Assembly (NCBI GenBank): GCA_027858835.1
Contig: JAQIBY010000181.1
Location: 1-47,527 of the forward strand
Length of the DNA: 47,527 nt
Source: Bacteroidales bacterium
GTDB lineage: Bacteria > Bacteroidota > Bacteroidia > Bacteroidales > ML635J-15
Reading direction: 5' to 3'
Numbering within the stretch: position 1 is the stretch's first letter; each line of letters opens with the position of its first letter. Both the position numbers and the translations under genes were made by a program. The notes beneath the pieces are model-generated. The model ran no database searches and was not told where the DNA came from. It saw only the letters and a program-made list of their open reading frames with translations. Positions 1 to 47,527 of the stretch are shown here, piece by piece.

Positions 1-562
1 CTTTCTTTCATCGGAAAGAAAGCGCAGTAAAAATGATTTACCATTGGTGAAAACGGTAAATATTATTTTAAACAAGTGCCAAAATAATTTGGGTGACCCA
101 ATGTCGAAAACAGGAAAAACTCCGCCAAAAGGCATTGTGTTTTAGTTAATATACTCAAAAAACTAAAACTACGATTAAACCGACGATGATATAAAAACAA
201 ATTAAAGAGATTTCACTTTTACAGATTTCTCAGTCGTTTCGCTACCGCTACACTCCATCGAAATGACATTTTTTTTAAGTGCGAGGGAGGAAAAGCGGGC
301 GATGATACAGTTAAAAATCAAAACACCGTCATCGCCCGCTTTTCCCAAACCACACTGCAATTCTGTCTTTTCGAACCCTGACATAGGAGTGGGTGAGAAA
401 TCTCTTTTTACTTTTGACTTTCTTCAAGCCCTAAAGAAAAAAGTAAAATGCAAATTAGCAATGACTGCCAATACAATCCTATAAGAAATAGCGATTGTTA
501 TTTTCGATAAAAACATTAGGGCATAGTGTACGCCAAATATTTTGCGTTTTTTATAGAGACTA
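1..562. other. Non-coding region at the window edge
   Basis: No convincing gene lies here. Two short open frames on opposite strands (202-384 and 263-484) cover the arms of an inverted repeat and have no protein-like features. The stretch holds a nested inverted-repeat element (221-405) and, at its right end, a divergent copy of a short dispersed repeat (530-563) that runs into the stop codon of the next gene. The first 200 bases show nothing I recognise. Confidence 0.6.
221..405. repeat. Nested inverted-repeat element, copy 1 (MITE/REP-like)
   Basis: Three tiers of inverted repeats are nested. The outer arms are AGATTTCTCA (223-232) and its complement (394-403). The middle module contains TCGAAATGACA (258-268), facing a related TTTTCGAA (368-375). 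The inner arms are a perfect 17 bp pair (289-305 and 329-345) around a 23-base loop. A second element with the same three modules in the same order lies at 41727-41898, so this is a dispersed family and not a chance palindrome. No transposase is encoded inside, so it would be non-autonomous. Confidence 0.7.
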
Positions 563-563
563 C
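530..563 (+). repeat. Divergent copy C of the short GCGTTTT...AGAGACTAC repeat
   Basis: The stretch contains a quasi-palindrome (ACGCCAAATATTTTGCGT), a T-run and AGAGACTAC. It resembles the two near-identical 45 bp copies at 43333-43377 and 47460-47504 but is clearly more diverged. As with the copy at 43333, it ends on the stop codon of a minus-strand gene. Confidence 0.45.
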
Positions 564-1141
564 TATCGATTAAAAAGAATCCCAAACCTTACAAGCGGAA
601 GAAAAAACTCGTGATTTTTTGCATGGAATGCTGAAATAAGTTCTGTTTGCAGGAGAAAGGAGATTTTTTCGGAGAGAAAATATTCAAAACCGATTGCCGG
701 GGCAAGTATCCAAATTGTATTTTCCTGGTAGCTTGCCCCGATTAGCTGATTGCCGATTTGTGAAGGAATATGCAATTGTGTCATTTTCCCCATTCCGGCA
801 AAGCCTTGTAAGGAGATTCTGTATTTTTCACTTTTATGATACCATCCGCCGAGCAATCCGCCGTAACCAATATCGATATATGGGAACTCAGATTCGGGAG
901 TGCTGTAATTCCGACGAATATTTCCTCCACTGCTTCCGATATAGAAATGCTCCGTTATATGAAATTTCAAGACACCTCCAAGCCCATTCGACAGTCCGTT
1001 TACTTGAGTATCTTGCTGCCAATAGTATCCCGACTGCAAAAACATTCCTCCTGTAAATGAAATTGGCTTTTTGGATTCCTGCGCCAATAATCCGAAGCTG
1101 ATAATCAACAATCCGAACAAAAAGAAAAGCCTTCGACTCAT
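563..1141 (-). CDS. Exported beta-barrel-like protein of unknown function
   Basis: The product has 192 residues. It begins with a clear Sec signal peptide (MSRR, then a hydrophobic run, with likely cleavage after GLLAQ near residue 21). The remainder shows alternating aromatic/polar strands, many Gly and Tyr residues, and a C-terminus ending in an aromatic-rich strand (FGILFNR). This pattern is typical of small outer-membrane beta-barrels of the OmpW/PorT-like type in Bacteroidota. The gene follows the MORN-repeat gene with a 2-base gap, so the two are probably co-transcribed and may act together at the outer membrane. No catalytic motif is visible. The barrel assignment is inferred from composition and length alone. 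Confidence 0.65.
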   Translation of the reverse strand: MSRRLFFLFGLLIISFGLLAQESKKPISFTGGMFLQSGYYWQQDTQVNGLSNGLGGVLKFHITEHFYIGSSGGNIRRNYSTPESEFPYIDIGYGGLLGGWYHKSEKYRISLQGFAGMGKMTQLHIPSQIGNQLIGASYQENTIWILAPAIGFEYFLSEKISFLLQTELISAFHAKNHEFFLPLVRFGILFNR

Positions 1142-1143
1142 GC

Positions 1144-2949
1144 TTAATTGAATTTCATATTTTCGCCGTTATCCACTTTTACTTTCACTGCTCGATTGCC
1201 TTTAAATTTAGCTTCATACATGACCTCACCGCGATGGGTATAATATACAACTTTGCCTTCTTTCATTCCATTTTTATAGGTCATTTCGGATTTAAGTTTT
1301 CCGTGATCGTACCAGGTTTTCCATTTTCCATGTGGCTCACCTTTATCATTATATTCCTCCTGTCGCACAAGATCACCATTTTGGTTATAATTTTTCCAAA
1401 TTCCGACTTTTTGTCCGCGATCGTATTCCCCTTCGTTAAGCAATTTCCCTTTCATTGAAAAATTTCTGAAGCTCCCATGTAAAACAGGCTTTTTATCGTA
1501 ATCGAAATCTTCAACAAACTCACTTGATTCAATTTCTACGAGCAAATAATTTTCCACAAGCTGCTTCTCCCCATTTATATAGTAAGTTGTGGACTTTCCG
1601 GATTTCAATCCATCCTCATAATTCACTTCACTGCGTTTATATCCGTTATCAAACCAACTTGTCCAGGTTCCCTGCATAATACCGTTGGTGTAATACCCCT
1701 GCAAGCTTTTATTTCCATTTTCATGATATTCTGTCCACTCACCGATTTCCACATCATAATCGTATTCTCCATCGCGATACAATTGTCCGTTTTCATAAAA
1801 AACTTGATATTTTTCGTGACGCAAATCATCCTTGAAATTCACTTTTTTCCAAACCTGACCATTGTCGTACCAATAAGTCCACAAACCGGTCATTTTATCA
1901 TTTTCAAAATGCCCCTCATTCCCTTTTACACCACTGGAGCGATAATATGTCCATAAGCCGTGCTGCAGGTCACTCTTAAACTGCCCTTCAATATCAACCT
2001 CTCCATCAGCCTGATACCACACTGCATCACCGGACAATTTATCGTTTTGATAATGCAAAATGGATTCAAGCTGTTCGTTCGGAAAATAACGTTTTTGCTC
2101 CCCATGACGAACACCCAACTTATAATTTGAAATGGTTCGCAATTCTCCCGTCCGATAATAAAAACGCCATTCACCATGTTTTTCGCCGTTTTTCAATACG
2201 CCTTCCATGGCGAGCTGTCCGTTTTGAAACCACAATTTATTATCTCCATTTTCATAATTTAAAATGGATTTTTTTGCTCCGTCGGGGAAATATTCTGTCC
2301 AGGTGCCGACACGTTCACCGTTTTGAGAGTTCCCCGATGAGGCAATATTCCCGCTTTCAAAATAGTATTCCCACTGTCCTGTTTCCAATCCTTGTTTTAA
2401 TTTTCCTTTTCGGCGCAATTTTCCATTATCGAAATACTCCTCGAATTCACCATTGCCGTCTTTCACAATTTGCTTACCCGCTTTTGTCCAGGTTTCAAGG
2501 ATTTTCCGTTTCTCACCGGCCAAATCCATTTTCATATGCAAGGCGCCATCCGAATAATAATATTCCCAAATACTATCTTTCTCATTTTCGGTGAAATTTC
2601 CACGCACCATCAGGTTTCCGTTTTCATAAAACTCAAGATACTCGCCCATCTGAATTCCATCGCGGAAATTCCCTTCATTTTTTCGTTTTCCGTTTTGATA
2701 ATAATAAATCAGTTTTCCGTTAACAACGCCTTCTTTATAATCAATTTTCTGAATGAGATTTCCCTGTTTGTCATAATATTTCCATGGACCAAACTCCAGT
2801 CCCATTTTCAAATATCCTTCACTTTCGGTTTTTCCGTTTGAATATTCATAAGTTTTCGGGACAAGATCTTGAGCCATGATTGGAAAGCTCAACAAAACCG
2901 GTAAGACTAAAACCAGAATTCGCTTAATCATTGATTTTCTTTTATTCAT
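1144..2949 (-). CDS. Exported MORN/YwqK-type repeat protein
   Basis: The protein has about 601 residues and consists almost wholly of about twenty repeats of roughly 23 residues. Each has the form G-x-W-x-x-Y-(Y/F)-x-x-G-x-x-(K/R), as in GEWEYYFESGNIASSG. These are MORN_2 (YwqK antitoxin-like) repeats, which form extended beta-hairpin solenoids. A signal peptide is present: basic start MNKRKSMIKR, hydrophobic core, and cleavage after SFPIMAQ. I place the start at 2949 because a TAACTTTG promoter box lies at 2982-2989; a start at 2982 would lie upstream of the transcript. An alternative start is 2931. The downstream barrel-like gene is 2 bases away. In Bacteroidota such proteins are common and mostly uncharacterised. 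The YwqK antitoxin name is historical and does not fit an exported protein. Confidence 0.75.
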   Translation of the reverse strand: MNKRKSMIKRILVLVLPVLLSFPIMAQDLVPKTYEYSNGKTESEGYLKMGLEFGPWKYYDKQGNLIQKIDYKEGVVNGKLIYYYQNGKRKNEGNFRDGIQMGEYLEFYENGNLMVRGNFTENEKDSIWEYYYSDGALHMKMDLAGEKRKILETWTKAGKQIVKDGNGEFEEYFDNGKLRRKGKLKQGLETGQWEYYFESGNIASSGNSQNGERVGTWTEYFPDGAKKSILNYENGDNKLWFQNGQLAMEGVLKNGEKHGEWRFYYRTGELRTISNYKLGVRHGEQKRYFPNEQLESILHYQNDKLSGDAVWYQADGEVDIEGQFKSDLQHGLWTYYRSSGVKGNEGHFENDKMTGLWTYWYDNGQVWKKVNFKDDLRHEKYQVFYENGQLYRDGEYDYDVEIGEWTEYHENGNKSLQGYYTNGIMQGTWTSWFDNGYKRSEVNYEDGLKSGKSTTYYINGEKQLVENYLLVEIESSEFVEDFDYDKKPVLHGSFRNFSMKGKLLNEGEYDRGQKVGIWKNYNQNGDLVRQEEYNDKGEPHGKWKTWYDHGKLKSEMTYKNGMKEGKVVYYTHRGEVMYEAKFKGNRAVKVKVDNGENMKFN

Positions 2950-2981
2950 AATACATTGTTTTATGATACGCTGAATTGTCA

Positions 2982-2989
2982 CAAAGTTA
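2982..2989 (-). promoter_or_regulatory. -7 promoter box TAACTTTG upstream of the MORN-repeat gene
   Basis: This is a perfect match to the Bacteroidota TAnnTTTG box on the minus strand, 33 bases upstream of the ATG at 2949. No TTG lies at the canonical 19-base spacing. Its position helps to reject an upstream start at 2982. Confidence 0.5.
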
Positions 2990-3132
2990 TGGATTTTTCC
3001 ATGAAATGATTGGTTTTACAAAAGAGCTTATCAAAAAGGGAAACGATTTTTTGCTAACTATATTTCAATGAGTTAAGGGTTTTTTATTCACAATTTACTG
3101 ATTTTGCATTTCAGATTTCTTGAAACTTTTGT

Positions 3133-3178
3133 TCAGCCAGTGGGCTGACAAGCACAGTTTTTGAAAAAATCAAAAACT
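3133..3178 (-). terminator. Two hairpins downstream of the lipid kinase gene
   Basis: A perfect 9 bp stem (3156-3164 with 3170-3178, loop of five A on the plus strand) lies about 70 bases beyond the stop of the minus-strand lipid kinase gene. A second stem, TCAGCC/GGCTGA (3133-3148), follows. The first is A/T-rich with little U-tract, so a termination role is plausible but not strong. Confidence 0.35.
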
Positions 3179-3246
3179 CCGCCAAAAGCCAAATGTTAAT
3201 TTTATCTCATACGCCAGCCATAGAAAGTTTACTTAATCCGACAAAA

Positions 3247-4167
3247 CTAAACCAGCACCTTAAGTGCGGATGGCAATATTTCAATTTCAAACGGGCCATC
3301 GGGAATGATTTCCCCATCCACTTCGGCAAGCAAATCTGGACCGTCCTGTACCGTAATACGGGTTGTTTTAAACGTATGAATGGAATTTACTTGCCCAATT
3401 TTCCCGTTGTACAATTTAAACACATGTTTTAGAATTTTTCGTACCGGCATATCATCATAAATAGTCACATCAAACATCCCGTCATTAATCTCGGCGTTTG
3501 GAGTTTGTCTCATTCCGCCACCGCTGTATCTGCCATTTCCTATGCTAATGCTGAATAACTTCCGTTCAATCACTTCATCGTTAATTTCCACTTTCATCGG
3601 AAGCGATTTATATGACAAGGCCGTACGTAGTAAATTAAATAAATAGGCAATAGCCATACGGTTTCCGCGCTCTTGCATTTCATTTGTGGCTTTCACAACC
3701 ACTGCATCAAAACCAAATCCTGCAATATTTACAAAATAATGTATAGCTGGCTTTCCGTCAATGCTGTGTGTAAGTTTTCCGACATCCTGAAAATGCGCCT
3801 CTCCGGAAAACAAATACTCCAATGCTTTTTTGTATTTTTTAGGGATTCCGTAATAACGCGCCCAATCATTTCCTGTCCCAACAGGAATAATTCCGAGACT
3901 AATCTCTTCCGGTGGCACGATTTCCTGATGAAAAACTCCGTTAACCACCTCATTCACTGTACCGTCACCACCAACAACAATTAAACATTTATAACCAAGG
4001 CTTAATTCTTCTTCAACAATACTAATCGCATCGCCGGGGCCACTAGTAAGTACGGCTTTGTAATGAATATCTTTTTTTCTGATAAATCGCTCAATCCGCA
4101 GCCAGTCCTTCCCGGCCTTCCCTTTTGCGGCATTTGGATTAACGATAAACAGATAATGCTTCCTCAT
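3247..4167 (-). CDS. Diacylglycerol kinase-family lipid kinase (DagK/YegS-like)
   Basis: The product is a soluble enzyme of about 306 residues with the diacylglycerol kinase catalytic fold (DAGKc). Near the N-terminus is NPNAAKGKAGKDW. Then come the nucleotide-binding signature VVGGDGTVNEVVNG and GIIPVGTGNDWARYYGIP, both hallmarks of the DagK/YegS/sphingosine kinase family. Later come ISIGNGRYSGGGMRQTPNAEINDG and a C-terminal beta-sandwich with VDGEII. The family phosphorylates diacylglycerol or related lipids with ATP for phospholipid recycling; the exact substrate cannot be read from sequence. I start at 4167 (MRKHYLF), as the 11 upstream residues to 4200 are not conserved-looking. It is divergent from the gene at 4264. 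Confidence 0.88.
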   Translation of the reverse strand: MRKHYLFIVNPNAAKGKAGKDWLRIERFIRKKDIHYKAVLTSGPGDAISIVEEELSLGYKCLIVVGGDGTVNEVVNGVFHQEIVPPEEISLGIIPVGTGNDWARYYGIPKKYKKALEYLFSGEAHFQDVGKLTHSIDGKPAIHYFVNIAGFGFDAVVVKATNEMQERGNRMAIAYLFNLLRTALSYKSLPMKVEINDEVIERKLFSISIGNGRYSGGGMRQTPNAEINDGMFDVTIYDDMPVRKILKHVFKLYNGKIGQVNSIHTFKTTRITVQDGPDLLAEVDGEIIPDGPFEIEILPSALKVLV

Positions 4168-4263
4168 AAATGTTGTGATTCTGACAGATTTTAAGCACAA
4201 TGTTACTGATTTTATTTTTCTTTTAATAGTTTTATCAAAAATTTAACGCAAAATAAAAGTCCG

Positions 4264-5112
4264 ATGAAACAGATTAAAACAATTACAAGTTACTTAAAGG
4301 AAATAAACGAAGATCCGATTAAATCAGAGTTTATTGAATACGACCAAGCCGGAAATATTGTATTAAGCATCAAGTACGATGAAGAAGGAAACATTATCGA
4401 GAAATCAGAGTTCACTTACGATAATGACAATCGGAAATTAACGGAAAAACAATATCTGTCAGAAGATGAAATTGCCGAAGAGCACCGCTTCACATATGAT
4501 GACAAAGGGGAATTGTCAGAAATCCACACAGACTATGCTGAAGGCTACTCCAGTACACGGAAAATCCAATACAATCCAAAAGAAAACGAACGCATCGAGC
4601 TGGAAATTGATGAAGATGACGAAATGGAAGAAAAACATGTTTTCAAATACCATGAAACTCATGGAAAGCTGACTGAACGGGCAGAATATGACGATCGGGA
4701 AAAACTTGTACAAAAAACGGTTTATACTTATGATGATAAAGGTCGTGTCATTGAACAATCGGAATATGAACGAAAAGGGAAAAAGCCAATTCAAACTCGT
4801 CAATATGCATACAATGACGAGAGTGATAAAATTGAACAACTGAATGTGCTTAATCACAAAGGGAAACTCATTAATCAATACCGCTTATTTTATGATGAAC
4901 ACGATCGAGTTACCCGTCAAATTTCCCCGACGAGCGGCAGCATTGAAATTGAGTATCCATCAGAAAAAGTGCAGATTGAGCGCAATATTGATGCATCAGG
5001 AAATGTACAAAATGAAACAAAAAGCCTTTTTGATGATGCAGGAAATCTCATCAAGGAAGAAGGATTAATGCTCAGCAAAACGCATGAAATCACGTATTAC
5101 GAGGCAGAGTAA
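4264..5112 (+). CDS. YD/RHS-like repeat protein without a signal peptide
   Basis: The product has 282 residues, is strongly acidic, and lacks a signal peptide or membrane segment. Tandem repeats of about 20-22 residues follow the pattern (F/Y)-x-Y-D-x-x-x-(R/K)-(L/V)-x-E-(Q/K)-x-x-Y, for example TYDDKGRVIEQSEYERKGK. They resemble the beta-hairpin YD repeats of RHS/teneurin shells. No RHS core-associated domain, toxin domain or secretion signal follows. The gene stands alone between a divergent lipid kinase gene and parE. I find no exact TAnnTTTG box upstream. Function is unknown; a cytosolic scaffold is one possibility. The CDS is confident, the role is not. Confidence 0.7.
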   Translation: MKQIKTITSYLKEINEDPIKSEFIEYDQAGNIVLSIKYDEEGNIIEKSEFTYDNDNRKLTEKQYLSEDEIAEEHRFTYDDKGELSEIHTDYAEGYSSTRKIQYNPKENERIELEIDEDDEMEEKHVFKYHETHGKLTERAEYDDREKLVQKTVYTYDDKGRVIEQSEYERKGKKPIQTRQYAYNDESDKIEQLNVLNHKGKLINQYRLFYDEHDRVTRQISPTSGSIEIEYPSEKVQIERNIDASGNVQNETKSLFDDAGNLIKEEGLMLSKTHEITYYEAE

Positions 5113-5202
5113 AGGATTTTTTGCTTTGTAAAAAGAGACAAAACTAAAATGCGATTATTGCGACATCCTTCATTTAGAATCATTACGAACTTAAAAATAA
5201 AT

Positions 5203-5253
5203 TTATCAACAATCAGCCATAGACTTGCATTATCAACGACTTGCTGTTGATAA
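5203..5253. promoter_or_regulatory. Three TTATCAAC motifs (DnaA-box-like) upstream of parE
   Basis: TTATCAACA (5203-5211), TTATCAACG (5230-5238) and the inverted TGTTGATAA (5245-5253) lie 70-120 bases before parE. The second and third form an 8 bp inverted repeat with an 8-base spacer. Two of the 9-mers differ by one base from the DnaA box TTATNCACA. They may be an operator or DnaA sites. No function is shown by sequence alone. Confidence 0.35.
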
Positions 5254-5292
5254 ACAAGTGCTAAAACTGGATGCAATTTATCCGAAAATCTG

Positions 5293-5300
5293 TATTTTTG
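5293..5300 (+). promoter_or_regulatory. -7 promoter box TATTTTTG for the parE-parC-aroK operon
   Basis: This is a perfect TAnnTTTG match 22 bases before the parE ATG. No TTG lies at the 19-base spacing, so the -33 half is weak or missing. It is the only such box seen in the intergenic region. Confidence 0.5.
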
Positions 5301-5322
5301 TGGAAATTAGCAGGTTTTAGCA

Positions 5323-7158
5323 ATGAACGGTAACTACACAGAAGACAGTATTAAGACTTTAGAATGGCGAGAACACATTCGTAAGCGCCCCGGCATGTAC
5401 ATTGGAAAGCTGGGCGACGGGAGCTCTTACGATGATGGAATCTATATTCTTATCAAGGAGGTAATTGACAACTCCATTGATGAGTTTGCCATGGGTAACG
5501 GTAAAAAAATTGAAGTTGAACAAACAGAACACAGCATACGTATTCGTGACTATGGACGCGGTATCCCCTTGGGGAAATTAGTTGATGTAACATCAAAAAT
5601 GAATACCGGAGCAAAATACGACTCCAAGGTTTTCAAAAAATCTGTCGGGCTTAACGGAGTCGGGATTAAAGCCGTAAATGCACTATCCTCACAATTTCGC
5701 ATTTTTGCTTATCGCGAAGGCGAGAAAAAAGAAGTGCTTTTCGAGAAAGGCTATCTAAGAGATGAACAGGACATTGCTCCGACAAAAGAACGCAACGGAA
5801 CCGAAGTAATATTCACACCTGACGAGGAAGTTTTTGGCGAATACGAATTCAATTTGGAGCATATCCATGAAATGCTTAGAAACTATGTGTTTCTGAATTC
5901 TGGACTTACGATTGAATTTAACGGAGAAAAATTCATCAGTCGTAATGGTTTACTGGATTTGCTGAATGACAAAATGCGTTCAGAAGGACTCTATCCCATT
6001 ATTCACTTAAAAAACGGAGACATCGAAATTGCACTCACGCATTCGCAAGGATACGGAGAAGAGTATTATTCTTTTGTCAATGGACAATACACACCGCAAG
6101 GCGGAACACATTTAACCACCTTCAAGGAAAGCATCGTTAAAACTATCAAGGATTTTTTCGGAAAGAGTTTTGAAGCTTCAGATGTTCGCAACTCCATTTC
6201 AACAGCAATCAGCATAAGAATTGAAGAGCCGGTTTTTGAATCCCAAACTAAAACAAAATTAGGGTCAAAAGACATGGGCCCAAAAGGGCCGACAATCCGA
6301 ACATACATTAACGATTTCATCAAAAGTCATCTTGACGATTATCTGCATAAAAATCCGGAAACGGCGGATCTCATGCTGAAGAAAATTCAAAGCAATGAGA
6401 AAGAACGAAAAGCCATTAGCGGGATAAAGAAAATCGCCAGAGACCGTGCAAAAAAGGTATCACTTCATAACAAAAAACTGCGTGACTGTCGTGCGCACTT
6501 GAATACCAATCATGAACGCCGCCTGGAAAGCTCTATTTTTATTACGGAGGGAGATTCTGCGAGCGGTTCAATTACAAAAGCACGTGATGTAAATACGCAA
6601 GCAGTTTTTAGTTTACGCGGAAAACCTCTGAACACGTACGGTTTGACAAAAAAAGTAGTGTATGAAAATGAGGAATTTAATCTGTTGCAAGCAGCATTGA
6701 ATATTGAAGAAGGAATGGAACAATTGCGTTACCGTAATGTCATTATCGCAACAGATGCCGATGTTGACGGAATGCATATCCGCTTGCTGATTATTACATT
6801 TTTTCTGCAATTTTTTCCTGATTTGATTAAAAACGGGCATTTATTCATCTTGGAAACACCGCTTTTCCGTGTTCGGAATAAAAAACATACGCATTATTGC
6901 TATAGCGAAGAAGAACGCGACAAAGCCGCACAAAAACTGAAAGGAAAAGCAGAAGTTACACGTTTTAAAGGTTTGGGAGAGATTTCGCCGAATGAATTTA
7001 AATTTTTTATTTCTGAAGGTTTGAGACTTAATCAAGTCAAACTAACTAAACAAGATGAACTAAAACAGATGTTGGGTTTTTACATGGGAAAAAACACACC
7101 GGAACGTCAGGATTTCATTATTGAAAATCTAAGAAATTACGAAGAAATTATTGACTAA
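5323..7158 (+). CDS. parE: DNA topoisomerase IV subunit B (type IIA ATPase subunit)
   Basis: The product has 611 residues. The GHKL ATPase domain comes first: [15 protein letters not shown] with the catalytic Glu, DYGRGIPLG, and [14 protein letters not shown]. The transducer domain follows. The TOPRIM domain has [11 protein letters not shown] and the metal-binding [12 protein letters not shown], and the C-terminus has RFKGLGEI. The length matches ParE rather than full-length GyrB, which usually has a longer TOPRIM insert in Gram-negatives. The partner subunit gene starts 2 bases after this stop, which fits a parE-parC pair; in Bacteroidota gyrA and gyrB are normally elsewhere. With ParC it decatenates daughter chromosomes using ATP. 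Confidence 0.9.
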
Positions 7159-7160
7159 AC

Positions 7161-9761
7161 ATGGATACAGAAAACAAAGATATTCAAGGAAACGAACAAG
7201 ACGCAAATCAGGAAACACATCCCGCCGGAAAGATTACCAAGCTTTCAGGAATGTATCAGGACTGGTTTTTGGATTATGCCTCTTATGTGATTTTGGAGCG
7301 TGCCGTTCCCCATGTTTATGATGGGTTAAAACCTGTTCAGCGACGAATTCTTCATTCCATGAAAATTTTGGATGACGGACGTTATAACAAAGTCGCGAAT
7401 ATTGTCGGTCACACCATGCAGTTTCACCCTCATGGTGATGCTTCAATCGGCGATGCGCTTGTACAACTTGGACAAAAGGAATTGCTTGTTGATCCACAGG
7501 GAAACTGGGGAAATACATTAACAGGCGACCGCTCAGCAGCACCTCGGTACATTGAAGCAAGGCTCACTCCATTTGCATTGGATGTTGTTTTCAATGCAAA
7601 AACCACGAATTGGAAACCTTCATATGACGGAAGAAATAAAGAACCTGTTACCCTTCCCATGAAGTTCCCACTACTGCTCACTCAAGGAGTAGAAGGAATT
7701 GCTGTTGGATTGGCATCAAAAGTGTTACCACATAATTTCAATGAAATTCTGGATGCCTGCATCAAACACTTAAAGAATGAAAAATTCGAGCTTCTACCTG
7801 ACTTTATGACAGGTGGGATGGCTGATGTTTCAAAATATAACGACGGCTTGCGCGGAGGAAAAGTGCGGGTTAGAGCACGCATTGAGAAAATCTCAAATCG
7901 GGAATTGAAAATTACGGAAATCCCTTACGGAGAAACCACATCATCTTTAATTGATTCGGTTCTGTATGCTAATGACAGAGGAAAAATCAAAATCAAAAAG
8001 ATTGATGACAATACCGCTCAGGATGTTGAAATCTTAATTAGTCTTCCCTCAGGAACCTCGTCGGATAAAACCATTGATGCACTTTACGCATTTACAAAAT
8101 GTGAAGTGGGCATTTCGCCAAACACCTGTGTTATTGATGATGACAAACCTCGCTTCATGGGCGTTTCAGAGATTTTGGAACTTTCAGTGGCAAACACAAC
8201 CCAACTGCTAAAACTGGAGCTACAAATTCGTCAACAAGAATTAGAAAACGAATTGCACATGGCAAGTCTGGAACGCTGGTTTATCGAAAATCGAATTTAT
8301 AAAGACAATGCCTACGAAAGTGCAAAAACAACACAAACTGCATTAGAACATATTGCCAAACGAGCTGAAGAAATAAAAGATAAACTTTTAAGAGAAGTCA
8401 CTGAAGACGATCTGCTCAAATTGCTTGAAATCCGCATGAAACGGATCATCCGCTACAATGCCGATAAAGCAGAAGAAGCAATGCTCAAATTAAACGATGA
8501 GCTGCTCGTGGTCAAAAAGAATATTGAAAATATTATTGAGTACACAATTAATCATTACAAACGACTTAAAAGCACTTACGGAAAAGGCAGAGAACGCCGC
8601 ACAGAACTGCGGAGTTTTGATAATATCCAAGCACAGAAAGTTGTCATTGCGAATGAGAAACTCTATGCAAATTTCAAAGAAGGATTTATCGGCTACGGGC
8701 TGAAAAAAGAAGAATACATTTGTGATTGCTCGGACATTGATGAAATTATTGTTTTCCTAAAAGATGGAAGATACATTGTCACCAAAGTTTCTGAAAAAAC
8801 CTTTATCGGCAAAGACATTATTCATGCCGCAGTATTTAAGCGTAACGATAAGCGCAGCGTTTACAATGCCGTGTATCGTGATGGAAAAACAGGAAGCACA
8901 TTTATCAAACGCTTTGCTGTTACGAGCGTAACGCGGGATAAAATGTACGATCTGACACAAGGTCATGAACATTCGAGATTACTGTATTTCACGGCAAATC
9001 CAAATGCTGAAGCTGAAGTCATCAAAGTATATCTGAAACCAAAACCGAAAATCCGAAAACTGATTTTTGAATTTGATTTTCAGGAAATATCCATCAAAGG
9101 ACGTCAAAGCAAAGGAAATATCTTAACGAAACACGACGTCCACAAAATCATGATGAAAGAAAAAGGTGTTTCAACCCTCGGCGGCCGGAAAGTTTATTTC
9201 GACAAAGACATTATGCGTTTGAATGTGGATAAGCGCGGCGAATTTCTTGGCGAATTTTTGGGTGATGACAAAATCATTGTTTTCCTTAATGATGGAAATT
9301 ACAGGTTGACAAATTTCGATTTAACCAATCATTTTGAAAAAAATCTCTTGAAAGTTGAGAAATACGATCCTGACAAAGTTTATACTGCTATTCATTACGA
9401 TGCAGAACAGGGATTTTATTATCTCAAACGTTTTCAAGCAGAGGAAATCAGCACGACACAATTGTTTATCGGAGAAAATGAAAGTTCAAAACTCGTTGAA
9501 TTGGCGGATGATAAATGGCCGCAAGTTCGTATCATTTTCGGCGGAAAAAATAAGGATAAGGAAGATGAGCTGATTGATGCTGAAGAATTTATTGCCATTA
9601 AAAGTCATAAAGCACGCGGAAAACGTCTGACAACATTTGAAACGAGAAAAATACAGTTTGACGAGCCGTTACAAAAAGAAGTGCCCGCAGAGGAGTCGGA
9701 AAGTTCAGATGATGATAAGGAGGATTCCGATAAACAAAATCAAATGACACTGGAACTGTAA
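7161..9761 (+). CDS. parC: DNA topoisomerase IV subunit A (DNA cleavage subunit)
   Basis: The product has 866 residues. The winged-helix breakage-reunion core carries GLKPVQRRILHSM, then HPHGDASIGDALVQLG (residues about 89-104), and the catalytic tyrosine in AAPRYIEARL (about Tyr130). A coiled-coil gate follows (about 350-480), then C-terminal beta-propeller blades with repeats such as FLKDGRYIVTKV and FLNDGNYRLTNF. The tail after residue about 830 is very acidic (ESESSDDDKEDSD). The residue equivalent to E. coli GyrA Ser83 is Ala94, while the Asp87 equivalent is kept (Asp98). The gene is 2 bases after parE and overlaps aroK by one base. Confidence 0.92.
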   Translation: MDTENKDIQGNEQDANQETHPAGKITKLSGMYQDWFLDYASYVILERAVPHVYDGLKPVQRRILHSMKILDDGRYNKVANIVGHTMQFHPHGDASIGDALVQLGQKELLVDPQGNWGNTLTGDRSAAPRYIEARLTPFALDVVFNAKTTNWKPSYDGRNKEPVTLPMKFPLLLTQGVEGIAVGLASKVLPHNFNEILDACIKHLKNEKFELLPDFMTGGMADVSKYNDGLRGGKVRVRARIEKISNRELKITEIPYGETTSSLIDSVLYANDRGKIKIKKIDDNTAQDVEILISLPSGTSSDKTIDALYAFTKCEVGISPNTCVIDDDKPRFMGVSEILELSVANTTQLLKLELQIRQQELENELHMASLERWFIENRIYKDNAYESAKTTQTALEHIAKRAEEIKDKLLREVTEDDLLKLLEIRMKRIIRYNADKAEEAMLKLNDELLVVKKNIENIIEYTINHYKRLKSTYGKGRERRTELRSFDNIQAQKVVIANEKLYANFKEGFIGYGLKKEEYICDCSDIDEIIVFLKDGRYIVTKVSEKTFIGKDIIHAAVFKRNDKRSVYNAVYRDGKTGSTFIKRFAVTSVTRDKMYDLTQGHEHSRLLYFTANPNAEAEVIKVYLKPKPKIRKLIFEFDFQEISIKGRQSKGNILTKHDVHKIMMKEKGVSTLGGRKVYFDKDIMRLNVDKRGEFLGEFLGDDKIIVFLNDGNYRLTNFDLTNHFEKNLLKVEKYDPDKVYTAIHYDAEQGFYYLKRFQAEEISTTQLFIGENESSKLVELADDKWPQVRIIFGGKNKDKEDELIDAEEFIAIKSHKARGKRLTTFETRKIQFDEPLQKEVPAEESESSDDDKEDSDKQNQMTLEL

Positions 9762-10264
9762 TGCGCATCTTTTTGATTGGATTCCCAGCAAGCGGTAAAA
9801 GTTATTGGGGCAAAGAATTGGCCCAAAAGCTGAAGCTTCCATTTATTGATTTAGACTGCATAATTGAAACAGATTATGAGATGTCAATTTCAGAAATTTT
9901 TCACATAAAAGGAGAATCTGTATTTCGAAAAATTGAACACTCTGCACTTGAGGCACAAATTTCAAATCAAGGAACATTTGTCATGGCATGCGGCGGTGGA
10001 ATTATGGGTTCCGAAACGAACCGCCAACTTTTAAAATCCACAGGAATTACCGTATTTATTGATACTCCGACTCAAACAATTATTAATCGTCTGTTGCAAG
10101 ATACAACAGGTAATCGTCCGCTCCTATCAAATTTAACAAGCGATGAACTACAATTAAAAGTAAAACGCATGATGAACGAACGACGAAAAGCATACGAAAC
10201 AGCCGAGTTTAGCTTTTATCCGGAAAGGGAAACGTTAAATGACTTGGTGAATAAGCTTCAATAA
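9761..10264 (+). CDS. aroK: Shikimate kinase
   Basis: The enzyme has 167 residues, the usual family length. It phosphorylates shikimate to shikimate-3-phosphate with ATP in the chorismate pathway. Visible motifs are the Walker A loop GFPASGKS (residues 7-14), the DLD motif that binds Mg and shikimate, FRKIE with the shikimate-binding Arg, ACGGGI (the shikimate GGG loop), TTGNRPLL with the lid Arg, and the adenine-loop RRKAYETAEF. The ATG overlaps the parC stop (TAATG), so it is translationally coupled as the last gene of this operon. It ends 13 bases from the convergent membrane-protein gene. Confidence 0.93.
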   Translation: MRIFLIGFPASGKSYWGKELAQKLKLPFIDLDCIIETDYEMSISEIFHIKGESVFRKIEHSALEAQISNQGTFVMACGGGIMGSETNRQLLKSTGITVFIDTPTQTIINRLLQDTTGNRPLLSNLTSDELQLKVKRMMNERRKAYETAEFSFYPERETLNDLVNKLQ

Positions 10265-10277
10265 ATCGAATTAACAA

Positions 10278-10949
10278 TTATTCGTAAGTATAATAGGTGC
10301 CGTCAGATTGACTTTGTTGTTTTGATTCATCCTCACGGATTGCATTTCCGACAATGTCTTCAAAGGCGGCATAAACCATGCAATAAGTTGCAGGAAAAGT
10401 AAAGAGGAAACCGACGCCGAGTAAAATAAGTCCAAAAACATTAATCAAAGTAAGAATAACAAAGAATCCGAGGAAGGGCCAAAAATTTCGAGTGATTAAT
10501 TTACGGCTAGATTCCATGGCATCCCAAAAATCCATATTAAGAAATGTTACAAACGGGATAGCAAATGAATAGGCAACAGCGAGATAAATCCCGGGAAGAA
10601 TAAGTAAAACAAATCCGATTCCCGTAAAAATCTGAGAAATTAATTCAGCAAGAAATAAAGGAAGAAAAATTTTAAATCCTTCAAAAAATCGTTCAAAAGT
10701 CACGGGCTCATTACGAACGATTGCATTTGCAACAATAAAAAGCCCTGCAATTAAAGGTCCTCTAACGACCAAACTAACAAGTCCACCAAACCCACTTGCA
10801 CCAATGGCAGAAATTAAAACGTATATGGCAGCATATCCGACAAAAATTCCCATCTTGGATGAAAATATTTTATATCCTCGGTCGATATAGCTGTTCATAT
10901 CAAACTCGTAACCTTCTCGTATTAGTCTATCAATCGTTTGTTTGTACAT
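10278..10949 (-). CDS. Polytopic inner-membrane protein of unknown function
   Basis: The product has 223 residues. About five or six hydrophobic segments span residues 33-195, with PLIAGLFIVANAIVR and LLILPGIYLAVAYSFAIPFV in the middle. The LPGIYLAV-type motif and the F(W)xAMxxSRKL segment are typical of the DUF975/DUF4013-like group of small bacterial membrane proteins. The polar C-terminal tail is cytoplasmic-looking (EDESKQQSQSDG). It follows the UbiD-family gene on the same strand with a 23-base gap, so the two are probably co-transcribed. Nothing in the sequence suggests a substrate or partner. Confidence 0.75.
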   Translation of the reverse strand: MYKQTIDRLIREGYEFDMNSYIDRGYKIFSSKMGIFVGYAAIYVLISAIGASGFGGLVSLVVRGPLIAGLFIVANAIVRNEPVTFERFFEGFKIFLPLFLAELISQIFTGIGFVLLILPGIYLAVAYSFAIPFVTFLNMDFWDAMESSRKLITRNFWPFLGFFVILTLINVFGLILLGVGFLFTFPATYCMVYAAFEDIVGNAIREDESKQQSQSDGTYYTYE

Positions 10950-10972
10950 GGCATGAATAATTTTGAATAAAA

Positions 10973-12751
10973 CTAATCAATTTTCAGACTAGCACCATAG
11001 TTTTTAACAAAACTTTTGGCATTTATTGAGGGGGATTTAATGAAAGCCCCGATTTTATAGGACTCCCATGAATCATCTACCTGCTTAATCATTTCATCTG
11101 AAGCGACAACAGGATTCGGCCATTCACGCTGACTTTGCTTCTCAAGTGCAAGATGCCTAGCATCCCAGAGAATTCGTTCTCCTTCCCTACGGATATCCCT
11201 TTTAGGATCTGTATTTGCCAAAATCCACCAGAGTAATAAATTAATATCTTCAAACAATCCGGGATAATCAACCCAAATCACTAGTGTGCATTCAGGATGA
11301 ATATTTTCGGGCTTTTCTGCTATGGAGGAAGCCATTATCAAGACTCGTCCGTAATTTAGCTGATTCCCGTCTCTGCGGATTTGCAATTTATCAAGATTGT
11401 GCACTTCACTTAAATCAATCATACATTTCCCACCAAAGACAAGTTGCGGAGAAGCATGCTCCAATTCATCAGCAGGTCCTGCAGAAATTGTAAAGGCATT
11501 CGGATGAATATTATTTGCAAAGTGACTTACAACCGATTTATAATCAGTCAGCTCAACACTTTCCGGCAAGGCAATCAAAATTTTCGAAAACATCATTTGA
11601 CCTGCACCCAAAAGTGCATGCATAGTTTTTGCTACGACACCGGGCCAATCGTTTCGAACTTTTAACAAAACCAGATTATGAGCCACTCCTTCAGCAGGCA
11701 AATGAAAATCAAGCAATTCCGGTGCGATTGCCATTTTAATTGCTGGCTTAAACAATCGTTCGGTTGCCATTCCAAAATACACATCCTCCATGGGCGGGAT
11801 ACCGACAATTGTTGCCGGATAGATTGCATCTTTTTTATGTGTAATTGCCGTCACATGAAATTTCGGATATTTATCTGTCAAGGAATAAAAACCGGTATGA
11901 TCTCCAAAAGGTCCTTCATCAACAAGCTGCTCATTTGGATCCACATAACCTTCAATGACAATATCCGCATCTGCAGGCACTTCAATATCCTGTGTTTTGC
12001 ATTTCACAAGTTTAACGGGTTTCCGACGAATTAATCCGCAAAAGAGCAATTCATCAATTCCTTCGGGAAGCGGTGCTGTCGCAAGATAGGTATATAATGG
12101 ATCACCACCGAGCACAACCGCTACCGGCATTTTTTCAGCCTTTATTTGCCAGGCTTTAAAATGTGCCGCTCCACCTTTATGCCGATGCCAATGCATTCCT
12201 GTCGTATTTTTATTGAAGACCTGCATACGATACATACCGATATTTCGCTGCCGGGTTTCCGGATGCTGCGTAAATACCATAGGCAAGGTAACAAAGGGCG
12301 CCGGATCGTGAGGCCATGAATGCAAAATCGGCAAATCCGACAAATCAGGATCAAGCTGCACAACTTGCTGACAAGCTCCTGATGTTTGTTGCAGTTTTGG
12401 AAATATTTTCAACAATTTACGTTGCTTCCATATTTCCCGAAGCTTTTTTCCTTTTGAAGATTTGCTTTGAAGCGTCTCTAGGACAGAAAAAAGCTCAGGA
12501 AAAACATTGTCAGGGGCCTTCGTTCCAAACACAGAGTTTATCCGTTTTTCAGATCCGAATGCATTGATTAATACAGGAAATTTTGTGTTGGTATTTTCAA
12601 ACAGCAAAGCTTTACCGCCATCAGGCTGCTTCATCATTCTATCGGCAATTTCAGGAATTTCCTGATTAACCGATACCGCTTTCTGAATACGCAACAATTC
12701 TCCCTGCTGCTCCAATTCATCAATCCAGGTTTGCAACGTAAATTTTTTCAT
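10973..12751 (-). CDS. UbiD-family (de)carboxylase, possibly menaquinone pathway
   Basis: The product has about 592 residues. UbiD enzymes use prenylated FMN to decarboxylate aromatic or alpha,beta-unsaturated acids. The prFMN/metal-binding region is recognisable: RNIGMYRMQVF, TGMHWHRHKGG, and further on VDEGPFGDHTGFYS, which carries the acidic catalytic residues. The C-terminal multimerisation domain is present. In menaquinone-using Bacteroidota, UbiD homologues often act in quinone or aromatic acid metabolism, but no ubiX or men gene is next to it, so the substrate is uncertain. I start at 12751 (MKKFTLQTW); the nine residues upstream overlap a promoter-like TACCTTTA box. Confidence 0.88.
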   Translation of the reverse strand: MKKFTLQTWIDELEQQGELLRIQKAVSVNQEIPEIADRMMKQPDGGKALLFENTNTKFPVLINAFGSEKRINSVFGTKAPDNVFPELFSVLETLQSKSSKGKKLREIWKQRKLLKIFPKLQQTSGACQQVVQLDPDLSDLPILHSWPHDPAPFVTLPMVFTQHPETRQRNIGMYRMQVFNKNTTGMHWHRHKGGAAHFKAWQIKAEKMPVAVVLGGDPLYTYLATAPLPEGIDELLFCGLIRRKPVKLVKCKTQDIEVPADADIVIEGYVDPNEQLVDEGPFGDHTGFYSLTDKYPKFHVTAITHKKDAIYPATIVGIPPMEDVYFGMATERLFKPAIKMAIAPELLDFHLPAEGVAHNLVLLKVRNDWPGVVAKTMHALLGAGQMMFSKILIALPESVELTDYKSVVSHFANNIHPNAFTISAGPADELEHASPQLVFGGKCMIDLSEVHNLDKLQIRRDGNQLNYGRVLIMASSIAEKPENIHPECTLVIWVDYPGLFEDINLLLWWILANTDPKRDIRREGERILWDARHLALEKQSQREWPNPVVASDEMIKQVDDSWESYKIGAFIKSPSINAKSFVKNYGASLKID

Positions 12752-12767
12752 ACATTGTATTTTGTCA

Positions 12768-12775
12768 TAAAGGTA
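12768..12775 (-). promoter_or_regulatory. Imperfect -7 box TACCTTTA before the UbiD-family gene
   Basis: It differs by one base from TAnnTTTG and lies 17 bases upstream of the ATG at 12751. A start there would sit only a few bases after the transcription start. No spaced TTG is seen. Confidence 0.3.
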
Positions 12776-12819
12776 CAAAAAAGCATAGAAAACTATGTGC
12801 TCAAGAAAATTTCAGGAAA

Positions 12820-12827
12820 TATTTTTG
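12820..12827 (+). promoter_or_regulatory. -7 promoter box TATTTTTG before the YkgJ-type gene
   Basis: This is a perfect TAnnTTTG match on the plus strand, 35 bases before the ATG at 12862. It overlaps the region just upstream of a TTG at 12832 that opens the same frame, and so argues against that TTG as start. Confidence 0.45.
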
Positions 12828-12861
12828 TATCTTGACAAAGAAATCAACAGGTATTTATTCC

Positions 12862-13632
12862 ATGACAAGTCCATCCGATTTTGTTGCTCAACTGAAGCAA
12901 CAATTTTACCACGATGCCGGAGCAATGGCAGAAAAGGCTTTCAAATCAGGCGGAATTTCAAAATTCAGGCTATTTGATGCCAGCCATAGTTTTTATGCAT
13001 ATTTGGATGGTTTTTTAAATCAGTTTGAAGCGTTTGTCAAACAACAAGATCAAAAAATTGACTGCAAGCAGGGATGTGCAAGTTGCTGCTTTCAAACGGT
13101 TTTCATGAGTCCATTTGAAGCTATTTATCTCGCAGAAAACATTCGAAAGCACTTAAGTCCTGAAACACAATCTGACATGAAAGCTCGTGTACTTCAGAAA
13201 AAAGAAGCAACTGCAAAAATGACAGCCTCAGAATATCTCAAATACCGACATGTTTGTCCTTTGCTTGATGAAAAAAACGGGAGCTGTACCATGCATGCAT
13301 ATCGTCCGGTGGCCTGTCGCATCTATCTTTCCGAGAACATTGAATCCTGCTTATTACAGCATGAAAATCCGGGGAAAGACGAATTATTTGCAAAACTTTA
13401 TGACTTACCTTTACAGGTCGGAAGAGCGTATTGCGAAGGGTTAAATCAATATTTTGCGAACAAAAAATTAAAAGTTCAGGAAATAAAGTTTGAAGATGCG
13501 CTTTTTGTTGCCTTAGAAAACGAAAAGGCAGCTGAAGAGTGGATTGCCGGGAAGGCATTGTTTGAAACTCAATATTCCGAAGATGATTTGGCTTTATTTG
13601 ATCAATTCAGGAACAGACCGGGGTTGAAATAA
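12862..13632 (+). CDS. YkgJ-family cysteine-cluster protein
   Basis: The product has about 256 residues. The defining cluster is CKQGCASCC at residues 68-76. Further cysteines follow at CPLLDEKNGSC and RPVACRIYLSENIESC, which is the pattern of the CxxxCxxCC zinc- or iron-chelating domain (UPF0153/YkgJ). The N-terminal 60 residues and C-terminal 80 residues are helical and not informative. The family's biochemical role is unclear; some members are linked to metal handling or to modification enzymes. The longest frame begins with TTG at 12832, but the promoter box at 12820-12827 would place transcription start there, so I use ATG 12862. It is divergent from the UbiD-family gene. Confidence 0.82.
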   Translation: MTSPSDFVAQLKQQFYHDAGAMAEKAFKSGGISKFRLFDASHSFYAYLDGFLNQFEAFVKQQDQKIDCKQGCASCCFQTVFMSPFEAIYLAENIRKHLSPETQSDMKARVLQKKEATAKMTASEYLKYRHVCPLLDEKNGSCTMHAYRPVACRIYLSENIESCLLQHENPGKDELFAKLYDLPLQVGRAYCEGLNQYFANKKLKVQEIKFEDALFVALENEKAAEEWIAGKALFETQYSEDDLALFDQFRNRPGLK

Positions 13633-14044
13633 AAAAAAAAAACAGCAGAACCGAGAATCTAGAATCAAGCTTTTTATTCTTTTGTCACAAAATTTGCAAA
13701 AAGAAAATGCAAATTTTCCGCCAAAAATTTCTATATGTCAAATTTTCAAACCATGGGTTACGCTCGTCCCTCACTTACCCGTGGCTATTCAAATTTGACC
13801 CTTAATCAGGGTCAAAGGACAGGATTTCTCAACCTCGACACAACGTTATTTACTGATCCTGAAATCAACATAAATAATCTCTAGTACAAGCATAACAATG
13901 CGTCAAAAGCATCAATTTTATTTTCAAAAACAAAAGTGAGTCATGCATTGCACAAAACAGGAAAACAGAAGTAATAGAAGTAATAGACGGGTTTAAAATA
14001 AATAAAGCCCGGCAGAACCGAGCTTTAGTGTATAATAATTTTTA
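13633..14044. other. 412 bp convergent intergenic region with overlapping dyads
   Basis: There is no gene here. GTCAAATTT (13737-13745) pairs with AAATTTGAC (13791-13799) around an imperfect inner dyad, CCATGGGT/ACCCGTGG. TTTGACCCT (13794-13802) also pairs with AGGGTCAAA (13808-13816). The two hairpins share bases and so exclude each other. A 9 bp sequence is duplicated in tandem at 13967-13984. The enolase terminator lies at 14004-14026. An A12 run follows the stop of the YkgJ-type gene. Confidence 0.55.
14004..14026 (-). terminator. Intrinsic terminator after enolase
   Basis: On the minus strand a 9 bp stem (AAAGCTCGG with CCGGGCTTT, one G-T pair) and a 5-base loop lie 19 bases past the enolase stop. 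ATTTATTTT follows. Confidence 0.7.
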
Positions 14045-15337
<1,293 letters not shown>

Positions 15338-15390
15338 TTATTTTAAGTTTAGAATTATCAAAAAAAATCAAACGGGAAAATACAAAGAAA

Positions 15391-15415
15391 AAAGGGGAGT
15401 ACAAAACTCCCCTTT
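15391..15415 (-). terminator. Strong intrinsic terminator at the end of the ribosomal superoperon
   Basis: A perfect 10 bp stem (15391-15400 with 15406-15415, loop of 5) lies 20 bases past the rplQ stop. On the minus strand it is followed by TTTTTTCTTTG, a good U-tract. It separates the ribosomal transcript from eno. Confidence 0.85.
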
Positions 15416-15434
15416 AAAATTTATAGTTTGAGAA

Positions 15435-16073
15435 TTATTTTTTTTCTTTATCGTCTTCCGACTTTTCTTCAGCCTTTTTCTCTTCCACTTTTGCTTCAGG
15501 TTTCTCTTCGGCTTTCTTTTCTTCCTTTTTAGCTTTCTCAGGTGCTTTTTCAGCTTTTTCCTCAATTTTTTCAGCTTTTGGAGCTTCTTTAGTTTTGGTT
15601 TCAGCTTTCGGTGCTTTTTCTGCAACAGGTTGTTCAGTTGAACTTCCTGCACCACTGCGTCCACGACGTGTACGTTTTTTCTTCGTACCGGTTTCTTTAG
15701 CAGTGAGCATATTTTCGTTATAGTCAACGAGTTCAATAATGCACATTTCAGCGTTATCACCAAGTCTTGCACCAATTTTCAGGATACGTGTATAACCACC
15801 CGGTCTATCGGCGACTTTTACGGAAATCTGACGGAAGAGTTCAGAAACGGCATCTTTATTTTGGAGCGATCTGAAAACAATTCGTCTGTTATGTGTTGTA
15901 TCTTCTTTCGCACGTGTAATCAGCGGTTCAACGAATACTTTCAGTGCTTTTGCTTTAGCAACTGTTGTATTAATACGTTTATGCATAATCAGTGAGCTAG
16001 CCATATTTGACAGCATAGCTTTTCTATGTGCTTTTTTTCTACCTAAATGGTTGAATGATTTTCTATGTCTCAT
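15435..16073 (-). CDS. rplQ: Large-subunit ribosomal protein bL17 with charged C-terminal tail
   Basis: The product has 212 residues. The L17 core occupies about residues 1-120, starting [20 protein letters not shown] and including [20 protein letters not shown] and [10 protein letters not shown]. The usual bacterial protein is near 120-130 residues. Here about 85 extra residues form a low-complexity tail of Lys, Glu and Ala in short EKAPKAE-like repeats after a basic [15 protein letters not shown] linker. Extended L17 tails are known in Bacteroidota. It is the last gene of the superoperon, 11 bases after rpoA, and is followed by a strong terminator. Confidence 0.95.
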
Positions 16074-16084
16074 CGCGAATCAAT

Positions 16085-17077
16085 TTATTCCTTATCCAAC
16101 TTATATTTTGAAATATCGAGCCCAAAGTTCAGGTTCAGATTACTTAGCAAATCTTCGAGTTCAGTAAGTGATTTTTTACCAAAATTTCTAAACTTCAGCA
16201 GGTCATTTTTATTATGCTGCACTAAATCTCCGAGTGTATCCACATCAGCAGCTTTGAGGCAATTCAGAGCACGAACAGAGAGATCGAGATCTACCAGTCG
16301 GGTTTTAAGAAGTTGTCTCATATGCAATACTTCTTCATCAAACTCTTCATTTTCGTAAGATTCTTCAGTATCAAGTGTAATCTTCTCATCACTAAAGAGC
16401 ATGAAATGATAGATAAGAATTTTGGCAGCTTCTTTAAGGGCTTCTTTCGGATGAATAGACCCATCAGTATCAATATCTAAGATGAGTTTTTCGTAATCCG
16501 TTTTTTGTTCTACCCGCATGTTTTCGATGCTGTATTTTACATTTCTAATTGGTGTAAACACAGAACCGATAGCAATACTACCAATTTCATCGTCTTCGAT
16601 TTCATTTTCTTCAGGCGACAGATAACCTCTACCTTTCGCAATTGTAAGATCAATCTTAAGCGTAACATTTGGTTCCATGTGGCAGATTTCCAAATCAGGA
16701 TTCAGAATTTTGAATCCGGTTAGGAATTTACCGATATCACCAGCTTTAAAAACATCTTGACCAGAGATTGTCACGGAGACTTTTTCACCATCAAAATCTT
16801 CAATTTGTTGTTTAAAGCGCACTTGTTTCAATTGCAAGACGATTTCAGTTACATCTTCCATGACTCCTTTAATAGTGGAGAATTCATGATCGACGCCTTC
16901 AATCTTAATATGAGTAATTGCAAATCCTTCCAAAGAAGATAGGAGGATGCGTCTAAGGGCGTTACCCACAGTCACACCGTATCCCGGTTCCAGAGGCCTG
17001 AATTCGAATTTACCGTGCATCTCGTCTGCCTCAAGCATAACGACTTTGTCCGGTTTTTGGAAAGCTAAAATTGACAT
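16085..17077 (-). CDS. rpoA: RNA polymerase alpha subunit
   Basis: The product has 330 residues, full length. The N-terminal domain (about 1-230) that dimerises and scaffolds beta/beta' has [20 protein letters not shown]. The acidic linker region is followed by the C-terminal domain (about 250-320) with [17 protein letters not shown] and the helix-hairpin-helix [17 protein letters not shown], which binds UP-element DNA and activators. It lies between rpsD and rplQ, the conserved alpha-operon order, so polymerase and ribosome output are transcribed together. Confidence 0.97.
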
Positions 17078-17094
17078 ACAAATCAGGTTATTGA

Positions 17095-17703
17095 TTATTT
17101 TGAATACAATTCGACGATTAACTGCTCTTCGATGTTTTCTGGAATTTCCTCACGTTCAGGGATATTAAGGAATTTTCCGGACATCTGATCATTATCCCAC
17201 TCGAGCCATGAAAATTTTCCATGATTAGCTCCATTGAGTGATTCAGTAATGACTTCAAGCGATTTAGATCTTTCTCGAACACTTACTATATCACCGGGTC
17301 TCACACGAAACGAGGGAATATTTGTCAGGACACCATTGACGATGATATGTCTATGAGAGACGAATTGTCTGGCAGCCTGTCTGGTTGGAGCGATTCCGAG
17401 GCGGAATACAACATTATCGAGTCTAGACTCAAGCAGTTGTAACAATACCACACCGGTAACACCTTTCATACTTGATGCTTTTTTGAACAAGTTTGAAAAT
17501 TGTTTTTCAAGCACTCCGTAAGTGTATTTTGCTTTTTGTTTTTCTTTTAATTGCACACCGTATTCAGAGACTTTACGTCTTCTACGATTGTTTCCATGTT
17601 GTCCCGGCGGGAAATTTTTCTTTTCGAAATATTTATCCGGGCCATAAATGGGTTCGCCTAATTTTCTGGCGATTTTTGTTTTCGGTCCTCTATATCTTGC
17701 CAT
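17095..17703 (-). CDS. rpsD: Small-subunit ribosomal protein uS4
   Basis: The product has 202 residues. It starts [20 protein letters not shown] and contains the S4 RNA-binding fold [20 protein letters not shown] with [13 protein letters not shown]. It lacks the zinc-binding N-terminal cysteines, so it is the C-minus form. In other bacteria uS4 nucleates 30S assembly and represses the alpha operon. I see no pseudoknot-like target that I can defend here. It lies 17 bases upstream of rpoA and 20 bases downstream of rpsK. Confidence 0.97.
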
Positions 17704-17723
17704 GAATTTTACTATTAAAATGA

Positions 17724-18116
17724 TTACACTCTTCTACGTTTTGATGGTCTACATCCATTGTGCGGTAATGGAGTAACGTCAATAATTTCGGTTACTTCTA
17801 TCCCTGAGTTGTGGACAGCTCTAATTGCAGATTCACGTCCTGATCCAGGACCTTTCACATAAGCCTTTACTTTACGTAAGCCGGCATCATATGCTACTTT
17901 TGCACAATCTTCAGCAGCCATTTGCGCTGCGTATGGAGTATTTTTCTTACTACCACGGAATCCACGTTTTCCTGAAGATGACCATGAAATTACTTGACCA
18001 TCCGCATTTGTCAGGGTCACAATAATATTGTTGAAGGAGGAATGAATGTGCAATTGCCCATTTGCCTCAACTTTAACAACCCGTTTCCTGGTAACTTTTG
18101 TCTTTTTCTTTGCCAT
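17724..18116 (-). CDS. rpsK: Small-subunit ribosomal protein uS11
   Basis: The product has 130 residues with a basic N-terminal extension ([20 protein letters not shown]). The core is [38 protein letters not shown] and [15 protein letters not shown], ending in the very conserved [13 protein letters not shown]. It forms part of the 30S platform near the mRNA exit and anti-Shine-Dalgarno site. The gene is in the usual rpsM-rpsK-rpsD order. Confidence 0.97.
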
Positions 18117-18134
18117 AGACGATTAATATTTAAA

Positions 18135-18503
18135 CTAAGCTTTCTTTTTATTAGCGATGGTTTTCTTTTTACCACGACGACTACGCGCATTATTTTTCGT
18201 ATGTTGTCCTCTCAATGGTAAACCAATACGATGTCTAATTCCACGGTATGAACCGATGTCCTGCAGACGTTTAATATCAGTTTGTACACGTGACCTAAGT
18301 TCTCCTTCGACACTGTAATTTTCAATTTCAGTACGAATTTTGGACAAAATTTCATCGTCCCAGTCACTTACTTTGATATTTCTATCAACACCGGCCTTCT
18401 CCAGGATTTCCTGCGCGCGGCTTCTTCCGATTCCGTAAACATAGGTTAATGCGATTTCACCTCGTTTATTGTTTGGTATGTCAACACCAGCGATTCTTGC
18501 CAT
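18135..18503 (-). CDS. rpsM: Small-subunit ribosomal protein uS13
   Basis: The product has 122 residues, starting [20 protein letters not shown] with the helix-two-turn-helix [18 protein letters not shown]. The basic tail [20 protein letters not shown] contacts the P-site tRNA and the B1 intersubunit bridges. It follows rpmJ by 28 bases and precedes rpsK by 18, the standard spc/alpha junction. Confidence 0.97.
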
Positions 18504-18531
18504 ATGCTTAAATGATTTTTAAAAATTAAAA

Positions 18532-18648
18532 TTATCCCTGACGTAATTTAAACTTAGGGTTTTTCTTGTTAATCACGTAAAGACGCCCTTTACGTTTCAC
18601 GATTTTACAGTCTGCGCTGCGTTTTTTGACTGATGCTTTGACTTTCAT
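18532..18648 (-). CDS. rpmJ: Large-subunit ribosomal protein bL36 (38 residues)
   Basis: This short gene encodes [20 protein letters not shown] followed by [18 protein letters not shown]. The length (38) and the ends MKV..KK and LRQG are those of bL36. Of the four zinc ligands of the classical form (C-x2-C, C, H) only one Cys remains, at position 14, so this is the zinc-independent C-minus type. It sits between infA and rpsM, its usual place in the superoperon. Confidence 0.95.
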
Positions 18649-18662
18649 AATAATTTCTCTTA

Positions 18663-18881
18663 CTATTTATATCTGAATGTTATTCTTCCTTTTGACAAAT
18701 CGTATGGAGACATTTCAACTTTCACTTTATCTCCGGGTAAAATTTTAATATAGTGCATGCGCATCTTTCCGGAAATGTGAGCTGTTAAAATATGTCCGTT
18801 TTCCAGTTCAACACGAAACATTGCATTAGACAATGCTTCTATAATTGTTCCATCTTGTTGTATCGATGCTTGTTTTGCCAT
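18663..18881 (-). CDS. infA: Translation initiation factor IF-1
   Basis: The product has 72 residues, the normal IF-1 length: an OB-fold protein with [24 protein letters not shown] and [20 protein letters not shown]. It binds the 30S A site during initiation and assists IF-2 and IF-3. It lies one base after map and 14 bases before rpmJ, the usual secY-map-infA-rpmJ order of many bacteria. Confidence 0.97.
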
Positions 18882-18882
18882 A

Positions 18883-19668
18883 TTATTTTTGATTTAATTT
18901 TAATGTTTCGTCAATGATACTAAAATCTGATAATATATCTGCTTTACCATTTGTTATTGCCATGGTATGCTCAAAATGTGCAGCAGGTTTATGATCAGCT
19001 GTTCTGATTGTCCAGCCATCGTCGTCTTGCTTAATAAAGCGTTTCCCGAGAGTAATCATCGGCTCAACGGCGATACACATTCCTGTATCAAGTTTTGGTC
19101 CGGTTCCTTGTCGTCCGTAATTCGGAACTTCAGGACTTTCATGTAAATCCCTTCCTATTCCGTGACCGACAAGTTCTCTAACAACGCCATAACCAAAACT
19201 TTCTGCGTGTTTTTGAACAGCATGTCCGATGTCTCCGATTCGATTTCCGGCAATTGCTTTTTCAATTCCTTTATAAAGCGATTCACGGGTTACTCGAAGT
19301 AGTTTCCGTACATTTTCATCCACATTGCCTATTTCAAATGTATAGCATGAATCTCCATGCATTCCATTTTTATAAGCACCGATATCTATTGAGACAATGT
19401 CTCCATCTTGCAATCGATAATCGTTTGGAATTCCATGTACAACGACATCATTTACAGAAATACAAACTGAATTGGGGAATCCGTTATAATTCAAGAAACC
19501 GGGAACTGCACCGTGATCGTTAAGAAACTCGTGTGCAATTCTATCAATTTCCAGAGTTGAAATTCCAACCTCAATGTATTTAGCAATCTCAGCATGTGTT
19601 TTTGACACTAACTGATTGCTTTCACGCATCAATTCAATTTCTTCTGCTGTTTTTAAATAAATCATCAA
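18883..19668 (-). CDS. map: Methionine aminopeptidase, type I
   Basis: The enzyme has 260-261 residues and removes the initiator Met from nascent chains. The five metal ligands of the pita-bread fold are recognisable: [19 protein letters not shown] (two Asp), [20 protein letters not shown] (His), [11 protein letters not shown] (Glu) and the late FEHTMAIT (Glu). The type I form lacks the 60-residue insert of type II. Two in-frame ATGs start the gene (19668 and 19665); the second is equally likely. It lies between secY and infA. The adk gene found between secY and map in many other bacteria is absent. Confidence 0.96.
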
Positions 19669-19687
19669 AGAACGTTTCTATATCTTT

Positions 19688-21028
19688 TTAGAGTGCAGAA
19701 ACTGTCTGTCCTCTACCTTTAATCTTTCCTGTCCTTGTTAATCCGTCATAATGGCGCATCAACAAATGGCTTTCAATCTGCTGCAAGGTGTCAAGAACAA
19801 CCCCAACAAGGATTAGCAGTGAAGTTCCACCAAAAAACTGAGCAAATTGATTATTAACGCCTGCTAACATTGCGAAAGCTGGCAAAATTGCCACAAGCGC
19901 GAGAAACATTGATCCCGGCAAGGTAATTCGTGACATGATATTATCAATAAACTCAACGGTTCGTTTTCCTGGTTTTACACCGGGAATGAACCCACCATTC
20001 TTTTTCATATCCTCTGCCATTTGTGTCGGATTGACAGTAACAGCAGTATAGAAATAGGTAAAAAGAATAATCATAATTGCGAATACAAAGTTATACCAAA
20101 ATCCGGTAAAATCCGCAAAAGCAAGCGCAAATTTACTAACTTCTCCATCAGATTGAAAACCGGCGAACATCATTGGCACGAACATAAGTGCTTGTGCAAA
20201 GATAATTGGCATTACACCAGCAGCATTAACTTTCAATGGAATATACTGACGTACACCACCATACTGTCTGTTTCCGACTACACGTTTTGCGTACTGAACC
20301 GGAATTCTTCTAACAGCTTGTACCAGTGCAATTGAAACCATAAAGATAACAAAAAGTATTACGATTTCCAAAAGCAACATAATCAGACCACCAGCCTGAC
20401 CACTACCACGTGAAACAATTTCAGACACAAAGGAACCTGGTAATTTAGCGATAATACCAATCATAATCAACAATGAAATACCGTTACCAATTCCTTTGTC
20501 TGTTATACGTTCGCCAAGCCACATAACAAACATTGTTCCAGCTGTCAAAATTAATACAGAACTAAAGTTAAATAAGAATCCAGTAAATGCAAAGGCTTCG
20601 GGGGGAAGTTGTCCATGCAAGTTCGCCATATAAGATGGTGCTTGCAGTAACAAGATACCTACTGTTAAATAGCGAGTAATTTGATTGATTTTTCTTCTTC
20701 CGCTCTCCCCTTCACGTTGCAATCTTTGGAAATACGGAACCGCAATTCCTAACAATTGCACAACAATGGAAGCGGAAATATAAGGCATAATACCAAGACC
20801 AAAAACAGATGCGTTAGAGAATGCACCACCAGAGAACATATCAAGCAATCCTAAAACGCCTTTAGATGTTTGGCTTTGTAAATTTGCCAACATATTTGGG
20901 TCAATTCCAGGAATCACAACATGCGCTCCCAGTCTAAAAATTAGAATAAGCCCAAGCGTTGTTAAAATACGCTTGCGCAAATCTTCAATACGCCAAATAT
21001 TTTTTAAGGTCTCAATAAATTTCTTCAT
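19688..21028 (-). CDS. secY: Protein translocase subunit SecY
   Basis: The product has 446 residues with ten predicted membrane segments. It has the SecY start (IWRIEDLRKRILTTLGLILI), the plug region LANLQSQTSKGVLGLLDMFSGG, LGIMPYISASIVVQLL in TM2, and the loop VRRIPVQYAKRVVGNRQYGG that contacts ribosome and SecA. Near the end is ESHLLMRHYDGLTRTGKIKG. It forms the inner-membrane channel for unfolded proteins with SecE and SecG, which are not in this window. It lies 2 bases after rplO within the spc section. Confidence 0.97.
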   Translation of the reverse strand: MKKFIETLKNIWRIEDLRKRILTTLGLILIFRLGAHVVIPGIDPNMLANLQSQTSKGVLGLLDMFSGGAFSNASVFGLGIMPYISASIVVQLLGIAVPYFQRLQREGESGRRKINQITRYLTVGILLLQAPSYMANLHGQLPPEAFAFTGFLFNFSSVLILTAGTMFVMWLGERITDKGIGNGISLLIMIGIIAKLPGSFVSEIVSRGSGQAGGLIMLLLEIVILFVIFMVSIALVQAVRRIPVQYAKRVVGNRQYGGVRQYIPLKVNAAGVMPIIFAQALMFVPMMFAGFQSDGEVSKFALAFADFTGFWYNFVFAIMIILFTYFYTAVTVNPTQMAEDMKKNGGFIPGVKPGKRTVEFIDNIMSRITLPGSMFLALVAILPAFAMLAGVNNQFAQFFGGTSLLILVGVVLDTLQQIESHLLMRHYDGLTRTGKIKGRGQTVSAL

Positions 21029-21030
21029 CC

Positions 21031-21480
21031 TTAGTATTTTTCTACGGTTCCACCCTGAGCTTCGATTTTCTCTACTGCTGATTTTGAGAAAGCATGTGCT
21101 TTAATATTCACTTTCACACTTAATTCGCCATTACCAAGAATTTTAATCAATTCGTTGCGTTTAGCGAGACCAAAATCAATCATTGTTTCGAAGTCGATAA
21201 CTTCGAGTTTATTATCTTCAGCGATTTTCTGAATTTTGGAAACATTAATTCCAGTAAACTCAACACGATTTCTATTATTAAACCCATATTTTGGGCTAGT
21301 TCTTTGGAGTGGCATTTGTCCACCCTCAAAACCAGACTTACGGGAGTATCCTGAACGAGATTTGGCACCATTATGCCCACGCGTAGAAGTTCCACCTTTA
21401 CCTGATCCTTGACCTCGACCAATGCGTTTACCTTCTTTTTTTACTGATCCTTCAGCCGGTTTTAATGAACTTAAATCCAT
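21031..21480 (-). CDS. rplO: Large-subunit ribosomal protein uL15
   Basis: The product has 149 residues. It starts MDLSSLKPAEGSVKKEGKRI and has the Gly/Arg-rich extension RGQGSGKGGTSTRGHNGAKS, which threads into 23S rRNA. The globular C-terminal part includes INVSKIQKIAEDNKLE and AHAFSKSAVEKIEAQGG. It is directly followed by secY, the usual arrangement. Confidence 0.97.
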   Translation of the reverse strand: MDLSSLKPAEGSVKKEGKRIGRGQGSGKGGTSTRGHNGAKSRSGYSRKSGFEGGQMPLQRTSPKYGFNNRNRVEFTGINVSKIQKIAEDNKLEVIDFETMIDFGLAKRNELIKILGNGELSVKVNIKAHAFSKSAVEKIEAQGGTVEKY

Positions 21481-21498
21481 ATCATTAATTGCTTAAAC

Positions 21499-21681
21499 TT
21501 ATTTAACATCTTCAATTTTCACCAAATGGCTAACTTTTTTTGCCATTCCCAGAATCTGAGGAGTAGCTTCGTGCTCAACAGTCTGGTTCATTTTTTTTAT
21601 CCCCAATGCAATGAGGGTATTTTTTTGTCGCTTATCGTAACCGATTGCGCTTCTAATTTGAGTAATTTTCACTTTCGCCAT
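21499..21681 (-). CDS. rpmD: Large-subunit ribosomal protein uL30
   Basis: The product has 60 residues: MAKVKITQIRSAIGYDKRQK and then NTLIALGIKKMNQTV, the typical uL30 fold. The open frame extends to 21750, but the extra 23 residues overlap the end of rpsE and are not uL30-like, so I start at 21681. The stop of rpsE (21692) is 10 bases upstream. Confidence 0.95.
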   Translation of the reverse strand: MAKVKITQIRSAIGYDKRQKNTLIALGIKKMNQTVEHEATPQILGMAKKVSHLVKIEDVK

Positions 21682-21691
21682 GTCAGTAATC

Positions 21692-22207
21692 TTAACCATT
21701 AAACACTTTTTCAAGAGAAACTCCACGATGTTCAGCGACAGTATATGCATCTCTCATTTCAAGTAATGCATTCATAGTAGCTTTCACGAGGTTGTGCGGA
21801 TTAGATGATCCTTTAGATTTTGCAAGAACATCTTTAACGCCAACACTTTCAAGTACTGCACGCATCGCACCACCTGCTTTTACACCAGTACCATCAGATG
21901 CCGGTTTCAACCATACTTTAGCACCGGAATATTTTCCGATTTGTTCGTGTGGGATTGTATTATTATAAATAGGAACTTTGACCAGATTTTTCTTAGCATC
22001 ATCAACAGCTTTTTCAATTGCTGAGGTAACTTCCCCGGCTTTTCCTAATCCGTGTCCGACAATACCATCCTCGTTACCCACGACAACGATAGCAGCAAAG
22101 GTAAAATTACGTCCACCTTTCGTTACTTTAGTTACACGGTTAATTGCAACTAGTCTGTCTTTTAATTCGAGATCACTCGCTTTAACTTTTCTTACGTTGT
22201 TTGACAT
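21692..22207 (-). CDS. rpsE: Small-subunit ribosomal protein uS5
   Basis: The product has 171 residues. The double-stranded RNA-binding domain has [20 protein letters not shown] and [20 protein letters not shown]. The C-terminal domain has [20 protein letters not shown] and [18 protein letters not shown]. The loop KGGRNFTF, where spectinomycin-resistance changes map in other bacteria, looks wild-type. It lies 6 bases after rplR. Confidence 0.97.
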
Positions 22208-22213
22208 AATAGC

Positions 22214-22570
22214 TTAAAATTTTAGTCCACCTTTTCTGGCGCCTTCAGCAAATGCTTTCACACGGCCATGATACTGATAACCTCCACGATCAAAAACGAC
22301 CTGATTAATTCCTGCTTCCACAGCTTTTTTAGCTATTGCTTCGCCCGCTTTTCTCGCGAGTTCAGATTTTTTAGCTTTTTCGTCTGCAAGTTCTTTATCA
22401 GTAGTTGCGACTGCTGTCATAGTATGTCCCTTTTGGTCGTCAATAATCTGTGCAACAATGTGTTTATTGCTCCGGAATACCGCCAAGCGGGGTTTTTCCT
22501 CAGTACCCTGGATTTTATTACGGATACTTCTACGGATTTTATTTCTTTTTTCTTCTCTATTTTTAGACAT
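22214..22570 (-). CDS. rplR: Large-subunit ribosomal protein uL18
   Basis: The product has 118 residues. It has the uL18 core [38 protein letters not shown] and [20 protein letters not shown]. It binds 5S rRNA together with uL5. The gene is in the conserved rplF-rplR-rpsE order with gaps of 18 and 6 bases. Confidence 0.97.
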
Positions 22571-22588
22571 GGTTCAGATTTTTAACGA

Positions 22589-23140
22589 TTAGACACTAGC
22601 AGTTTTACCAGCTTTCTTACGTACGACTTCACCGACAAATCGAATTCCTTTTCCTTTATATGGTTCCACAGGTCTAAGTGATCTGATTTTTGCCACAACG
22701 TGTCCAAGTAATTGTTTGTCATGACTTTTCAGGCTGACAGTTGTATTAGATCGCTTTTCGGTTTTACATTCGACTTGCACTTCTTCTGGAATTTCAAAGA
22801 AGATATGGTGTGAATATCCGAGGCTAAAATCTATAAGTTGTCCTTGATTTTCAGCTTTATAACCGACACCAACGAGTTCGAGCTTGGCTGTGAATCCTTC
22901 AGAAACGCCTTGAATCATATTCGACACAAGCGATCTGTAAAGACCGTGCATTGCTTTATGTTCAATGGAGTCAGTTGGTCTGTCAATAACCATTTCAGTT
23001 TCTCTCACTTCAATAGTTAATTCATCATTCACTTTCTGTTCCAGTTGACCCAGGGGACCTTTAACTGTCACAAGATTCTCTTTGGCAGTTACATCTACTC
23101 CCTGTGGTATTTGAATTGGTAATTTCCCTATTCTAGACAT
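22589..23140 (-). CDS. rplF: Large-subunit ribosomal protein uL6
   Basis: The product has 183 residues with two repeated alpha/beta domains. It starts MSRIGKLPIQIPQGVDV and has VTVKGPLGQLEQ. The C-terminal signature is EPYKGKGIRFVGEVVRKKAGK. It lies at the factor-binding base near the sarcin-ricin loop. It is 14 bases after rpsH and 18 bases before rplR. Confidence 0.97.
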   Translation of the reverse strand: MSRIGKLPIQIPQGVDVTAKENLVTVKGPLGQLEQKVNDELTIEVRETEMVIDRPTDSIEHKAMHGLYRSLVSNMIQGVSEGFTAKLELVGVGYKAENQGQLIDFSLGYSHHIFFEIPEEVQVECKTEKRSNTTVSLKSHDKQLLGHVVAKIRSLRPVEPYKGKGIRFVGEVVRKKAGKTASV

Positions 23141-23154
23141 GGTAAACTAAATTA

Positions 23155-23550
23155 TTAATAAACGTAACACAAAACTTCTCCACCGACTTCAAGCTTTCTA
23201 GCCTCTTTGTCAGTCATTACACCTTGGGATGTTGACAAAATAGCCACACCTAATCCATTCAAAACTCTGGGAATGTCATCGGTGTTCACATATTTTCTAA
23301 GTCCCGGGCGGCTGATACGTTCGAGTTTCTTAATTGCGGAAATTTTCGTTTCCGGATGATATTTTAAAGCAATTTTAATGAGTCCCTGATGTCCTGCTTC
23401 CTCAAATTTATAATTAAGGATATAACCTTTATCAAAAAGGACTTTCGTCATTTCCCTTTTAAGGTTAGATCCAGGAATTTCGACTACTCTATGTTTTGCC
23501 TGGATGCCGTTTCTGATTCTAGTCAGATAATCTGCAATCGGATCTGTCAT
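23155..23550 (-). CDS. rpsH: Small-subunit ribosomal protein uS8
   Basis: The product has 131 residues: MTDPIADYLTRIRNGIQAKH, RISRPGLRKYVNTDDIPRVL and LGVAILSTSQGVMTDKEARK, ending GGEVLCYVY. It binds the central domain of 16S rRNA and represses the spc operon in E. coli through an rplE leader element; such an element is not apparent here. It lies 18 bases downstream of rpsN. Confidence 0.97.
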   Translation of the reverse strand: MTDPIADYLTRIRNGIQAKHRVVEIPGSNLKREMTKVLFDKGYILNYKFEEAGHQGLIKIALKYHPETKISAIKKLERISRPGLRKYVNTDDIPRVLNGLGVAILSTSQGVMTDKEARKLEVGGEVLCYVY

Positions 23551-23568
23551 ATCTAATTTTCTTAAATT

Positions 23569-23838
23569 TTACCAACTTGATTTTTTAACACCGGGGATCA
23601 GTCCATTAGACGCCATTTCTCTGAACACAATACGGCTTACTCCGAATTGTCTTATATAACCTTTTGGTCGACCGGTAATACTACAACGATTATGCAAACG
23701 CACTTTCGAAGAATTTTTAGGCAATTTATGCAATTCATCAAGTCTGCCTTCTTCCTTGAGTTGTTTGCGTTTGGCAGCATATTTGTCAACCATTTTTTGG
23801 CGCTTAACTTCGCGCGCTTTCATGGATTCTTTAGCCAT
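23569..23838 (-). CDS. rpsN: Small-subunit ribosomal protein uS14 (zinc-free long form)
   Basis: The product has 89 residues, the long C-minus form. [20 protein letters not shown] is followed by [20 protein letters not shown], with a single Cys where the zinc form has a CxxC pair, and it ends [11 protein letters not shown]. It lies at the 30S head near uS3 and uS10. It is 3 bases after rplE and 18 bases before rpsH. Confidence 0.97.
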
Positions 23839-23841
23839 ATC

Positions 23842-24399
23842 TTAACTTTTTTTATTGTTTTTAAATGGGAAACCAAACTCTTTGAGGAGTGCATATCCTT
23901 CTTCATCAGTTTTTGCTGAAGTGACAAAAGTGATATTCATACCCATGAGTTTATCAACCTGATCAAATTGGATTTCAGGGAAAATAATTTGCTCAGTAAT
24001 ACCGAGTGTGTAATTTCCTCTACCATCTAATTTGAAAGGCACCCCGTTAAAGTCACGAATACGTGGTAGTGATGCTCTTACAAGTCTTTCAAGGAACTCA
24101 TACATTCTTTGGCGGCGCAATGTTACCCTTACCCCAATCGGCATATCTCTTCTCAATTTAAAGTTAGAGATGTCGCGTTTTGACATAGTAGAAACTGCTC
24201 TTTGCCCGGTAATAATAGTAATTTCATCAATCGCTGATTGGATAAGTTTTTTATCAGTAATTGCTTCACCAATTCCTTGATTAATCACTATCTTTTCGAT
24301 TCTTGGTATTTCCATTGTTGAGCTGTACTGAAATTTTTCTTTCAGTGCGGGAGCTACCACGTCGAAATATTTTTTCTGAAAATTCGGAATATTAGCCAT
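23842..24399 (-). CDS. rplE: Large-subunit ribosomal protein uL5
   Basis: The product has 185 residues, starting [20 protein letters not shown], with IEKIVINQGIGEA, ISNFKLRRDMPIGVRVTLRR and RGNYTLGITEQIIFPEI. It binds 5S rRNA and contacts the P-site tRNA. The ATG overlaps the rplX stop by one base. AGGAG sequences precede the start but fall within rplX codons (Glu-Glu), so their role as a ribosome binding site is unclear. Confidence 0.97.
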   Translation of the reverse strand: MANIPNFQKKYFDVVAPALKEKFQYSSTMEIPRIEKIVINQGIGEAITDKKLIQSAIDEITIITGQRAVSTMSKRDISNFKLRRDMPIGVRVTLRRQRMYEFLERLVRASLPRIRDFNGVPFKLDGRGNYTLGITEQIIFPEIQFDQVDKLMGMNITFVTSAKTDEEGYALLKEFGFPFKNNKKS

Positions 24400-24722
24400 T
24401 ATTTAATCTCCTCTCCTGATTTTTTAGCGAATCGAACCAATTTTCCATTTTTATCGGCTTTTCTACCGATTCGTGTTGGAGTTCCTTCTTTTGGATCAAT
24501 AAGCATAAGATTAGACAGATGTATCGGAGCTTCCTGTTTCACAATACCACCTTCGGTATTATTTGCGTTAGGTTTTGTGTGTTTCGATACAATATTAGCG
24601 CCCTCGACAATGGCTTTGTATTTCTTCGGAAGGATTTCAAGGACTTTACCTTGGAAGCCTTTATCTTCACCGGAAATAACTTTAACCATGTCTCCTTTTT
24701 TAATATGTAATTTTTTTACCAT
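24399..24722 (-). CDS. rplX: Large-subunit ribosomal protein uL24
   Basis: The product has 107 residues with an N-terminal KOW motif: [20 protein letters not shown] followed by [20 protein letters not shown]. It is an early assembly protein near the exit tunnel. I start at MVKKLHI (24722); a start three codons upstream is less like the family. The gap to rplN is 12 bases. Confidence 0.96.
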
Positions 24723-24734
24723 GACAATCAATTT

Positions 24735-25103
24735 TTACAACACTTCAGATGCGAGTGAGACAATTTTCATATATTTATCTTGGCGCAGTTCTCTAGGAAT
24801 TGGGCCGAAGATCCGAGTACCACGAATTTCACCTGTAGTATTAAGTAAAACACAAGCATTATCATCGAACCGTATATAAGAGCCATCATCACGACGGGCT
24901 TCTTTTTTAGTTCTAACGACAACTGCACGAGTTACTGTTCCTTTTTTCAATTCTCCACCGGGGAGTGCAGATTTCACTGTAACGACAATCTGATCACCGA
25001 TTCCTGCATATCTAGTTCCTGTACCCCCGAGAACTCGGATGCACTGGACGACTTTAGCGCCACTATTGTCAGCGACTGCTAGTTTGGATTCCTGCTGTAT
25101 CAT
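24735..25103 (-). CDS. rplN: Large-subunit ribosomal protein uL14
   Basis: The product has 122 residues, exactly the usual length. It starts [20 protein letters not shown], with [20 protein letters not shown] and [20 protein letters not shown], ending IVSLASEVL. It forms intersubunit bridges and is the RsfS (silencing factor) docking site in other bacteria. It lies 2 bases after rpsQ. Confidence 0.98.
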
Positions 25104-25105
25104 GG

Positions 25106-25360
25106 TTACTTAACTTTTTCAACGATTTCCACTAATCTCCACGTTTTATTCTTGCTCAGTGGGCGAGTTTCCATAATTTTTACGGTATCGCCGATATCAC
25201 AAGTATTTTGCTCATCATGAGCAACTAATCGTTTTGATTTATTTACAAACTTTCCGTATTTCGGATGTTTCATTTTACGTTTCACATCCACAGTGATGGA
25301 TTTATCCATTTTGTTGCTAACAACAACACCGATACGCTCTTTTCTTAAATTTCGTTCCAT
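25106..25360 (-). CDS. rpsQ: Small-subunit ribosomal protein uS17
   Basis: The product has 84 residues with an OB-fold: [39 protein letters not shown] and [20 protein letters not shown]. It is a primary 16S rRNA-binding assembly protein. It lies 8 bases after rpmC and 2 bases before rplN, in the conserved S10 order. Confidence 0.97.
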
Positions 25361-25368
25361 ATTCCGAC

Positions 25369-25566
25369 TTATTTAGCACTGCTTTGACGTTTATTCCACT
25401 CTGTCATTAGACGAGCAATATTTCGTCTGGTTTCAGGAATTTTATTTGGATTTTCCAAGGGAGATACAGCATGGCTTATTTTCATTTTCCGAAGGATGAG
25501 TTTTTCCTCGCCAATCCGCTCTTGGACTTCCTTATCTGTCATTTGTTCAATTTCCGAATTTTTCAT
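25369..25566 (-). CDS. rpmC: Large-subunit ribosomal protein uL29
   Basis: The product has 65 residues forming a two-helix hairpin, starting [20 protein letters not shown]. The [15 protein letters not shown] segment is close to the usual uL29 C-terminus. It lies beside the exit tunnel with uL23 and helps form the trigger factor and SRP platform. It follows rplP by 11 bases. Confidence 0.96.
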
Positions 25567-25577
25567 TGCTCCCCAAA

Positions 25578-26003
25578 TTAAATATTATAATCGTAATCGT
25601 GACGAACAGTAAATTTCGTCTTCACAGGTAACTTTTGAGAACCGAGTCTCATTGCTTCTTTCGCATGATCAAAGCTCACTCCGTCGATTTCAAAAACAAT
25701 TCTTCCCGGAGTTACACGAGCAACAAAGCTTTCAGGATCACCTTTCCCTTTACCCATACGAACCTCTGCAGGTTTTTTAGTAATTGGTTTATCGGGGAAA
25801 ACACGTATCCAGAGTTTACCTTGGCGTTGCATTTGTCGTGTAATCGCTACCCTAGCAGCTTCGAGCTGACGACCAGTCAACCAAGCAGTTTCGAGCGATT
25901 TAATAGCAAATGAACCAAAAGCGAGTTGATTTCCACGCTGGGCATTACCTTTCATTTTGCCCTTTTGCTGCCGTCTGTATTTTGTTTTTTTAGGTTGTAA
26001 CAT
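25578..26003 (-). CDS. rplP: Large-subunit ribosomal protein uL16
   Basis: The product has 141 residues: [60 protein letters not shown] and [17 protein letters not shown]. It organises the A-site/peptidyl-transferase region. Unlike most genes here it has a strong Shine-Dalgarno, AAGGAG, with a 7-base spacer. That is unusual for a Bacteroidota gene. The gap to rpsC is 18 bases and contains this site. Confidence 0.97.
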
Positions 26004-26010
26004 TTCTAAA

Positions 26011-26016
26011 CTCCTT
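26011..26016 (-). promoter_or_regulatory. Strong Shine-Dalgarno AAGGAG before rplP
   Basis: AAGGAG on the minus strand lies 7 bases before the rplP ATG, in the 18-base gap after rpsC and outside any coding sequence. In Bacteroidota the anti-SD is mostly sequestered and few genes have SD sites, so a perfect one here is noteworthy. Confidence 0.6.
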
Positions 26017-26021
26017 TTTCG

Positions 26022-26735
26022 TTATTTTCTTCTCTTACGTGTGAACTTTTTCTTGCCACCTGCATTTCCGGGTTTTTTGGACATCCCGACATTAGGAGAC
26101 AAATCTCTTTTTCCATAGATTTCGCCGCGACAAATCCATGTTTTCACTCCAAGCATACCAGTTTTTGTTAATGCCTCAGCCAAAGCATAATCGATATCTG
26201 CACGGAATGTATGCAACGGGATTCTACCCTCTTTATGAGTTTCAGATCTCGCCATTTCAGCTCCATTCAAACGACCGGAGACAAGAATTTTAATTCCTTC
26301 GGCTCCCATTCTCATGGTAGAAGCGATAGCCATTTTGACAGCACGACGATACGCAATTTTCCCTTCAATCTGTCGAGCTACATTATTAGCTACGAGTGCA
26401 GCATCTAACTCCGGGCGTTTAATCTCGAAGATATTGATTTGCACTTCTTTTTTAGTAATTTTTTTGAGCTCTTCTTTAAGCTGATCCACTTCTTGTCCAC
26501 CGCGACCGATAATGATACCTGGTCTTGCAGTATGAATTGTTATGGTGATCATCTTAACTGAACGCTCAATAATAATTTTGGCAACACTAGCTTTCGCGAG
26601 GCGCACATTCAAATAACGACGGATTTTATAATCTTCGAGCAGTTTGTCGCCGTAATTATTTCCACCGTACCAATTTGAATCCCATCCTCTGATGATTCCT
26701 AATCTATTACCTATTGGATTAACCTTCTGTCCCAT
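26022..26735 (-). CDS. rpsC: Small-subunit ribosomal protein uS3
   Basis: The product has 237 residues. The N-terminal part is [20 protein letters not shown]. The KH domain has [20 protein letters not shown] with the GxxG loop, and the C-terminal domain has [20 protein letters not shown] and IWICRG-like [12 protein letters not shown] short basic tail rich in Lys and Gly ends the protein. It lies at the mRNA entry and has helicase-associated residues in the family. It is 11 bases downstream of rplV. Confidence 0.97.
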
Positions 26736-26746
26736 TGAATATCGCT

Positions 26747-27187
26747 TTAATTTTCTGAAACTTCTTGAACTTCAACATTACTTGCTTCCATAGCATTCAC
26801 ACTTTCTACGATAATAGTTACGTGGTTTGAACGTTTTCTAATTCGATAAGCGCGCCCCTGTGGAGCAGGTTGGATTCTTTTAAGCATTCTTGCCGAATCC
26901 ACAAATACTTCTTTCACAAAAAGGTTTGCCTCTTCGAGTCTTACCCCTTCGTTTTTAGCTTGCCAGTTAGCAATAGCAGACATTAAAAGTTTTTCCATTC
27001 GCACTGAAGCTTCTTTGGTTGAAAACTTAAGAATGTCCAAGGCCTGATTCGCATCTTTACCACGAATCAGGTCAGCTAACAATCGCATTTTTCTAGGCGA
27101 TGTGGGGCAGTTTTTAAGAACTGCGTAGCTGATATTTTTTTTAGCCTCTTTTTTAGCTTCGGCTGATTTTCTTTTGCGTGCACTCAT
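26747..27187 (-). CDS. rplV: Large-subunit ribosomal protein uL22
   Basis: The product has 146 residues. The core (about 20-130) has [40 protein letters not shown] and the tunnel-lining hairpin [20 protein letters not shown]. It carries a basic N-terminal extension ([17 protein letters not shown]) and an acidic C-terminal one, longer than the 110-residue E. coli protein. It lies 16 bases after rpsS. Confidence 0.97.
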
Positions 27188-27203
27188 AACAATTTCAGTT
27201 TAA

Positions 27204-27467
27204 CTATTTTCTACCGGCATGACCCCGGAAAGTACGAGTCGGAGCAAATTCTCCAAGTTTATGTCCTACCATATTTTCGGTTACGTAAACCGGGATAAAC
27301 TTATTACCATTATGTACAGCAATTGTTAACCCAACGAAATCAGGAGAAATAATTGAAGCACGTGCCCAGGTTTTAACGACAGTCTTCTTTTTGTTTTCCT
27401 GCATTTTCAGGACTTTTTTCTCCACACTAGGATCAATAAACGGTCCTTTTTTTAGTGATCTGCTCAT
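27204..27467 (-). CDS. rpsS: Small-subunit ribosomal protein uS19
   Basis: The product has 87 residues, starting [20 protein letters not shown], with [20 protein letters not shown] and [20 protein letters not shown] ending RGHAGRK. It pairs with uS13 in the 30S head. It is 7 bases after rplB and 16 bases before rplV. Confidence 0.98.
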
Positions 27468-27474
27468 ACCTTAA

Positions 27475-28302
27475 TTATTTTCTTTTACGTCTTTCAATGA
27501 TATATCTATTTGAAGCTTTATTCGGCGTTCTGGTTTTATAACCTTTTGCCAATAAGCCTTTTCTTGAACGTGGATGTCCACCTGATGATTTTCCTTCACC
27601 GCCACCCATTGGATGGTCAACCGGATTCATCACAACACCACGAACTCTAGGTCTGCGACCTTGCCAGCGTGTACGTCCTGCTTTACCGGAATCTTCCAAT
27701 GCGTGATCAGCATTTGAAACGCTGCCGATGGTAGCACGGCAGGTTACCAGTAATCTACGGATTTCTCCTGAAGGCAATTTTACAACAGCAAAACGTCCTT
27801 CGCGAGATGTAATCTGTGCATATGTTCCTGCACTACGTGCCAACATAGCACCTTGTTCAGGATGCAGTTCGATATTGTGAATAACTGTTCCGAGTGGGAT
27901 TTCTCTCAAGAAAAGTGAATTTCCGACTTCCGGAGAAACACCTTTTCCACTCATGATTTCATTTCCGATTTGCAATCCGTTAGGAGCTACAATATATCTT
28001 TTCTCGCCATCTGCATATTGTACTAATGCGATACGAGCAGATCTATTGGGATCATATTCAATGGTAAGGACTTTAGCGACCATACCGTCTTTATTGCGTT
28101 TAAAATCAATTCGACGATACCGGCGTTTATGTCCACCACCAATATAACGCATGGTCATTCGACCTTGGTTATTCCGACCACCTGATCGTTTAATAGGCTC
28201 GATTAATGATTTTTCAGGTTTGTTTGTTGTAATTTCTGAAAAATCACTAATTAACTTATTTCTTTGTCCCGGTGTTGTGGGTTTATATTTTCTAACTGCC
28301 AT
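27475..28302 (-). CDS. rplB: Large-subunit ribosomal protein uL2
   Basis: The product has 275 residues, starting [20 protein letters not shown]. The OB and SH3-like domains are followed by the highly conserved C-terminal region [20 protein letters not shown] with the functionally important His, then [20 protein letters not shown]. It is essential for subunit association and peptidyl transfer. It lies 9 bases after rplW. Confidence 0.98.
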
Positions 28303-28311
28303 ATCTCTAAA

Positions 28312-28602
28312 TTAAATATTGCTGTAAAAATCAATTGTGTCCTCACCACCCAGTGTAATAATTGCTTTTTTATAAGCGTTAGTACGACCGTTAAGAACAC
28401 CTGTTTTCGTATATCGTGATTTGTTTTTGCCTTCGTAGCGCATTGTATTAACAGATAAGACATCAACATCATATAGATCTTGAACGGCTTGTTTTATCTG
28501 TTCTTTCGTTGCACGTACATCGACAACAAACCCATAACGGTTCAGTTTTTCAGTCTGTTCCGTCATTTTTTCTGTCACGATTGGTTTTAATAATATCTCC
28601 AT
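28312..28602 (-). CDS. rplW: Large-subunit ribosomal protein uL23
   Basis: The product has 96 residues: ILLKPIVTEKMTEQTEKLNR, YGFVVDVRATKEQIKQAVQD and LYDVDVLSVNTMRYEGKNKS. It lies at the tunnel exit, where trigger factor and SRP dock. It is 12 bases after rplD. Confidence 0.97.
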   Translation of the reverse strand: MEILLKPIVTEKMTEQTEKLNRYGFVVDVRATKEQIKQAVQDLYDVDVLSVNTMRYEGKNKSRYTKTGVLNGRTNAYKKAIITLGGEDTIDFYSNI

Positions 28603-28614
28603 TTCGCCAAAATT

Positions 28615-29241
28615 TTATGCCAGTGTTTTATTTAAAACCTCAATTGAATTCTCTTCAAACATCAAAACTGACGCGCTAAGAATCTTATAAGTACTTAAAG
28701 ATGAAACGTTTACTACATCAACGCCTGACAAATTTCGAGATGACAAATATACATTATTATTTTGTTCATTCACAACGATTAGCAATTTTTTATCAGAAAT
28801 TTTAAAATTTTTCTGAATTTCAACGATTTGCTTCGTTTTAATCTCGTTTACATCAAGCTTATCAACGATGATAATATTTTCATCTTTCATCTTATAATAA
28901 AGCGCAGATTTGCGTGCTACTAGTTTGACTTTTTTATTCACTTTTTGTGAATAATTCCGTGGTCTAGGACCAAACACGCGTCCGCCACCTCTAAAGAGTG
29001 GATTTTTAATATCTCCAAAGCGAGCAGTTCCAGTACCTTTTTGTCTTTTAATTTTTTTGGTACTTCCTTTAATTTCGCCTCTTTCTTTCGATTTATGAGT
29101 TCCTTGTCTGCGGTTGGCCAGGTGCGCTTTACAATCTAAATAAATTGCATGGTCATTAGGTTCAACTGCGAAAACAGCATCATTAATTTCAAGACTATTT
29201 CCGGTTTCCTGACCTTTGTTGTTATATACTTTCAGCTTCAT
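28615..29241 (-). CDS. rplD: Large-subunit ribosomal protein uL4
   Basis: The product has 208 residues. The N-terminal strand is followed by the long tunnel-reaching loop with KGSTKKIKRQKGTGTARFGD and FRGGGRVFGPRPRNYSQKVN, then the globular C-terminal part with NLSGVDVVNVSSLSTYKILS. In E. coli uL4 regulates the S10 operon; no upstream leader is available here because rplC overlaps it by one base (TAATG). Confidence 0.97.
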   Translation of the reverse strand: MKLKVYNNKGQETGNSLEINDAVFAVEPNDHAIYLDCKAHLANRRQGTHKSKERGEIKGSTKKIKRQKGTGTARFGDIKNPLFRGGGRVFGPRPRNYSQKVNKKVKLVARKSALYYKMKDENIIIVDKLDVNEIKTKQIVEIQKNFKISDKKLLIVVNEQNNNVYLSSRNLSGVDVVNVSSLSTYKILSASVLMFEENSIEVLNKTLA

Positions 29242-29858
29242 TACTTTTCAATTATTAAATATGAACCTTTAGCACCAGGTACAGAACCTTTCACTAACAA
29301 TAAATTACTCTCTGGAATCGTCTTCAGGACTTTAAGGCTGATCATTTTAACACGATCACCACCGGTACGGCCACCCATTCTCATCCCTTTGAAAACACGG
29401 GATGGGTCAGATGATGCCCCAAGTGATCCGGGAGCACGTAATCTGTTATGCTGACCATGAGTTGCATCATTAACACCCGCAAAATTGTGGCGTTTTACAA
29501 CTCCTTGAAAACCTTTACCTTTTGATGTTCCTGTGACATCACACCATTCTCCATCGATAAAAATATCAACAGTGATGTTTTCTCCAACTTTTACGTCCTT
29601 ACCAAAGTCGCGGAATTCCACAACTTTTCGTTTTGGTGTTGTACCGGCTTTTTTGAAGTGTTCAACCATTGCTTTTGATGTCCGTTTTTCTTTCTTCTCA
29701 TCATAAGCTATCTGAACCGCTTCATAACCATCGCTTTCGACAGTTTTCACCTGTGTAACAACACAAGGACCTGCTTCAATCACAGTGCATGGGATGTTTT
29801 TCCCCTCGGCACTGAATACGGAAGTCATTCCGACTTTTTTTCCAATAATTCCTTGCAT
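29241..29858 (-). CDS. rplC: Large-subunit ribosomal protein uL3
   Basis: The product has 205 residues, starting [20 protein letters not shown]. The long loop near the peptidyl-transferase centre has [38 protein letters not shown] and [17 protein letters not shown]. The Gln that PrmB methylates in other bacteria lies in the HGQH segment. It is 18 bases downstream of rpsJ. Confidence 0.97.
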
Positions 29859-29876
29859 TTCTCTTGCTATTAAAAA

Positions 29877-30182
29877 TTACACTTTAATTTCAACATCTAC
29901 ACCACTGGGCAATTCCAGTTTCATAAGTGCATCAATTGTATTTGCAGTTGTACTGTAAATATCGAGTAAACGTTTATGAGATCTAAGCTCAAATTGCTCC
30001 CGTGATTTTTTGTTCACGAAAGTTGAACGGTTTACTGTAAAAATGCGCTTATGCGTTGGTAATGGAATAGGACCACTCACCACTGCACCAGTAGTTTTTA
30101 CTGTTTTTACGATCTTTTCTGAAGACTTGTCCAGAAGGTTGTGATCGTAACTTCTGAGTTTAATTCGTATTTTCTGACTCAT
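29877..30182 (-). CDS. rpsJ: Small-subunit ribosomal protein uS10
   Basis: The product has 101 residues, with [40 protein letters not shown] and [20 protein letters not shown]. It is a head protein that also acts as NusE in antitermination complexes. The gap from fusA is 15 bases. The tuf gene found between fusA and rpsJ in many bacteria is absent. Confidence 0.97.
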
Positions 30183-30197
30183 AAGTATATTTAACTA

Positions 30198-32297
30198 TTA
30201 AAAAGACAACAATCCTTTTTCTAATATTTTCTTTTGCATTTCAGGCGGCATTGGTTCATAATGGCTAAATTCCATGGTTGAAACCGCTCTTCCTGATGAT
30301 AATGTTCTTAATACAGTGACATAACCGAATTGCTCTGAAAGAGGAACATTTGCCCGGACAATTCTGGCTCCGGTCATTTCGTCCATTCCACGAATATCGG
30401 CACGTCTTTTATTCAAATCTGCAACTACATCACCAAGATATTCATCAGGTGTAACAACCTCGAGTTTCATCATTGGCTCCAACAAACGAGCGTCCATTTT
30501 ACGGGTCGCTGTTCGTAATGCTTGTCTTGCAGCTATTTCAAATGATAAGCTATCGGAATCCACCGCGTGATGAGACCCATCCAATAGGCGTACTTTTATC
30601 TTTTCTAAGGGATACCCTGCAACAGGTCCATTAGATAATCCCTGTCTAAACCCTTTTTCAATTGCTGGGATAAATTCTTTTGGTATCGAATTTCCTTTTG
30701 TTGCATCTTCAAAAACTAAGCCTGCCACTTCCTCGTCATTAACTCCAGAAATTTCCACTTCAATATCAGCAAATTTTCCTTTACCACCGGTTTGTTTTTG
30801 AAAGACTTCACGGTGAATAATGCTTCCGAAAACCGCTTCTTTATAATTAACATGCGGATTTCCCTGATTCAGTTTGACTCCGTGTTCAATTCTTAATCTA
30901 TCAATAAGGATTTCGAGATGTAATTCTCCCATTCCATTGATGATGGTTTGTCCGGATTGCTCGTTTACCTGAACAGTAAAAGTTGGGTCTTCTTCTGCTA
31001 GATTAGCCAAAGCTTGTCCCAATTTATCGATATCAGCCTGATAATGTGGTTCAATTGCAAGCCCAATAACAGGTTCCGGGAAGCTCATTGATTCCAAGAC
31101 AATGGGTTTGGATTTATCACAAAGTGTGTCTCCGGTTTTAATATCTTTGAAACCAACCACCGCACAAATATCACCAGCCTGGATTGTTTCCAGAGCCTTT
31201 TGCTTATTTGCATGCATTAAGAACAAGCGATTCAAGCGCTCTGATTTTTCAGTACGCATATTAAATACTTGCTGTTTTGCATTCAGTATTCCAGAATAAA
31301 CGCGAATATATGCTAATTTACCAACAAAAGGATTTGTGGCAATTTTAAAGCACAGTGCTGCAAATGGTTCTTCAACAGAAGGTTTTCTAGTTATCTGAGT
31401 TTCTGACTTTGGATCGATACCGGAAATTGACTCCACATCAGCCGGGCTCGGCAAATAATCTGTTACAGCATCTAGTAGTGGTTGTACCCCTTTATTTTTA
31501 AATGCAGATCCACATAAAACGGGAACAATAAGCCCATCCAACACAGCTTTTCTAGTAACAGCTTTGAATTCTTCAACTGAGATAGCACTACGATTTTCAA
31601 AAAAGCGCTCCAGTAACTTATCATCTGATTCTGCAACTGTTTCGATAAGGCTTTCACGCAACTCATAAACTTCTTCCTTCATCGATTCCGGCACATCTGT
31701 TACTTCAAAATGCATTCCGTAGTCCTGATCTCCATCAGTCCATATATATGCTTTTTCGGTAATCAGATCAACTACACCTACAAAATCTTCTTCGACACCG
31801 ATGGGGAGTTGCAGTGGTATTGGATTTGCTTTCAATCGAGTTCTAATTTGATCAACAACACGAAGGAAATCTGCACCAACGCGATCCATTTTATTAACGA
31901 ATGCGATTCTGGGAACATTGTAACGATTTGCTTGTCTCCATACTGTTTCGGATTGAGGTTCTACCCCACCGACCGCACAGAAAACAGCAATTGCACCATC
32001 GAGCACTCTTAATGAGCGTTCTACTTCCATGGTAAAATCGACGTGTCCCGGAGTGTCAATAATATTAATACGGTATTCCTTTGAGTTATTTTTCCAATAT
32101 GTTGTGGTTGCCGCAGAAGTGATAGTGATTCCACGATCCTGTTCTTGCTGCATCCAATCCATAGTGGCAGCCCCGTCATGCACCTCACCGATTTTATAGT
32201 TCACCCCTGTAAAATACAGGATACGCTCGGTAGTTGTAGTTTTACCGGCGTCGATGTGAGCCATAATTCCGATATTTCTGGTTGCGTCAAGGGACAT
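30198..32297 (-). CDS. fusA: Elongation factor G (canonical)
   Basis: The product has 699 residues, full length with five domains. The G domain is intact: P-loop [15 protein letters not shown], switch [31 protein letters not shown] with the catalytic His, and NKMDRVGAD. Domain IV has [17 protein letters not shown], and domain V ends [19 protein letters not shown]. It drives tRNA-mRNA translocation and, with RRF, ribosome recycling. It lies in the str order rpsL-rpsG-fusA, 9 bases after rpsG. The intact motifs contrast with the paralogue at 33437. Confidence 0.97.
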
Positions 32298-32306
32298 TTG
32301 TCAAAT

Positions 32307-32783
32307 CTAGAATCTAAAGTGAGAGAATGCTTTATTTGCTTCAGCCATACGATGAGTGTCTTCTTTCTTTTTGAAAGCGTTACCCTCTTCTTTGTATGCT
32401 GCAATAATTTCAGCAGAAAGTTTCTCAACCATGTTTTTTCCACCACGTTTTCTTGCAGCTTGGATGATCCACTTATTACCAACAGAAATTTTTCTGTCTG
32501 CACGTATTTCCATTGGCACCTGAAATGTAGCACCACCGATACGGCGACTTTTCACCTCAACAGCAGGAGTAATATTCTGTACCGCTTTTTTCCAGATTTC
32601 CAACGCAGATGACTCTTCGTCTTTCAATTTTGCTTCAACGACGTCCAGTGCTTCATAAAAGATTTTAAATGATCTGGATTTATTTCCATGCATCATCATA
32701 TCATTAACAAACCTGGTAACAAGTACATCGTTAAAAACGGGGTCTCCTTCGCGGACTCTAATTTTGTTTTTTAACTTTCTCAT
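32307..32783 (-). CDS. rpsG: Small-subunit ribosomal protein uS7
   Basis: The product has 158 residues: [40 protein letters not shown] and the C-terminal [20 protein letters not shown]. It initiates assembly of the 3' major domain and lines the E site. It lies 8 bases after rpsL and 9 bases before fusA. Confidence 0.97.
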
Positions 32784-32791
32784 ACCTCAAA

Positions 32792-33166
32792 TTATTTTTT
32801 GGGTTTTTTGGCTCCGTACTTAGACCGTCTTTGAGTCCGACCTTCAACACCTGAGGTATCAAGTGCCCCACGGACGATGTGATAACGTACACCTGGTAAA
32901 TCTTTCACACGTCCACCTCTGATAAGCACAATACTATGCTCTTGGAGATTGTGACCTTCACCTGGGATATAGGCATTCACCTCTTTTCCATTGGTTAAAC
33001 GGACCCTTGCAACCTTACGCATTGCAGAGTTTGGTTTTTTCGGAGTTGTTGTATAAACCCTTGTACACACCCCACGACGTTGTGGGCATGAATTTAACGC
33101 CGGAGATTTACTTTTCTCCACCTGACGTTTTCTTCCTTTACGAACTAACTGTTGTATTGTTGGCAT
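32792..33166 (-). CDS. rpsL: Small-subunit ribosomal protein uS12
   Basis: The product has 124 residues from [20 protein letters not shown]. The decoding loops [20 protein letters not shown] and [20 protein letters not shown] carry the conserved lysines that are changed in streptomycin-resistant strains of other bacteria; here they are wild-type. The frame extends six residues upstream to 33184, but MPTIQQ is the family start. It is the first gene of the 33-gene superoperon; a consensus promoter lies 44-73 bases upstream and AAGGAT precedes the start closely. Confidence 0.97.
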
Positions 33167-33209
33167 ATTATCCTTATTAAACAAAAAACAACTTTTCTAA
33201 ATTGGACTG

Positions 33210-33239
33210 CAAAGGTATTTCTTTTTTTGTTATTAACAA
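33210..33239 (-). promoter_or_regulatory. Consensus Bacteroidota promoter of the ribosomal superoperon
   Basis: On the minus strand TTG (33237-33239) is followed by a 19-base spacer and TACCTTTG (33210-33217). This matches the Bacteroidota -33/-7 consensus exactly, with an A-rich spacer. The expected transcript starts near 33203, giving a leader of about 37 bases to the rpsL ATG. Confidence 0.85.
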
Positions 33240-33349
33240 GCCCCTTTTGAAAAAATCTCTGTGTGCAAGCTATTTTTATTCAATTTTGAATGATTATAAT
33301 TTATAAAAGCCCTAATGCATCAGGTACACATATAATATTGTGTAAGAAT

Positions 33350-33379
33350 TTGCAAGTAATTAAATAGTTATTATTTTTG
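33350..33379 (+). promoter_or_regulatory. Consensus Bacteroidota promoter of EF-G2
   Basis: On the plus strand TTG (33350-33352), a 19-base spacer and TATTTTTG (33372-33379) match the consensus exactly. Transcription should start near 33386, about 50 bases before the ATG at 33437. It diverges from the rpsL promoter about 110 bases away. Confidence 0.8.
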
Positions 33380-33436
33380 TAAGCCATTTTAAAAAGGCAA
33401 ATTTTGAATTTCTCACAATAAATTTTTCAAATTATT

Positions 33437-35587
33437 ATGAAAACCTATCAAACGAGTGAAATAAAAAACCTGGCACTGCTAGGGAATTCGGGCTCAGGAA
33501 AAACCACATTAGCAGAAGCCATGGTTTTTGAAAGTGGTGCATTAACAAGAAAAGGTGATATTTCATCAAAAAACACGGTGTCGGATTACAAGCCGATTGA
33601 AAAAGAGAATGAGAATTCTGTGTTTTCATCCGTTGTGTTTGCCGAACATAAAAACAAGAAAATCAACTTTATTGACAATCCGGGCATGAGTGATTTTGTC
33701 GGGAGTGTCATTAACAGTCTTCATCCTGCAGATGCAGTGGCCATGATTATTAACGCGCAGAATGGTGTTGAAGTTGGTACCGAAATACACAAACGCCTAA
33801 TGGAGCAGTTTGAAAAACCAATGATTATTGGCATCAACCATCTGGATCATGAGAAAACCAATTATGAGCGTACCGTTGAGATGATTAAAGAAACCTTTGG
33901 CGGCAATGCTGTTAGTGTACAGTTTCCTGTAAATCCGGGCATTGACTTTGACAGCATTATCGACATATTGGAGATGAAAATGTACACCTATAAGGACGGG
34001 AAAGCAAGTATCTCTGACATTCCTGCAGAACATACCGACAAAGCGGAAGAATTACGTTTGGAGCTCGTTGAAAAAGCTGCTGAAGCTGATGACAGCCTGA
34101 TGGAAGTTTTCTTTGAAACCGAAAGTTTGACTGATGAACAATTAATGCAAGGAATGACTCAGGGAATTCTTACCGGTGCATTAAATCCGATTTTCTGTTT
34201 TTCTGCAAAACCACAAATCGGAATTAATCGTTTTATGGATTTTATTGCTGACGTAATGCCAAGTCCCGATCAGGTTGCGCCAATAAAAGACAAAGCAGGT
34301 AATGATGTGAAATACGATGCATCAGCACCATTTAGCGCATTTGTTTTCAAAACTTCAAACGAAGAACATATTGGAGAAATTAACTATTTCAAAGTAATTA
34401 CCGGAGAAATTCACGAGGGTATGGATGTGACTAATGTCCGTAAAGGCTCTAAAGAACGGATTACGCAATTATATGCATGCGCCGGAAAAGACAGAACCAA
34501 AATTACTAAGCTAGTAGCAGGAGATATCGGTGCAACAGTAAAAATGAAAGTTACTAAAGCAAACGACACACTCGTTGCTCCCGGAAATGATATTGAATTT
34601 CCTGAAGTTAAATATCCGGAACCAAAATTCAGAACTGCAATTCGACCATTATCGGAAGGTGATGAAGAAAAACTTGGAGATGCATTACATAAAATGCACT
34701 TGGAAGACCCAACTTTGAAATTAGTTCATTCTAAAGAATTAAAACAAATGATTGTAAGCGGTCAGGGAGAATATCATATGAATATTCTTAAATGGCACTT
34801 AAACAACATATTTAAAGTGGAGACAGAATACCTTGCTCCTAAAATTCCTTATCGTGAGACCATCACCAAAAAAGCACAATCCGATTATCGACATAAAAAA
34901 CAATCCGGTGGATCGGGTCAATTTGGCGAAGTTCATATGATTATAGAGCCGATTATTGAAGGTATGGTTGATCCCGAGATAATGAAAATCAACGGAAAAG
35001 AGTATAAACTCAATATTAAAAACCGTGACGAAATCGAACTGGAATGGGGTGGAAAATTAGAATTTTTCAACTGCATTGTCGGAGGATCGATTGATGCACG
35101 TTTTATGCCTGCCATTTTAAAAGGCATCATGGAAAAAATAGAAGAAGGTCCGTTAACCGGTTCATATGCTCGTGATATTCGTGTTTATGTTTACGACGGG
35201 AAAATGCACCCTGTTGATTCCAATGAAATCTCTTTCAAACTTGCAGGTCGTAATGCGTTTAGTACAGCATTTAAAAATGCGGGTCCGAAAATTATGGAAC
35301 CTATTTATAATGTGGAAGTATTGGTTCCGTCAGACCGTATGGGTGATGTGATGAGTGATTTACAGGGTCGTCGTGCTATTGTTCAAGGTATGAGCAGTGA
35401 AGCCGGGTTTGAAAAAATCTCAGCAAAAGCACCATTGGCTGAACTGGGCACTTATTCAACTGCATTACAATCTATTACTGGCGGACGTGCTATGTATAGT
35501 CTTGAATTTGCGGAATATTCACAAGTCCCTGGTGATATTCAAACTGAGTTGCTTAAAGCATATGCTGAAGCACAAGAAGAAGATTAA
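33437..35587 (+). CDS. EF-G paralogue with degenerate GTPase motifs (EF-G2 type)
   Basis: The product has 716 residues with all five EF-G domains. The P-loop is kept (GNSGSGKT, residues 16-23). Other G motifs are altered. Switch I lacks RGITI and reads NENSVFSS (58-65). The DTPGH motif is DNPGM (80-84), so the catalytic His is Met84. NKMD is NHLD (134-137). Domains III-V look intact: SGGSGQFGEVHMIIEP in domain IV and SITGGRAMYSLEFAEYSQVP at the end. Length and features fit EF-G2 of Bacteroides thetaiotaomicron, reported to translocate without hydrolysing GTP and to matter during starvation and gut colonisation. The same role here is inference. The gene has its own consensus promoter and a perfect terminator, so it is a monocistronic unit. 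Confidence 0.85.
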   Translation: MKTYQTSEIKNLALLGNSGSGKTTLAEAMVFESGALTRKGDISSKNTVSDYKPIEKENENSVFSSVVFAEHKNKKINFIDNPGMSDFVGSVINSLHPADAVAMIINAQNGVEVGTEIHKRLMEQFEKPMIIGINHLDHEKTNYERTVEMIKETFGGNAVSVQFPVNPGIDFDSIIDILEMKMYTYKDGKASISDIPAEHTDKAEELRLELVEKAAEADDSLMEVFFETESLTDEQLMQGMTQGILTGALNPIFCFSAKPQIGINRFMDFIADVMPSPDQVAPIKDKAGNDVKYDASAPFSAFVFKTSNEEHIGEINYFKVITGEIHEGMDVTNVRKGSKERITQLYACAGKDRTKITKLVAGDIGATVKMKVTKANDTLVAPGNDIEFPEVKYPEPKFRTAIRPLSEGDEEKLGDALHKMHLEDPTLKLVHSKELKQMIVSGQGEYHMNILKWHLNNIFKVETEYLAPKIPYRETITKKAQSDYRHKKQSGGSGQFGEVHMIIEPIIEGMVDPEIMKINGKEYKLNIKNRDEIELEWGGKLEFFNCIVGGSIDARFMPAILKGIMEKIEEGPLTGSYARDIRVYVYDGKMHPVDSNEISFKLAGRNAFSTAFKNAGPKIMEPIYNVEVLVPSDRMGDVMSDLQGRRAIVQGMSSEAGFEKISAKAPLAELGTYSTALQSITGGRAMYSLEFAEYSQVPGDIQTELLKAYAEAQEED

Positions 35588-35610
35588 AACACAAAAATAT
35601 CTCACAATGA

Positions 35611-35642
35611 AAAGAAGCCGGTTTTGCCGGCTTCTTTCTTTT
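35611..35642 (+). terminator. Perfect intrinsic terminator after EF-G2
   Basis: An 11 bp perfect stem (35611-35621 with 35627-35637) with loop TTTTG and a CTTTT tail begins 23 bases after the stop codon. Confidence 0.85.
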
Positions 35643-36006
35643 AAACATGGATACTAACCCGAATTAACTGTATTGCACCTTTCTTTCTATGATTTGCCTT
35701 CCTGTTTTGTAAACTAGTCCCACATTTTTTAGTGTCGAAAAGTTTTGTGGATAATTACCTTTTCCTCTTAAGGATAATTGTTTTTTACTTCGCTTTCTTT
35801 CCGATCCCGAATCACAGAATATTATTTTTGGGTGTTCGGGACAAAAACAAATATAATTTGCTTAGGAGTTTTTGTGAAAAGAAAGCGAACAAAGAAAATC
35901 TGGTGGGCTAGGTAAAACAAGTTTAATCTACGAACTCTGGATATTACGTTATGAGAAATAAATATATTACCTGTTTTTGAACGTGATGAATAATCCGGGC
36001 AATGCA
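35643..36006. other. Intergenic region after the EF-G2 terminator
   Basis: Apart from the relic near 35652-35800 I see no gene. The A/T-rich sequence contains no recognisable RNA gene. The minus-strand gene at 36007 has no hairpin terminator that I can identify in this stretch. Confidence 0.45.
35652..35800 (-). pseudogene. Decayed 3' end of a sorting-domain (CHU_C-like) gene
   Basis: The first 30 or so bases (from about 35654) align well with the 3' end of the neighbouring gene (from about 36007): ACTAA.CCCGAATTAACTG against ACTAATCCCGAATCAACTG, with further matches beyond. On the minus strand an open stretch reads VGLVYKTGRQIIERKVQYS, and a one-base shift gives GAIQLIR, the counterpart of the neighbour's GTIQLIRD end. 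No start codon and no complete domain remain. I read it as the frameshifted relic of a duplicated sorting domain. A chance similarity cannot be fully excluded without an alignment. Confidence 0.45.
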
Positions 36007-37800
36007 CTAATCCCGAATCAACTGAATTGTACCTCTTTTTTCAATAACTTGACCTGTAGTATCGACTGCCTGTATTGCATAAAAATACACACCTTCTGCG
36101 GCATCCTGATTTCCTGCAAATTTTCCGTTCCAGGTATCATTAACATCTGACCACTCATAAATCAACTGACCTGCACGGCTAAATATCTTACCTTGAAATC
36201 CGGTTAAACTCGGATCAACCAAGACTTTAAACTCGTCAAACTGTCCGTCTCCGTTCGGCGTGAAGAAATTAGCACAACGAATCAAGGCTTTATCGGGCTG
36301 AATATCTGACACAATCATCTCATCTTCACAATAAGCTTTTGTTACATGCAGACGAATTGTATTGGATATTTGTGTTAAGTCAAGAGTTGGAGCTTTAAGT
36401 GTTGAAACTAGTTCGCCATTAACATACCATTGATATTGAACATCATTATTAAATTCATCAATGCCTTTTGTTTTATTGGTCATGCGCACTGACATTCCGT
36501 CCAATGCAGTTTGAAACTCAAAATCAGCCTGCAAATCATTTTGCTCCCCGATGCTGAATTGCTCTGTTATTATACATGCATTTTTGTCAACTATTTGAAG
36601 TTGATAGTCTCCCGGATTAAGTGGTATTATTTTCTGTAATTCAATTTTCTCTTGATTTAAGAAAGCATTCAAACGATTGGAATTTGCACTTTCAATTCGC
36701 AAACTTGCCTCCTGATTACAAGTTGGTTGATTAATCACCATATTATAGTCCGGCTTTTCAGGAAGTTCAAACAGGAGCGTATCATGTAATTCACAATCTT
36801 TTTGATAATGGGTAATGTAACAATAAATCGGATCGGAATTTTCATAATCAAAATTCAAGCGATACGCATGATTTTCAATCCTTTCTACACTTCCGTTTGA
36901 CAAACTCACATCAATTTTTTGATTTTGCTCAATATCGAGCTGAATGACAGCATTATCAAGATAACAACGCGGGGCTTTTACAATTTCTACTTCCGGCATA
37001 TTCGCAGGAATAAATTCCACGATAAAGCCGATGGTAAATGTTCCGATTTCATCCGTTTGAGAATAAACCAGCTCATACTTACTATACTGTTCAGCCATTA
37101 TGGACAAGTCTGTTCCGCTTTTCTTAATGGACAAACCATCCGGCAAACGGAAATCCCCTGGGTGAGCTACTAAATTAATTGAAAACTCCAATCCACAGAC
37201 CAAGGTGTCTTTCAGATCAGGCATTTCAGGTTGTGCGACAAAAGAAATCATCATTGTATCCAATCTGTTTCCAGATTTTGACGCAAGAATCAGCAGGTAA
37301 TCTCCAGGTGTATCGGCTTCAAGCTTCGTGTTTTGTTTATTCGTGTGAATCGTCAATCCGTCATCGATAAATAAAAGCTTATACTTCTTAATGTCGATTG
37401 GAATTTCAATTTGGCTTTGATACGTACAATACGTACTCTTACAACCTGTTTGTTTCTCCTCAGCATTATCAGCAATGACGGGGCTTTCTTCAAGTTGTGT
37501 AGAATTTGCTTTATTCGTAGTGTTTGGGTTTATGATTGGCGCATTATCAGTTGTCTGATATGCTTCGGTATTCAATGGTTTCGGGCTATATGCAGGATTT
37601 GTGTTGTTAGTTATTTGCAGTGCAAGGAAAACCAACAAACTAATTGCAGCAACAATGGCAATTCCTCCTACAAACGGATTTATTGTCTGCAAGAAAGATT
37701 GTTTTGGATAATGCTGCTGTAAATTCGCTTTCAGCTTTGGCGGGGGAGTAACTTCCATCCCGTGCATTTTATCCTGAATATGTTTATCAAACTGCTTCAT
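36007..37800 (-). CDS. Anti-sigma-like transmembrane protein with type IX sorting (CHU_C) C-terminus
   Basis: The product has 597 residues. Residues 1-42 are cytoplasmic and look like the start of Bacteroidota ECF anti-sigma factors (FDKHIQDKMHGMEVTPPPKL). One membrane segment follows at about 43-63. The rest is extracytoplasmic, with beta-rich PKD-like segments and many conserved Cys. The last 90 residues form a CHU_C/gliding-associated sorting domain (NFFTPNGDGQFDEFKVLV, GKIFSRAGQLIYEW, TWNGKFAGNQDAAEGVYFY). The gene overlaps the sigma factor gene by 4 bases (ATGA), so it is translationally coupled to it. The anti-sigma role is inferred from position and N-terminus. The oddity is a sorting domain on a protein with an inner-membrane anchor and no cleavable signal peptide. 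Confidence 0.72.
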   Translation of the reverse strand: MKQFDKHIQDKMHGMEVTPPPKLKANLQQHYPKQSFLQTINPFVGGIAIVAAISLLVFLALQITNNTNPAYSPKPLNTEAYQTTDNAPIINPNTTNKANSTQLEESPVIADNAEEKQTGCKSTYCTYQSQIEIPIDIKKYKLLFIDDGLTIHTNKQNTKLEADTPGDYLLILASKSGNRLDTMMISFVAQPEMPDLKDTLVCGLEFSINLVAHPGDFRLPDGLSIKKSGTDLSIMAEQYSKYELVYSQTDEIGTFTIGFIVEFIPANMPEVEIVKAPRCYLDNAVIQLDIEQNQKIDVSLSNGSVERIENHAYRLNFDYENSDPIYCYITHYQKDCELHDTLLFELPEKPDYNMVINQPTCNQEASLRIESANSNRLNAFLNQEKIELQKIIPLNPGDYQLQIVDKNACIITEQFSIGEQNDLQADFEFQTALDGMSVRMTNKTKGIDEFNNDVQYQWYVNGELVSTLKAPTLDLTQISNTIRLHVTKAYCEDEMIVSDIQPDKALIRCANFFTPNGDGQFDEFKVLVDPSLTGFQGKIFSRAGQLIYEWSDVNDTWNGKFAGNQDAAEGVYFYAIQAVDTTGQVIEKRGTIQLIRD

Positions 37801-38330
37801 TTGTTTTGCATTAATTTATTTTGAAGTGCTTTTCTGGCTTTTGCAAACTGTGTTCGGGAAGTACTTTCCGTGATATTTAACATTTTGGCGATTTCCACAT
37901 GCTTGTATCCTTCAATAACAAAAAGGTTAAATACGGTACGGTATCCGTCGGGCAATGTTTGTATATGCTGCAATATTTCCTGTTCAGACATTCCGGACAC
38001 GATGTTATCAGCTTCTGCGGCTGAATATTCGTGATAACCATCATCTAAACTGGAAAAACTATATCTGTTTTGCTTTCGCAGATAATTGATTGCCGTATTC
38101 ACAGTAATCCGTTTTAGCCAGCCTTCAAAAGAACCTTCAAATCGATAGCCTTCTATTTTATTAAAAATGGTTAAAAAGGCTTCTTGCAAAATGTCTTCTG
38201 CCGAGGAAGCGTCTCTTGCGTAGCGCAAACATATCCCAAACAAAACCGGCGAATACGCATCATACAAGCGATCAAAGGCTTTATGGGAATGTTTTTTACA
38301 CTGTTTAACAAGTTGCTTTTCCTCCTTCAT
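37797..38330 (-). CDS. ECF-type RNA polymerase sigma factor
   Basis: The product has 177 residues. Region 2 has AFDRLYDAYSPVLFGICLRY, SSAEDILQEAFLTIFNKI and GSFEGWLKRITVNTAINYLR. Region 4 has LPDGYRTVFNLFVIEGYKHV followed by EIAKMLNITESTSRTQFAKA, the helix-turn-helix for -35-type recognition. There is no region 1.1 or region 3, as expected for group 4 sigma factors. The overlapping downstream gene is the likely anti-sigma. Neither an autoregulatory promoter nor a TAnnTTTG box is evident in the 160 bases upstream, though the DNA there is A/T-rich. The regulon is unknown. Confidence 0.92.
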   Translation of the reverse strand: MKEEKQLVKQCKKHSHKAFDRLYDAYSPVLFGICLRYARDASSAEDILQEAFLTIFNKIEGYRFEGSFEGWLKRITVNTAINYLRKQNRYSFSSLDDGYHEYSAAEADNIVSGMSEQEILQHIQTLPDGYRTVFNLFVIEGYKHVEIAKMLNITESTSRTQFAKARKALQNKLMQNK

Positions 38331-38490
38331 TTTTACATTCTGGGTATTAGACAGTACAAGTTTTTATTTCGTTGTCTGCATGTATAGATATTTTTTTAAA
38401 ATTACGAAAAATATTTTGGCTTCAATTCGCAGGAAATGATAATTCAAAAAATATTTGATTCAGAATTATTATTGCATCTAATAGGAAAGG

Positions 38491-39333
38491 CTATCGCGCA
38501 TTTGCTTTGCCGAAATACAATTGATTTAACATTTGATGCAGTTTCGGGGCAAATTTGTAATAAAAGCGTCTGTCTTCAAAACCCAGCACCCACTTTAGTC
38601 CCTGAACAGGATCCAGCACAAAAATTTCATCCGCAGTTTTCAAATCATCCGCATGAACAATGCAATCGTCAAACACTTTAATATTAAGACGGACACAGGC
38701 TTCAATCACTTTTTCACGCATAACATCCTCAATGGCACCTTCCTTTATTGCGGGTGTATAAACAGTGTCATGATCCAAGAGCATGAAGTTTGCACCAACA
38801 AAACGCGCTACATGATTCATTTCATTTAACAAAACCATTTGGTCTAATCCGTTTTGGTACATGCTGTTGATTGCAGAGGTTTCCGTTGCCGAGACACCCA
38901 CATCAAAAACTTCGGCTGACCCTGAAAACAGGCGATTTTTCCGGAAAATATCAACTTTTAATCCTTCCGAATTCATGTGAAATTTTTGACGATTAAGGGA
39001 TTCGGCTGTCATCAGATAACTTGCTTCCTTCCCGGGAGTATCAACAAAAAGCAACATTTTCAACAAGCCTCCCTGATAAATTCTGTTCATCTGAAACAAA
39101 TGCTGAATATCCTGAGCAAAGGTATTGGCAGTCATCCATGCAGGGAGTTTTATGCCTTTATAATTTGCATATTTTTCAATTTTCCGAAATTCATCTTGAT
39201 AAAAAGGCAAGGCAGAAGACAGGACAAACCATGTAAAATTCAATCTGTTAACACCTTGCAACACCGCATCGGTAGCACAAAAGAGGGCTTCGTTTTTTAT
39301 CAGATCACCATTATATATGATATGTCGGCTCAT
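38491..39333 (-). CDS. Class IV aminotransferase-like protein, PLP residues apparently lost
   Basis: The product has 280 residues with the fold pattern of class IV aminotransferases/aminodeoxychorismate lyases: IIYNGDLI at the start, then VLLNEMNHVARFVGANFMLL and VYTPAIKEGAIEDVMREKVI, matching the usual LL.....V.E....N.F.......TP...G...G..R. Two key residues are missing. No Lys stands in the segment (about 142-162) where the KTxN Schiff-base lysine should be, and the PLP-binding Glu is Arg177. The FRYGDGLFET motif is also absent. It is likely a non-PLP homologue with another job. It is the last gene of the holA operon, 3 bases after gmhB. Confidence 0.7.
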   Translation of the reverse strand: MSRHIIYNGDLIKNEALFCATDAVLQGVNRLNFTWFVLSSALPFYQDEFRKIEKYANYKGIKLPAWMTANTFAQDIQHLFQMNRIYQGGLLKMLLFVDTPGKEASYLMTAESLNRQKFHMNSEGLKVDIFRKNRLFSGSAEVFDVGVSATETSAINSMYQNGLDQMVLLNEMNHVARFVGANFMLLDHDTVYTPAIKEGAIEDVMREKVIEACVRLNIKVFDDCIVHADDLKTADEIFVLDPVQGLKWVLGFEDRRFYYKFAPKLHQMLNQLYFGKANAR

Positions 39334-39336
39334 ATT

Positions 39337-39822
39337 TTACAGAAATTCAGCAATGGATTTCATGAAATTCTCATTCGAATTTACTTTTATACCTCTCACT
39401 CCTACCCGCTCAGCAGCCAAAATATCACGATCCGAGTCCCCAATCATTACGGATTGATCTGTATCAATATTAAATCGGGAAATTGCTTTTTCAAGCAACA
39501 AACTATTGGGCTTTCTGCAAAGGCATTTCTCAATTTCATCATGATGAGGACAAGCATAAATGGCATCAAATGCAATTTGCAGACGAGCCATTTGTTCTGT
39601 CAATAAATTATGCAAACAATCCACTTTATCTTTGCTGTACAATCCCTTTGAGATTCCACCCTGATTGGTTATCATGATCAGCAACCAACCGGCTTCTTTA
39701 AGTTTTTTTAATCCCTGTAATACGCCAGGATTTAGTACAAAATCATCAATATTTGTCACATAACGACCAATCTCTCTGTTAATTACACCATCTCTATCAA
39801 TAAATATTGCCTTTTGTTTCAT
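39337..39822 (-). CDS. gmhB: D-glycero-beta-D-manno-heptose-1,7-bisphosphate 7-phosphatase-like HAD phosphatase
   Basis: The enzyme has 161 residues of the HAD-IIIA type. Motif I is FIDRDGVIN (nucleophile Asp9, acid/base Asp11), motif II is MITNQGG, and the zinc-binding loop is CPHHDEIEKCLCRKP (Cys91, His93, Cys100, Cys102), which is characteristic of GmhB. Motif IV is IGDSDRDI. GmhB removes the 7-phosphate during ADP-heptose synthesis for LPS. The related HisB-N phosphatase has a similar zinc loop, but no his genes are nearby. It is 4 bases after the rhomboid gene. Confidence 0.82.
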   Translation of the reverse strand: MKQKAIFIDRDGVINREIGRYVTNIDDFVLNPGVLQGLKKLKEAGWLLIMITNQGGISKGLYSKDKVDCLHNLLTEQMARLQIAFDAIYACPHHDEIEKCLCRKPNSLLLEKAISRFNIDTDQSVMIGDSDRDILAAERVGVRGIKVNSNENFMKSIAEFL

Positions 39823-39826
39823 AAGA

Positions 39827-40459
39827 TCAAAAATTAAATGAGGTGAGATTTTGAATAAAGACCGATATTAAAGACGGATCAATCATCATGGGATATGCAA
39901 ATCCGAAAATTGCGCCCCAAAAATGCGCATCATGTCCAATATTATCTTTTCCGCGTTTTCCCATAACATAGGAATAAATCAGGTAAGCAACACCGAACAA
40001 AATTCCGGGAATCGGGATAATCCCAAAGAAATATATCATATTCCATGGCATAAAAAATATGCTCGTAAAAACCACTGCAGACACCGCACCGGATGCTCCC
40101 ACGGCATTATAATGCGGATTGTCTTTATACTTCGCGAGGCTAAATAAGCTGCTAAACACAATGGAAACAAAATACAAAATCAAAAAATGAAGTATCGGAT
40201 TGTTAAAGGAAGGATGAATCTCGAAAATATACAGCACGCCGCGTCCGAAGGAAAATAAAACCAACATGTTAATGATCAAATGCATCCAATTAACATGCAA
40301 AAAGGCATGCGTAATCAAGCGATACCATTCGTTGCGATGAATTACCTGATAGGCATTAAATTGCAATTTATAAAAGCCGGATTTATCCCTCCAGGTTTGC
40401 CATGTTATCAGTCCTGTAACGCCAATAATCAAGTATAATATCCATTCATTTCCGCTCAT
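39827..40459 (-). CDS. Rhomboid-family intramembrane serine protease
   Basis: The product has 210 residues with about six membrane segments. The rhomboid features are the L1/TM2 motif HAFLHVNWMHLIINMLVLFS (His60, Asn64), the catalytic serine in VGASGAVSAVV (Ser123), and the catalytic histidine in HDAHFWGAIFG (His179). It cleaves membrane-anchored substrates within the bilayer; the substrates are unknown. It overlaps holA by 4 bases (ATGA), so the two are translationally coupled, and is followed by gmhB after 4 bases. Confidence 0.93.
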   Translation of the reverse strand: MSGNEWILYLIIGVTGLITWQTWRDKSGFYKLQFNAYQVIHRNEWYRLITHAFLHVNWMHLIINMLVLFSFGRGVLYIFEIHPSFNNPILHFLILYFVSIVFSSLFSLAKYKDNPHYNAVGASGAVSAVVFTSIFFMPWNMIYFFGIIPIPGILFGVAYLIYSYVMGKRGKDNIGHDAHFWGAIFGFAYPMMIDPSLISVFIQNLTSFNF

Positions 40460-41460
40460 GCATTCATTATTTTATAAATCATTTCTCGCATTAATTCTCC
40501 TTCATCAGTTTCACCAGAGCCGACCCCCTTTAGTTTCATATCGTATTCCCGCATAATGGAGACAATTTGTACTAAACGTCTGAGATTATAATTTCGTGCC
40601 GCTCTTATGTATTCATCCACAAAAAAAGGTGAAACCCCAATAGATGCCGCAGCATTATTCTTTGACCGGTCTTTTAAACTGTGATAAATCATCAGTTTTT
40701 TAAAATAAGAAAACAGAATTCCCATTGTCAACACAGCCGGATAATTGCGTGGATTTTTTCCGAAGTGCATAATAATCCGATAGGCTTTTGGCTTATCTTT
40801 TGCACCCAGCGCCCGCTGGAGTTCAAAGACATTATACTCCCTGCTAATCCCGATATTGTCAATTACCATTTGCTCAGTAATTGTGGTTTGACCGGCGGGC
40901 ATAGAAATTTGCAATTTACGCAGCTCATTCACAATTTTCGACAACTTTGCCCCAACATTTTCGGAAATCAACATCGATGCTTTTGGCTCAATTTGTAAAC
41001 CGTGATTCATTACCCAAGTTTCTATCCATTCATGGATTTTATTTTCGTAAACGGGCTTAGCTTCAAATAAAACAGCAGTTTTTGCAAGCGTTTTAAAAAC
41101 CTTCAGTCGCTTGTCAATTTTCTTGTATTTATAATTAAAAACAAGAATTGTACTGTTTAAGGGTTGCTCTGCGTAGGATTCAAGCAGTTTGATGTCTTTT
41201 AATTCCTGCGCTTCTTTAACAATCAGCACTTGATGATTTGCCATCATCGGAAAACGCAAAGCCATTTCTGTGATTTGATACATATTCGTGTCTTTTCCGT
41301 AAAGCACGCTTTGATTAAATGAGCGCTCGCTTTCACTCAAGACCGATTTTGCAATTTTATCGGTAATTTCATCAATAAAAAAGGGCTCATCCCCATAGAG
41401 AAAATAGATGGGTTTGTATATCCTCTTTTCGATATCCTTTATTATTTGTGCAAATGTCAT
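40456..41460 (-). CDS. holA: DNA polymerase III delta subunit
   Basis: The product has about 334 residues. It has the delta clamp-loader start (PIYFLYGDEPFFIDEITDKI), ILVFNYKYKKIDKRLKVFK and the helical C-terminus with YNVFELQRALGAKDKPKAYR, ILFSYFKKLMIYHSL and DEYIRAARNYNLRRL. It opens the beta sliding clamp within the clamp-loader complex. I start at MTFAQIIKD (41460): a TACATTTG box ends 6 bases upstream, so the longer frame to 41520 would not be transcribed from it. It is the first gene of a tight operon with rhomboid, gmhB and the class IV aminotransferase-like gene. Confidence 0.9.
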   Translation of the reverse strand: MTFAQIIKDIEKRIYKPIYFLYGDEPFFIDEITDKIAKSVLSESERSFNQSVLYGKDTNMYQITEMALRFPMMANHQVLIVKEAQELKDIKLLESYAEQPLNSTILVFNYKYKKIDKRLKVFKTLAKTAVLFEAKPVYENKIHEWIETWVMNHGLQIEPKASMLISENVGAKLSKIVNELRKLQISMPAGQTTITEQMVIDNIGISREYNVFELQRALGAKDKPKAYRIIMHFGKNPRNYPAVLTMGILFSYFKKLMIYHSLKDRSKNNAAASIGVSPFFVDEYIRAARNYNLRRLVQIVSIMREYDMKLKGVGSGETDEGELMREMIYKIMNA

Positions 41461-41465
41461 AAGGA

Positions 41466-41473
41466 CAAATGTA
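41466..41473 (-). promoter_or_regulatory. -7 promoter box TACATTTG just upstream of holA
   Basis: This is a perfect TAnnTTTG match ending only 5 bases before the ATG at 41460. Transcription would begin at or very near the start codon, suggesting a leaderless or nearly leaderless mRNA. No TTG lies at the 19-base spacing. Confidence 0.5.
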
Positions 41474-41511
41474 CATGATTTTTTTGAAATTTCCGCAGGA
41501 AAACAGGAGAC

Positions 41512-41532
41512 AAGAGGCAAGAGGCAGGAGGC
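41512..41532. repeat. 7 bp tandem repeat, three units
   Basis: Two AAGAGGC units and one AGGAGGC unit run head to tail just upstream of the holA promoter box. It could be a slippage-prone tract, though copy number is low. Confidence 0.55.
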
Positions 41533-41645
41533 AGGTTGTAGGATTTAGGTGCTAGAAAAAATGTGCTAAATGGTGTAATGACAAATTAAAAGGAAGCACC
41601 AAAAGACAAAAACAAGGAAATAACAAAAGACAAATAACAAACCAG

Positions 41646-41661
41646 CCTGCCGGCTGGCAGG
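41646..41661. repeat. Short GC-rich hairpin in A/T-rich DNA
   Basis: CCTGCC GGCT GGCAGG forms a 6 bp GC stem with a 4-base loop, in sharp contrast to its A/T-rich surroundings. Similar GC-rich palindromes are dispersed in other Bacteroidota genomes, so it may be a REP-like unit. Confidence 0.45.
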
Positions 41662-41726
41662 TAAGCTCCAAAAGACAAATTCCAAAATTCAAACGATAAC
41701 AGTGTTTATTATTTGATGCTTAAACC

Positions 41727-41898
41727 AACAGATTTCTCACCCCCTCTTTCATCGGGGTTCGAAATGACATTTCAATAAATTTTGGGGGGGAAAGGGCGAT
41801 GACATTTTTGGTGCATTCAACACTTTGTCATCGCCCTTTTCCCCATTCCCACAATGAAATTTGGTCATTTCGAAGGAGGTACGACTGAGAAATCTGTT
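41727..41898. repeat. Nested inverted-repeat element, copy 2 (MITE/REP-like)
   Basis: The outer 13 bp arms are perfect: AACAGATTTCTCA (41727-41739) and its complement (41886-41898). The middle arms are perfect 11 bp: TTCGAAATGAC (41758-41768) and its complement (41864-41874). The inner arms of 18-19 bp (41787-41804 and 41826-41844) match with one bulged base. The modules and their order are those of the element at 221-405. A single strand could fold into one long branched hairpin. No transposase is inside. Confidence 0.75.
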
Positions 41899-42065
41899 CC
41901 AACCGAATAACAATCGTTTTCTTGACTCAAGGCTTCGGCTTACCAACGCACATGCCATCGCTTAGCGAAACTTTGAGCAAAAATTTCTCGCGCTATCGCT
42001 TTACCCTTTCTCCCAATTATTTTAATTTAACTCAACAAAACTTCATGAAAACAAAACTGCAATAT

Positions 42066-42073
42066 TATCTTTG
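42066..42073 (+). promoter_or_regulatory. -7 promoter box TATCTTTG before the MFS gene
   Basis: This is a perfect TAnnTTTG match 19 bases before the ATG at 42092. It overlaps a TTG codon (42071) that would extend the frame, arguing against that earlier start. No spaced TTG is seen. Confidence 0.45.
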
Positions 42074-42091
42074 CGCGAAGAAAAATTGTTA

Positions 42092-43279
42092 ATGGCATCT
42101 TTGGCTTCAAATATTCCCAGGTTATACCTGATAAAAATTGCGAAATGGTTTATGATGACCATGCCAATTATTGTCTTGTTTTATCAGGAAAACGGGCTGG
42201 GAATGACCGAAGTTCTGACCCTGCAAGCAGTTTATTCCATTGCAATTGTTGCCCTTGAAATTCCGTCGGGATATGCTGCCGATGTTTGGGGTAGAAAAAC
42301 CACCTTAATTATTGGAAGTATCCTAGGAGTTGTCGGATTTTCGATATACAGTTTCTCTTTCGGATTTTGGGGTTTTATGGCTGCAGAGCTCACATTAGGA
42401 ATCGGACAAAGTTTTATTTCCGGCTCTGACTCGGCAATGCTTTATGACAGCCTAAAATCAAACAACCGACAGGCTGACTATTTAAAATATGAAGGGCGTG
42501 TAATTTCAATCGGAAATTTTGCAGAAACACTTGCCGCCATTGCCGGAGGATTATTGGCAGAAGTAAGTTTACGGCTTCCGTTTCAAGCACAGGTATTTGT
42601 GGCTTTAATTGCTGTTCCGGCTGCAATCACACTCATTGAGCCTCCACGAATAAAAAGTTTGGGACAAGGTAGCTTAAAGCGGATATTGCATGTCGTGAAA
42701 GACTCACTAATTGACAATAAAGTATTGAGATACAACATTTTATTCTCAGCAATCACAGGATGCGCAACCTTGAGCATGGCATGGTTTATTCAACCATATA
42801 TGGATCAAATTTTACATTTTTCCAAAGCCGAAATCGGGATAGCTTGGGCGGTGTTAAATTTGAGTGTGGGATTAATGAGCTTAATCGCTTATAAAATTGA
42901 AGCACGTGTCGGCGACAGAAATAGCATTATCGGTTTTATGCTGATTATCTTGATCGGATATGGAGCCATGGGACTAATCAGCAGTTTATGGGTAATTCCT
43001 TTTGTTATGCTGTTTTATATGATGCGAGGAGTCGCAACACCGGTGCTTAAAGATTACATCAACCGATTAACAGACTCTGAACATCGTGCGACAGTTTTGT
43101 CTGTCAGAAATTTCATTATTCGAATTTTATTTTCAATTATCGGCCCATTTTTAGGATGGTACAGCGATTTATACAGCTTGCAAAATGCGCTTTTACTGGC
43201 AGCCATTCTTTTCTTTAGTTTCGGAATGATTAGTGCGATTATTTATATCAGCAGCTATCGGCATAATATCGGTGAATAA
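42092..43279 (+). CDS. Major facilitator superfamily transporter
   Basis: The product has about 395 residues with about twelve hydrophobic segments in two halves. The loop after TM2 has the MFS motif-A-like GYAADVWGRKTTLIIGSILG. FISGSDSAMLYDSLK in TM4-5 is typical of the MFS subgroup that includes many uncharacterised Bacteroidota exporters. The central loop (about 190-210) is short and basic. Substrate is unknown and no transport partner genes are adjacent. I start at 42092 (MASLASN) rather than the TTG at 42071, which overlaps the promoter box. Confidence 0.88.
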   Translation: MASLASNIPRLYLIKIAKWFMMTMPIIVLFYQENGLGMTEVLTLQAVYSIAIVALEIPSGYAADVWGRKTTLIIGSILGVVGFSIYSFSFGFWGFMAAELTLGIGQSFISGSDSAMLYDSLKSNNRQADYLKYEGRVISIGNFAETLAAIAGGLLAEVSLRLPFQAQVFVALIAVPAAITLIEPPRIKSLGQGSLKRILHVVKDSLIDNKVLRYNILFSAITGCATLSMAWFIQPYMDQILHFSKAEIGIAWAVLNLSVGLMSLIAYKIEARVGDRNSIIGFMLIILIGYGAMGLISSLWVIPFVMLFYMMRGVATPVLKDYINRLTDSEHRATVLSVRNFIIRILFSIIGPFLGWYSDLYSLQNALLLAAILFFSFGMISAIIYISSYRHNIGE

Positions 43280-43305
43280 ATTAGATGTTAAAATGGTATT
43301 ACATT

Positions 43306-43316
43306 CGCCTATGGCG
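43306..43316. repeat. Short hairpin CGCC-TAT-GGCG
   Basis: This is a 4 bp GC stem just after the MFS stop in a short convergent gap. It may belong to the same dispersed-repeat region as the 45 bp repeat that follows. It is too short to call a terminator. Confidence 0.3.
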
Positions 43317-43332
43317 GGCAGATAAGTTTTTT

Positions 43333-43377
43333 AGAAACGAGAATAACGCAATATTTGGCGTTTTCTTGCAGAGACTA
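43333..43377 (+). repeat. 45 bp dispersed repeat, copy A
   Basis: The unit contains a quasi-palindrome (AACGCAATATTTGGCGTT), then TTCTTGCAGAGACTA. It matches the copy at 47460-47504 (opposite strand) at 42 of 45 positions. Its right end includes the TAG stop of the minus-strand gene beginning at 43375, so the repeat has contributed the last codon of that gene. Confidence 0.75.
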
Positions 43378-44187
43378 CTTATCTCCGGTTTCGATAACAT
43401 CCGCTTCATAATTATATTCTGAGCCACGTGCTGAATGAGGGATAGTAAATATTCCTAACAAAACGATTCCTGCCAGAATGATAATCCAGCGTCTTGTTTG
43501 CTTTAGATTCAGCAACATTGCAGCGAGCCAAAAAACACCCGCAATTAAGGTTTTATTATCCGTCAAATCATATCCAACAGGAAAACCTGTCCAGGCTTGT
43601 CCAAATGCAAAGTACTGCACAATGGGACCAAAAATAAAACCGCCGATTGCTAGCGACGAAAATGTCCAAATAGCGATTCGTTTTATGTTTCCAATATTGA
43701 AAATTGCCATCAGCAAAGCAACTGTACTAAGCAGCATTGCGAGAAACATAGCTAAGATATGTGGAATTAATGCCCATGCCGGCACATTGCCTTTAAAGCG
43801 AACGATTGCAGATTCTTCTTCTGTGGAGAATAACAAATTGTTTTCATCAAAAATCAATATATGATATTGCAATTTCCCTGCGGCCGGTTGAATCGGCAAG
43901 GAGGCAATCCATTGATTATCAGTTTCAACCATAAGAATGGTATCAAATTCAAAATTTCCTGGATATTTCTTAAACACCACTTTGGCATCACTAATCCCAT
44001 CAGATGTGGGAAGCTCAACCATACACCCATCGCCGTGTGATGCAGAGCGAGTCAAGTCAAAGGCATAAGTTTCCCCATTAATTTCTGTTTTAAAGTCAAG
44101 CGGGTAAGTCGGTCCGGTTTTCCGTTGGTAATAAGATGCTGCAAGTGTAATTATTACAGCAAAAATCCAAATAAGCGCCTTTTTCAT
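43375..44187 (-). CDS. Membrane protein of unknown function in the M28 peptidase operon
   Basis: The product has 270 residues. An N-terminal hydrophobic segment (about 4-20, signal anchor or signal peptide) is followed by an extracytoplasmic beta-rich domain of about 120 residues (LDFKTEINGETYAFDLTRSA). Four membrane segments follow between about 137 and 250. It is 11 bases after the M28 peptidase gene on the same strand, so the two are probably co-transcribed. No catalytic motif is visible and I do not recognise the family. Its stop codon lies in a dispersed repeat. Confidence 0.72.
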   Translation of the reverse strand: MKKALIWIFAVIITLAASYYQRKTGPTYPLDFKTEINGETYAFDLTRSASHGDGCMVELPTSDGISDAKVVFKKYPGNFEFDTILMVETDNQWIASLPIQPAAGKLQYHILIFDENNLLFSTEEESAIVRFKGNVPAWALIPHILAMFLAMLLSTVALLMAIFNIGNIKRIAIWTFSSLAIGGFIFGPIVQYFAFGQAWTGFPVGYDLTDNKTLIAGVFWLAAMLLNLKQTRRWIIILAGIVLLGIFTIPHSARGSEYNYEADVIETGDK

Positions 44188-44198
44188 GTTCTGATTTT

Positions 44199-45890
44199 TT
44201 AAAATTCGACCTCCAATTTCATGGGTTTATCATCTCTGACAATTTGTAATTCAACCTTTTGCCCTTTTTTGAATTTCGACAAAGATTCCATGTAATCGTA
44301 AATATTTTCAATCTCAAACTCGTCAATTTTATGAATCACATCTCCTTTTATGATTCCAGCATTTTCTGCGGGTCCACCCGGACGCACGCCATCAACTGCC
44401 AATCCGTTTTCTACTCTACCGGTAACATCGGGCATAATTCCCAGAGTCACTTTCATTCCGCCTCCGTGTCGTACTCTTCCTTCTTGTTTTTGCTTTTGAA
44501 AAGTGAGCTTTATATCAGGATGAGACAAACTATCAATTAATGCAATTGACAAAGCGCCAACTTGCTGAATCCCCTCAAAATTAATACTCTCAATATTATC
44601 ATCAGGGGTATGATAATCATCATGCAATCCGGAATTAAAAAACAAAACCGGAATATTTTCTGAAACAAATGATGCCTGATCTGAGCCGGCAAATCCCCCA
44701 CCCGACATGGCAATTTCCAGAGGATTATTTTGAAAATGATTCAAAACCCCCTCAAACTCAGTAGCAGTTGATGTTCCGCTAATGCTGATACGATTTTCCT
44801 GCACACGTCCAACCATATCGAGATTCAGCATTGCACGAATTTTTTCCATAGGAATTGGGCTGTTTTCCACAAAATATTTTGATCCGATAAGGCCTTGCTC
44901 CTCTGCCGCAAACAAAATAAATGCAAGATTTACATCTGGATTTTGTGTGGCATAATAATCGGACAACATCAAAACCAGCGCAGCACCGGAGGCATTGTCA
45001 TCGGCGCCGTAATGAATCTCATGACGCTCAGGACTTCTGGAACCGGAACCATATCCGCCCCAGCCCAAGTGATCGTAATGCGCACCAATTACTATCCACT
45101 CGTCGGAATCGTCAACTGTTCGATAAGCAATGGCATTTCCGGTGGTACTTCGTTGAATTTCAATGTTTGTATGTGCTGAAATCTCGATGTTTTCAAACCC
45201 TATTTGTGTTTCGCTTTTTAATTCTTCCCTAAATTTTTCCATGCTTGGATACTTATCTGCCAGCAATTCTTCATAGCAAGCATTTTGCGCAAACTGAATC
45301 GCTGGGATATCAAGCCGAATCATACTTCGTGTAAAGTAGAACGGATAAAATTCAGAATCAGTTCCCCAATCATCATTTGCAACGAAAATTACCCCTCCGG
45401 CGCCCAAACGTTGAGCACGACTTGCCATTTGCACCAATTCACGATATGCAGGAATCTCACCTTCAGCAAATTCGGGAAACACAAGCAGCCATTGTCCGTT
45501 AAGGGATTCTGGCACTTCTTCTGGCAACTCTGAAAGTGCGATTACACCGGATTTAAAATCTGCATTAGCTGAAAAATTATACAACGAATAATTGTCCTGA
45601 GAAATCATTTCCCCGTTAATTTTCAAACGATTATCATCTGCCTGACGGATTGATGTTGTGATTTCGAAATCCTGATAAAAATCGTCATCAAATAAAGACA
45701 AACCGGATTTTTTAAATTGTTGCGTAAAATAAACATGAGCCAAACTGTCCCCTTTTGATCCGGGGAAACGCCCTTCTAACTCATCTGAAGCTAAATATTT
45801 CAAGGCATCTTTGGCAAGATTAATATTCTGTGAAAAGAGTGATGACAAGGAAATCAAAATCACACTCAGAAATACAGCAATTCGTTTCAT
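44199..45890 (-). CDS. Exported M28-family metallopeptidase with PA and PDZ domains
   Basis: The product has about 563 residues. It has a signal peptide (MKRIAVFLSVILISLSSLFSQ), then a PA-like domain (about 90-210, GGVIFVANDDWG). The M28 domain shows the two-zinc ligands: GAHYDHLGWG (His), YGADDNASGAAL (bridging Asp), EEQGLIGSKYF (catalytic Glu pair), LNLDMVGR (Asp) and DDYHTPDDN (His). A C-terminal PDZ domain follows (about 480-563, VRPGGPAENAGIIKGDVIHK). M28 enzymes are aminopeptidases or carboxypeptidases. It acts in the periplasm or outside the cell. I start at 45890 (MKRIAV); two residues upstream are also in frame. Confidence 0.93.
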   Translation of the reverse strand: MKRIAVFLSVILISLSSLFSQNINLAKDALKYLASDELEGRFPGSKGDSLAHVYFTQQFKKSGLSLFDDDFYQDFEITTSIRQADDNRLKINGEMISQDNYSLYNFSANADFKSGVIALSELPEEVPESLNGQWLLVFPEFAEGEIPAYRELVQMASRAQRLGAGGVIFVANDDWGTDSEFYPFYFTRSMIRLDIPAIQFAQNACYEELLADKYPSMEKFREELKSETQIGFENIEISAHTNIEIQRSTTGNAIAYRTVDDSDEWIVIGAHYDHLGWGGYGSGSRSPERHEIHYGADDNASGAALVLMLSDYYATQNPDVNLAFILFAAEEQGLIGSKYFVENSPIPMEKIRAMLNLDMVGRVQENRISISGTSTATEFEGVLNHFQNNPLEIAMSGGGFAGSDQASFVSENIPVLFFNSGLHDDYHTPDDNIESINFEGIQQVGALSIALIDSLSHPDIKLTFQKQKQEGRVRHGGGMKVTLGIMPDVTGRVENGLAVDGVRPGGPAENAGIIKGDVIHKIDEFEIENIYDYMESLSKFKKGQKVELQIVRDDKPMKLEVEF

Positions 45891-45896
45891 AGGCAT

Positions 45897-46214
45897 TTTT
45901 TAAGCATAAAATCAACAGCCAAAATAATAAAAAGTTCTTTGTTAAACGAACATATTAAAGATTAGAAAACCAGTTAAAATTTTATTCCAAAATCCTTTCC
46001 ATGAGGAATAAAATTACATGAAAACACAAGTTAAAAGAAAATATTAACACTTAGTTAACAGTCTGTTTTTCTGTAAATTAAGCTAGCTTTAACAAACTGT
46101 GAAATATTTAACAAACATTTAGCTTAGTTTGAATGAACCTTAACAATTTCTGCCTGTTAATGCCGGTATATTTGTAAAAGAAATAATTATTAAAGAAACT
46201 AAAAATTAGATATC
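45897..46214. other. Divergent intergenic region between the M28 and small-protein genes
   Basis: It is A/T-rich and I see no gene. It carries the promoter box for the plus-strand small exported protein (46167-46174). Upstream of the M28 gene there is only a near-match (TTATTTTG) to a -7 box. AGTTAACA-like stretches recur but do not form a clear operator. Confidence 0.5.
46167..46174 (+). promoter_or_regulatory. -7 promoter box TATATTTG before the small exported protein
   Basis: This is a perfect TAnnTTTG match 40 bases before the ATG at 46215. The TTG at the -33 spacing is missing. Confidence 0.5.
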
Positions 46215-46562
46215 ATGAAAAAACTAATCGCAATTATCGCAATCATTTCAGCATTTGGATTTTCAAATGGAGAAGCAAGTGAGCTTAAAAAAGCAAGTAA
46301 TAACGAAACTAGCCAAGTAGAGTTAAACATACTCCCATACGGCAAAACGGATTTTGTTCCGATGAAGGCTGTTTATAAACATACAGAATACACGGTTTAT
46401 CGGGTTCAGTCAGAATTTTTACAGAATATTCCGAGTTGTCAACCGGTTGGTACAGATTACCACTATTTTATTTACAAAAACGGAGCTTTTCTTTTAACAG
46501 TAAATGAATGTAATAAAGATAAAGTATTTTCTTACTTGGCAAATAATATGACCGTAGTTTAG
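46215..46562 (+). CDS. Small exported protein of unknown function
   Basis: The product has 115 residues. The first 22 or so (MKKLIAIIAIISAFGFSNGE) are a signal peptide. The mature part is about 90 residues with two Cys (in NIPSCQPVGTDY and LTVNECNKDKV), which could form a disulfide. It has alternating beta-like strands (EYTVYRVQSEFL, YHYFIYKNGAFLL). I recognise no family. It is supported as a gene by its signal peptide, the upstream promoter box and the shared terminator just downstream. Confidence 0.7.
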   Translation: MKKLIAIIAIISAFGFSNGEASELKKASNNETSQVELNILPYGKTDFVPMKAVYKHTEYTVYRVQSEFLQNIPSCQPVGTDYHYFIYKNGAFLLTVNECNKDKVFSYLANNMTVV

Positions 46563-46585
46563 TACAAACACGAGTAATCTCAAAC

Positions 46586-46621
46586 AAAAACAGCTGCCGG
46601 AATAAACTGACAGCTGTTTTT
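46586..46621. terminator. Bidirectional terminator between convergent genes
   Basis: AAAAACAGCTG (46586-46596) pairs with CAGCTGTTTTT (46611-46621) around a 14-base loop. The plus strand continues in a run of T, and the minus strand reads TTTTTG. It can stop transcription of both the small-protein gene and the AIM24 gene. Confidence 0.75.
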
Positions 46622-46642
46622 TTTATTAATAAATTTCTATTA

Positions 46643-47410
46643 TTATTTTTCAAGGAAGCTACCAAGCATAGAGCGTGAACCTTTGCCTTTATTTCCGCCG
46701 ACAGGGCTAAGCTCTTTTATTAATTTTTTGATTGGCATGGATTGCAACCACACTTTTCCGTTTCCTTTCAGCGTTGCAAGAAACATTCCTTCACCACCAA
46801 AAACCATTGATTTTAATCCACCTGCACGTTCAATAGAAAAGTCCACACTCTCTTCAAAAGCTACTACACAACCGGTATCAACACGTAATGTTTCGCCGCG
46901 AAGTTCTTTTTCAATCAAGGTACCACCGGCATGAATAAATGCCATTCCATCACCAACCAGTTTTTGCAAAATAAAACCTTCACCACCAACAAGCCCGGAA
47001 CCTAATCGTTTATTGAGGGTAACAGACATTCTTGTTCCTTTTGCAGCGCAAAGAAAAGCATCACGTTGAGTAATGAGATTTGAATCTAAATTACCAAGTG
47101 AGACAGGAACTATAGTTCCCGGATAAGGTGCAGCAAATGCAACATGTGATTTTCCGCTTCCTTTATGTGTAAAGTGTGTTAAGAATAATGACTCACCCGT
47201 CAACATCCGGCCACCGGCTTTCAGTATTTTATTAAACATGCCCTGTTTAGGATCTGAACCATCACCCATTTTGGTCTCAAAAGCAATTCCTTCTTCCATG
47301 TACAACATTGCACCTGCTTCAGCAATAACGGTTTCCTCAGGATCCAATTCAATTTCAACTAATTGAATATCATGACCCATTACTTTGTAATCAATTTCAT
47401 GCGATTTCAT
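46643..47410 (-). CDS. AIM24/TIGR00266-family protein
   Basis: The product has 255 residues and no signal peptide. It shows the family pattern: [43 protein letters not shown]-like [13 protein letters not shown] and [20 protein letters not shown] near the end, with a Gly-rich middle ([12 protein letters not shown]). The family is named after the yeast mitochondrial protein AIM24 and its role in bacteria is not known. It is monocistronic here, with a consensus promoter whose -33 element lies in a dispersed repeat, and it is followed by the bidirectional terminator. Confidence 0.9.
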
Positions 47411-47441
47411 AATGAATATGTTTTTTTGGTTTCTTTGTTTA

Positions 47442-47471
47442 CAAAGTTAAAAACATATATAGTCTCTGCAA
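47442..47471 (-). promoter_or_regulatory. Consensus promoter of the AIM24-family gene
   Basis: On the minus strand TTG (47469-47471), a 19-base spacer and TAACTTTG (47442-47449) match the Bacteroidota consensus. The expected start near 47435 gives a leader of about 25 bases. The TTG lies within copy B of the 45 bp repeat. Confidence 0.8.
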
Positions 47472-47504
47472 GAAAACGTCAAATATTGCGTTATTCTTAT
47501 TTCT
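47460..47504 (-). repeat. 45 bp dispersed repeat, copy B
   Basis: Read on the minus strand it matches 43333-43377 at 42 of 45 positions. Its CTTGCAGAGACTA end provides the TTG of the AIM24 promoter's -33 box. Confidence 0.75.
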
Positions 47505-47527
47505 GAAACAGTCAATTACAAAAGTAA

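Follow-up and report, generated by a model that had tools for sequence, protein, structure and literature searches.

The sigma factor gene and its partner

The window, i.e., the whole stretch of 47,527 nucleotides analysed here, belongs to a rumen-type Bacteroidales bacterium and carries on its minus strand a gene for a 177-aa ECF sigma factor (37797-38330) and, directly behind it, a gene for a 597-aa membrane protein (36007-37800), hereafter the partner, which is proposed to be an anti-sigma factor whose C-terminal domain is of the T9SS type B. Both open reading frames were confirmed on the window, and so was the 4-base overlap of the two genes that an earlier sequence-only reading had described: the sigma factor stop codon and the partner start codon share an ATGA (37797-37800, minus strand), by which the two genes are likely to be translationally coupled. 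The partner ATG is placed at the identical -4 overlap in 12 of 23 orthologs. On the plus strand an elongation factor G-like protein of 716 aa is encoded near rpsL (33437-35587), convergent with the sigma operon, and approximately 420 bases without a clear gene lie between it and the partner gene.

The sigma protein was matched by the Pfam models Sigma70_r2 (PF04542, E-value 1.4e-18) and Sigma70_r4_2 (PF08281, E-value 1.6e-13) and by the NCBIfam model TIGR02937 (E-value 5.5e-27). It consists of sigma regions 2 and 4 only, which places it among the ECF sigma factors, and the matches returned by a sequence search of the PDB were likewise ECF sigma factors.

Five segments were delimited in the partner, all on the minus strand. 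The cytosolic N-terminal module (residues 1-42; 37675-37800) contains the motif F..I..K....PP....N....PK, which is conserved among orthologs, and is predicted to bind the sigma factor. It is followed by one hydrophobic helix according to the hydropathy profile (residues ~43-61; 37618-37674; helix 36-62 in the model of an ortholog) and by a low-complexity periplasmic linker (residues ~66-127; 37420-37605), which is probably disordered (pLDDT <50, no secondary structure) and differs in length between orthologs. The alignment and the models indicate a beta-rich ectodomain with conserved Cys residues (residues ~128-505; 36286-37419), in the region where other members have PKD domains. The protein ends in a CHU_C or T9SS type B sorting domain (residues 508-594; 36019-36279) with the C-terminal sequence KRGTIQLIRD; this domain provided the sole Pfam match of the partner (PF13585, E-value 2.9e-15) and its sole NCBIfam match (TIGR04131, T9SS type B sorting domain, E-value 9e-12), both above the curated cut-offs. 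The single membrane segment and the terminal CHU_C domain proposed in the sequence-only reading were thus both recovered.

Neither Pfam nor NCBIfam returned a beta-barrel family at the partner C-terminus, a curated anti-sigma domain at its N-terminus or, with E-values up to 1, a FecR domain. The zinc anti-sigma motif HX3CX2C is absent: the first 45 residues of the partner contain no Cys, and those of the orthologs zero or one. A sequence search of the PDB using the partner gave only a weak match of the C-terminus to a grappling-hook protein (E-value 0.0026), and the AlphaFold models were weak (mean pLDDT 52.7 and 65.0, approximately 40 at the N-terminus), including at the CHU_C end. In principle the linker, together with the stacked beta domains, would be long enough to span the periplasm.

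Conservation of the pair and probable exchange of the distal module

A whole-genome search of 61 genomes showed that almost every member of the family has orthologs. Both genes are complete in 23 family loci; in all of these the sigma gene lies directly upstream of the partner gene on the same strand, and all 23 pairs keep the order of approximately 40 residues, helix, variable linker, ectodomain and intact sorting motif, from which we conclude that the arrangement is not due to chance. The full sorting motif is conserved in the family, including the terminal KG-t-qLiR. The loci obtained by searching a profile of the ectodomain over 393 genomes of the order were then read, and yielded 15 further sigma-linked CHU_C-ended proteins from nine other families, in which PKD domains often precede CHU_C. 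The CHU_C-tagged sigma partner is therefore widespread, and a search for the same domain order in further sigma-linked proteins, which the sequence-only reading had suggested as a check, was positive both within the family (23 pairs) and elsewhere (15 proteins). The search performed with an alignment of eight relatives gave 11 rumen loci from Bacteroidales or Bacteroidia, and the relatives with named records are uncultured rumen Bacteroidales or Bacteroidia; searching the named genome contigs with the single protein gave no matches.

Several individual loci deserve mention. The ortholog of genome G029 (L048, G029:C10) is split by a TAA into two frames beside an intact sigma gene, and represents either a pseudogene or a sequencing error. 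In the genome of the window another sigma/anti-sigma pair also has a CHU_C end (L172, G000:C60:17000-27000); its partner protein has 444 aa, and a CHU_C protein of 2786 aa with a signal peptide is encoded just downstream of the pair. Two proteins found by CHU_C similarity (L058 and L059) were rejected as relatives, since their signal peptides are ordinary and a sigma gene is absent, and L187 was rejected as a CHU_C type for want of a Pfam match.

For the analysis of the N-terminal module a profile was built from 28 N-termini and searched in 296 genomes of the phylum, with the neighbouring genes not used as a criterion. In each of the 49 loci that were read among the matches, which include two paralogs from the window genome (L172 and L173), an ECF sigma gene lies directly before the gene of the matched protein. 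The C-termini found behind the module are mostly outer-membrane beta-barrels (PF13568, PF13505), some are CHU_C domains and some are short. The sequence-only reading had called the N-terminus anti-sigma-like, and the profile shared with barrel-type sigma partners agrees with this description, which is based on the comparison made here; the N-terminal module appears to behave as an ECF-linked anti-sigma module, with sigma binding as a prediction.

This combination of segments is known from the dual membrane-spanning anti-sigma factors (Dma), which have an N-terminal sigma-binding segment, a transmembrane helix, a disordered tether and a C-terminal barrel (PMC13088901). The partner resembles them in the adjacent sigma gene, the short N-terminal segment (sigma-binding by prediction), the one transmembrane helix, the long disordered tether and a distal module of outer-membrane type, and its N-terminal profile is common to the barrel-type members found here. 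It differs from them in ending in a T9SS type B domain with beta or PKD domains instead of a beta-barrel. By the criterion of the barrel the partner is not a Dma protein, but it is built like one and probably works like one.

The phylogenetic tree of 86 sigma factors requires five changes of the CHU_C label, at least two of which are forced by well-supported branches, compared with 27.5 for random labels, and the CHU_C types sit among the barrel types. The distances between sigma factors and between N-termini correlate at 0.91, to which shared ancestry contributes. Because the CHU_C label changes and lies among barrel types, the distal module seems to have been exchanged on one anti-sigma chassis, and the swapping of barrel and CHU_C modules on this common chassis is the simplest reading of the sequence comparisons. 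The dual-membrane anti-sigma idea would accordingly be modular, with barrel and T9SS domain alternating on the same N-terminal module. Among the barrel types is a sigma-linked (Dma-like) protein of 489 aa from the window genome (L173, G000:C81:1-9000), which was called by its similarity to a barrel set made here and has no Pfam match; a conserved P-x-W type motif seems to be present twice in its N-terminus. A third class has the same N-terminus, approximately 200-330 aa and no recognised C-terminal domain (L147, L153, L160-L164, L168-L171).

Known type B C-terminal domains occur on proteins that are freed by signal peptidase. The observation in the sequence-only reading that CHU_C domains normally belong to secreted proteins holds for the genome of the window, where the hydrophobic core starts at residue 3-25 in all 20 other CHU_C proteins with a readable N-terminus, as expected for proteins bearing a signal peptide. 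The hydrophobic core of the partner starts only at about residue 43 and is not followed by an AXA-type site, and the orthologs likewise have no signal-peptide-like N-terminus. By this comparison the partner lacks the cleavable Sec signal peptide of T9SS type B cargo, and the case that would have spoken against the earlier proposal, a cleaved signal peptide removing the N-terminus, is not what the sequences indicate. Since an early signal-peptide-like core as in the 20 other proteins is lacking, the N-terminus should remain in the cytosol. The usual occurrence of CHU_C domains on secreted proteins could still suggest an ordinary T9SS surface protein that has an unusually long signal peptide and lies in a sigma operon by coincidence. 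This explanation is highly improbable given the position of the core without a cleavage motif, the unbroken association with ECF genes in many families and the conserved N-terminus of 40 residues that is common to barrel-type sigma partners.

Predicted promoter and regulon

A predicted autoregulatory promoter of the ECF type, CAACG-N16-TGTCTAAT, with -35/-10-like elements was located by phylogenetic footprinting at 38346-38374 (minus strand), 15 bases before the sigma start codon. Among relatives the sequence upstream of the sigma gene has diverged, the exceptions being CAACG, a spacer of exactly 16 bases, TGTC and A/T. The motif CAACG-N16-TGTC is exact in 17 of 20 family loci, and the remaining three each deviate from it by a single base of the CAACG box; the window contains no match other than that at 38346-38374 (0.07 expected). 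Genome G001 of the same genus (83% complete) has no exact motif. The site before the sigma gene looks like an ECF promoter from which the operon drives its own transcription.

A strict form of the motif (CAACGAAA-N12-TTGTC-WWWW) was found at exactly three places in the window genome, each 59-105 bases before a start codon. On contig C88 the product of the gene behind it has 1670 aa and combines SprB repeats with a T9SS domain of type B. On C114 the product has 1060 aa, leucine-rich repeats and a T9SS domain of type A, and a PorP/SprF-like gene follows after 27 bases. On C60 the motif precedes the gene of a secreted protein of 140 aa, behind which lies a gene, cut off by the contig end, for a giant secreted protein. 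Four other genomes, spread over two other genera, have kin of the 1670-aa gene with the motif, and the same numbers apply to kin of the 140-aa gene; in relatives the motif also precedes further genes whose products carry T9SS domains (type A or type B) or Fib_succ_major domains. In nine genomes the motif sites were more often intergenic than control sites of the reversed motif, and a gene with a signal peptide started 5-120 bases downstream of 16 of 30 motif sites and of 1 of 32 reversed-motif sites (Fisher p 7e-6), where motif sites from related genomes are not independent. Raw motif counts barely exceed the reversed control (6 vs 5 in the window genome) and were discarded as evidence for the regulon, which for this reason rests on position and conservation; any single site would need further support. 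With T9SS cargo genes in the predicted regulon, the link of the pair to the T9SS becomes concrete. In 12 of the 13 family loci with enough flanking sequence a CHU_C cargo gene lies directly upstream of the sigma gene; in the window this position is occupied by an unrelated gene (38491-39333).

Motif matches on C71 and C91 were not accepted as members of the regulon, there being no convincing gene behind them. The secreted proteins of approximately 140 aa form a conserved family found repeatedly behind CAACG-N16-TGTC (L242, L278, L281, L343, L345, L350, L361), and the two members scanned had no Pfam match. At the start of a contig of another genome (G007:C112:37-181) the motif occurs three times at a spacing of 58 bases in a repeat array, probably as a chance match.

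Possible coupling to the T9SS

The window genome encodes SprA and 16 PorP_SprF genes, indicating that a T9SS is present. Type B CTD proteins bind PorP-like outer-membrane barrels in Porphyromonas gingivalis and Flavobacterium johnsoniae (PMC9143113). The genome's 16 PorP/SprF genes are all located outside the window contig; adjacency to such a gene is common, and not universal, for type B cargo. The partner shares with the type B cargo SprB/PG1035 (PMC9143113) the CHU_C/TIGR04131 C-terminal domain with an intact motif, and differs from it in having no cleavable signal peptide, being anchored in the inner membrane and being linked to a sigma gene. An anti-sigma factor in which CHU_C serves as a periplasmic beta-sandwich sensor that never meets the T9SS and receives another envelope signal would be compatible with the membrane anchor and with the lack of a cognate PorP/SprF gene beside the partner gene, and the CHU_C end can drift, as in L189, where it is weak (17.9 bits, below the cut-off). 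We regard this as unlikely, because the full motif is conserved in the family to its last residues, the predicted regulon includes a PorP-like gene besides T9SS cargo, and an outer-membrane barrel takes the place of this module in the sister proteins, pointing to the outer membrane.

Our preferred reading, to which we assign a probability of roughly 60%, is that the partner is an autoregulated, cargo-mimicking anti-sigma factor that couples T9SS or outer-membrane status to the expression of cargo. The sequence-only reading had put forward an inner-membrane protein with a T9SS end that could sense type IX secretion or the envelope and release the sigma factor; the comparisons support this proposal, in which sensing is a hypothesis. 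The preferred reading draws on the gene order, the architecture and its conservation, the module swap with barrels, the conserved promoter and the cargo genes behind it, all computed here; from these we infer sigma binding by the N-terminus, docking to the T9SS or PorP, and the mode and direction of release. The N-terminus of the partner would hold the sigma factor at the inner membrane, in a Dma-like protein (cytosolic segment, helix, flexible tether) whose outer-membrane barrel has been replaced by a T9SS type B domain. While the sigma factor is held, the CHU_C end would act as a tethered cargo mimic that docks with the T9SS translocon or a PorP/SprF-like outer-membrane protein. Docking might change with free T9SS capacity, lack or excess of the anchor, or envelope damage, and the tether would pass on the change, probably as a force or by way of regulated proteolysis, freeing the sigma factor for transcription of its own operon and of T9SS cargo or other secreted surface proteins from CAACG-N16-TGTC promoters. 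The switch could act in either of two directions, switching on cargo in response to a free machine, by the logic of FlgM, or reacting to blocked export or envelope damage, the apparent behaviour of barrel-type pairs (PMC9308784). Against this reading count the membrane tether, as opposed to the signal peptidase-freed state of known type B CTDs, the weak models, the contig devoid of PorP/SprF genes, the raw motif counts near the control and the motif-less genome G001.

FlgM is an exported anti-sigma factor: the machine that recognises its export signal is the one whose late genes are under control. A FlgM-like T9SS checkpoint, in which the tethered anti-sigma factor is engaged as mock cargo by the T9SS or a PorP/SprF anchor and couples cargo transcription to the state of the machine, is possible and is offered tentatively. 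FlgM belongs to another secretion system, is soluble and small, and has no homology to the partner. A sharper form of the cargo-mimic reading would let an idle, working T9SS pull or translocate the CHU_C end, strip off the anti-sigma factor and turn cargo on; it would suit an anti-sigma factor bearing the export signal of a machine whose cargo the sigma factor seemingly transcribes, but appears somewhat unlikely, since the partner is membrane-anchored unlike FlgM and full export would require a cut.

Control of vesicles or a response to envelope stress is known for Dma-like pairs (BcpT in Phocaeicola, PMC9308784; Dma1/2, PMC13088901). The unusual Phocaeicola vulgatus pair M0N98_03760-61, to which the EcfO pair of Bacteroides fragilis is similar, combines, like the pair in the window, an ECF sigma factor with a periplasm-spanning anti-sigma factor; it differs in its C-terminal beta-barrel and in being induced by a toxin, probably via envelope stress (PMC9308784). 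The partner could likewise be an envelope-stress relay in the style of Dma, its distal end reporting outer-membrane damage and the cargo genes being a surface-remodelling response. To us this too is somewhat unlikely, as it leaves the replacement of the barrel by a T9SS address unexplained and the predicted regulon consists of secreted proteins, with no stress genes seen in it; the Dma regulon comprises vesicle or PUL genes, as against the T9SS cargo predicted here.

Returning to the reading of the partner as a cargo mimic, signalling from CTD proteins has a precedent by a different path in P. gingivalis, where the T9SS CTD protein PorA feeds into ECF control through PorY, PorX and SigP, and SigP controls components of the machine (PMC7712824). 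Both systems would have a CTD protein feeding ECF sigma control of T9SS-related genes. The PorXY-SigP route uses a separate surface protein, a two-component system and a sigma factor, whereas the CTD and the anti-sigma module are here in one protein, and the predicted targets are cargo genes rather than machine components. With the known PorXY-SigP route governing machine genes, a cargo-tagged sigma partner with a predicted cargo regulon is a direct and testable candidate for matching the supply of large T9SS cargo to the capacity of the machine in Bacteroidota. The predicted target genes themselves encode T9SS-exported proteins, so that the cell may tie surface protein production to the state of the exporter.

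The open literature searched, with the 2024 PNAS Dma paper outside its scope, contained no description of T9SS sorting domains on sigma-linked proteins. Beyond the sequence-only reading, the comparisons suggest that the N-terminal module also carries outer-membrane barrels and that the regulon, as predicted, includes T9SS cargo. New here is also the conserved ECF promoter CAACG-N16-TGTC before the sigma gene, which recurs before genes of secreted proteins.
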